A stretch of DNA of 37,150 bases from Candidatus Rokuibacteriota bacterium (GTDB lineage Bacteria > Methylomirabilota > Methylomirabilia > Rokubacteriales > CSP1-6). Position numbers and translations under genes: made by a program. Where the stretch lies: positions 1-37,150 of the forward strand of contig QHSA01000091.1 of NCBI GenBank assembly GCA_003220315.1, read 5' to 3'. Position 1 is the first letter of the stretch, and each line of letters begins with the position of its first letter. The notes under the pieces were generated by a model. That model was not told the DNA's origin. It searched no databases and saw only the letters and a program-made list of their open reading frames with translations. Shown piece after piece: positions 1 through 37,150 of this stretch.

Positions 1-549
1 CGCGACGAGGTCGGGGACGCCCTTGAAGTACTGGATCTCCTTCGTGACGTCGAAGCCGTCGAAGAAGACGAGGGCCGGCGACCGCCGCGCGCCACCCTCG
101 GCGTGAACGAAGAGCGCCGGCAGGCTCGTGCCCTCGTAGGGCACCTCGACGGGCTCGATGCGCGGCCGGCACGCGCGGCGCGCTCCATCGCGGAAGCAGT
201 CGACGCCGCGCTTGTAGGCGGCGAGCCCGTCGGCCGTCTTCGGCACGAGGAAGCGCTCGCCGACGTGATAGTAGTGGGCGGCGCGGAAGAGGTACGCCGC
301 GGCACTCGCCGCCTTGCCGCTCGCGGCGCGCTCCCGACCGACCGTCTCCACCTTCTCCGCCATGCGCGCCCATTCCTCGAACCACGCGCGGTCGTCGCTG
401 CTCCGCGTCGCCGCCAGCCGCAGGCCGACGCGGTTGATCTCGCCGATCTCGCCGCCGCCCCACGGCGCGGCGCCCAGCGCCAGCAGGAACCCGTGCGACC
501 ATCGGTAGTTGTCTGGGAAGTAGGTGAACGCCAGCTCGTCCCTGTCCAT
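1..549 (-). CDS. alpha/beta hydrolase, C-terminus beyond window (partial)
   Basis: An open frame of 183 codons starts with ATG at 549 and runs off the window edge without a stop, so only the N-terminal half is visible. It begins MDRDELAFTYFPDNYRW and reaches a strand and turn reading FFDGFDVTKEIQYFKGVPDL, which resembles the oxyanion-side segment (GxDxTKE) of the FrsA/2,6-dihydroxypseudooxynicotine-hydrolase-like branch of the alpha/beta hydrolases. In that branch a helical N-terminal domain precedes the catalytic fold, and the helical part here (AAAYLFRAAHYYHVGERF) fits. The catalytic Ser, Asp and His would lie outside the window, so the substrate cannot be judged. The gene is divergent from the peroxiredoxin-like gene, 53 bp away. 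Confidence 0.75.
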   Translation of the reverse strand, partial: MDRDELAFTYFPDNYRWSHGFLLALGAAPWGGGEIGEINRVGLRLAATRSSDDRAWFEEWARMAEKVETVGRERAASGKAASAAAYLFRAAHYYHVGERFLVPKTADGLAAYKRGVDCFRDGARRACRPRIEPVEVPYEGTSLPALFVHAEGGARRSPALVFFDGFDVTKEIQYFKGVPDLVA

Positions 550-602
550 GGCCCCTCACGCGGTCCCGCCCGGCGTCGCGTGTCATGCTATATGAAGGCG
601 TG

Positions 603-1070
603 ATGCTCCGCTACGGGCACCCGGCGCCGACCTTCGCCCTGCCGGCGACGAGCGGCCGCACCGTCTCACTCGCGGACTTCAAGGGCACGGCCGACGTCGT
701 GCTGCTCTTCTACTGCTACGACTGGGGCGGGATCTGAACGCCGGAGCTGCGCGATCTCGGCGGGGTCGCCGCAGACGTGGAGCGCCGCGGGGCCGTCATG
801 CTCGCAATCAGCGGCGACAGCCCCTTCTCCCAGGCGGAGTTCCATCGGCGGCACGCGCTCCCGTTCACGCTCTTGAGCGACGTGCATCGAACCGCGATGC
901 GCGCGTACGGCGTGTGGGACGAGGAACGGAACGTGGCCTACCGCTCGACCTTCGTCGTCGACCGCGACGGGCTCCTGCGGTGGGGGCAGGCGGGCGATCG
1001 TCACATGGTCCGGAGCGGCGGCGAGATCCTCCGCGTCCTCGACCTGATCCGAGCCCTCAAGGGAGCCTGA
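603..1070 (+). CDS. peroxiredoxin-like selenoprotein (AhpC/TSA-Redoxin fold), Sec45 encoded by in-frame UGA
   Basis: Reading through the TGA at 735-737 gives one continuous 155-residue AhpC/TSA-Redoxin domain. It starts with ATG at 603 (GAAGG at 594-598). N-terminal residues include the usual PAPTFALPATSGRTVSLADF, then beta strand VVLLFYCYDWGGI, UGA, TPELRDL, and finally the strands around AISGD and STFVVDRDG. The UGA falls exactly where the peroxidatic Cys sits in this family (xCTPELRDL). A hairpin at 747-774 has the position and GG loop of a bacterial SECIS element. There is no resolving Cys downstream; the only Cys is Cys38. The family Pro and Thr of PxxxTxxC are replaced by Cys38 and Gly42. 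Peroxiredoxins reduce peroxides with thiol or selenol chemistry; the substrate here is unknown. Automatic callers would start at the internal GTG 777 and lose the active site. The alternative is a nonsense mutation. The 3' end overlaps the convergent binding-protein gene by 14 bp. Confidence 0.8.
747..774 (+). promoter_or_regulatory. candidate bacterial SECIS hairpin
   Basis: CTGC (747-750) pairs with GCAG (771-774), GCGA (751-754) with TCGC (766-769), leaving a bulged C at 770. TCTC (755-758) can pair with GGGG (762-765) using two G-U pairs, leaving an apical GGC. The apical GG is nucleotides 25-26 counted from the U of the UGA. In E. coli fdhF the critical apical G and U are nucleotides 23-24, so position and loop sequence fit SelB recognition. 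Pairing was done by eye; no folding energy was computed. Confidence 0.6.
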
Positions 1071-2004
1071 TCGAGCCGGTCGACCCGGCGATCGTGCCGA
1101 CGACGTGCGCAGCCAGCTCCGTGTCGACGAGGTGCTCGAAGCGATGGCGCCGCCTGATGAACCCACCGCCGAGGAGGATCTCCTGGAGCGTCTCGAATCC
1201 CCCCCGTGTCAGCACCGGGTCGCCGACCCAGGTGGCCTGCCGGAGGTAACGCTCGACGGCTCGCGCGCGGACCCCGGCGTCGATGTCGGCGAATGCCGGC
1301 GCGACGACCGCGGCGATCTCGGTCGCCGTGGCGGCCGCCATCCAGCGCTGCGCCCGGTAGAGCCCACCCACGAAGCGGCCGACGACGTCCCGCTCCCGCC
1401 CGAGCGTCTCCGGCGTCGCCATGTAGGAGCTGAACGGCACCGGCCCGGTGGCCTCCCCCATCGACGCGACGAGATGCCCGGCGCCGCCGGCGATGAGCTC
1501 GTCCACCACGGGAGGCCCGTGTTCCAGGAAGTCCGCTTTGCCGGCACAGAAGGCGGCGACGGCGTCCGGCGTCGAGAGATCGCGGACGAAGGTCACCCGC
1601 GCCGGGTCGAGGCCGTGGCGGCGCAGGACCGCCTGCATGCAGAGCCACGGCGTGGGTGCACCGCCGAACGAGATCACCGTCCGGCCGACGAGATCGGCCC
1701 ACGCGAAGCGGCGGCGCGGCTCGCGGCTCAGGAGGAAGAACCCGTTGCGGTCGTTGACCGCGGCGAAGTGGACGAGGCGCGGGCCTCCGCGATCGACGAG
1801 CTCGAAGCTCCGCATGAGGCCCCCAAGGGCGAGGTCCGCGCTGCCGCTCCGGAGCGCGTCCACCGTGCCGCCTCCCTGCGTCGCCGTCGTGAGCGCGATC
1901 TCAAGGCCTTCCGCCGCCAGGTGGCCGCCGTGAATCGCCACGAACTGGGGCGTGTAGAAGAGCGAGCGGAACGGCTCGATGACCCGGAGGCGCACGGGCG
2001 TCAC
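1057..2004 (-). CDS. NMT1/THI5-like substrate-binding protein, no signal peptide
   Basis: This 315-residue protein has the layout of the SsuA/THI5/NMT1 type II periplasmic-binding fold. It starts with a first strand and helix (RVIEPFRSLFYTPQFVAIHGGHLAAEGLEI), followed by a ligand-loop-like GGGTVDALRSGSADLALGG and a domain crossover near LVGRTVISFGGAPTPWLCMQ. Family members bind small organic ligands for ABC uptake or make the thiamine pyrimidine precursor. No signal peptide or lipobox is visible from the GTG at 2004, and no ABC permease or ATPase is adjacent, so it may act in the cytoplasm or its true start may be missed. No Shine-Dalgarno precedes the GTG. A TATACT box at 2013-2018 lies only 8 bp upstream, which would suit a leaderless transcript. 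The ligand is unknown. Confidence 0.75.
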   Translation of the reverse strand: MTPVRLRVIEPFRSLFYTPQFVAIHGGHLAAEGLEIALTTATQGGGTVDALRSGSADLALGGLMRSFELVDRGGPRLVHFAAVNDRNGFFLLSREPRRRFAWADLVGRTVISFGGAPTPWLCMQAVLRRHGLDPARVTFVRDLSTPDAVAAFCAGKADFLEHGPPVVDELIAGGAGHLVASMGEATGPVPFSSYMATPETLGRERDVVGRFVGGLYRAQRWMAAATATEIAAVVAPAFADIDAGVRARAVERYLRQATWVGDPVLTRGGFETLQEILLGGGFIRRRHRFEHLVDTELAAHVVGTIAGSTGSIRLP

Positions 2005-2028
2005 GGTGGCGCAGTATACGCCGCCGTG

Positions 2029-3600
2029 CTACTGAGCCAGGAGGGCTCGTCGAACCACGCGCTTGACGTTCTCGAGCGTGAAGGGCTTCTCGAGCCGCGG
2101 CGCTCCGATCCGCTCGAGGAACTCCCGGGTCCTCGGGTTGAGGATGTCGCCGGTCACGAAGACGAAGCGCCGGGCCAAGCGCGGCTCGCGCCGTTCCACC
2201 TCCCGGTAGAGCTCCGGGCCACTCACCACGGGCATGCCGCTGTCGCTGATGATCAGGTCATAGGTCTGCGCCCCGAGCTTCTCGAGCGCAACGGCGCCGT
2301 TCGGGGCGGTGTCGACCATGTAGCCGTCCCGCGTCAACGCCTCGGCCAGGATCGAGGCGACGCCCGGCTCGTCGTCGACCACCAGGATGGTCTTGCCCGG
2401 CACCGGCGGCGCCTCATCGAGCGGTCCGGGGGCTTCGCCGATGAGCGGCGCAGTGCCGACAGGCAATTCGATGTGAAAGCGGGCCCCGTCTCCGGGGCGG
2501 CTCTCGACGCGGATCGCGCCTCCGTGCCCCTCGATGATGCCGCGTGTCAGCGCGAGCCCCAGCCCCGTCCCCTCGCCATCGGACTTGGTGGTGAAGAACG
2601 GTTCGAAGATCCGCGCCTGAATCTCCGGCGGGATCCCCCGGCCGGTGTCGGCGATCTCGACGTGCACGCTCCGATTCGGGTCGTCGTATCGCGCCACGAG
2701 GTCCAGTCGGCGAGGCGTGGGGACCTCCAGCATCGCCTGCTTTGCGTTGGCGATGAGATTCACGGCGACCTGCTGCAGCTGGTGCCCATCGGCCCAGACG
2801 CGCGGCAGGTCGTCAGGCAGGTCGAAGTGGACCTCGATGTTGGCGACACGCAATTCGTACGCGAGCAGCTCCACGGCGTCCTTGAGGATCTGATTCACGG
2901 ACACGTGCCCGCGCTCGGGGGGATGGCGCCGGGCCATGGTCAGAAAGCTCCGCACGATGCGCACGCACCGCTCCGCGGCCCGGCCGATGTCCTGCGCGCG
3001 CGCCCGGGTACCGTCGTCGGAAGCCGAGGCCGCAAACAGGGCGACGTGCCCCAGGATCACGGACAGAGGGCTGTTGAGCTCGTGCGCGACGCCCGCCAGG
3101 AGGTTGCCCATCGTCGCGAGCTTCTCCGTCTCGAGGAGCTGATGCGTGCGTTCTCGAACCTGCGCCTCGAGGTCCTCGTTCTGGCGCCGGAGCTCCCGGT
3201 GGAGGAAGCGCATCGCGAGCAAGTTGTCGACGCGGAGGAGCAACTCGATCCGGTCGAAGGGCTTCGTCACGAAATCGCTCGCGCCGGCCGCGAGCGCGCG
3301 ACGCTTGGCCTCGGGTGCGGCGTCGGCGGTGAGGACGAGGACCGGCAAATAGATCTCCCCCGAGGTCTCCCGCTTGAGCCGCTCGAGGACCTGCACGCCG
3401 TCGAGATGCGGCATCCGGAGGTCCAGCATGATCAGATCGGGCCGGAACTCTCGGTAGTGCGTCGGCACCTCGCGCGGGTCTGTCGTACTGCGCAGGTGGG
3501 TATAGCCGGCACGCTCGAGCAGCTGTTCCAGCAGGCGCACCATCGCCGGCTCGTCGTCCACGATCATGATCCTAGAGCGGCGGAATGTCTGCGCGATCAT
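2029..3600 (-). CDS. hybrid sensor kinase, REC-HisKA-HATPase-REC, soluble
   Basis: This 523-residue protein is a two-component phosphorelay kinase. The N-terminal receiver domain (about residues 10-125) has the acidic pair D15-D16, phospho-acceptor D60 (MLDLRMP) and K113. A short coiled linker leads to a HisKA domain with H173 in the motif GVAHELNSPLSVILGH. The ATPase domain has N box NLIANAKQAM, G1 box DTGRGIP, F box FEPFFTTK and G2 box GTGLGLAL. A second receiver (about 405-520) carries VVDDEP and IISDSGMP. No transmembrane segment or PAS domain is present, so the input probably arrives as phosphoryl groups on the N-terminal receiver. No DNA-binding output domain is present. Its ATG overlaps by one base (TAATG) the stop of a 22-codon membrane-peptide gene, which implies translational coupling. 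Confidence 0.92.
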   Translation of the reverse strand: MIAQTFRRSRIMIVDDEPAMVRLLEQLLERAGYTHLRSTTDPREVPTHYREFRPDLIMLDLRMPHLDGVQVLERLKRETSGEIYLPVLVLTADAAPEAKRRALAAGASDFVTKPFDRIELLLRVDNLLAMRFLHRELRRQNEDLEAQVRERTHQLLETEKLATMGNLLAGVAHELNSPLSVILGHVALFAASASDDGTRARAQDIGRAAERCVRIVRSFLTMARRHPPERGHVSVNQILKDAVELLAYELRVANIEVHFDLPDDLPRVWADGHQLQQVAVNLIANAKQAMLEVPTPRRLDLVARYDDPNRSVHVEIADTGRGIPPEIQARIFEPFFTTKSDGEGTGLGLALTRGIIEGHGGAIRVESRPGDGARFHIELPVGTAPLIGEAPGPLDEAPPVPGKTILVVDDEPGVASILAEALTRDGYMVDTAPNGAVALEKLGAQTYDLIISDSGMPVVSGPELYREVERREPRLARRFVFVTGDILNPRTREFLERIGAPRLEKPFTLENVKRVVRRALLAQ

Positions 3601-3668
3601 TACTCGAGCGCGATCAGGACCACGAAGAGGAGAAGGGCCACGGGAGAGCTTCTGCCGAAGCCGATCAT
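3600..3668 (-). CDS. 22-residue single-span membrane peptide coupled to the hybrid kinase
   Basis: This short frame reads MIGFGRSSPVALLLFVVL followed by IALE and a stop. It has a perfect AGGAGG (3677-3682) eight bases upstream of its ATG. Its TAA stop overlaps the kinase ATG by one base. Residues 9-21 are almost entirely hydrophobic, so one membrane span is likely. The strong ribosome binding site and the stop/start coupling argue for real translation; the kinase itself has no good site of its own. It could be a coupling leader that sets kinase translation, or a small membrane partner that tethers or senses for the soluble kinase. I do not recognise a family. An in-frame ATG at 3686 lies upstream of the AGGAGG and is less likely. 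Confidence 0.6.
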   Translation of the reverse strand: MIGFGRSSPVALLLFVVLIALE

Positions 3669-3884
3669 CGAGCCAACCTCCTGCATGGGGTGGCGTCTGG
3701 CACCGGGTGAGCGGGCGACGGCGAGGACGCGATCGGTAGTTGCGCGGAGGTCCTCGGCGAATCCCGCGCGTGCCGGGGCTGTGACTGGAGTGGACTACGA
3801 CACTGGGTCGGCGGTCAGAAGACGCCGCGACCGGGCAGCCGAAACACCGGACGATTGTCCGAACGCGTTTTCACTCGGAAAAGT

Positions 3885-4409
3885 CTAGCGTGCTGCCGCG
3901 CGCGTGTCAACGGTCCAAGAATTGTCGCGTTCCTCGAGGCCACGGCGGATCTCGACCAGGAGGCCGAGCAGTTCCCGGCCCGTGCCAACCCACTGGCACA
4001 GCCGCCGGCAGAGTTGGTCGATGTCCTCGTGCGCCCGTGTGACGCCGTCGGTCGTGTCCATAGGGCCTCCTGCGGTCGCCGAGGCGGGCGAGGAGTGGAC
4101 GGCGGCGCCGACCGGGACCCCGCGGGCAGCGGGAATCAAGACCACGGGGTGGTGGCGGAGGTCTTCCCAGTAATCGGGCGCACGCCGCCGATCAGGCAGC
4201 CGCCGATCCGGCGCTTGAGTTGGCGCTTTGTGGCGTCCCTCCAACCGCCGTCGGTCGAGGATCACCTGGACGCGCGCGTCCTCCAGGAACTGACGGCGAA
4301 TCCGAGGAAAGAGCTCCGCGTGATCCCGAGCCACGATCACGAGGAACCCCGGAGCCACACGAAGGACGGGACTTCGGGGAGAAGCCGCGTGCCCTGTGCC
4401 TGCCGTCAT
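3885..4409 (-). CDS. unknown protein with DRR-x12-PDRRxxDRRR signature (paralogue A)
   Basis: This frame of 174 residues starts at ATG 4409 (MTAGTGHAASPRSPVL). It holds a domain of about 75 residues beginning LVIVARDHAELFPRIRRQF, then VQVILDRR, 12 residues, PDRRLPDRRR and VVLIPA. The same arrangement with identical spacing occurs in the divergent neighbour at 4574-5134, so the two are paralogues. The C-terminal third is different: acidic, predicted helical (EDIDQLCRRLCQW then ELLGLLVEIRRGLEERD). I know no named family. The first strand and helix look vaguely like the start of a receiver or Rossmann fold, and the Arg-rich core suggests binding to a polyanion or an acidic partner. It lies upstream of the 22-residue peptide and hybrid kinase on the same strand (216 bp gap), so a signalling role is possible. 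Function is not assigned. Confidence 0.65.
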   Translation of the reverse strand: MTAGTGHAASPRSPVLRVAPGFLVIVARDHAELFPRIRRQFLEDARVQVILDRRRLEGRHKAPTQAPDRRLPDRRRAPDYWEDLRHHPVVLIPAARGVPVGAAVHSSPASATAGGPMDTTDGVTRAHEDIDQLCRRLCQWVGTGRELLGLLVEIRRGLEERDNSWTVDTRAAAR

Positions 4410-4573
4410 GCGTAGATTACTTAGCACGGTGGCGGTGAAGGAGAATCCCCATCCGAGTGCGATGTCTTCACCAGGCTTTTCAATCGGTTCCACGCTGGTT
4501 GGGGCGCGCACGAAAAAGTTTGTTCTAAGGGGCCGCGCGGGTAAGCTTGAGGTCTCCAACAGGGAGGCCGTGT

Positions 4574-5134
4574 ATGCAGGGTGACGCGAATTCGGAAACC
4601 GCCAGAGGGCGCGCCAAGCAGTCCCTCGTCATTATCGTACCGCGAGCGAAGCTGGACCTGTGCCGGTCGCTCAGCCATGCGTTCGGCGATGAGGCGCACG
4701 TGCGTGTGATCCCGGATCGCCGATTCAAGGACCGACGAGCCCGAGGCGACGTCAACGGACCCGAGCGACGCCGCGGGGATCGTCGACGCCGGGCCGACAT
4801 GGACGGGGAGCTCCAGGCCGGGCGATGGATCGTCGTTCCCTGCGGCTCGGGGCACATCGACCTTCTCAACGCGACGAACCAGGCGATCCTGTTTCTCTGC
4901 TGTAGCCATCACGTCGTCCCCTGCCAGAAGTGTCAGAACACCTACCAGTTTCGCTGGATTCCGCGCGCGGGCCCCGACGTGTTCCCCTGCCCACTCTGCG
5001 GCAACGATTTGACACCGACGGTCGTCGCCCACGCTCAGGTGTGCCGGTACTGGGCTCCCCCCGGAACCGAAACGACGGAGTCGCCGATCACGGTCGGCGC
5101 TCACGATACGTCGATCCGGGCGGCGACCGCGTAG
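4574..5134 (+). CDS. unknown protein with DRR-x12-PERRxxDRRR signature plus zinc ribbon (paralogue B)
   Basis: The protein has 186 residues, starting at ATG 4574 behind AGGGAGG (4561-4567). The N-terminal domain (LVIIVPRAKLDLCRSLSHAF, VRVIPDRR, 12 residues, PERRRGDRRRR, then IVVPC) matches paralogue A domain for domain. The C-terminal half differs: CCSHHVVPCQKCQNTYQFRW followed by FPCPLCGND gives two CxxC knuckles about 20 residues apart, a typical zinc-ribbon spacing. The zinc ribbon suggests a protein- or nucleic-acid-binding adaptor. It is transcribed head-to-head with paralogue A across 164 bp, so the two probably share a control region. No known family is recognised, and no catalytic motif is visible. 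Confidence 0.7.
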   Translation: MQGDANSETARGRAKQSLVIIVPRAKLDLCRSLSHAFGDEAHVRVIPDRRFKDRRARGDVNGPERRRGDRRRRADMDGELQAGRWIVVPCGSGHIDLLNATNQAILFLCCSHHVVPCQKCQNTYQFRWIPRAGPDVFPCPLCGNDLTPTVVAHAQVCRYWAPPGTETTESPITVGAHDTSIRAATA

Positions 5135-5147
5135 AGGCGAGGTCGCG

Positions 5148-6170
5148 TCACCCCTCGGTCGTTTTCGACCGGCGTCCGGATTGCGCCCACAAGACAGACA
5201 GCCGGTCGAGTGTCGCCGTGGGCAGCGGGCCCTTGGCCACGGCGGCGGCGGCGTCTTCGAGATGCTCGAGGCTCGAGTAGCCGAGGAGCACGCTGGAGGC
5301 GGCCGGGCTGCTCAGGGCGAACCTGAGCGACGCCTCGACGAGGCTCCCGACATGGCCCTCCGTGACGAGCGCCCGCAGCGCCTGGGCCCGCCGCACATCG
5401 CTTGCGTAGTCCGGCCCCGTAGCGATCGGCTCCACGGTCGGCACCGCGACGGGATGACGCGTCGTCACACCGCTCAGCGCGCCAGCGGCGAGCACGCGGA
5501 TGACGATGACGCCCACGCGCCGCTCCTGCGCCCGAAGGAGTAGGCGCTGGAAGTCCTGAGCGGGGAAGCCCGGCGGCAGCTCCACGCCCGCGCTGGGGTT
5601 GAGCAGGTTATAGCAGACCTGCGCGGTGTCGAGCGGCGCCGAGCCCACGAGTCGGTGCAGCGCGGCCGTGTCCCCGAGCGCGGTGACGCCCCAGAAGAGC
5701 GTCTTGCCCTGCGCCTGGAGAGCCAGGAGCGCCGGGATGACCTCGTCGATGACCTCCCCCACGTCGAGCGCACCCTTGTCGCGCCGTCCAGCCAACGGGT
5801 TGTGTAGCTGAAGGAGATCGACACGCTCCCTCCCGAGGCGCCGGAGGCTGTCGTCGAGCGAGCGGCCGATCGCGCGACGCGCGTCACGCAGGTCCGCGGC
5901 GCCCAGACGGAACTTCGTGCCGACGTAGACGGGCGCCCGAACCGCCTTCAGCGCGGCGCCGAGATTCCGCTCCGACTGGCCGTCGCCGTACGCGGGCGCG
6001 GTGTCGAAGTAGTTGATCCCCAGCTCGACCGCACGCGCGACGGCGCGCTCGCGCTCGGCGACACTGCCGCGGATCATGAGCCCGCCGACGTTTCCGCAGC
6101 CGAACCCGAGGGCCGAGACGCGCAGCCCCGTCTTGCCCAGCTCACGGTCCTCGATGCGTACCTGTCCCAT
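5148..6170 (-). CDS. aldo/keto reductase
   Basis: The protein has 340 residues from ATG 6170, which follows GGAGGGATGG; a frame-extending ATG at 6206 has no such site. The AKR tetrad is visible: D56 and Y61 (FDTAPAYGDGQSERNLG), K86 (VGTKF) and H123 (LLQLHNP). The N-terminal ELGKTGLRVSALGFGCGNVGG is the standard first strand of the (beta/alpha)8 barrel. The C-terminal SSVLLGYSSLEHLEDA corresponds to the cofactor-binding region. AKRs of this branch reduce aldehydes or ketones with NADPH, or act as galactose/fucose dehydrogenase-like enzymes; the sequence does not fix the substrate. It lies convergent to the zinc-ribbon paralogue (13 bp apart) and upstream sits a possible operator for the small DNA-binding protein. 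Confidence 0.9.
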   Translation of the reverse strand: MGQVRIEDRELGKTGLRVSALGFGCGNVGGLMIRGSVAERERAVARAVELGINYFDTAPAYGDGQSERNLGAALKAVRAPVYVGTKFRLGAADLRDARRAIGRSLDDSLRRLGRERVDLLQLHNPLAGRRDKGALDVGEVIDEVIPALLALQAQGKTLFWGVTALGDTAALHRLVGSAPLDTAQVCYNLLNPSAGVELPPGFPAQDFQRLLLRAQERRVGVIVIRVLAAGALSGVTTRHPVAVPTVEPIATGPDYASDVRRAQALRALVTEGHVGSLVEASLRFALSSPAASSVLLGYSSLEHLEDAAAAVAKGPLPTATLDRLSVLWAQSGRRSKTTEG

Positions 6171-6260
6171 CCATCCCTCCCGGGCGGGCGACCGCGACAA
6201 TAGCACAAACCAGCGCCGCCACCGAGCGACGCCCGCCCCGCGGGCGCTCCGACGTGGGAA

Positions 6261-6305
6261 CGCTCGAGCGCTCGACCCCTCGAGCGAGGTATTTCCGGTA
6301 TTTCC
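6261..6305. promoter_or_regulatory. palindrome plus tandem 9-mer in divergent control region
   Basis: A perfect 10-bp palindrome CGCTCGAGCG occupies 6261-6270, with a related CTCGAGCGAG at 6280-6289. Directly after it the 9-mer GGTATTTCC occurs twice in tandem (6288-6305). This AT-richer patch stands out against its surroundings. It lies between the divergent aldo/keto reductase and the ribbon-helix-helix gene, where such a protein could bind. The operator role is inferred from position only. Confidence 0.35.
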
Positions 6306-6394
6306 CCGCCGTCATTTTGCGGTTTTTACCCGATTGCCGATGCCACGGCGGGGGCCCACGATGCGCAGAAACCTTCTTCGGGTGGAGGCCCTCG

Positions 6395-6589
6395 ATGAGA
6401 ATCCTGGCCATGGACGAGAAGCGGCGAGTCGGCAGACCGGCGAATCCGGAGAGTCGGCGGATGCACGTGTGGATCAACTCGACGGTCAAGCGCCGCATCG
6501 TCCGCTGCGCGGTGCAGAACGGCCTGCCACTGCACGAGCTCGTGGACACGGCGCTCCGGCAGTACCTCACGCGGCGGCGGATGATGTAG
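6395..6589 (+). CDS. small ribbon-helix-helix-like DNA-binding protein
   Basis: This 64-residue basic protein starts at ATG 6395, preceded by GGAGG (6384-6388). The basic N-terminus contains a GRPA (AT-hook-like) element, KRRVGRPANPESRR. A single strand MHVWINSTV leads to helix KRRIVRCAVQNG and helix PLHELVDTALRQYLT, the strand-helix-helix order of CopG/Arc/MetJ-type repressors, which dimerise through the strand and insert it in the major groove. No toxin gene adjoins it; the next gene is convergent. It may control itself or the divergent aldo/keto reductase through the palindromes just upstream. The fold is a reading of the pattern, not a database match. The 47 codons open upstream of this ATG have low-complexity, unlikely content. 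Confidence 0.7.
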   Translation: MRILAMDEKRRVGRPANPESRRMHVWINSTVKRRIVRCAVQNGLPLHELVDTALRQYLTRRRMM

Positions 6590-6610
6590 CGCGCACGCCG
6601 CAGGCGCACA

Positions 6611-7537
6611 TCACCCGAGCTCGAGCGCCTGCCGGATCGCGGCGTCGGGGACGCGGATCTCGACGCCCGCGCGCTCTTCCTGTAGCAGCATCGCGACCCG
6701 CGAGTCGCGCTCGCCCCAGCCCCGGTTGAGCGCCTCGGTCAGCTCCTCGAGCGTGATATTCGCGAGCCGCATGGGCACCCGGTGCTCGCGGCCGAGGCTC
6801 ACCGCGAGGGTGACGTCCTTGTGCGCCAGCCGCAACGCGAACGCCGCCGGCTCGAACCGGCCCGGCAGGAACTGCTCGGCCAGGCCGTCGAAGGTGCGGC
6901 GCCGCCCCCCCGCTCCCTGGCGGACGGCCTTCCACAGCCCGAGCGGATCGACGCCCGCCTTGACGCCCATCGTGAACACCTCGGCGAGCGCCGTCTGGAT
7001 GACATAGCCCGCGCAATTGTGGACGAGCTTGGCGATCGAGCCCGCGCCGATGGGTCCCACGTAGTAGGGTTGATCGCCGATGGCATCGAGCACCGCCTTG
7101 TAGCGCTTGAAGATCGCCTCCTCGCCCCCGACCCAGAGGGCGAGCCGCCGCGTCTCGGCCCCGCGCGGGCCGCCGCTCACCGGGGCGTCCAGCATATGGA
7201 TGCCCTGCGCCGTGAAAGTCGCGTGGATCCGACGGACGAGGGCGGGCGCGTTGGTCGTCAGATCGAAGTAGACCTTGCCCGCCTTGAGCCCCGCGAGGAG
7301 CCCCTGCTCGCCGAGCGCGACCGCCTCCACCTCGGGCGGCCCCGGCAGCGACGTGAACACCACGTCCGTCGCCTCGGCCACCGCGCGGGGCGTGTCGGCC
7401 CACCCGGCGCCCGCGTCCCGGTGGGGCGCCGCCGCCTCGCGCCGCACGTCGTGGACCACGAGCGCGTGGCCTGCCCGGATCAGGTTGGACGCCATGTGAC
7501 GCCCCATGGTGCCGAGGCCGATGAACCCGATCTTCAT
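6611..7537 (-). CDS. beta-hydroxyacid dehydrogenase (3-hydroxyisobutyrate dehydrogenase family)
   Basis: The protein has 308 residues. The N-terminal Rossmann motif GFIGLGTMGRHMASNLIRAG (residues 4-23) binds NAD(P). The substrate loop DAPVSGGPRGAE (S121) and the catalytic Lys K170 with N174 (AGSIAKLVHNCAGY) are in their family positions. The all-helical C-terminal domain carries FALRLAHKDVTLA, the usual second signature. Such enzymes oxidise 3-hydroxyisobutyrate, tartronate semialdehyde, 2-hydroxymethylglutarate or similar beta-hydroxyacids; the exact substrate is not readable. Its ATG overlaps the stop of the carboxymuconolactone decarboxylase-like gene by 4 bp, placing it last in a three-gene operon with the SDR (8692 to 6611). 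Confidence 0.92.
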   Translation of the reverse strand: MKIGFIGLGTMGRHMASNLIRAGHALVVHDVRREAAAPHRDAGAGWADTPRAVAEATDVVFTSLPGPPEVEAVALGEQGLLAGLKAGKVYFDLTTNAPALVRRIHATFTAQGIHMLDAPVSGGPRGAETRRLALWVGGEEAIFKRYKAVLDAIGDQPYYVGPIGAGSIAKLVHNCAGYVIQTALAEVFTMGVKAGVDPLGLWKAVRQGAGGRRRTFDGLAEQFLPGRFEPAAFALRLAHKDVTLAVSLGREHRVPMRLANITLEELTEALNRGWGERDSRVAMLLQEERAGVEIRVPDAAIRQALELG

Positions 7538-7866
7538 GGCCTGGCCCCGTCGAAGACCTTCCTGGCGATTCGGCCCGCCGTCATCGCCGCCGGCCAGCCC
7601 GCGTAGAAGGCCAGATGGGTGATGAGCTCGCCAATCTCCTCACGCGTCACGCCGTTGGCGAGCGCGCGCTCGAGGTGCCCGGCGAGCTGGTCGCTCCGGG
7701 ACATCGCGGTCAGCGCCGCCACGGTGACGAGGCTCCGGTCGCGCTTCGAGAGACCGGGCCGTTCCCAGACATCGCCGTACAGGACGCTCTCGCTGAGCTC
7801 GATGAGCTTCGGCGCGACCTGCCGGACCTCGCTGCGGGCAGCGGATGCGGACGGAGGTGTGCTCAA
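7534..7866 (-). CDS. carboxymuconolactone decarboxylase family protein
   Basis: The 110-residue protein starts with TTG at 7866, chosen because AAAGGAG sits seven bases upstream; the longer frame from 7929 would overlap the SDR gene and lacks a site. The core GLSKRDRSLVTVAALTAMSR followed by LAGHLERALANGVTREEIGE and HLAFYAGWPAA is the classic PcaC/CMD helical repeat. The AhpD-type CxxC is absent, so disulfide reductase activity is unlikely. PcaC removes CO2 from 4-carboxymuconolactone, but stand-alone family members next to dehydrogenases often have other, undefined ring or lactone chemistry. It lies between the SDR (22 bp) and the beta-hydroxyacid dehydrogenase (4 bp overlap). Confidence 0.9.
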   Translation of the reverse strand: MSTPPSASAARSEVRQVAPKLIELSESVLYGDVWERPGLSKRDRSLVTVAALTAMSRSDQLAGHLERALANGVTREEIGELITHLAFYAGWPAAMTAGRIARKVFDGARP

Positions 7867-7888
7867 CGGCGGCTCCTTTCCCTTCGGT

Positions 7889-8692
7889 TCATGGGTCTCG
7901 TGACGACGGCAAGCCGAGCGAACCCTCACGGGTCGTCAGTGTGAGCCCGGCGTCGATGACGAGCGTCTGGCCCGTGACCCAGCGCGCCTCGTCGCTCGCG
8001 AGATAGACCGCGCCCCAGCCGACGTCCCAGCCGGTGCCCTCGGTACCCAGCGGACTCGCGCGCCGCCGGCGCTCGCGGGCGTCGGGGCCGAGGTCCTGGA
8101 CCATCGGCGTCCACACGGGACCCGGCGCGATGGCGTTGACGCGAATGCCCTTGGGGCCGAGTTGGACCGCGACGGAGCGGACGAACCCGATGACGCCGGC
8201 CTTCGCCGTGGCGTACGCCGTGCGCCCGTGGCCCCGTAGCGCGGCGATGGAGGAGACGCAGACGACCGCGCCGCGGCCGCGGCTCACCATCGCGGGGACG
8301 GCCGCCCGCGTGGCGAGGAACATGGACTTGAGGTCGACGGCGATCACCCGGTCCCACTCGTCCTCCGGCGTCTCGAGGAGATCCTTGCGCGACTCGATGC
8401 CGACGTTGTTGTGGAGGATGTCGAGGCCGCCCCAGCGCTCGACCGCGCTCCGGACCATCGCCTCGCACTCGGCGGCGTGCGTCACGTCGGCGACGAATGC
8501 CGACGCCTCGCCGCCTTCGCCCCGGATCACCCCGACGGTCTCCTCGGCACGCTCCTTCGCCTGATCGGCGCAGAGGACCTTGGCCCCCTCCCGGGCGAAG
8601 AGGATGGCCGTCGCCTTGCCGTTCCCGAGGCCCGGACCCCGCGAGCCGGCGCCCGTCACGATCGCGATCTTGCCGGCCAGTCGTCCGCTCAT
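7889..8692 (-). CDS. short-chain dehydrogenase/reductase (SDR)
   Basis: The protein has 267 residues from ATG 8692, ten bases after GGAGGAG; an upstream frame to 8731 adds only 13 unlikely residues. The cofactor loop is TGAGSRGPGLGNG (residues 13-25), slightly longer than the usual TGxxxGxG. Also visible are NNVG (95-98), catalytic Ser at 147/148 (VCVSSIAA), Y160 and K164 (YATAK), and the PG motif NAIAPGPVWTPM. The C-terminal ASDEARWVTGQTLVIDAG is standard for classical SDRs. It oxidises or reduces an alcohol/ketone with NAD(P). It is the first gene of a three-gene catabolic operon and is divergent from the lactonase-like gene by 89 bp; the two may handle one substrate. Confidence 0.93.
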   Translation of the reverse strand: MSGRLAGKIAIVTGAGSRGPGLGNGKATAILFAREGAKVLCADQAKERAEETVGVIRGEGGEASAFVADVTHAAECEAMVRSAVERWGGLDILHNNVGIESRKDLLETPEDEWDRVIAVDLKSMFLATRAAVPAMVSRGRGAVVCVSSIAALRGHGRTAYATAKAGVIGFVRSVAVQLGPKGIRVNAIAPGPVWTPMVQDLGPDARERRRRASPLGTEGTGWDVGWGAVYLASDEARWVTGQTLVIDAGLTLTTREGSLGLPSSRDP

Positions 8693-8781
8693 GAGCCGCC
8701 GACTCCTCCCGCTTCGGGGATGCGCTGCCACAGCTTGCCATACAATCGAGCCGGACGAAGGACTACCACACGAGGTGACCC

Positions 8782-9537
8782 ATGTACGAAGTCTACGCGC
8801 TCAAGTACGGGGAGCGGGATACGACGGCCTGCCAGTTCTTCTACCGCGAGGCGTCGCACGAGTCGATCACGCTCCACTACTACGTCTGGCTGATCCTCGG
8901 CGGCCCGCACCCGATCCTCGTGGACACCGGGTTCCTCGACGACGACGCGCGGGAGCGCGGGATCCGCAGCTACGTGAGCCCGGCGGCGATGGTCGAGCGC
9001 GCGGGCGTGAAGCCGGGGGACGTGCCCGTCGCGCTCATCACCCACCTTCACTACGACCACTGGGCCGGGCACAGTCTGTTTCCCGGGGCGGAGTACTGGA
9101 TCCAGCGGGACGAGGTGGCCTTCTGGACGGGGCCGTACGGCCACTATCCGGCGTTCCGGCAGTCGGCGAACGTCGGCGCGCTGGCGCGGCTGGTGACGCT
9201 GAACTATGCGAGCCGGGTCCGGATCATCGACGGCGACCGCCAGGTGCTCCCGGGGATCGGCGTGCACCGCGTCGGCGGCCACACCGCGGGGCTCCAGATC
9301 GTCACGGTCCAGACCCGACGCGGGACGGTCGTGCTCACCTCCGACGCCTCGCACTTCTATCGCAACGTGGAGACGCGCCAGCCCGTCCAGATCATCACGA
9401 GCCTGCCCGAGATGCTCGCGGCCTTCGAGACGATCCACGCGCTCGCCGGCGCCGAGCGGCTGATCGTCGCGGGCCACGATCCGCTGGTCGCCGACCGGTT
9501 CAAGCCGGTCGAGCCGGGCATCATCAACATCGCCTGA
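8782..9537 (+). CDS. metallo-beta-lactamase fold hydrolase, N-acyl homoserine lactonase-like
   Basis: The protein has 251 residues starting at ATG 8782 with GAGGTG just upstream. The zinc ligands are H88, H90, D92 and H93 (THLHYDHWAGH), H167 (GGHTAG), D188 (TSDASHFY) and H232 (VAGHDP), giving a complete two-metal site. The tyrosine after TSDASHF matches the conserved Tyr of AiiA-type lactonases. The family opens lactone rings, including N-acyl homoserine lactones, though many members act on other lactones. No LuxI/LuxR genes are near. Divergent pairing with an SDR operon containing a carboxymuconolactone-type gene suggests a catabolic lactone rather than a quorum signal; this is inference. 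A TACAAT box at 8741-8746 could be its -10, with no clear -35. Confidence 0.88.
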   Translation: MYEVYALKYGERDTTACQFFYREASHESITLHYYVWLILGGPHPILVDTGFLDDDARERGIRSYVSPAAMVERAGVKPGDVPVALITHLHYDHWAGHSLFPGAEYWIQRDEVAFWTGPYGHYPAFRQSANVGALARLVTLNYASRVRIIDGDRQVLPGIGVHRVGGHTAGLQIVTVQTRRGTVVLTSDASHFYRNVETRQPVQIITSLPEMLAAFETIHALAGAERLIVAGHDPLVADRFKPVEPGIINIA

Positions 9538-9662
9538 CGTCGGCGCGGGATCGGGTCGGTCGCGCCCTCATTGCGTCGCGCGAACGTTTGCGATAGTGTC
9601 GGCGCGGCCCGGCGCCGTCGTCCGAACGCCGCGCGCAGAACCACGGACCCACGAGGAGGCCC

Positions 9663-10619
9663 ATGAGACCCGTCGTCATCCTCAGCGTCATTGCGGTCGT
9701 CGTCGGCTCGACCAGCGTCGCCTCCCACGCCCAGTCCTGGCGGCCACCCGCCGAAAACCAACGCTGTCCCTCGAAGTGGGGCGCGGGCGACGAGCGGGGG
9801 TCGGGCAACCACATGAAGCCCGAGACGGTGCTGCGGGCGACCCGCCTGATCCGCACCGGCGAGGTGATCGACATCGCCCACGTGCTCTCGGCCTCGATGC
9901 CGTTCTTCGGCACCCGGCGCTTCGACGTGCACACCAAGCGCACCTTCATGAACCAGCCCTCGAATCGCCGCGGCAGCAACGAGGAGGTCCTCATCAGCGA
10001 GATCGGCCAGGTGGGCACCCAACTCGACGGCTTCGCCCATCAGACGATCGAGGACAAGGTCTACAACTGCTTCAAGGTGGACGACATCGCGACCCGTGGC
10101 GGCTTCACGAAGGTGGGCATCGAGAAGGTCGGCTCGCTCATCACGCGCGGCGTGCTGATCGACATCGCCGGCCTGAAGGGCGTCGACACCCTGCCCGACA
10201 CCTACGAGATCACGGCGCAGGATCTGCAGCAGGCGCTCCAGCGGCAGAACCTGAGCCTCCAAGCCGGCGACGCCGTGATCATCCACACCGGCTGGGGCAA
10301 GCTGTGGGCGAAGGACAACGCGCGCTACGTCAAGAGCTGCCCCGGCATCGGCGTCGGCGCCGCCGAATGGCTGGCGAAGCAGGATCCAATGCTGGTCGGA
10401 TCGGACAATTGGCCGGTGGAGGTCGCGCCGAACCCGGATCGAGAGGTGTCCCTCCCCGTCCACCAGATCATGCTCGTGGTGAACGGCATTCACCTGCTGG
10501 AGAACTTGAAGCTCGATGAGCTCGCGGCGAAGCGCGTGCACGAGTTCGCCTTCATCATGCAGCCGCTGAAGCTGCAGGGGTTCTCGGGCTCGACCGTTGC
10601 GCCGATCGCGGTCCGCTGA
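9663..10619 (+). CDS. secreted cyclase-family (kynurenine formamidase-like) hydrolase
   Basis: The protein has 318 residues and a Sec signal peptide (MRPVVILSVIAVVVGSTSVA then SHAQ, cleavage near residue 24). The cyclase metal motif GTHxDxPxH appears as GTQLDGFAH, so the first His is Gln while Asp and the last His remain. Other family segments are IDIAHVLSASMPFFG near residue 70, AGDAVIIHTGW and FAFIMQPLKLQGFSGSTVAPIAVR at the end, typical for the large cyclase-like members. The family hydrolyses formamides or related cyclic amides with a divalent metal. Its TGA overlaps the ATG of the ModA-like gene (TGATG), so the two are co-translated and may share a ligand. The signal peptide places it in the periplasm. 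Confidence 0.88.
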   Translation: MRPVVILSVIAVVVGSTSVASHAQSWRPPAENQRCPSKWGAGDERGSGNHMKPETVLRATRLIRTGEVIDIAHVLSASMPFFGTRRFDVHTKRTFMNQPSNRRGSNEEVLISEIGQVGTQLDGFAHQTIEDKVYNCFKVDDIATRGGFTKVGIEKVGSLITRGVLIDIAGLKGVDTLPDTYEITAQDLQQALQRQNLSLQAGDAVIIHTGWGKLWAKDNARYVKSCPGIGVGAAEWLAKQDPMLVGSDNWPVEVAPNPDREVSLPVHQIMLVVNGIHLLENLKLDELAAKRVHEFAFIMQPLKLQGFSGSTVAPIAVR

Positions 10620-11395
10620 TGGGCGCGGCGACGACGAGGGTGTGGCTGAGCGCGCTCGTGGCGGCGGTCGCCACGGCGGCCGTGGGCCACGCGCAGGCGG
10701 CGGAGGTCAAAGTGCTGAGCGCGGGCGCGGTGCGGGCGATCGTGACCGACCTCGCCGAGGCGTTCCACCAGGAGACGGGGCACACGGTGACGCTGGCCTT
10801 CGGGACGGTCGGGGTCATCCGCCAGAAGCTGACCGCCGGCGAGCCCGTGGATGTCGTCATCATGAGCGACGCCGCTATCGATGAAACGGCGCGCCAGGGC
10901 GCCGTGGTCCCCGGCACCCGGACGGACATCGCCCGGACGGGGATGGGCGTCGCGGTGCGGGAGGGCGCGCCGAAGCCCGACATCTCCACGCCGGAAGCCC
11001 TCAAGCAGGCCTTGCTGGCGGCGAAGTCCCTCGTCTACGTAGACCCGGGCCAGGGCGCCACCAGCGGGATCCATTTCGCCGGCGTGCTCGAGCGGCTGGG
11101 AATCGCCGACGCGGTCAGGGCGAAGACCAGGCTCGTGCCCGGCGGCTACCCGGCAGAGCTCGTGGCCAGGGGCGAGGTCGAGCTCGTCGCCCACCAGATC
11201 AGCGAGATCGTGCCCGTCAAGGGCGTCACCCTGGTGGGCCCGCTGCCGAAAGACCTCCAGAAGATCACGACCTACTCTGCCGGCCTCGCCGCGCGCAGCG
11301 CCGTGCCCGAAGCGGCGCGCGCGTTCATCGCCTTCGTGGCGCGCCCCGCCTTCAAGGCGCGGTTCGCCGGGGCCGGGCTGGACTACCGGGAGTGA
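10619..11395 (+). CDS. ModA-like substrate-binding protein
   Basis: The protein has 258 residues with a signal peptide ending near AQA-AEVKVL. The body EVKVLSAGAVRAIVTDLAEAF, FGTVGVIRQKLTAGEPVDVV and VDPGQGATSGIHFAGVLERL follows the molybdate-binding protein (ModA, extracellular binding protein type II) layout. In true ModA the oxyanion ligands include an early Ser in SLT/SAAS; here the equivalent is SAGAV, so molybdate binding is uncertain. No ModB or ModC adjoins it. Overlap with the cyclase gene by one base suggests it may present a small organic acid or amide product instead. Orphan members of this kind are frequent in soil bacteria. The gene ends before a strong hairpin at 11457-11490. 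Confidence 0.85.
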   Translation: MGAATTRVWLSALVAAVATAAVGHAQAAEVKVLSAGAVRAIVTDLAEAFHQETGHTVTLAFGTVGVIRQKLTAGEPVDVVIMSDAAIDETARQGAVVPGTRTDIARTGMGVAVREGAPKPDISTPEALKQALLAAKSLVYVDPGQGATSGIHFAGVLERLGIADAVRAKTRLVPGGYPAELVARGEVELVAHQISEIVPVKGVTLVGPLPKDLQKITTYSAGLAARSAVPEAARAFIAFVARPAFKARFAGAGLDYRE

Positions 11396-11456
11396 GGATA
11401 TGACGACCTCCGATCGAGAGCCCGGCTTTGCCGGCGCAATCGAGTCTCGGGGGGAG

Positions 11457-11490
11457 GATTCGGAAGGGGGGCGAAGCCCCCCTCCGAGTC
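11457..11490. terminator. bidirectional hairpin between convergent genes
   Basis: GGGGGGC (11466-11472), loop GAA, and GCCCCCC (11476-11482) form the core. It is extended by GATTCGGA (11457-11464) against TCCGAGTC (11483-11490) with one G-U pair and a bulged A. It lies 61 bp after the ModA-like stop and 2 bp from the amidase stop, so it can end transcripts from both sides. There is no U-tract on either strand. Confidence 0.75.
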
Positions 11491-11492
11491 AT

Positions 11493-13133
11493 CTAGGCGA
11501 GCTTCTGGAAGGCGTCGGCGGCGCGCAGCACCGTCGCGTCCTCCCCGTGTCGGCCGATCAGCATCATTCCGACCGGCAGTCCTGACGACAGCCCCGCGGG
11601 GACGGTGATGGCCGGGTGTCCTGTGACGTCGAAGGGAGCAGTGTTCGCGATCATCTCGAGCGCGCGGGCGACGTAATCCTCACGGCTCGCGTTCGGGGCC
11701 GGCAGCAACGTCGCCTTCAGGGGCAGCGTCGGCATCACGAGGAGATCGACGCCCCCGAGGGCCTCGTCATAGGCGGCGCGGAGCACCCGCGCCAGGTTCT
11801 GCGCCTTGGCGTAGTACCGGCCGTGATAGTTGTCCTGCATGTACTGGCCCAGGAGGATCACGAGCTTGACCGTCTCGGAGAGATCGTTCGCCCGGGCGCG
11901 CCGGCTCCGGCCGTAGAAGTCCAGGAGCGAGGTCGTGTAGTGGCCTTTCCAGTTCGTCCCCATGCTGTTGCCGGCGACCATCAGCATCGTGGCGCCCTCG
12001 ACCGCGATCGCGTTCCAGACGTGAATCCCGTCGAGGTGGAGCGGAACGGAGACCTCGGTCACGGTGGCGCCGGCGCGCGTCAGGCGCTGGGCCGCGTCCC
12101 GCACCATTTTATCGACGTCGGGCTCGGAGTTGGGCCAGCCGAAGCCTTCCTTCACGATGCCGATCCGAACGCCGCGGGCATCGCCGGGCAGTTTCTGTGT
12201 GTAGGGCTCCTTGCGGACCATGCCGGACTGCCGAGGATCGAGGCCGTCGGGACCGGCGATCGCCTCGAGCAGCCGCGCGCAGTCGGCGGCGGTGCGCGCG
12301 ATCGGGCCGGTGTGATCGAGCGTCAGCTCGATCGGGAAGACCCCGGTGTACGGCACGAGACCGTACGTCGGCTTGAGACCGACGGCCCCCGAGAAGGAGC
12401 TGGGGATCCGGATCGATCCGCCCTGGTCGCCGCCGATCGCCATGTCACACTCTCCGACGGCGACGAGCGCCGCGCTCCCGCTCGAGGAGCCGCCCGCGGA
12501 GCGCTTCGGGTCGTGCGGGTTCAGCACCGGCCCGGTGTCGGAGGTGTGGCTGCCCCCGGAGAAGCAGAGGTGCTCGCACACGGCCTTGCCGACGATCTCA
12601 CCGCCGGCGTCGAGGATCCGGGTGACGAGCGTCGCGTCGACGTCGGGCACGTACCCTTCGAGGACGGCGGAGCCGTTCATCATCGGGATCCCGGCCACGC
12701 ACACGTTGTCCTTGATCGCGATCTTCTTGCCGGCGAGCAGTCCCGAGGGCGTGCCCTTGATCGAGCACTTCCAGTACCACGCGTTGAGCCGGTTCTCGGA
12801 CGCCGGCGGACGGTAGCCCGCGTTGCGCGGATACTTCACGGGGAGCGTCGGCTCGGCGAACTGGTCCAGCCGTCGGTACGACGCGAGGACACCGTCCATC
12901 AGGGTGCGGAACGAGGTGAGGTCTTCGGCGCTGAGGTCCAGGTCGTACGCCTTTGCGATGCGCCCGAGCTCATCCAGCGGGGGTTTCCGCAAGACGCGGG
13001 GGGCGGTGTTGAAGGGGGGCGGACCCTGGACGGCCGCGTGCGCGCGGCCCGGTCTGACGACCATCGTGGCGGCGGCGCCGGCAGCGCTCACGCGAAAGAA
13101 TTGCCGACGCGAATAGATGGACTGTCGTCTCAT
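11493..13133 (-). CDS. Tat-exported amidase (amidase signature family)
   Basis: The protein has 546 residues. The N-terminus SRRQFFRVSAAGAAATMVV is a twin-arginine signal, with cleavage after AHA near residue 33. The amidase-signature triad is clear: K141 (AIKDNVCVAG), cis-Ser S216 (SAGGSSSGS) and nucleophile S240 (GGDQGGSIRIPSS), at almost the same numbers as in mammalian FAAH. The GGDQGGSIRIP version is typical of bacterial enantioselective and broad-range amidases such as those of Rhodococcus. The reaction is hydrolysis of a carboxamide to acid plus ammonia in the periplasm. Its ATG overlaps the stop of the upstream small gene (13130-13600) by 4 bp. The natural substrate is unknown. Confidence 0.94.
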   Translation of the reverse strand: MRRQSIYSRRQFFRVSAAGAAATMVVRPGRAHAAVQGPPPFNTAPRVLRKPPLDELGRIAKAYDLDLSAEDLTSFRTLMDGVLASYRRLDQFAEPTLPVKYPRNAGYRPPASENRLNAWYWKCSIKGTPSGLLAGKKIAIKDNVCVAGIPMMNGSAVLEGYVPDVDATLVTRILDAGGEIVGKAVCEHLCFSGGSHTSDTGPVLNPHDPKRSAGGSSSGSAALVAVGECDMAIGGDQGGSIRIPSSFSGAVGLKPTYGLVPYTGVFPIELTLDHTGPIARTAADCARLLEAIAGPDGLDPRQSGMVRKEPYTQKLPGDARGVRIGIVKEGFGWPNSEPDVDKMVRDAAQRLTRAGATVTEVSVPLHLDGIHVWNAIAVEGATMLMVAGNSMGTNWKGHYTTSLLDFYGRSRRARANDLSETVKLVILLGQYMQDNYHGRYYAKAQNLARVLRAAYDEALGGVDLLVMPTLPLKATLLPAPNASREDYVARALEMIANTAPFDVTGHPAITVPAGLSSGLPVGMMLIGRHGEDATVLRAADAFQKLA

Positions 13134-13600
13134 GGCGGTCCTCCTCCGAGGTGCGCGGGCAGGAAAAGTCGGACGAAGTGATTGTCGGTGACCTGACCGT
13201 CGCGCCCGACCGTAAAGTTCGAGGTGATCAACCCCTGAGCCCCGGCCAGTCGACCCTCGCCTCGCATCACCTCCCAGATCACGGCGCCGTGTCGCAGGCC
13301 CTCGATCGCGCTCGCCCCGGTCACGCCCTGCCCGACCGTTCGAAACGCGACGCGCCCGGCGTCGCCGTAGCTGATGGTGCCCGACTCGACGAATGTCCCT
13401 TCTCCGGTCGACAGAACCTCCGACTCCAAGATCGCGACCCCCTCACCGGTGGGCTCGACCGTCGCCTGGACGTCGCCGGCCCGGAGCAGCGTGCGGAGCA
13501 CCTGGCTCGTCGCCGACGTCCTGGCGCGGCGCCTGCCGTCGACGCCGGGCACGGGTCCCGCGCTTCCTCTGAACTCCAGGGCGAAAACGAGCTCTCTCAT
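13130..13600 (-). CDS. DUF3224/allene-oxide-cyclase-barrel-like protein
   Basis: The protein has 156 residues from ATG 13600, behind GGAGGG. A much longer open frame continues upstream but is the antisense of the aminotransferase. The sequence is beta-rich: MRELVFALEFRGS, then GTFVESGTISYGDAGRVAFR, AVIWEVMRGEGRLAGAQGLI and GQVTDNHFVRLFLP. The pattern of a glycine-rich WEV..GxGxLAGxxG segment recalls DUF3224 and the allene oxide cyclase-like barrel, which have no general enzymatic role assigned. No signal peptide is seen. It is translationally coupled to the amidase that follows, so it may bind or process the same substrate. Family assignment is tentative. Confidence 0.7.
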   Translation of the reverse strand: MRELVFALEFRGSAGPVPGVDGRRRARTSATSQVLRTLLRAGDVQATVEPTGEGVAILESEVLSTGEGTFVESGTISYGDAGRVAFRTVGQGVTGASAIEGLRHGAVIWEVMRGEGRLAGAQGLITSNFTVGRDGQVTDNHFVRLFLPAHLGGGPP

Positions 13601-13756
13601 GCCACCCTCCGGCTCGCGGGTGGCGACAGTGTAGGTGGCCCGAGCCCGGCGTTCAAGAACCTCGGCCGAACGGCCATCGGGCTCGCGCATGCGCGCGGAA
13701 GCCTGTAAGCTGGCGCCACGAGAGGGCGCGTGATCGCCCCGGGAGGAAGACACGCC

Positions 13757-15073
13757 ATGGATCGTTCGCGAACCGACGAAGAGATGCGCATGCTCGAGAC
13801 CGCGGCCCGCGCGCTGCCCGGCGGCGTCCTCGGGTCGTCGCGGTTCCCGGACGATCTCGCGTTCATCGTCAGGCGCGGCTCGGGATCCAAGCTGTACGAC
13901 GTGAGCGGGCGTGAGTACATCGACTATCTCATGGGCTCGGGCCCGCTGATCCTGGGCCACGCTCATCCCGCGGTCGTCGCCGCGGTGCGGGACGCGCTCG
14001 AGCACGGCACCACCTACTTCCTCGTGAACGAGCCCATCGTGAGGTTGGCCGACGAGCTCTGCCGGGCCGTGCCGTGCGCCGAGCAGGTGCGCTTCACGTC
14101 GACCGGCACCGAGGCGACGTTCTTCGCGCTCCGCGCGGCGCGCGCCTTCCGCGGGCGCGACAAGGTCATGAAGTTCGAGGGCGGTTATCACGGAGGCCAC
14201 GACTACGCGCTGATGAGCGCGGCGCCGAGGTCGCCGAAGGCCTTTCCCGCGGCCACGGCGGACTCGGCCGGCATCCCGCACGTCCTCGAGGGCGAGGTGC
14301 TGATCGCCCCCTACAACGATCTCGCCACCGTCGAGGCGCTCCTCGCGGTGTACGCCGACGAGCTCGCCGCGGTCATCGTCGAGCCCTTCCAGCGGCTCAT
14401 TCCGCCCCAGCGGGGATTTCTCGAGGGGCTCCGCGCGCTCACGCGACGCCACGGGATCCCGCTGATCTTCGACGAGGTCGTCACCGGCTTCCGGTTCGCC
14501 TACGGCGGCGCCCAGGAGCAGTACGGTGTCGTCCCCGATCTCGCCGCCTACGGCAAGATCATCGGCGGCGGCTTCCCGCTCGCCGCGGTCTGCGGGCAAC
14601 GGGCGATCATGCGCGCCTTCGACCCGCGCCTGGAAGGCACCCCGGATTTCGTCGCGCAGGTCGGCACGCTGAACGGCAACCCGATCGCCGCGGTCGCGGG
14701 GCTCGCGACGCTCGCCGAGCTCCGGAAGCCCGGCGCGTATGCGAGGCTCCACCGGACAGGACGCGCCCTGCGCGACGGCCTGGCGGAGATCGTCCGGAAG
14801 TCCGGCCTGGCGGCGCAGGTGATCGGGGAGACGACCGTCTTCGACGTCGTCTTCACGGACCGGCCGATCACCGACTACCGCGCGACGCTGACGGCGGACG
14901 GCGCTCGCCTGAGGGCCTTCAACGCGGAGTGCCTGCGGCGGGGAGTCGTGAAGGGCGTGTCGAAGATCTACGTCACGCTCGCCCACGGCGACGACGACGT
15001 CGCCCGCACGCTCGCGGTGTTCGCCGAGGCCATCGACCTGGTCTCCGGCTCCGCGCCACCCGCGCGCGCCTGA
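13757..15073 (+). CDS. class III PLP aminotransferase (glutamate-1-semialdehyde aminomutase-like)
   Basis: The protein has 438 residues starting at ATG 13757 behind GGGAGGAAG. It shows the GSA-aminomutase outline: LPGGVLGSSRFP, GREYIDYLMGSGPLILGHAHP, FTSTGTEATFFALRAARAF (phosphate and PLP contact), GGYHGGHD, FDEVVTGFR (Asp to the pyridine nitrogen) and Schiff-base Lys K267 in AYGKIIGGGFPLAA. No hemA or other tetrapyrrole genes are near, so it may be a transaminase of a beta- or omega-amino compound rather than HemL. It is divergent from the amidase operon, which releases ammonia and acids. A weak inverted repeat CGGGC/GCCCG lies at 15081-15096 just after the stop. Confidence 0.9.
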   Translation: MDRSRTDEEMRMLETAARALPGGVLGSSRFPDDLAFIVRRGSGSKLYDVSGREYIDYLMGSGPLILGHAHPAVVAAVRDALEHGTTYFLVNEPIVRLADELCRAVPCAEQVRFTSTGTEATFFALRAARAFRGRDKVMKFEGGYHGGHDYALMSAAPRSPKAFPAATADSAGIPHVLEGEVLIAPYNDLATVEALLAVYADELAAVIVEPFQRLIPPQRGFLEGLRALTRRHGIPLIFDEVVTGFRFAYGGAQEQYGVVPDLAAYGKIIGGGFPLAAVCGQRAIMRAFDPRLEGTPDFVAQVGTLNGNPIAAVAGLATLAELRKPGAYARLHRTGRALRDGLAEIVRKSGLAAQVIGETTVFDVVFTDRPITDYRATLTADGARLRAFNAECLRRGVVKGVSKIYVTLAHGDDDVARTLAVFAEAIDLVSGSAPPARA

Positions 15074-15157
15074 CGCACGCCGGGCGATCATGCCCGACGG
15101 CGGGGACACGGCCGTCTAGGGATGGCCGCTTGACGCCCTTGATATCGTTGGGGGGAC

Positions 15158-15658
15158 ATGCCCCTCCGGCGCATTGTCCTCCCCGTATTCTGGGCGACCG
15201 CCGTCTTGTTCCTCGGGTCGTCACACTTCGGCGCCGACCAGACTCGAGCCATCGTACGCCCGCTGCTCCACCGGCTCGCGCCGACCGCCACGCCCGCCGT
15301 GGTCGAGGCCGTGCACGCGGTGCTACGGAAGCTGGCGCACCTGAGCGAGTACGGGATCCTGGCCCGACTCTGGTTCGGGTCGCTGCTCGCGCGCGTCGAT
15401 CGCACGCCGCGCCGCGCCTCCTGGCTCGCACTCGCGATCTGCCTCGCCTGTGCGTTCGCCGACGAGGCCCACCAGTCGATGCTCCTGACACGCGTCGGGA
15501 GCGCGCGCGATGTCGTCGTCGATGCCACCGGGGCCCTCACCGTGCTCATCGTGTCGCGGAGTCGTCGGGAAGCCAGCGAGCGGCGGATGTGGCTCAGCGT
15601 CACCGCACCTCGGTCGGCCGAACAATCACCGCCGCCCAGGGTCGGAGCGACGCCATGA
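15158..15658 (+). CDS. VanZ-like membrane protein
   Basis: The protein has 166 residues, with the ATG preceded by a GGGGGG run. The first membrane span (VLPVFWATAVLFLGSS) is followed by KLAHLSEYGILARLWF, the characteristic K-x-x-H-x-x-x-Y motif of VanZ proteins, a further span ASWLALAICLACAFADEAHQ and RVGSARDVVVDATGALTVLIV. VanZ confers low-level teicoplanin resistance in enterococci, but the many VanZ-like proteins in Gram-negatives are of unknown function. It overlaps by 4 bp (ATGA) with the CinA-type gene and heads a three-gene operon. Confidence 0.85.
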   Translation: MPLRRIVLPVFWATAVLFLGSSHFGADQTRAIVRPLLHRLAPTATPAVVEAVHAVLRKLAHLSEYGILARLWFGSLLARVDRTPRRASWLALAICLACAFADEAHQSMLLTRVGSARDVVVDATGALTVLIVSRSRREASERRMWLSVTAPRSAEQSPPPRVGATP

Positions 15659-16140
15659 ACGAGCTGACGACGCTCACCGCCTCGCTCGGGACGCGCCTGA
15701 AGGAGCGGAAGGAGACGCTCGCGGTCGCCGAATCGTCGGCGGGGGGACTGATCTCGGCCGCGCTGCTCGCCGTGCCCGGCGCCTCGGCCTACTTCCTGGG
15801 CGGGGCCGTGATCTACACGCAGGCGGCGCGGCGCGCGCTGCTACGGGTGCCGGACGAGTCGGTCAAGGGGGTCCGGTCGAGCACCGAGGCGTACGCGCTC
15901 CTGAAGGCCCGGGCGATCCGCGAGCTCCTGGACGCGACGTGGGGACTGGCCGAGACGGGCGCCTCCGGGCCGACGGGCAACCGCTACGGCGACGCGCCGG
16001 GTCACGCGTGCATCGCGGTGGCGGGGCCGGTCGAGCGTGCCGTCACGCTGGAGACCCGACGCGGCGATCGTGAGACGAACATGTGGGCGTTCGCAAGGGC
16101 GGCGCTGGACCTCCTGGAGGCGTCGCTGGGCAAGCCGTAG
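15655..16140 (+). CDS. pncC: CinA C-terminal domain, nicotinamide-nucleotide amidase
   Basis: The protein has 161 residues, starting at the ATG that overlaps the VanZ-like stop. The sequence has the stand-alone CinA C-terminal (PncC) layout: LAVAESSAGGLISAALLAVPGAS where the family has AESCTGG, GGAVIYTQAARRALLRV, and ETGASGPTGN. PncC deamidates nicotinamide mononucleotide to nicotinic acid mononucleotide in NAD salvage. The family Cys of AESCTGG is Ser here. The N-terminal pyrophosphatase (CinA proper) is absent. The function is likely the same, though substrate preference is not proven. The gene is followed after 20 bp by an EEP-family hydrolase. Confidence 0.88.
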   Translation: MNELTTLTASLGTRLKERKETLAVAESSAGGLISAALLAVPGASAYFLGGAVIYTQAARRALLRVPDESVKGVRSSTEAYALLKARAIRELLDATWGLAETGASGPTGNRYGDAPGHACIAVAGPVERAVTLETRRGDRETNMWAFARAALDLLEASLGKP

Positions 16141-16160
16141 GCGTCGACGGGAGCCTACAC

Positions 16161-16898
16161 GTGCGAATCGTTTTCTGGAACATCCGCGCCGGCGGCGGGA
16201 CGCGCGTCGAGCGCATCGCCCGTCAGCTCGAGGGCTGGGCGCCGGACGCGGTGGCGCTGTGCGAGTTCCGTGCGACGCCTCCGAGCCGCGAGCTGGCGCG
16301 TGCCCTCGCCGCCTTCGGCCTCGAGCATCAGTGCACGACGGCGGATCGCGCGCGGCCGAGCGCGAATCGCCTGCTCATCGCCGCGCGCTGGCCGCTGCGC
16401 CGACTCCGTCTCCGGTCGGAGCCGGATGAGCCCGGTCGCTGGCTCTCCGCCTGCGTCGAAGCCCCGCGCCCGCTGACGCTCGGCGCGATCCACGTCCCGA
16501 ACCGCGCGAGCGGCCGGAAGGACGTATTCTACGCGGACATCCTCGCCCTGCTCGGTCGCTGGCGCCGCGGTCCGCTCCTGCTCCTCGGAGACACCAACTC
16601 CGGCCGCCGGCGCATCGACGAGGAAACCCCCGTGTTCGGACCGAAGGAAGAGGCGTGGCTGGACGCCCTCGAGCACCTCGGATGGCTCGACGCGTTCAGG
16701 CTCGCGCGCGGTCGGGCGCGCGCCTATACCTGGTATTCACCGAACCGGGGCAACGGCTTTCGAATCGACCAAGCGTTCGTGAATCACGCGCTGCGCCCGC
16801 GCCTCCGAGACGTCCGCTATGACTGGGGGCGGCCCGCGGGTTCGCGGCTCAACGGCCTGAGCGACCACGCCGCGCTCCTGCTCGATCTCCGCGCCTGA
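16161..16898 (+). CDS. endonuclease/exonuclease/phosphatase (EEP) family hydrolase
   Basis: The protein has 245 residues from GTG 16161, seven bases after GGGAG; longer starts lie inside the CinA-type gene. The EEP motifs are in order: VFWNIRAGGG (Asn), ALCEFRATPP (metal-ligand Glu), LLLLGDTNSG (Asp-x-Asn), AYTWYSPNRGNGFRIDQAFV and the final LSDHAALLLDL (Asp-His pair). The family includes exodeoxyribonuclease III, sphingomyelinases and phosphoinositide phosphatases, all metal-dependent phosphoesterases. No signal peptide is seen. The context of CinA-C suggests nucleotide or DNA housekeeping; the substrate is not identified. Confidence 0.85.
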   Translation: MRIVFWNIRAGGGTRVERIARQLEGWAPDAVALCEFRATPPSRELARALAAFGLEHQCTTADRARPSANRLLIAARWPLRRLRLRSEPDEPGRWLSACVEAPRPLTLGAIHVPNRASGRKDVFYADILALLGRWRRGPLLLLGDTNSGRRRIDEETPVFGPKEEAWLDALEHLGWLDAFRLARGRARAYTWYSPNRGNGFRIDQAFVNHALRPRLRDVRYDWGRPAGSRLNGLSDHAALLLDLRA

Positions 16899-16991
16899 CT
16901 CTCTCCGCGCCCGACTCTCACCGCGCCTTGACAGGACAGTCGCCACACCGCTAGCCTGCGAAGTCGAGCCCTTTCAGGGAAGCGCAGGCGT

Positions 16992-17714
16992 ATGGCTGAA
17001 GCCTTCTTCTACCTCGTGTCCAGCTTCTGGCTCGGAGCGCTCCACGCCGCGACGCCCGGGCACGGCAAGACCATCGCCGCGTCGTACATCGTCGGCGTGC
17101 GCGGACGGCCGATCGACGCCTTCGTCCTCGGTCTATTCGTCACGCTGTCGCATACGAGCGGGATCGTTCTGGTCGCCGTCCTGGCCGCGCTGGGCTCGAC
17201 GTGGCTGATCCCGCAGCGGGTCGAGGCGTATCTCGCCGCGGGGACCGGATGCCTCGTCATCGGCATCGGTCTCTGGATGCTGCGAAGCCAGTGGGGTCTT
17301 CTCTCGATCGCCCGGAGCGACGAGGGTACCGTGTTCCACCGCCACGGGTGGGGTCGATACCATACGCACGACATCGAGGCGGTGACCCGGGCCCGGCCCA
17401 GTCTCGCCATCCTGCTCGGACTCGGCGTGGCCGGCGGACTGCTGCCGGACCCAGGTGCCTTGGCCATCTTGCTCGCCGCGATCGCAGGCGGCCAGCTGAT
17501 CCTCGGGCTCTTCACCGTCCTCGTCTTCAGTCTGGGGTTTGCATCGGTCCTCGTGGTCGTCGGCCTGCTCGCGGTGCGAGTGGGGCGGATGCTGCTCACC
17601 TGGCTCACGAGCCGCTGGGTCGCGTGGGTGCAGATCGGCCTGGCGCTGGTGATCGTCGGGGTCGGTCTGGTCTTGACGGCGAACGCCGCGCGACTCGTCG
17701 CGACGCTCCGATGA
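16992..17714 (+). CDS. NicO-family nickel/cobalt efflux transporter
   Basis: The 240-residue integral membrane protein has about six hydrophobic spans. The first span carries HAATPGHGKT (residues 18-27), the hallmark of the RcnA/NicO group. A short loop with HRHGWGRYHTHD between spans holds four His and could bind metal, shorter than the long His loop of E. coli RcnA. RcnA exports Ni2+ and Co2+ from the cytoplasm. The gene is convergent with a second transporter of a related family (18066-18875), with the small 17726 frame in between. No RcnR-type repressor is seen. Direction of transport is inferred from family only. Confidence 0.88.
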   Translation: MAEAFFYLVSSFWLGALHAATPGHGKTIAASYIVGVRGRPIDAFVLGLFVTLSHTSGIVLVAVLAALGSTWLIPQRVEAYLAAGTGCLVIGIGLWMLRSQWGLLSIARSDEGTVFHRHGWGRYHTHDIEAVTRARPSLAILLGLGVAGGLLPDPGALAILLAAIAGGQLILGLFTVLVFSLGFASVLVVVGLLAVRVGRMLLTWLTSRWVAWVQIGLALVIVGVGLVLTANAARLVATLR

Positions 17715-17725
17715 CACGGCGTGGG

Positions 17726-18106
17726 CTAGCGGCTCGTCGCGCTGGCGGCGGGCAGCATCCCGAGCCACCCGCTGAGATCCGTGTACCACACGTTGTTCGC
17801 CGCATCGACGGCCACCCCGAACGGGCGGGCGCCGTCGCGGGGGATGCGGAACTCGGTCACCCGCCCGTCGCGGAGCCGACCGAGTTGACCGGCGCGGAAC
17901 CACGTGGCGCCGTCGGCGCGTGAGCGGAACAGCCCGCCCCACGCGCTCGGGTCCTGAGCCAGCGCTGGACTCGACCAGAAGACGACCGCAAACGCCAAAG
18001 GCAGGACTACGACCGGTATTCGGTTGTCGGGCTCTGCGCCGCTCGACCCGCGCGGCCGATCGAGATCACTCCAGGGACCCACCCGCATGCCCGCTGAATA
18101 GTCCAT
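17726..18106 (-). CDS. secreted Vgb/streptogramin-lyase-like remnant
   Basis: The open frame is 126 residues. After about 30 residues it has a hydrophobic segment (VVVLPLAFAVVFWSSPALAQ) like a signal peptide, then GQLGRLRDGRVTEFRIPRDG and ARPFGVAVDAANNVWYTDLS, exactly one blade of a virginiamycin B lyase/NHL propeller. A full propeller has six or seven blades, so this is far too short to be a lyase. The ATG at 18106 lies inside the neighbouring transporter gene and has no Shine-Dalgarno; an ATG at 18088 is no better. The likeliest reading is a decayed or deletion-fused gene; a genuine small secreted protein cannot be excluded. Confidence 0.4.
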   Translation of the reverse strand: MDYSAGMRVGPWSDLDRPRGSSGAEPDNRIPVVVLPLAFAVVFWSSPALAQDPSAWGGLFRSRADGATWFRAGQLGRLRDGRVTEFRIPRDGARPFGVAVDAANNVWYTDLSGWLGMLPAASATSR

Positions 18107-18875
18107 GGACGAACCCGATCTGATACACGAGGAACAACCCGAACCCGAGGCTCAAGAGGCCGGAGGCGATCCGCAAGTGCCGGTCGATCCCCGAGAGCCG
18201 CCTGGACGTATACAAGAGGGGCGCCGCGACCGCGACGGTGATCAACATCATTCCGACGATGGTCCCGATCCCGAAGAGCACGAGGTACGCGATCGCCCAC
18301 CCGGGGGTTTGAATGATCGCGAGAACGAGCAGCGCGACCGCCGCCGATCCCGCCAGGCCGTGAAGCAGCCCGACGACAAGGGGACGGACGAGGTTGTAAA
18401 TACCGACACGGCCGAGGCGTCGATCGAGCCATGCCTGCGGCGTCTGGTCGTCGCGGTGCCCGTGTGCGTCCGGCCCGTGGCCGTGCGAGTGGCTGTGGAC
18501 ATAATCGCCGTGGCTGTGAGTGTGCAAATGAAGTCCGCCCGTGCGCGTCCCGCGTGACGTCAGCGTTTCTCGGATGCGCTGGAGGACTCCCGTCAGATTC
18601 CACAGACCGAGCACGACCAGCATGAGGGCCACCGCCATCTCCATGGTCAGGCCGAGCCGCGGCGGGATGACGATACTGAACAGGATGATCGCGGCGCCCA
18701 CGACGACGATGGTCAGCGTGTGTCCGATGCCCCAGAGGATCCCGATCAGGAGCGCCGCCCGGAGCGTCGGCTGTCGAGTCACGATGGTGCTGACCGCGAT
18801 GACGTGATCGGGGTCGGTCGCGTGACGCATGCCGAGAAAGAACCCCAGGGAGATCAGCGAGAGCAAGGTGATCAT
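18066..18875 (-). CDS. NicO/UreH-like nickel transporter with His-rich loop
   Basis: This 269-residue membrane protein has a first span with GMRHATDPDHVIAVSTIV (His18, Asp21, Asp23, His24), related to the RHAxDADH metal signature of NiCoT nickel permeases. About six spans flank a hydrophilic loop (about residues 115-142) with roughly ten His in HSHG/HGHG repeats, which would bind Ni2+ or Co2+. A second His-containing span LLHGLAGSAAVALLVL is also typical. It is translated 30 bp downstream of the small membrane protein at 18906-19160, so they form an operon. It may import or export nickel; the opposing RcnA-like gene suggests a balance, but this is not shown. Confidence 0.88.
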   Translation of the reverse strand: MITLLSLISLGFFLGMRHATDPDHVIAVSTIVTRQPTLRAALLIGILWGIGHTLTIVVVGAAIILFSIVIPPRLGLTMEMAVALMLVVLGLWNLTGVLQRIRETLTSRGTRTGGLHLHTHSHGDYVHSHSHGHGPDAHGHRDDQTPQAWLDRRLGRVGIYNLVRPLVVGLLHGLAGSAAVALLVLAIIQTPGWAIAYLVLFGIGTIVGMMLITVAVAAPLLYTSRRLSGIDRHLRIASGLLSLGFGLFLVYQIGFVHGLFSGHAGGSLE

Positions 18876-18905
18876 CGAATGCGCCTCACACCGCGACGAG
18901 CCTCT

Positions 18906-19160
18906 TTACGGCTTGACCTCGTGGTTCGGTGTCACGGAGTGGCAGTCGGGGTCAGCGTTGACGCGACCGTCGTCTTCCCCGGACACGACGGCACGACTTG
19001 CCCTCATCTCGAGAACGGCCGCAACGGTCACGACTCCAGCGAGGAAGATGAGACCCACTGCGGACAGGACGATCCTCGCGCGAGATGGAGGGTGAGCGCT
19101 CGGCCCGCTCGAGTCCGTCGCAGGCGAGAGCACGGCAGGGGACGTCCGACCTCTTGCCAT
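18906..19160 (-). CDS. small single-span membrane protein with Cys/His tail
   Basis: The protein has 84 residues starting at ATG 19160, five bases after AGGGAG. It has a basic, Ser/Pro-rich N-terminus, one strong span (RIVLSAVGLIFLAGVVTVAA) and a polar tail ending DPDCHSVTPNHEVKP. The Cys-His and Asn-His in the tail could bind a metal ion. It is the first gene of the nickel-transporter operon. I do not recognise a family. By context it could be a metal-delivery or accessory subunit of the transporter, but this is inference only. Confidence 0.6.
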   Translation of the reverse strand: MARGRTSPAVLSPATDSSGPSAHPPSRARIVLSAVGLIFLAGVVTVAAVLEMRASRAVVSGEDDGRVNADPDCHSVTPNHEVKP

Positions 19161-19262
19161 TGATACTCCCTACCGCGGCGGGCCGCGTCCCGGCCGCTCG
19201 AGTCAGTCAGCGTGTATCGCCACCGGAGCCGCCGATGGTCGGGGGTTGAATTTAACGTCGTC

Positions 19263-19292
19263 ACTCTAGGCATTGCGCCACCAGGTTGTCAA
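19263..19292 (-). promoter_or_regulatory. sigma70-type promoter for the nickel-transporter operon
   Basis: On the minus strand TTGACA (19292-19287) is followed after 18 bp by TAGAGT (19268-19263). The -35 is a perfect match and the -10 matches four of six. It lies about 100 bp before the small membrane-protein start, in a gene-free stretch. Confidence 0.45.
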
Positions 19293-19390
19293 CGATCGTA
19301 GTGCCGCTCGGGGTTTTCCCGGGAGGGGAAGCCTGTGGGGGGATCGAGGCGCGCCACGGCTTCGCCGGGGTGCTCCGAGCGTGGGGGGGT

Positions 19391-19417
19391 TTGGGGGGCC
19401 ATGTCGGGGCCCCCCAA
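19391..19417 (-). terminator. hairpin after the OmpA-domain gene
   Basis: TTGGGGGGCC (19391-19400) and GGCCCCCCAA (19408-19417) form a perfect 10-bp stem with a 7-base loop, immediately after the OmpA-domain stop. The minus strand has no U-tract after it, so it may end transcription in a U-independent manner or protect the mRNA 3' end. The stretch between it and the promoter at 19263-19292 is G-rich and holds no gene. Confidence 0.6.
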
Positions 19418-19421
19418 TTTC

Positions 19422-19997
19422 TTAGTGGGCGAGCTTGCGGATCTCGACGTGGACCCGACGGTTGAGCTGCTGGCACTCGTTGCTCGGGTCGTCGCACAGG
19501 GCACCGTCCTGCCCGATGGTAACGATCTTGACCGAGGCCTCCGGCGCGCCGAGATCGACCAGGAACTGCTTGACGGCCTCCGCGCGCCGTTGCGCCAGAA
19601 CCTTGTTGTATTCGGGCGGGCCCTGGCGATCGGCGTAGCCCTGGACGAGCACCACCCAGGCGCTCGTCCGGTCGACGACCGCGGCCGTGTCCTGAAGAAC
19701 CCGGACGGCATCGGCCCGGAGGCGGATGCTCTTGAAGTCGAAGTAGACGTCGGTGTGGACGACACGGGCGTCGGTCGGCGCCGTGACGGCTCTCCTTGGG
19801 GCCGTCGGCGCCTCAGCGGGCGCGGTCGCGACGGCGCCCGGCCTGGTCGAGGCCTCCTCCGTGGACCGTGAGCGAATCCCGTAGGTGACGAGCGTCCCGG
19901 CGACGGCCATCAGGAGCACCCCGACGATCATCGCGAGCTCCTTCCCGCTGCGCGTCCCGGTCGTCTGCGGCTCAGTGGTCTCGTGTGTGTTGGCCAT
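19422..19997 (-). CDS. OmpA-domain envelope protein with N-terminal membrane anchor
   Basis: The protein has 191 residues starting at ATG 19997, six bases after GGAGGA. A short cytoplasmic segment is followed by one span (ELAMIVGVLLMAVAGTLVTY), an Ala/Pro/Thr-rich linker and an OmpA-like domain (about residues 85-188). The domain holds TDVYFDFKSIRLRADAVRVL, VQGYADRQGPPEYNKVLAQR and NRRVHVEI, the parts that contact the diaminopimelate peptide of peptidoglycan. Anchoring the OmpA domain by a single inner-membrane span instead of a lipid recalls MotB-type or stator-like layout, without the MotB proton Asp in the span. It likely ties the inner membrane to the cell wall. A hairpin covers its ribosome binding site. 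Confidence 0.88.
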   Translation of the reverse strand: MANTHETTEPQTTGTRSGKELAMIVGVLLMAVAGTLVTYGIRSRSTEEASTRPGAVATAPAEAPTAPRRAVTAPTDARVVHTDVYFDFKSIRLRADAVRVLQDTAAVVDRTSAWVVLVQGYADRQGPPEYNKVLAQRRAEAVKQFLVDLGAPEASVKIVTIGQDGALCDDPSNECQQLNRRVHVEIRKLAH

Positions 19998-20003
19998 GGT
20001 GTT

Positions 20004-20020
20004 TCCTCCTTGAGGGAGGA
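20004..20020 (-). promoter_or_regulatory. hairpin sequestering the OmpA-gene ribosome binding site
   Basis: On the minus strand TCCTCC (20020-20015), loop CTCAA, and GGAGGA (20009-20004) form a perfect 6-bp hairpin. The second arm is the Shine-Dalgarno of the gene starting at 19997. In the folded form ribosome access would be blocked. That it controls translation is inference. Confidence 0.45.
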
Positions 20021-20102
20021 GACAGAGCAATGCCCGGGCCACACCGGCCGGAAGCGGCGGAAGGAATGGTTTCGACTACTTCGGCGCGGACGCGATCGGC
20101 GT

Positions 20103-20124
20103 GATGCGGGGAGAGCCCCGCATC
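20103..20124 (-). terminator. hairpin after the CHASE2-sigma54 activator gene
   Basis: GATGCGGGG (20103-20111) and CCCCGCATC (20116-20124) form a perfect 9-bp stem with loop AGAG, 34 bp downstream of the activator stop at 20159 on the minus strand. No U-tract follows. Confidence 0.55.
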
Positions 20125-20158
20125 CCCGCACGGGTCCCGCGTCTCCCCGAGCCCTGAA

Positions 20159-22807
20159 TCAGACGCGAGCGCCTCGAGGACGACCCTGGAAGTGCTCGCG
20201 GACCAGGAGCTCGAGCGAGCGGAAGTGGCGCTCGGGCAGGTTCTTGAAGCGCCGCCGGCACGCGGCCAGCGCGGCCTCGACGGAATCGAGTCCCTGGACG
20301 GCTCTCAGCAAATGCTCGTGGTATTCGGAGAGCTTCAGCTCCACGGCGCGGCCGAGCGCGGGGTCGCCGGCCAGCGCCAGCGCCGCCTTCCGCCGATCGC
20401 CGCCGGACTCGACGAGCGCGCGGAAGGCCAGGCCCTTGAGCCGCTGCGTCACGGTGCTCCGGTCCCACCCGAGGGCTCGCGCCGTCGCCTGCATGTCGAA
20501 CCCGTGCTGGCGCAGGCAGACGAGAACCGTCGTGTCGCCGGCGGCATCGACCTTCGCCTCGCTCGACGGGGCGAGCCGCAGGTCCTCTGGTACCAGGACC
20601 GCTCGATCGGCGAGCGCGACCGCCTGGCGGAGACAGTGCTGGAGCTCGCGGACGTTGCCGGGCCAGTCGTGCCGCTCGAGCGCGCGCAGCGCCGACTCCG
20701 AGAGCGTCGCACGTCGGCCCGCCTCGGCGCAGGCGTCCTCCAGGAAGCGAGCCGCCAGTGGTCCCACGTCCTGGCGCCGCTCGCGCAGCGGCGGCAGGCG
20801 GAGCACCAGGCCCTTCAGGCGGAAGTAGAGGTCCTCGCGGAACCAACCCTCCGTGATGCCGCGCTCGAGGGCCCGATTGCTGGCGGCGACGACCCGCACG
20901 TCCACCGCGGTGGCACGTGTCGCCCCGACCCGGTAGAAGGTCTTTTCTTGAAGAACGCGGAGGAGCTTCGACTGGTGGTCGGCCCGCAGCTCACCGATCT
21001 CGTCCAGGAAGATCGTTCCGCGGTCGGCCTGCTCGAAATACCCCCTCCGCTCCGTGACGGCGCCGGTGAAGCTACCCCGGACGTGGCCGAACAGCTCGCT
21101 CTCGAACAGCTCGGGCGGGATGGCGGCCATGTTGACCGCGACGAACGGCGCACCGGCGCGGGGGCTCAAGCGGTGGGCCGCCCGCGCGAACAGCTCCTTG
21201 CCTGTTCCGGGTTCGCCCGATATCAGAATCGGCAGCGACGAGCGCGCCGCCTTCTCCAGATCCCGGAAGCGCGCCAGAACTTCCGGACTCCGGGTGATGA
21301 TTCCGACCTCCGCGCACCGTTGCCGCAGCCGCTCCTGCTCGGCGTCGTCGAGCTCTGCGCGTCCGGGGTCGGCGGCGCGCAGCTCGCGCTCCAGGTCGCG
21401 TAGCCGGCTTCGCGTCTGCTCTTCCTGCGCGCGCGCCTCCGCGAGCTCTCCTCTGAGCGCCTCCGCGGCCTGGAGGTGCTCGTGCTCGGCGCCGGTCGAT
21501 CGCGCCACCGCGCCGCGCGCGGCCTCGAGGTCCTCTTCCAGCGCCTCGACCGTCGACTCCTGGCGCACCAGCGCCTCGCGGATCGCCGTCGTCTCACCCT
21601 CGAGGTCGCGCAAGCGATGGGCCGAGCCGAACTGGTTCCACAACAGCGCGCCGGCCCCAGCGACGACCGCAGCGGCGAGCGGCGGGACCGCGGGCAGCAC
21701 GACGCCGAGCAGCGACGGCGACAATAGCAGAGCGACGGCAGAGCCCGACGCCAGGACGGCGACACCGACGAGCGCCTTCCACCAGCGCAGCACGAGACCG
21801 AGCCACGCCGTCAGCCCGGCGAGGACCAGTGTGCCGCCGAGGGTCCAGCCGAGGGGCGCCCGCCTCGGCCACGACCCCGTCAGCACGGCGTTGAGCAGCT
21901 CGGCCTGGATCCGAGCGTCGGACATGGAGCCGACGGGAGTGCGATGCCGCTCGAGCGCGGGCTCGGCGAGAACCAGCACGATCTTGTCGTCGACCAGGCC
22001 GCGGAGCGTCTCGGCCCGGCGCTCTTCAATGGCGGTCCAGAGGTCGAGGAACGGCACGACCGTGAGCCGCTCCGGCGCGACGTAGCCGACGAGCGCGCGA
22101 CCGCCCTCGTCGACGGCGATCCTGCGCGAGCGCCCGATCGTCACCCCGCGGCGATCGATCACGATCTGGTCTGCCGGCGTGTTCGCCGCCACGGTCGCCA
22201 GGACCAGGCCGAGCGCCGGCACCGCGCGGTCGCCGAGTCGGACGAAGAGCGGAACCCCGCGCACGACGCCGTCGGGATCGGCCGGCGCGAGCGTGTGGCC
22301 GACGGCTCTGGCGTGCTCGGCGAGCCCGAGCAGCGGCCCGACGAGCGACCGTCCCGTCGGGACCGCCAGCGAGACCCGGGAGAGCGGCGGCCAGGACGCG
22401 TGGGCCGGAGCGCTCTGATCCGCCGGCCCTGACGAAAGCTCGAGCGCGATCGGGTAGACGAGATTGTCGGCCAGCGCGGTCGCCTGGCTCAGCAGCGCGT
22501 CGCTCGACGCGCCACCTCGACCGGGGGCGCTCGGCGGCCCGAGCGGGACGTCGACGCCGATCGCCGCGGCGCCGGCGCGGGAGAGGCTCGTGACGAGGCG
22601 GGCGAGCACCGCGCGATCCCAGGAGCCCGCGCCGAAGCGCGCCTCGCTCGCGGGATCGCGCACGACGACGACCAGGGCGGCGCTGACCGGTGCCCCGGCA
22701 CGCGTGCGGAGCCAGCGGTCGTAGGCGAACCACTCGAGCGCGGTGACGCCCGCGCCACCGAGAGTGACCACCCCGAGCGCCAGAAGGCTCGCGGCGAGCG
22801 CGATCAC
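20159..22807 (-). CDS. membrane-bound sigma54 activator: CHASE2-TM-coiled coil-AAA+-HTH
   Basis: This 882-residue protein (from GTG 22807) has an N-terminal span, then a CHASE2-like extracytoplasmic sensor (about 30-330; RDPASEARFGAGSWDRAVLA, AAIGVDVPLG, DPDGVVRGVPLFVRLG). Two or three spans follow (about 320-400), then a Glu/Arg-rich coiled coil (about 400-500). The AAA+ domain has Walker A GEPGTGKE (about 530), sigma54 loop GSFTGA in place of GAFTGA (about 578) and IFLDEIGEL as Walker B. A Fis-type HTH (about 765-790, MQATARALGWDRSTVTQRLK) is followed by a helical extension of about 90 residues. It should sense an envelope signal and remodel sigma54-RNA polymerase. The GTG has no Shine-Dalgarno; an in-frame ATT at 22834 lies seven bases after AGGAG and adds LRSALPAA to the span, so translation may begin there. 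Confidence 0.9.
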   Translation of the reverse strand: MIALAASLLALGVVTLGGAGVTALEWFAYDRWLRTRAGAPVSAALVVVVRDPASEARFGAGSWDRAVLARLVTSLSRAGAAAIGVDVPLGPPSAPGRGGASSDALLSQATALADNLVYPIALELSSGPADQSAPAHASWPPLSRVSLAVPTGRSLVGPLLGLAEHARAVGHTLAPADPDGVVRGVPLFVRLGDRAVPALGLVLATVAANTPADQIVIDRRGVTIGRSRRIAVDEGGRALVGYVAPERLTVVPFLDLWTAIEERRAETLRGLVDDKIVLVLAEPALERHRTPVGSMSDARIQAELLNAVLTGSWPRRAPLGWTLGGTLVLAGLTAWLGLVLRWWKALVGVAVLASGSAVALLLSPSLLGVVLPAVPPLAAAVVAGAGALLWNQFGSAHRLRDLEGETTAIREALVRQESTVEALEEDLEAARGAVARSTGAEHEHLQAAEALRGELAEARAQEEQTRSRLRDLERELRAADPGRAELDDAEQERLRQRCAEVGIITRSPEVLARFRDLEKAARSSLPILISGEPGTGKELFARAAHRLSPRAGAPFVAVNMAAIPPELFESELFGHVRGSFTGAVTERRGYFEQADRGTIFLDEIGELRADHQSKLLRVLQEKTFYRVGATRATAVDVRVVAASNRALERGITEGWFREDLYFRLKGLVLRLPPLRERRQDVGPLAARFLEDACAEAGRRATLSESALRALERHDWPGNVRELQHCLRQAVALADRAVLVPEDLRLAPSSEAKVDAAGDTTVLVCLRQHGFDMQATARALGWDRSTVTQRLKGLAFRALVESGGDRRKAALALAGDPALGRAVELKLSEYHEHLLRAVQGLDSVEAALAACRRRFKNLPERHFRSLELLVREHFQGRPRGARV

Positions 22808-22844
22808 CGCGGCAGGCAGGGCGCTTCGGAGAATCGCGGGACTC

Positions 22845-23906
22845 CTAACGAACGGGCGAGCGCAGACCTTCGGCGGCCGCGCGGTCGAAGTAGCCGAGGA
22901 TCCGCGCGTCGTGCGCGGGTAGTAGCCCCTCGACGCCCTGCTCGTAGAGCCGCTCGAGCAGCCGCTCGGCCGGGTCGCTCAGCGCCGAGGCCTCGCGGAT
23001 GAGCACGGGCACCGCCTCCCTCACGCGCCCCTTCCGGAGCAAGGCGCCGCCGACCGTGTCGTCGCCGTTCGCCGCGAGGCCCGGGAAGTCTCGCCAGAGC
23101 GCCGCCCGGTAGTCCCGAAACGCCTGCTCGACGGTCGCGCGATCCGCCGCCGCGCGCCGGCCCCGCCCCAGCGCGACCTGTCTGAGCTGCGCGAGCGCCT
23201 CGTCGGCTTGCGTCACCCCCTGCTCCGCAGCCAGGAACCACCACGCGATCGCGGTGGTCAGATCGCGCTCGACCCCGAGGCCGGCGGCGTAGGCCGTGCC
23301 CGTGAAGTACTGCGCCCGCGCGTGCCCCGCCTGCGCGGCGACGAGAAACTCGGGCGTGGCCTCGGCGTCGCGCTGCGCCAGCCTCAGCATGAGCGCGAGG
23401 TTGTAGCGCGCATCCTGGTGGTGGGGGTCGCCCGCCAGGACGCGACGGAACTCTTCGATCGCCCCGTCGAGGTCGCCCCGCGCGTAGCGCACGACGCCCA
23501 GGCTGTAGTGCGCCTGGCCGAGGTCGGGTTGCGCGCTCAAGACGTGCTCGAGCTCCACGCGCGCCGCCGCCCAGTCCTGCTTCGCCACGAGCGCGGCGGC
23601 CAGGGTGAGCCGAGCCGTGAGGGCATCGGGCTGCCGGCGGAGGGTCGCGCGCAGCTCCTCGACGGCGGCGTCGAGATCGCCCAGGCCGTAGAGGGCGAGC
23701 CCGAGGCTCGTGCGGGCCTGGATCAGATCGGGTTCACGCCGCAGCGCCTCGCGCAGCGCGCTCACGGCCGCCGCCATCTCGCCCCGGGCGATGAGGGCTT
23801 GGCCCCGATCGAGGTACACCTGCGCGTGGCCCTGGGGCGTCGGCGCCGGCGGGGCGACTCCCGCGCACCCGGCCTGAGCGACGCCGAGGAGGAGGAGCAA
23901 TCGCAC
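22845..23906 (-). CDS. TPR/Sel1 repeat lipoprotein
   Basis: The protein is 353 residues from GTG 23906. The N-terminus has a lipobox-like LLLLLGVAQAGC, giving a lipidated Cys. About four tetratricopeptide repeats follow (AQVYLDRGQALIARGEMAAA, LGLALYGLGDLDAAVEELRA, AHYSLGVVRYARGDLDGAIE, ARYNLALMLRLAQRDAEA) and then one Sel1 repeat (AQYFTGTAYAAGLGVERDLT). Such lipoproteins act as envelope scaffolds. The start is doubtful: GAGGAGG lies seven bases before an in-frame CTG at 23921, and starting there adds MTQRVV, the basic region a signal peptide needs; the GTG lacks such a site. The stop is followed at once by the activator gene, so both probably sit in one operon and the lipoprotein may feed its CHASE2 sensor. 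Confidence 0.88.
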   Translation of the reverse strand: MRLLLLLGVAQAGCAGVAPPAPTPQGHAQVYLDRGQALIARGEMAAAVSALREALRREPDLIQARTSLGLALYGLGDLDAAVEELRATLRRQPDALTARLTLAAALVAKQDWAAARVELEHVLSAQPDLGQAHYSLGVVRYARGDLDGAIEEFRRVLAGDPHHQDARYNLALMLRLAQRDAEATPEFLVAAQAGHARAQYFTGTAYAAGLGVERDLTTAIAWWFLAAEQGVTQADEALAQLRQVALGRGRRAAADRATVEQAFRDYRAALWRDFPGLAANGDDTVGGALLRKGRVREAVPVLIREASALSDPAERLLERLYEQGVEGLLPAHDARILGYFDRAAAEGLRSPVR

Positions 23907-23960
23907 GACTCTCTGCGTCAGGCCACGGCCTCCTCGGGGAGCGAGACGAATCGAGACGAT

Positions 23961-25505
23961 TCAAATCATAGCAGACGCTTCCGTGGTGTCGGAATCTCGG
24001 GCGGCGGAGAGAGCGACCGGCACGGCGTAGCGGTTGACCGGGTACGGCAGCGCCGTGGCGGCGCGGCACGCCTCGGCGATGTAAGGGGTGAGCGCCTCCG
24101 CGAGCGCCCAGCCGGCCGCGTTCTTCGCGCGGACCCGCTCCGCGGCCTCCTGCGCCCGCGCTCGAAGCCGCGCCTCGTCCACCGTCAGGACGCGGCCGGC
24201 CTGCACCACCAGCCGGCCGTCGACGAGCACGGTGTCGACGTCGACCCCGCTCTCGACGTAGACGAGGGCGCCGACGACATCGTTGAGCGGACGCAGCGAC
24301 GTCGAGTCGGCGCGCAGCAGGACGAGATCGGCCTTGCGGCCCGGCTCGATCGCGCCGACGTCCGCGTCGAGTCCGAGTGCCTTGGCGCTGCCAAGGGTCG
24401 CCATGCGCCAGACCTCGGCGGCGCGGATCCAGCGCTCCGTGTGATGGGGAAACCGGACGTTCCCGACCAGGCCCGCCAGGCGCATCGCCTCGAAGAGGTT
24501 CAGGTTGTCCGAGGACATCGAGCCGTCGGTGCCGAGGCCGACGGTCACACCCCGGTCCAGCATCTCGCGCACCGCCGCGATGCCGCTCCCGAGCCGGAGA
24601 TTGCTCGCGGGGTTGTGAGCGATCGCGCCCCCGGCGTCGGCGAGACGCCCGATGTCGTCGTCGGTGAGCCACACCCCGTGAGCACCGACGAACCCCGGAC
24701 CGAGGAGCCCGAGCTCTCCAAGGCGCGCCACCGCTGTCTTACCCCAGCGGCGGTCGGCGGCGATCGCCTGCGTCTTCGACTCCGACAGGTGGGTGTGCAC
24801 GCCCACACCGTGCTCCCGAGCAAGCCGCGCGCAGCCCTCGAGGAACTCGTCGGTGCACTGCGTCGGAATGGTCGGCGCCAGGCCGACGCGAATGCGCCCG
24901 TGCGCCGTGCCGTCGAGGCGCCGGATCGTCTCCGCGCCGAGCTGGAGGAGCGCGGCCGTCGGCGTGGGTCGGAGACCTTCGACGGTGCGCCGCAGCTCGT
25001 CCGGCAGGAGCGGGATGAGGCCCGGGATGGTCTCGTAGAATGCGACGTCGGCGACCGCGGGCGCCAGCACCGCGCGCATCCCGACGTCGGTGTAGGCGCT
25101 GGCGACGGCGTCCAGATCCTCCATGCGGGGCGCCGGAACAGTCATGAAAAGGTCGTACGCGGTCGTGCACCCGGTCTTGAGCATCTCCACGGCGCCGATC
25201 GCGGCCGAGACGTAGTGATCCTCCGCGGTGCGATTGGCGTTCAGCGCGGGCCCGTGGTTCAGGAGGTCTTCGAGCGTCCAGCGCCCGGCGAGGCCGCGAA
25301 GGAGATTGTTGTGGGCGTGGGTATGGGCATTGATCAGGCCGGGCAGGACGAGGAGCCCGCGCGCATCGAGCACCTCGGCCGTGACGGGCTGGCCGAGCCG
25401 CGGCGCCACCGCCGTGATGCGCTCACCCTCGACGAGCACGTCCGCGTCCTCCAGCCCCGGCTCGCTGCCACGCAGGACCCGTCCCCCGCGGATCAGGAGG
25501 GCCAC
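23961..25505 (-). CDS. metal-dependent amidohydrolase (TRZ/ATZ, SAH/MTA deaminase-like)
   Basis: The protein has 514 residues with GTG start at 25505. Metal ligands appear in order: H61 and H63 (LINAHTHAHNNLLRG), His in GVHTHLSESK, His in VGAHGVWLTD and Asp in GLGTDGSMSSDNLNLFEAMR. These fit the ATZ/TRZ branch of the amidohydrolase superfamily, which removes chloro or amino groups from triazines, or deaminates guanine, S-adenosylhomocysteine or methylthioadenosine. The N-terminal MALLIRGGRVLRG and the closing GRKADLVLLRAD form the usual beta-sandwich. No signal peptide is present, so it is cytoplasmic. The substrate is not decided by sequence. The LLM gene precedes it on the same strand with 52 bp between, suggesting one transcript. 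Confidence 0.9.
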   Translation of the reverse strand: MALLIRGGRVLRGSEPGLEDADVLVEGERITAVAPRLGQPVTAEVLDARGLLVLPGLINAHTHAHNNLLRGLAGRWTLEDLLNHGPALNANRTAEDHYVSAAIGAVEMLKTGCTTAYDLFMTVPAPRMEDLDAVASAYTDVGMRAVLAPAVADVAFYETIPGLIPLLPDELRRTVEGLRPTPTAALLQLGAETIRRLDGTAHGRIRVGLAPTIPTQCTDEFLEGCARLAREHGVGVHTHLSESKTQAIAADRRWGKTAVARLGELGLLGPGFVGAHGVWLTDDDIGRLADAGGAIAHNPASNLRLGSGIAAVREMLDRGVTVGLGTDGSMSSDNLNLFEAMRLAGLVGNVRFPHHTERWIRAAEVWRMATLGSAKALGLDADVGAIEPGRKADLVLLRADSTSLRPLNDVVGALVYVESGVDVDTVLVDGRLVVQAGRVLTVDEARLRARAQEAAERVRAKNAAGWALAEALTPYIAEACRAATALPYPVNRYAVPVALSAARDSDTTEASAMI

Positions 25506-25557
25506 GGCGACTAATTCCGTTCGGTCAGGCGCAGCGCGAAGGCGGCGGGGCGCGCGG

Positions 25558-26352
25558 TCATCGGGGCGTTCCTGGCGCGGGGCGAGGTATCGCCCGGAGC
25601 AGCGCCAGGTTCTCGTCGATCGTGTCCGTGCCGGTGATGGCGCGGAGCACGATCTCGTCGACCGCTCCCTGCCAGTTCGCGAGCGCGGCCGCGAGCGCGC
25701 CCGCGCTCGATGCCGCGATCGCCGTCTCCACCGGCTTCACCCCCATGCGCGCGAAGTGGGCCGCGTACGCGGGGATCGCCGCGTACCGGACCCCCTCCTC
25801 CCGCAGCCGGTCGCTCGCGGCCGCCCCGAGGGCGACGCGGACGTACGCGAAGAGCCGCGGCGGTTGCCGACCCGCCGCGGCCGCGCCCGCACGGACCCAC
25901 TCGGCCGAGCGACGCGCATGCTCGGGCGTCAGCCAGTTGAAGAGCACGGCGTCGGCGACCTCACCGGCCACGCGGCACATCTGGGGACCGAGCGCCGCCA
26001 CGACGAGGCGCGCCGCAAGCTTGGACCTGAGCGCGGCGACCCCTTCGCGCACGCGCGTGAGGGCGCCCGGGTTCGGGCTTCCGACCCCGAGGAGGAGACG
26101 GTCGAGGGGAAGGCCGTTGGCGTGCACGCCCTGGACGATGCTGTCCGGGCCGCGCGTGTGGAGCGGAATCACGCCGATGCCGAGCTCGATCCGCCGCGTC
26201 TCCCCGGCCGCCAGGGCGAGCGCGGCCAACCCATCGGTCGCGCCCGGGTGGTTGACCCAGAAGGAGCTGTAGCCGAGTCCTTCGGCCTCCCGGGCCGACG
26301 CGCGGAGGATCTCGGGCGCCGCGCCAGCGAACAGTGCAAACCCCAGTCTCAT
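25558..26352 (-). CDS. LLM-class flavin-dependent oxidoreductase
   Basis: The protein has 264 residues, starting at the ATG preceded by GAGAGGAG rather than the GTG one codon earlier. The bacterial luciferase-like barrel is clear: MRLGFALFAGAAPEILRASA, LGYSSFWVNHPG, RRIELGIGVIPLHTRGPDSI, PLDRLLLGVGSPNPGALTRV and PEHARRSAEWVRAGA. Members use FMN or F420 to oxidise alkanes, aldehydes, alkanesulfonates or sugar phosphates. The length is on the short side for the family (300-350 residues), with the middle insertion reduced. It is followed by the amidohydrolase and preceded by the DoxX gene, all on one strand. Confidence 0.87.
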   Translation of the reverse strand: MRLGFALFAGAAPEILRASAREAEGLGYSSFWVNHPGATDGLAALALAAGETRRIELGIGVIPLHTRGPDSIVQGVHANGLPLDRLLLGVGSPNPGALTRVREGVAALRSKLAARLVVAALGPQMCRVAGEVADAVLFNWLTPEHARRSAEWVRAGAAAAGRQPPRLFAYVRVALGAAASDRLREEGVRYAAIPAYAAHFARMGVKPVETAIAASSAGALAAALANWQGAVDEIVLRAITGTDTIDENLALLRAIPRPAPGTPR

Positions 26353-26371
26353 CACCGGCTCCTCTCGGGAA

Positions 26372-26812
26372 TCAGCGGGATCCTCGAGCCTCAGGCGCCG
26401 GCGCCGCGCCTCGCGCGAAGACCTTCTTCACCGTCATGGGCCCGGCCCCGAGGAGGACGAGGCTCAGGCTGGCGGCGAGCAGCGTGAGCTCGAACTCGTA
26501 GCCGCCAACGAAGCCCATCTTGAGGCGGACGGCCAGGATGGCAACGACCATCTCGATGGCCAGGAGGGCGGCCGCCAACCGGGTGCCCAGACCGAGGATG
26601 AGCGCCAGCCCGCCGAGGATCTCCACGGCCATCACGACGACCGCCGCGACGGAGGGCAACGGGATCCCCACCTTGGCCATGAAGCCAGCGGCGCCGCCCA
26701 GACCGAAGACGAAGAGCTTTTGGGCCCCGTGAACCGCGAAGACCAGCCCGACGACGAGCCGGAGGGGGACCAGTCCCCAGTTCACCGCCCAGGAATTCCC
26801 TTGCGCGTTCAT
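26372..26812 (-). CDS. DoxX-family membrane protein
   Basis: The protein has 146 residues and four predicted spans, starting at ATG 26812 after GGGAGGAG. The sequence WGLVPLRLVVGLVFAVHGAQ then KLFVFGLGGAAGFMAKVGIP is the DoxX signature (HGxxKL...G), followed by VEILGGLALILGLGTRLAAA. Classic DoxX is a small subunit of archaeal thiosulfate:quinone oxidoreductase, but the bacterial family is widespread and mostly uncharacterised, often with redox enzymes. It lies 19 bp upstream of the LLM oxidoreductase, so an operon of DoxX, LLM and amidohydrolase is likely. It is divergent from the Rieske gene. Confidence 0.9.
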   Translation of the reverse strand: MNAQGNSWAVNWGLVPLRLVVGLVFAVHGAQKLFVFGLGGAAGFMAKVGIPLPSVAAVVVMAVEILGGLALILGLGTRLAAALLAIEMVVAILAVRLKMGFVGGYEFELTLLAASLSLVLLGAGPMTVKKVFARGAAPAPEARGSR

Positions 26813-27244
26813 GGTCGCTCCTCCCGCGTCCAGGTGCCCTCAGTCGGCCGAACCGTCCGGTGCGCTTCCCGGGGCGATCATGGCAGCGGGGCGCACGTAC
26901 GTCCAGTCGAGATTGGCCTGCGGCACACCGCGAGCGGCCGGCCCGTCCGCGCCGGTGGCGGCGTCGTGGTCCCCCGACTTCGACTACAATAACCCGCGCC
27001 GAATCGCGCGGACGCGATCGCCAGGTGAGGAAGATCGACGCGCGCGACGGCCAGAGGACGACGCGCGGGAGGGGCACGTGGGAGGGACTTCGACGAGGCG
27101 TCCACCTTCTTGGGAGGCCGGCCGACGCGGCCAGGTCGAGCGACGCGCTTGGGGCCACCGATAGTTCTTTCCGGATTGCCCCTTGACAGACGCGACGTCC
27201 GGGTCTATCCGTTGTCTGCACAGCGCCGGGATGGGGTCAGGACC
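26813..27244. other. 432-bp divergent intergenic region
   Basis: No convincing coding sequence is found here; the open frames present are compositional shadows with Arg/Pro-rich products. A TACAAT box at 26985-26990 stands out but has no -35 partner. The promoter at 27183-27211 faces the Rieske gene. The region may also control the divergent DoxX operon. Confidence 0.6.
27183..27211 (+). promoter_or_regulatory. promoter for the Rieske-PQQ module
   Basis: A perfect TTGACA at 27183-27188 and TATCCG at 27206-27211 are separated by 17 bp, placing transcription start near 27218, about 27 bp before the Rieske GTG. The -10 matches only three of six. Confidence 0.4.
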
Positions 27245-27811
27245 GTGTCCCAAGGACGTCGCGCGGTACTGAAGGCAGCCCTCGGGCTAGGGCTGTGCTT
27301 TTCGTTCCTCGACGGCGTCTCCGCCCGAGCCGACGATCCGAGAGTGGCCCGCCCGCAGGAGGGTGACCGTTTCGTGTTTCCGTTCGGGGACCGGGAGGGA
27401 CAGCTCATCACGCTCGAGGACCTGCCGCTCGGCGGGCCCCAGCAGCTGGCCTACCCGATGGATCCTCGCACGAAAACCGTGCGAAACGGGTCGACCCTGA
27501 ATCTGATATCGCTGATCCGCTTCGATCCCGCCCAGCTCACCGAGGAGACTCGGGAACTCGCGGCGCGCGGCGTCGTGGCGTACTCGGCGATCTGCACCCA
27601 CCAGGGGTGCCCGGTGTCGATGTGGGAGGCCCACGCGAAGAACCTCTTCTGTGCCTGCCACGCGACCCAGTTCGACCCCAGGGATCGCGCCCGGGTCGTC
27701 GATGGGCCTGCGCCCCGGCGGCTCCCCATGCTGCCCATCAAGCTGGTCGACGGCGTCCTGACGGTGGCCGGAGGGTTCACGGGTCGAGTCGGAGGCGAAC
27801 GCCCATCATGA
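27245..27811 (+). CDS. Tat-exported Rieske [2Fe-2S] protein
   Basis: The protein has 188 residues starting with GTG 27245 and a twin-arginine signal, GRRAVLKAALGLGLCFSF. The Rieske cluster motifs are C117-T-H119-QG-C122 and C136-A-C138-H139, both complete, including the two Cys of the disulfide clasp. The C-terminal RRLPMLPIKLVDGVLTVAGG is the usual last strand. The layout matches the soluble part of a bc1-type Rieske subunit, but no cytochrome b gene is adjacent. Its stop overlaps an ATG upstream of the PQQ dehydrogenase, so the two are co-transcribed. It may accept electrons from the dehydrogenase or molybdenum enzyme downstream; this is a proposal, not established. Confidence 0.9.
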   Translation: MSQGRRAVLKAALGLGLCFSFLDGVSARADDPRVARPQEGDRFVFPFGDREGQLITLEDLPLGGPQQLAYPMDPRTKTVRNGSTLNLISLIRFDPAQLTEETRELAARGVVAYSAICTHQGCPVSMWEAHAKNLFCACHATQFDPRDRARVVDGPAPRRLPMLPIKLVDGVLTVAGGFTGRVGGERPS

Positions 27812-27867
27812 GTGAACGCGCCGCTTCACCGCACTGGAGTACAAACCCGATACGAGGAGGGATGATC

Positions 27868-29589
27868 GTGAAGACAACCAGAACCCTTCTGGCGCTCGCA
27901 GCTGTCCTCGGCCTGGTCATGCTGCCCGCGACGGCGCTGGCTCAGGGGGGCTACAGCCCGGTCACCGACCAGCGGCTCGTCAAACCGGAGCCCGAAAACT
28001 GGCTGCAGATCCGCGGCAACTATCAAGGGTGGGGCTACAGTCCCCTGGGCCAAGTCACCCCCGCGAACGTGAAGAAGCTGACTCCGGTCTGGGCCTTTTC
28101 GACTGGGGTGGACTCGGGCCACGAAGCGCCCCCCATCGTCAACAACGGCGTGATGTTCGTCGTGACCCCCTACAGTCAGGTCATCGCGCTGGATGCGAAG
28201 TCGGGGAAGTTCCTCTGGCGATACAAGCGGGAATTGCCCGAGGACTTCAAGGCTCTCCACAACACGAGCCGGGGGATCGCGCTGTACGGCGACAAGGTGT
28301 ACCTGGCGAGCCTGGACTGCTTCCTCGTCGCCCTCGACGCGAAGACGGGCAAGGTCGCCTGGCAGAAGAAGGTCGAGGACTACCACACGGGCTATTACAT
28401 GACGCTCGCCCCGCTCGTGGCGAAGGGCAAGGTCATGGTGGGCGTGTCGGGCGGTGAGTTCGGCGTCCGGGGCTTCGTCCAGGCCTTCGACGCTCAGTCC
28501 GGCGAGCCCGCGTGGAAGACCTACACGGTCCCCGGCCCCGGCGAGCCTGGCCACGACACCTGGTCGGGCGACACCTGGAAGCGCGGGGGCGCGTCCGTCT
28601 GGCTGACCGGCACCTATGACCCCGATCTCGGCCTGACCTACTGGGGCACCGGGAACGCTTCGCCCTGGTTCGGGGATCAGCGCGCTGGTGACAACCTCTA
28701 CACCGCGTCCACCGTCGCCCTCGATGCCGCGACGGGCGCGCTGAAGGGCCACTTCCAGTACCAGTGGAACGAATCGTGGGACTGGGACGAGCCGGACGCG
28801 CCGCTCGTCGTCGACTATCAGAAGGACGGGCGCACGATCAAGGGATTGGTGCACCCGGCGCGTAACGGCTACCTCTACCTGCTGGAGCGGAGCCGGGAGC
28901 GGATCGGGTTCGTCTCCGCCACTCCGTACGTCAAGCAGAACGTGTTCAGGAGCGTCGACTCGAAGACCGGCCGTCCCGACTACCATGCGGAGCGGATTCC
29001 AAAGACCGGTAAGCGCGCCGACTTCTGTCCGTCGCTCTGGGGGGGCAAGGACTGGCCGTCTGCCGCCTACAACCCCAAGATGGGACGCCTCTTCATCCCG
29101 GCCAACGACAACCACTGCGGGTTCATGGAAGGCAAGGTCCAGCAGTACGTCGCGGGACAGTGGTGGACGGGCGTCGACATCCCCGACATCGGCTTCGCCG
29201 TCGACAAGAGCGCGAAGTACTTCGGCCAGATCCAGGCCTGGGACATCAACGGAGTGAAGCGGGCGTGGAGTCACCAGTTCCCCGACTCGATGAGCTGGGG
29301 AGGGGTCCTGACCACCGGCGGCGGGCTCGTCTTCACCGGCGGGACGAATGACCGCTACTTCCGCGCCTTCGACGCGTCCACCGGAAAGGTGCTGTGGCAG
29401 TTCCGTACGAACTCCGGCATCATCGCGCCGCCGGCCTCCTTCTCCGTCGACGGCACTCAGTACATCAGCGTCGTGTCCGGCTGGGGCGTCGACCCGGCCT
29501 TCCAGCAGGGGCTGATCTCGAACCTTCTCGGCTGGGAGAAGGACGTGCCGCAGGGCGGCGTGGTCTGGGTCTTCGCGGTTTCCCAATAA
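27868..29589 (+). CDS. PQQ-dependent alcohol dehydrogenase, lanthanide-type signature
   Basis: The protein has 573 residues. GTG 27868 was chosen because AGGAGG (27855-27860) is seven bases upstream; an ATG at 27862 is only one base after it. A signal peptide ends at ALAQ. The eight-bladed propeller has the family start NWLQIRGNYQGWGYSPLGQV and many W-docking repeats. Metal and PQQ residues are E197 (GGEFG), N263 (GTGNASPW), catalytic D305 and, two residues on, D307 (SWDWDEPD). The extra Asp marks lanthanide-dependent XoxF/ExaF-type enzymes; calcium MxaF has Ala there. The adjacent Cys pair of most methanol dehydrogenases is missing (LHNTSRG at that position). No haem domain is present. It would oxidise an alcohol to aldehyde in the periplasm. 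The substrate is unknown. Confidence 0.9.
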   Translation: MKTTRTLLALAAVLGLVMLPATALAQGGYSPVTDQRLVKPEPENWLQIRGNYQGWGYSPLGQVTPANVKKLTPVWAFSTGVDSGHEAPPIVNNGVMFVVTPYSQVIALDAKSGKFLWRYKRELPEDFKALHNTSRGIALYGDKVYLASLDCFLVALDAKTGKVAWQKKVEDYHTGYYMTLAPLVAKGKVMVGVSGGEFGVRGFVQAFDAQSGEPAWKTYTVPGPGEPGHDTWSGDTWKRGGASVWLTGTYDPDLGLTYWGTGNASPWFGDQRAGDNLYTASTVALDAATGALKGHFQYQWNESWDWDEPDAPLVVDYQKDGRTIKGLVHPARNGYLYLLERSRERIGFVSATPYVKQNVFRSVDSKTGRPDYHAERIPKTGKRADFCPSLWGGKDWPSAAYNPKMGRLFIPANDNHCGFMEGKVQQYVAGQWWTGVDIPDIGFAVDKSAKYFGQIQAWDINGVKRAWSHQFPDSMSWGGVLTTGGGLVFTGGTNDRYFRAFDASTGKVLWQFRTNSGIIAPPASFSVDGTQYISVVSGWGVDPAFQQGLISNLLGWEKDVPQGGVVWVFAVSQ

Positions 29590-29615
29590 GCGTCGCGACG
29601 GGCCCCTGCCCTCGG

Positions 29616-29648
29616 GCGAGCCGGGTGCCTCGGAGGCACCCGGCTCGC
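29616..29648 (+). terminator. 15-bp perfect hairpin after the PQQ dehydrogenase
   Basis: GCGAGCCGGGTGCCT (29616-29630) and its exact reverse complement (29634-29648) flank loop CGG, 26 bp after the stop. No U-tract follows. It may lower read-through into the downstream genes or stabilise the dehydrogenase mRNA. Confidence 0.6.
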
Positions 29649-29687
29649 TCGGGGCGGGGAGCGCGGTCGAAGGGGGTGGGGCGTCGC

Positions 29688-30080
29688 GTGACCCGTCTCG
29701 TCTTGGCCCTCGCCGGGCTGACGTGGGCCGTGTGTGCGGACGCCGGGTCGTCCTTCGTCATCAGCGTCCAGAACGCATCGGCCCGAGTAGGCGAGAAGGC
29801 GGTCATCGTGGCGACGATCTCGATGGGCGAGGGATTCACGATCACGGATTCGTACCGCCACCGGATCATCAAGCTGTCGGCCTCGAATGGGGTCGAGCTC
29901 GAGCGGGAGGTCGTCGCCGGTTCGGTTCAGAACGGCAGCATCGTCTTCACGGTTCGTGCGACGCCGAAGAGCGCCGGCACCCACACCGTGCACGGGGTGT
30001 TTCGGTTCAGTTACCATAACGGCGGCGAGCTCGACATCAGAGCCGCGCCATTCGAGGCGACGGTCACCGCGACCGAGTAA
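29688..30080 (+). CDS. small exported beta-rich protein
   Basis: The protein has 130 residues starting at GTG 29688, which follows a G-rich stretch. A signal peptide (TRLVLALAGLTWAVCADAG) precedes an Ig-like or DsbD-N-like sequence: SFVISVQNASARVGEKAVIV, GFTITDSYRHRIIKLSASNG, NGSIVFTVRATPKSAGTHTV, HGVFRFSYHNGGELDIRA. The alternating pattern and length suggest a single beta sandwich. I know no named family; the DsbD alpha-like reading is tentative, and no Cys pair is present in the mature part. Between the PQQ dehydrogenase and the molybdenum hydroxylase it could be a periplasmic assembly or docking factor, by analogy with MxaJ/XoxJ position but not sequence. Confidence 0.65.
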   Translation: MTRLVLALAGLTWAVCADAGSSFVISVQNASARVGEKAVIVATISMGEGFTITDSYRHRIIKLSASNGVELEREVVAGSVQNGSIVFTVRATPKSAGTHTVHGVFRFSYHNGGELDIRAAPFEATVTATE

Positions 30081-30202
30081 GTCGGGATGAGGTCGACCTC
30101 GAGAGCGCGCGCCCGCGGTCGGGGCCATCCCCCGCCTGAGGACCGGCGCGTCGACTCGGGTTCGACCGAAGTCCACGAAGTCTCACTCCCAGGGAGGGTC
30201 AC

Positions 30203-30667
30203 ATGGTAACGCTTCACGTGAATGGCAAAGCGCAACAGGTGGACGTGCCTCCGGAGACGCCGCTTCTGTGGGTGTTGCGCGATGTCCTCGGAATGACCGG
30301 GACCAAGTTCGGTTGCGGCATGGCGCTGTGCGGCGCCTGTACCGTCCACCTCGATGGCCGACCCACGCGCGCCTGCATCACGCCGATCTCGGCTGCGGCG
30401 CAAGGAAAGGTCACCACCATCGAGGCGATCGGCGGGGACCAGGTGGGCAAGGCGGTGCAAGCGGCGTGGGTCGACCTCGGCGTGCCCCACTGCGGCTACT
30501 GCCAGGCCGGCCAGATCATGTCCGCCACGGCGCTGCTTCAGCAAAACCCCAAGCCAACGGACGCCGACATCGACTCGGCGATGAGCGGAAACATCTGCCG
30601 CTGCGGCACGTACACGCGAATTCGCGCCGCCATCCACCGTGTGGCCCAGAAAGGAGCGACGAAATGA
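30203..30667 (+). CDS. [2Fe-2S] small subunit of IorA-type molybdenum hydroxylase
   Basis: The protein has 154 residues, the ATG following GGGAGG. The plant-type cluster motif has C38, C43, C46 and C58 ([17 protein letters not shown]). The helical domain carries the second cluster: [11 protein letters not shown] and [10 protein letters not shown]. It transfers electrons from the molybdenum site of the large subunit. It matches the IorA/aldehyde oxidase small subunit more than XdhC, because it is stand-alone. Its stop overlaps the ATG of the large subunit by 4 bp (ATGA), the usual arrangement. Confidence 0.94.
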
Positions 30668-33003
30668 GCGCGCCCCGCGACTCGATGACCTCGGTCCCCC
30701 GTGACGCGTCGTCGGACCGTCCGCTCTTGCTCGCGAACGTGAGCCGGCGCACCTTTCTCACCGGAGTCGGGGCCCTCGGCGGGTTCGTCCTCGCCGTCGG
30801 GTTCCCGGCGGCCCTGCGCGCCGCCGATCCGCCAAAGTACGGACGGGACGGAATGCCTGACGGCTGGGTCGACGACCCCCTGGCGTTCGTCGCCATCGGC
30901 GAGGACGGGACGGTCACCATCGTCTGTCACCGCTCGGAGATGGGGCAGGGCGTCCGCACCGGCATGCCGATGATCGTGGCCGACGAGCTCGAAGCCGACT
31001 GGAAGCGGGTGCGTGTCGCGCAGGCGCCCGGCGACCAGAAACGCTTCGGCAATCAGGACACCGACGGCTCGCGCAGCACGCGCCATTTCTTCGAGCCGAT
31101 GCGCCGCTGCGGCGCGGCGGCCCGCGCGATGCTCGAGACGGCGGCTGCGACGCGCTGGAACGTGCCCGTGGGCGAGGTGGAAGCCCAGAACCACGAGGTG
31201 GTGCATCGCGCGTCGGGGCGGCGTGTCGGCTATGGCGCACTCGCCAAGGACGCGGCCAAGCTCCCGGTCCCGCCGAGAGAGACGCTGCGATTGAAAGATC
31301 CGTCGCGCTTCCGCTACATCGGCAAGGGCCAGCTGAAGCTGGTCGATGGTCCCAACATCGCGAGCGGCAAGGCCCAGTACGGCATCGACACCCGGCTCCC
31401 CGGCATGCTCTACGCGGTGGTGGCGCGCCCGCCGGTCTATGGGGGCAAGGTCGCCAAGTACGATGCCGCGCAGGCGCTCAAGGTGCCGGGAGTGGTCCGC
31501 GTGGTGGAGATCGAGGGGAGCCCGCCGCCCGCCGAGTTCAATCCGCTGGGGGGCGTCGCGGTCGTCGGGCGCAACACCTGGGCGGCGATCAAGGGCCGCG
31601 AGGCGCTCAAGATCGAGTGGGCCGACGGCCCGAACCGCGAGTACGATTCCGCGGCCTTCAAGGCGACGCTCGAGGCGTCGGCGCGGAAGCCGGGCAAGGT
31701 GGTCCGTAACGAGGGAGACGTCGACGCCGCGATGGCGAGCGCCGCGCGTCGCCTCGACGCCGAATACTACGTCCCGCATCTCGCCCATGTGACCATGGAG
31801 CCGCCCGCCGCGACCGCGCGCATCGTGAACGGCAAGTGCGAGGCGTGGGGCTGCATCCAGTCGCCGCAGGCCGCCCGTGACCGCATCGCCAAGCGGCTCG
31901 GGCTGTCGGCGGAGAACGTGAAGGTCAATGTCACGCTGCTCGGCGGTGGCTTCGGGCGCAAGTCCAAGCCCGATTTCATGATCGAGGCGGCCGTGCTCTC
32001 CAAGGCCATGGGGGGCGCGCCGGTCAAGGTCACGTGGACACGCGAGGACGACCTGCACAACTCCTACTATCACACCGTCTCGGTCGAGCGCCTCGAAGCC
32101 GGACTGGACGCCGGTGGGAAGCCGGTGGCGTGGCTGCACCGGACCGTGGCGCCGTCGATCATGTCCACGTTCAATCCGGAGGCGAAGAACGAGGCACCAT
32201 TCGAGCTCGGCATGACCGCCATCAACATCCCCTTCATGATTCCCAATGTCCGCATCGAGAACCCGGAGGCCACGGCCCACACGCGCATCGGCTGGTTCCG
32301 CTCGGTGTCGAACATTCCCCACGCCTTCGCCGTCCAGTCCTTCGTCGCCGAGCTGGCGGCCGCGGCGGGGCGTGACCCCAAGGACTTCCTGCTGGAGCTG
32401 ATCGGCCCGGCCCGACGCATCGACCCCCGGACACTGGGCGATACCTGGAATCATGGCGAAGATCCGGAAAAGTACCCCGTGGACACCGGCCGCATGCGGC
32501 GCGTCGTCGAAACCGCGGCGCGCGAAGCCGGTTGGGGCAAGGCGCTACCCAAGGGCCGCGGGCAGGGCGTCGCCGTCGCCTACAGCTTCGTGACCTACGT
32601 GGCGGCGGTGGTGGAAGCGGCGGTCAACGAGAAGGGGGAGCTGTCGATCCCGCGAGTGGACATCGCCGTCGATTGCGGCGCGCAGATCAACCCCGATCGC
32701 GTCCGCTCCCAGCTCGAGGGCGCCTGCGTCATGGGCGTGAGCCTCGCCACCAAGGAAGAGATCAGCTTCAAGGCCGGACGCGTGGTGCAGGACAACTACA
32801 ACGCGTACGAGGTCGCGCGGATGGCGCAGGCGCCCGGCGAGATCCGGGTCCACCTGATCCCCGGAGACTTCAACGCGCCGCTCGGTGGCGTGGGTGAACC
32901 GGGCGTGCCGCCGATCGCGCCCGCGTTGTGCAACGCGATCTTCGCGGCGACGGGCAAGCGCATCCGGCGCCTGCCGATCCGCGACCAGCTCATGAAAGCC
33001 TGA
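30664..33003 (+). CDS. molybdopterin large subunit (IorB-type aldehyde/isoquinoline oxidoreductase)
   Basis: The protein has 779 residues with a twin-arginine signal [20 protein letters not shown] at about 30-50, so it is exported folded with its partner. Xanthine-oxidase-family motifs include [13 protein letters not shown] (cofactor), [17 protein letters not shown] and the catalytic Glu E745 in [17 protein letters not shown]. The length and IorB-type domain order (no FAD subunit) fit periplasmic enzymes that hydroxylate aldehydes or N-heterocycles and pass electrons to cytochrome c or another periplasmic acceptor. Usually a c-type cytochrome gene is part of such operons; here none is visible. 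Placed after a PQQ alcohol dehydrogenase, oxidation of the resulting aldehyde is the simplest role. A strong terminator hairpin follows the stop. Confidence 0.93.
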
Positions 33004-33019
33004 GTCGGCAGGATCTGAC

Positions 33020-33048
33020 TCGGAGGGGGCCTCGACGGCCCCCTCCGA
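33020..33048. terminator. bidirectional terminator hairpin
   Basis: TCGGAGGGGGCC (33020-33031), loop TCGAC, and GGCCCCCTCCGA (33037-33048) form a perfect 12-bp stem between the convergent IorB-type gene (17 bp after its stop) and the permease gene (24 bp from its stop). There is only a short mixed AACTTCC tail, not a U-tract. Confidence 0.8.
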
Positions 33049-33071
33049 AACTTCCTCGCACGCCTCCGCGC

Positions 33072-33974
33072 TCAGCCCTGCCGCCGGAGCCTCGGGTCCC
33101 ACGCGTCCCGCAGCGTATCACCGAACAGATTGAATCCGAGCACCGCCAGGCTGATCGCGAGGCCCGGGAAGATCGCGAGCCAGGGCGCCTGCTCCATGAA
33201 CGCGCGTCCCGTGCTGCTCAGCATCAAGCCCCACGACGGCGTCGGCGGCTGGGTTCCCAGGCCCAGGAAGCTCAGCGTCGCTTCGATCAGGATGGCGTTC
33301 CCGAACCAGATCGACGCGATGATCAGGATGGGCGCCGTCACGTTGGGGAGGATGTGAGTGGTGATGATCCGGGGATGGCGGCAGCCGATCGCTTGCGCCG
33401 CTTCGACGTAGCGATTCTGTTTCGCCGACAGCACCGCGCCGCGGACGATCCGCGAGTTGCCCGGAATGATGACGATGGCGATCGCGAGCATCGCGTTCGT
33501 CGTGCTCGGCTTCAACACGGACACGATGGCCAGCGCGAGAATCAGTCCCGGGATGGCCTGGATCGCGTCCATCAGTCGCTGAACCAGGAGATCGAGCCGC
33601 CCCTCGCAATATCCGCACAGGAGGCCGATGACCATCCCGGCGCCCGTGCCGATGCCGACGGCAAGCACCCCCACCCAGAGCGAGATCCGGCTGCCGTGGA
33701 CGACGCGACTCAGGACGTCGCGGCCGATGTCATCCGTGCCGAAGGGGTGGTCCCGACTGGGGGGAGCCAGCCGGATCTCCGGCTGGGTCGCGAGTGGGTC
33801 GTATGGCGCCAGCACGTCGGCGAAGATCGCCGTCGTCACGAGCAGGACGAGGAGCGCGGCCGACGCCAGCCCGAGTGGTTTCCGCTTGATGACGGCCCAG
33901 AGCGCCTCCCCACGCCTCGGCGTGGCGGTCGGTTGGCGCTCGAAGGGCGCGACCCGTGCCGTCACCGTCGACAT
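33072..33974 (-). CDS. oligopeptide/dipeptide ABC permease, DppC type
   Basis: The protein has 300 residues with six spans. The N-terminal cytoplasmic segment and first span are followed by APPSRDHPFGTDDIGRDVLSR, the OppC/DppC hallmark, and by the EAA loop YVEAAQAIGCRHPRIITTHI LPN that contacts the ATPase. The C-terminal LGLGTQPPTPSWGLML is also typical. It is the last gene of the operon and begins 13 bp after the DppB-type stop. No ATPase gene is in the window. Confidence 0.94.
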   Translation of the reverse strand: MSTVTARVAPFERQPTATPRRGEALWAVIKRKPLGLASAALLVLLVTTAIFADVLAPYDPLATQPEIRLAPPSRDHPFGTDDIGRDVLSRVVHGSRISLWVGVLAVGIGTGAGMVIGLLCGYCEGRLDLLVQRLMDAIQAIPGLILALAIVSVLKPSTTNAMLAIAIVIIPGNSRIVRGAVLSAKQNRYVEAAQAIGCRHPRIITTHILPNVTAPILIIASIWFGNAILIEATLSFLGLGTQPPTPSWGLMLSSTGRAFMEQAPWLAIFPGLAISLAVLGFNLFGDTLRDAWDPRLRRQG

Positions 33975-33987
33975 GGAGGATTCCCCC

Positions 33988-34938
33988 TCACTGATAATGG
34001 ATCCGCGGATCCAGCCACGCGTACGTCAGGTCGACGAGCAAGTTCAGCGTGACGAGCGTGGTCGCCACCAGCATGACGTTGGTCTGCACGACGGGATAGT
34101 CGCGGAAGAGGATCGCCTCCACGGTCAGCCGGCCCATCCCCGGCAGCGCGAAGATCGTCTCCACGACCACGGTGCCCGCCAGGAGCGTCCCGAGTTGCCC
34201 CCCGACGATCGTGACGACCGGGATGAGGGCGTTCTTCAGCGCGTGCTTGTACACGACGATCCGCCCCTCCAGGCCCTTGGCCCAGGCCGTGCGGACGTAG
34301 TCCTCCCGCAACACCTCGAGGACGGTCGAGCGCGTCATGCGCATGGTGGCCGCCGAGAGGCGAAACCCGAGCACCGCTGCCGGCAACAAGAACTGCTGGA
34401 GGTTTCGCCACGGCGACTCCCAGAGGCTCGCGTACCCCAGCGGGGGAATCCAGTGAAGCCAGAGCGCCGCGAAGGTGATGACCAGCGTGCCGAGCCAGAA
34501 ATCGGGCAACGAGAGGCCGGAGACGGCCACCACGCGTCCCACGTAATCGGCGGGCTTGTCCGCTCGTGTCGCCGAGAGCACCCCGACCGGGATGGCGATG
34601 ACCAGCCCCAGGAGCATCGCCAGCGTCGCCAGCTCGATCGTGACCGGGATGGATTTCCCGAGAGCGGCCGCGATGGGCTCGTTCGTGAAGATCGAATACC
34701 CGGGGTTGAGACTCACCAGCTGCCAGAGCCAGATCAGGTACTGCTCGTGATACGGACGGCCGAGTCCCAGATCCTCTCGGAGCTTCCGGAGCTCCCGCTC
34801 ACCGACGTTCCCGGACTCCGCCATGAGGGCGGTGAGCGCGTCCCCCGGCATCACGCGCATCAGTCCGAACACGATCAGCGAGGAGAGCAGCAGGACGGGA
34901 ATCGCGAGCAGGAGCCGGCGGATCACATATTTGTGCAT
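33988..34938 (-). CDS. oligopeptide/dipeptide ABC permease, DppB type
   Basis: The protein has 316 residues with six spans, beginning MHKYVIRRLLLAIPVLLLSS. Diagnostic parts are FGLMRVMPGDA, the D-GL-RPYHEQYLIWL extracytoplasmic stretch, the EAA loop DYVRTAWAKGLEGRIVVYKH and GTVVVETIFALPGMGRL. It forms the heterodimeric channel with the DppC-type protein next door. It follows the substrate-binding gene after 48 bp. Substrate class (peptide, nickel, sugar) is not readable from the permease. Confidence 0.94.
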   Translation of the reverse strand: MHKYVIRRLLLAIPVLLLSSLIVFGLMRVMPGDALTALMAESGNVGERELRKLREDLGLGRPYHEQYLIWLWQLVSLNPGYSIFTNEPIAAALGKSIPVTIELATLAMLLGLVIAIPVGVLSATRADKPADYVGRVVAVSGLSLPDFWLGTLVITFAALWLHWIPPLGYASLWESPWRNLQQFLLPAAVLGFRLSAATMRMTRSTVLEVLREDYVRTAWAKGLEGRIVVYKHALKNALIPVVTIVGGQLGTLLAGTVVVETIFALPGMGRLTVEAILFRDYPVVQTNVMLVATTLVTLNLLVDLTYAWLDPRIHYQ

Positions 34939-34986
34939 GGCCGCCCCGCCCCCGCGCTCATGCGGCTCGGTCCCTCGCGCGTCTCG

Positions 34987-36681
34987 CTACTTATCGAGCC
35001 ATAGCCGAGCGATGGCCGACGCCCCGTAGCCGTCGGTGCGTCGGAGGGCTAACGCGGCCATGTTCCGCACGTGCGGCTGAAAGACCAGGAAGCCATTGTC
35101 GTAGGGCATCCACATTCTCAGGACTTGGTCGTACTCCCGATCGACGATCTTCCGGGCGATCGTGCGCTGCTCGCCGCGGTCGGGAGTCTGCCGCAGCTTG
35201 GTGGTCAACTCGTCGATGAGCGGATCGTTCACGCGGAAGAAGTTCTTGGTGGACTTCGAGTGCATGTACTGGTACGTCCGCTCGTCGAGACCCACGGCGT
35301 GGCCCGACTGGAACCCCCAGGCCATCCCGTCCCATTTGCTCTCGACGTAACGGCCGTAGTACGTCGTGTAGTCGAGCTTGGTGATCTTGACGTTGATATT
35401 GAGGTTTCGCTTCAGGTCCTGCTGCACGAGCTGCACCTGCGAGGTCATCTGCGGGAAATACTCGTAGTAGAACAACGTGGTCTCGAAGCCGTTGGCGTGT
35501 CCGGCCTCGGCCAGGAGCTTCTTGGCTTCCGAGGGGCGGTGCTGCCACCAGGGGCCGAGCTGGGCCAGCGTCGGCATCTTGTCCTGGTAATAGATGTAGG
35601 GGACGCCCCAGCCGGGGATGCCGTGGCCCTCGAAGAGCGTGTCGACCTGCTTCTGGCGGTCGACGGCCATGGAGATGGCGCGCCGCACCCGGACGTCGTT
35701 GAAGGGCGGCTTGTCCTGCGCGAGGGCCAGACCGAAGGGCGCCAGCACGTTCTTGTATTCCTGGACGACCGCCGCGGGGTTGGTCTTGCGCACGGTCTCG
35801 ACCTCGCCCAGGCTCGCCAACCAGAGGATGTCGCTCTGCCCCGTGCGGAACGCCGCCAGGCGGGTCGCGGCGTCCGGGGTCGAGAGAATGGTGTACTCGT
35901 CGACGTACGGCCGGCCCTTGTCGAAGTAGTCGGGGTTCCGCGCGAGGACCACCCGCACCTTGCGGGTGTGCTCCTTCAGGAGGTAGGGTCCGGTGCCGAT
36001 CAGGCGCTTCTTGAGATCGCCGTCCTCTTCGAGGACCTCACGCGCGAAGATCACCGTGATGGGCTCGGCGAGGTTTTGCGGGAACAACACATTGGGAGAC
36101 TGCAGGTGCACGCGCAGGGTGTGCTTGTCGGGCGTCTCCATCCCCTCGATCTCGCGGAACGTGAAGGACTGCACGCCTTCCTTCGCGTAGGCCTCGAAGC
36201 AGTGCTTGACGTCCGCCGCCACCAGCTCGCGCCCGTTCAGCGGTGGCACGTTGTGCCACTTGACCCCCTGGCGCAGCTTGAACGTCCACACCCGGTGGTC
36301 GGGGCTCGACTGCCACGACTCCGCGAGGTCTCCCTTGAGCGTGAGGTCGTTGGTGCCACTCGCCTCGTCGGCGAACGCGTAGCGGACGAGACGGTTGCTG
36401 GTGAGGGCGGCAAACTGGAAGAGCCCGATCGATTGCGTCAGCCGTGGATCGAGCACCGGCGGGTCCCAGGACGAGGCCCGCGTCAGGACCCCGCCCGGCT
36501 TGGGCGGTTTGGAGCTGGGCGGAATCCAGTCGGGGTACGGAGAGACGGGCTGGGCCGACAGGCGGGCACGTCCAGCACCGACGATCAGGACGCCCATTCC
36601 TGCGCCGCCCCACCCTGCGCGCCTGAGGAATTCTCGCCGGTTCACTCGCTGGCGAAGGGCTACCGGGCGGTCGGTGGGCAT
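34987..36681 (-). CDS. family 5 (peptide-type) ABC substrate-binding protein, Tat signal
   Basis: The protein has 564 residues starting at ATG 36681, after AAGGAG. The N-terminus NRREFLRRAGWGGAGMGVLI is a twin-arginine signal, unusual for binding proteins, which mostly use Sec. The SBP family 5 fold is shown by LAESWQSSPDHRVWTFKLRQ followed by GVKWHN, the segment IGTGPYLLKE, VRRAISMAVDRQ and AKKLLAEAGHANGFETTLFY. It binds the ligand for the downstream permeases. A possible TTGACT-17-CATGTT promoter lies at 36750-36778. The ligand could be peptide, opine or another oligomer; nothing in the sequence decides. Confidence 0.93.
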   Translation of the reverse strand: MPTDRPVALRQRVNRREFLRRAGWGGAGMGVLIVGAGRARLSAQPVSPYPDWIPPSSKPPKPGGVLTRASSWDPPVLDPRLTQSIGLFQFAALTSNRLVRYAFADEASGTNDLTLKGDLAESWQSSPDHRVWTFKLRQGVKWHNVPPLNGRELVAADVKHCFEAYAKEGVQSFTFREIEGMETPDKHTLRVHLQSPNVLFPQNLAEPITVIFAREVLEEDGDLKKRLIGTGPYLLKEHTRKVRVVLARNPDYFDKGRPYVDEYTILSTPDAATRLAAFRTGQSDILWLASLGEVETVRKTNPAAVVQEYKNVLAPFGLALAQDKPPFNDVRVRRAISMAVDRQKQVDTLFEGHGIPGWGVPYIYYQDKMPTLAQLGPWWQHRPSEAKKLLAEAGHANGFETTLFYYEYFPQMTSQVQLVQQDLKRNLNINVKITKLDYTTYYGRYVESKWDGMAWGFQSGHAVGLDERTYQYMHSKSTKNFFRVNDPLIDELTTKLRQTPDRGEQRTIARKIVDREYDQVLRMWMPYDNGFLVFQPHVRNMAALALRRTDGYGASAIARLWLDK

Positions 36682-36749
36682 CTTGGCTCTCCTTCTGTAC
36701 CTGTTCGTGAAGGAAAGGACCCGTGCGGGTACTGGCCCCGAGTGCGGCG

Positions 36750-36778
36750 AACATGCCGGGTGCGAACAGCGAAGTCAA
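36750..36778 (-). promoter_or_regulatory. weak promoter candidate for the ABC operon
   Basis: On the minus strand TTGACT (36778-36773), 17 bp, then CATGTT (36755-36750). The first box is five of six, the second only three of six. It lies about 70 bp before the binding-protein start. Confidence 0.3.
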
Positions 36779-36809
36779 GCGGAATCAGCAGGCAGCTGTC
36801 CGCGGACGT

Positions 36810-36849
36810 CTCGGCCGAGGCGAGTGCTGTCGGGCCCTCGGCCGAGGCG
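36810..36849. repeat. two copies of a 13-mer with palindromic core
   Basis: CTCGGCCGAGGCG occurs at 36810-36822 and again at 36837-36849, 27 bp apart start to start. Each contains the perfect palindrome CTCGGCCGAG. They lie between the ABC operon promoter and the Spy/CpxP-like stop and could be protein binding sites. Confidence 0.4.
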
Positions 36850-36862
36850 TCGGGTATCCGGA

Positions 36863-37150
36863 CTACGAACGGCCTGGCTGCATGAGCTGCCGCATCTCGT
36901 TGTGTAGCTGCCTCATGCGATCCTTGACCTGCGCGGCCCGCGCCAGTTGCTCCGGAGTCAGGATCGCCCGCACCTCGAGCGCGACCTTGGCGTTGTCCTG
37001 CACGAGCTGCTCGCGGAGGCTCGCGATCCGCTGGAGCTGCGGCCCGAGATCCGCCTCCTGAAGATTGCCAGGCGCGAACATCCTGTCGGCCAGCTCGCGC
37101 TGCGCCTGACGCAATTGGTCGATCAACGCCCGCGACGCTGTGCGTCGCGC
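36863..37150 (-). CDS. Spy/CpxP-like periplasmic protein, N-terminus beyond window (partial)
   Basis: The frame is open to the window edge, so only the last 95 codons are seen. The visible part is helical and Gln/Arg-rich: LIDQLRQAQRELADRMFAPG, LREQLVQDNAKVALEVRAIL, TPEQLARAAQVKDRMRQLHN. The LTPEQ matches the LTxxQ motif of the Spy/CpxP/ZraP/CnrX family of periplasmic chaperones and metal sensors. A TTG at 37126 could be taken as a start but lies inside the helix and has no ribosome site. A signal peptide should lie beyond the window. Whether it senses metal cannot be said. Confidence 0.75.
   Translation of the reverse strand, partial: ARRTASRALIDQLRQAQRELADRMFAPGNLQEADLGPQLQRIASLREQLVQDNAKVALEVRAILTPEQLARAAQVKDRMRQLHNEMRQLMQPGRS

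Follow-up and report, generated by a model that had tools for sequence, protein, structure and literature searches.

A probable selenoprotein of the AhpC/TSA fold with a CxxxGxxU motif in uncultured Rokubacteria

Results

The reading frame and its in-frame TGA

The window, a stretch of 37,150 nucleotides, is contig C14 of a metagenome-assembled genome (MAG; 4.26 Mb, 98% complete) of an uncultured organism from the phylum Methylomirabilota, which includes the order Rokubacteriales (PMC8780371). Its closest relatives among named records are MAGs of Candidatus Rokubacteria/Rokuibacteriota. The features of the locus are as follows.

603–1070, plus strand: predicted selenocysteine (Sec)-containing AhpC/TSA-fold protein of 155 residues; ATG start, TGA stop at 1068–1070
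714–716, plus strand: codon of Cys38, which replaces the invariant Pro of PxxxTxxC; C in 35/35 complete orthologues
726–728, plus strand: codon of Gly42, which replaces the catalytic Thr/Ser; G in 35/35 complete orthologues
735–737, plus strand: in-frame UGA, read as selenocysteine 45 in the peroxidatic-Cys column; matches the C of AhpE FFPLAFTGIC in the alignment
751–769, plus strand: SECIS-like hairpin (stem 751–758/762–769, apical loop GGC 759–761), from folding, covariation and bacterial SECIS (bSECIS) criteria
777–1070, plus strand: open reading frame (ORF) that standard gene calling would give, with a GTG start and without the active site
942–944, plus strand: codon of Arg114, the conserved peroxiredoxin active-site Arg; aligned with AhpE ANRGTFVVDR and invariant in alignment A3

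Translation of 603–1070 with readthrough gives one continuous frame, MLRYGHPAPTF...VVLLFYCYDWGGIUTPELRDL...RALKGA*, which around the putatively recoded codon reads MLRYGHPAPTFALPATSGRTVSLADFKGTADVVLLFYCYDWGGI-U-TPELRDL...LKGA and contains a single internal TGA in addition to the terminal one. The Pfam AhpC-TSA profile (PF00578) runs straight across the internal TGA, matching residues 5–127 of 155 (2.2e-34, 118.5 bits versus a cut-off of 26), in agreement with the preliminary description, which had noted family-like sequence on both sides of the TGA in one frame. The part after 777 still matches the profile on its own (2.4e-18). Under the standard code, ORF calling returns two ORFs, one of 50 residues terminated by the TGA and one of 97 residues starting from the GTG at 777; recovery of this second ORF (777–1070) bears out the expectation that routine annotation would cut the gene to a fragment without its active site.

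Conservation of the UGA codon

Orthologues are present in 36 of the 57 genomes of the family. One copy (G053) is interrupted by a run of N and was left out of the motif counts, giving 35 complete orthologues. All 35, from independent MAGs, contain a single internal stop codon, which is always TGA and always falls in the same codon column; the alignment of homologues at 735–737 that had been suggested as a check thus yields UGA in 35/35 complete copies and Cys in none. A search of the 95 genomes of the phylum Methylomirabilota found no Cys form of the gene at E<=1e-30. The core F(Y/F)C(Y/F)(D/A)(W/F)GxIU persists as identity between orthologues drops to about 61%. In six orthologue pairs dN/dS was < 1 both before and after the TGA; the values after the TGA (0.054/0.319 to 0.19/0.768) are well below 1, and judged from these ratios the downstream sequence is under purifying selection. 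Codons 46–58, which lie between the TGA and 777, are conserved like the remainder, and TPEL is invariant in alignment A3.

As far as we searched, the CxxxGxxU proteins appear to be confined to one family of Rokubacteria. A single strict peptide-pattern scan of genome contigs, which together with the plasmid and viral collections made up the coverage of other phyla, returned only five Rokubacteria records, and relatives of the gene were not found on viral contigs. Every match among plasmid records was below 60% identity (best rows 31–38%), and the three plasmid matches that were translated are Cys forms with PxxxSxxC.

A hairpin downstream of the UGA

bSECIS elements are described as having an apical loop of 3–9 nt with G in the first two positions, a stem of 4–16 bp, a distance of 16–37 nt from the UGA and a minimum free energy (MFE) <= -7.5 (PMC13188914). 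The hairpin in the window has 8 bp and a loop placed 21 nt from the UGA, and folds at -13.0 kcal/mol, with its loop GG at 22–23 nt, so that the apical GG placed 22 nt after the TGA in the preliminary description was confirmed and the hairpin falls within all of these limits. In the folded orthologues (n = 30) a hairpin occurs at the equivalent position. Among 23 distinct sequences, 87.9% of stem cells are paired, and sliding one partner by 1–3 columns lowers pairing to < 48%. Stem cells changed on both sides number 13, a count reached in 0/500 shuffles, and the stem closes with GC in 11 of the 23 sequences but with CG in 9 (a compensatory exchange). Stability exceeded that of random synonymous recodings with a mean z of -1.45 across the 30 orthologues, which are partly close relatives. 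For the window hairpin alone the difference was not significant (z -1.30, P 0.096), as was often the case for single orthologues; the signal resides in the set of related members.

Selenocysteine machinery

The genome search proposed earlier for selA, selB, tRNA-Sec and selD recovered all four. The tRNA-Sec was detected at 69.8 bits (cut-off 47), and its anticodon is TCA according to ARAGORN; SelA (501 bits) is encoded on the same contig, and SelB, with the SelB-specific winged-helix and barrel domains, adjoins selA and the tRNA-Sec gene. SelD (L104, 337 bits) has one in-frame TGA of its own, within CAGU, which makes it a candidate Sec-containing selenophosphate synthetase. SelA is encoded by 33 of the 36 gene-carrying genomes and by 84/95 genomes of the phylum; because it is so widespread, its co-occurrence with the gene is consistent with Sec insertion without being discriminating. 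SelA is missing from three gene-carrying genomes (G041, G042 and G052, the last scored as 100% complete), most likely as a result of assembly gaps. Very large selenoproteomes have been reported for Methylomirabilota, one MAG having 63 predicted selenoproteins (cited in PMC13188914), and the gene in the window is consistent with such reports.

Readings of the TGA

We put the probability that 603–1070 is a selenoprotein gene, with Sec encoded by the UGA at 735–737, at roughly 95%; the open frame, the conservation of the TGA, the Sec machinery and the hairpin all support the Sec reading made earlier from the window. Three other readings were weighed and rejected on orthologue, stop-codon and conservation evidence. 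A single step from TGC to TGA would suffice to create a pseudogene or a sequencing error out of a Cys codon, and the sequence is MAG data; yet the same TGA recurs in 35/35 complete orthologues, the hairpin is conserved and purifying selection extends downstream, which makes this origin extremely improbable. A lineage-specific genetic code with TGA read as Trp or Gly, to which several genes with one internal TGA might point, is just as remote: TGA also terminates the window gene and many of its orthologues, the internal TGA codons of paralogues lie at redox-Cys positions, and the SelABCD set is complete. Taken together, the shared TGA, the Sec genes, the hairpin and the purifying selection leave very little room for error, pseudogene or code change. 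Standard ORF calling does produce two proteins, a short N-terminal peptide up to the TGA and a C-terminal fragment from 777, but that fragment would be missing both the active site and the initial strands of the fold, and codons 46–58, upstream of 777, are as well conserved as the rest, with TPEL invariant; we consider two separate products highly unlikely.

Fold and active-site residues

The PF00578 match, an AlphaFold2 model built from the alignment (pLDDT 93.5, pTM 0.90) and matches in the PDB all place the protein in the AhpC/TSA superfamily with a thioredoxin-like peroxiredoxin fold. In the model a helix begins at residue 45, the site where peroxiredoxins carry the peroxidatic Cys; the TGA aligns with the catalytic C of AhpE, as had been claimed for 735–737. 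Among solved structures the best match is the 1-Cys enzyme AhpE of M. tuberculosis (PDB 1xxu, TM 0.89), which phmmer also ranks first. The two proteins share a one-domain peroxiredoxin fold, a single catalytic residue, the conserved Arg, a similar length and 33% identity. They differ at the active site, where AhpE has PxxxTxxC with Cys and the window protein CxxxGxxU with Sec.

The peroxiredoxin pattern P-x(3)-[TS]-x(2)-C has been called invariant and the active-site Arg strictly conserved (PMC5719442, numbered there Pro38, Thr42, Cys45 and Arg122). In place of this pattern 35/35 complete orthologues have C38-x3-G42-x2-U45, whereas the Arg is present as R114 and Glu48, another peroxiredoxin active-site residue (PMC5719442), is also retained. 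The only other frequent Cys is at residue 77, which is Ser in the genus of the window. Since two of the three motif residues, Pro and Thr, are lost, peroxidase activity is less than certain. The preliminary description had not remarked that the residues around the Sec, CxxxGxxU rather than PxxxTxxC/U, depart from those of a standard peroxiredoxin; its label 'peroxiredoxin-like' is apt, but peroxiredoxin status in the strict sense is doubtful.

Relation to known selenoproteins of the fold

A catalogue published in 2026, which covers 119 (sub)families of prokaryotic selenoproteins (PMC13188914), and an earlier table list TxxU, UxxC, UxxU, UGC and UxxS types within this fold; CxxxGxxU is absent from both for the peroxiredoxin fold. 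PrxU of Eubacterium acidaminophilum (TxxU) resembles the window protein as an AhpC/TSA protein with Sec at the peroxidatic position. The catalogued Sec peroxiredoxins have PxxxTxxU (PMC13188914), whereas the window protein lacks both the Pro and the Thr, and it scores 54.6 bits against the PrxU model peroxi_PrxU (NF040737), far below the cut-off of 270. Indeed, none of the NCBIfam models exceeds its own cut-off for the window protein. The peroxiredoxin-like thiol:disulfide oxidoreductase selenoproteins (UxxC, UxxU, UGC, UxxS) likewise combine a peroxiredoxin/thioredoxin fold with Sec; in contrast to the UxxC type, the window protein reads U-T-P-E, with no Cys, Sec or Ser at the corresponding place, and the Cys that might act as its partner precedes the Sec by 7 residues.

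Closer to home, the PxxxSxxU Sec peroxiredoxins of other Methylomirabilota (L097–L100, FYPFDWSPGU, from another family, f5, of the same class) and the BCP-like DWTPGU paralogues (L015 and L017, FYPLDWTPGU) have the phylum, the fold and the TGA column in common with the window protein. Unlike it, both groups keep the Pro and the Ser/Thr. In a tree the CxxxGxxU proteins form one 30-member clade (99/99 support) on a long stem of 1.13 changes per column; support for the deeper joins of this tree is weak, and some of its branches are flagged as long. On these comparisons the CxxxGxxU proteins are best regarded as a new selenoprotein subfamily with the peroxiredoxin fold.

Discussion

A possible mechanism

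We suggest that the UGA at 735–737 would be recoded by SelB with Sec-tRNA(UCA), assisted by the hairpin at 751–769. This would place Sec45 in the peroxidatic site, where helix α2 starts, of a small one-domain fold nearest to that of 1-Cys AhpE. There the Sec45 selenolate, held by Arg114, could attack a hydroperoxide, and either an external thiol or Cys38 might then reduce the resulting selenenic acid. The Thr that normally bonds substrate and catalytic residue is gone (Gly42) and may be dispensable for a selenolate; its loss is perhaps tolerable because a selenol would be ionised without help from Thr. In the standard enzyme, the pocket that surrounds the catalytic Cys is lined by Pro38 (PMC5719442); a Cys in place of this Pro could therefore resolve the selenenic acid.

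Peroxidase chemistry is, in our view, reasonably probable. The retained Arg114 and Glu48 (PMC5719442), together with the agreement in fold and length with the peroxidase AhpE, speak against a same-fold Sec protein of another function, in which a Sec45/Cys38 selenenylsulfide pair would reduce a disulfide, a sulfoxide or reactive sulfur, or sense oxidants. In favour of such a function, the catalytic motif has lost its Thr and Pro, with Cys38 invariant, in 35/35 orthologues, and other Sec proteins of the fold bear the name thiol:disulfide oxidoreductase (PMC13188914); we regard it as a possibility of some substance, albeit an unlikely one. Within the peroxidase reading, the specific proposal that Sec makes the catalytic Thr dispensable and that Cys38 resolves the oxidised Sec in the active site through an Se–S bond is tentative and rather doubtful. 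If true, the mechanism would differ from the usual ones of 1-Cys, typical 2-Cys and atypical 2-Cys peroxiredoxins.

The probable Sec form is common to a whole family of uncultured bacteria from soil and groundwater, in which current gene calling would truncate the gene and lose the active site, with no NCBIfam model passing its cut-off. That a Sec stands here without the 'invariant' Thr and Pro beside it amounts to a natural experiment on the roles of these residues in peroxiredoxins, and the role of Thr/Pro is testable with one small protein.

Gene neighbourhood and other candidate selenoproteins

An NMT1-like substrate-binding protein (1057–2004, minus strand) is encoded convergently to the Sec gene and overlaps it by 14 bases at its 3' end. 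Conservation of the gene's neighbours is partial and does not extend beyond the genus, and thus provides no evidence for an operon. On contig C152 of G002 (L066, 2516–4005), an AhpC-type gene with a TGA and a TlpA-like gene directly precede the orthologue of the window gene.

Several further genes of related type contain an in-frame TGA. The genome of the window has a candidate AhpC/TSA-fold selenoprotein with WUPFC, of the UxxC type (L014, G000:C239:2361-2819; also L019). BCP-like genes with an in-frame TGA (L018, G000:C265:1637-2023, minus strand; L015–L017) are present in all four genomes of the genus, and the plus-strand copies L015 and L017 have the motif DWTPGUSTC. AhpC-type genes (L026, G000:C22:9567-9974; L021; L025) read AFTPTUTKEL or similar. 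TlpA-like genes with an in-frame TGA were seen at L022 and L029 (G003:C14:7570-7911; G002:C418:13986-14357) and, in G000, at L023; their plus-strand copies carry WATWUPDC (UxxC).
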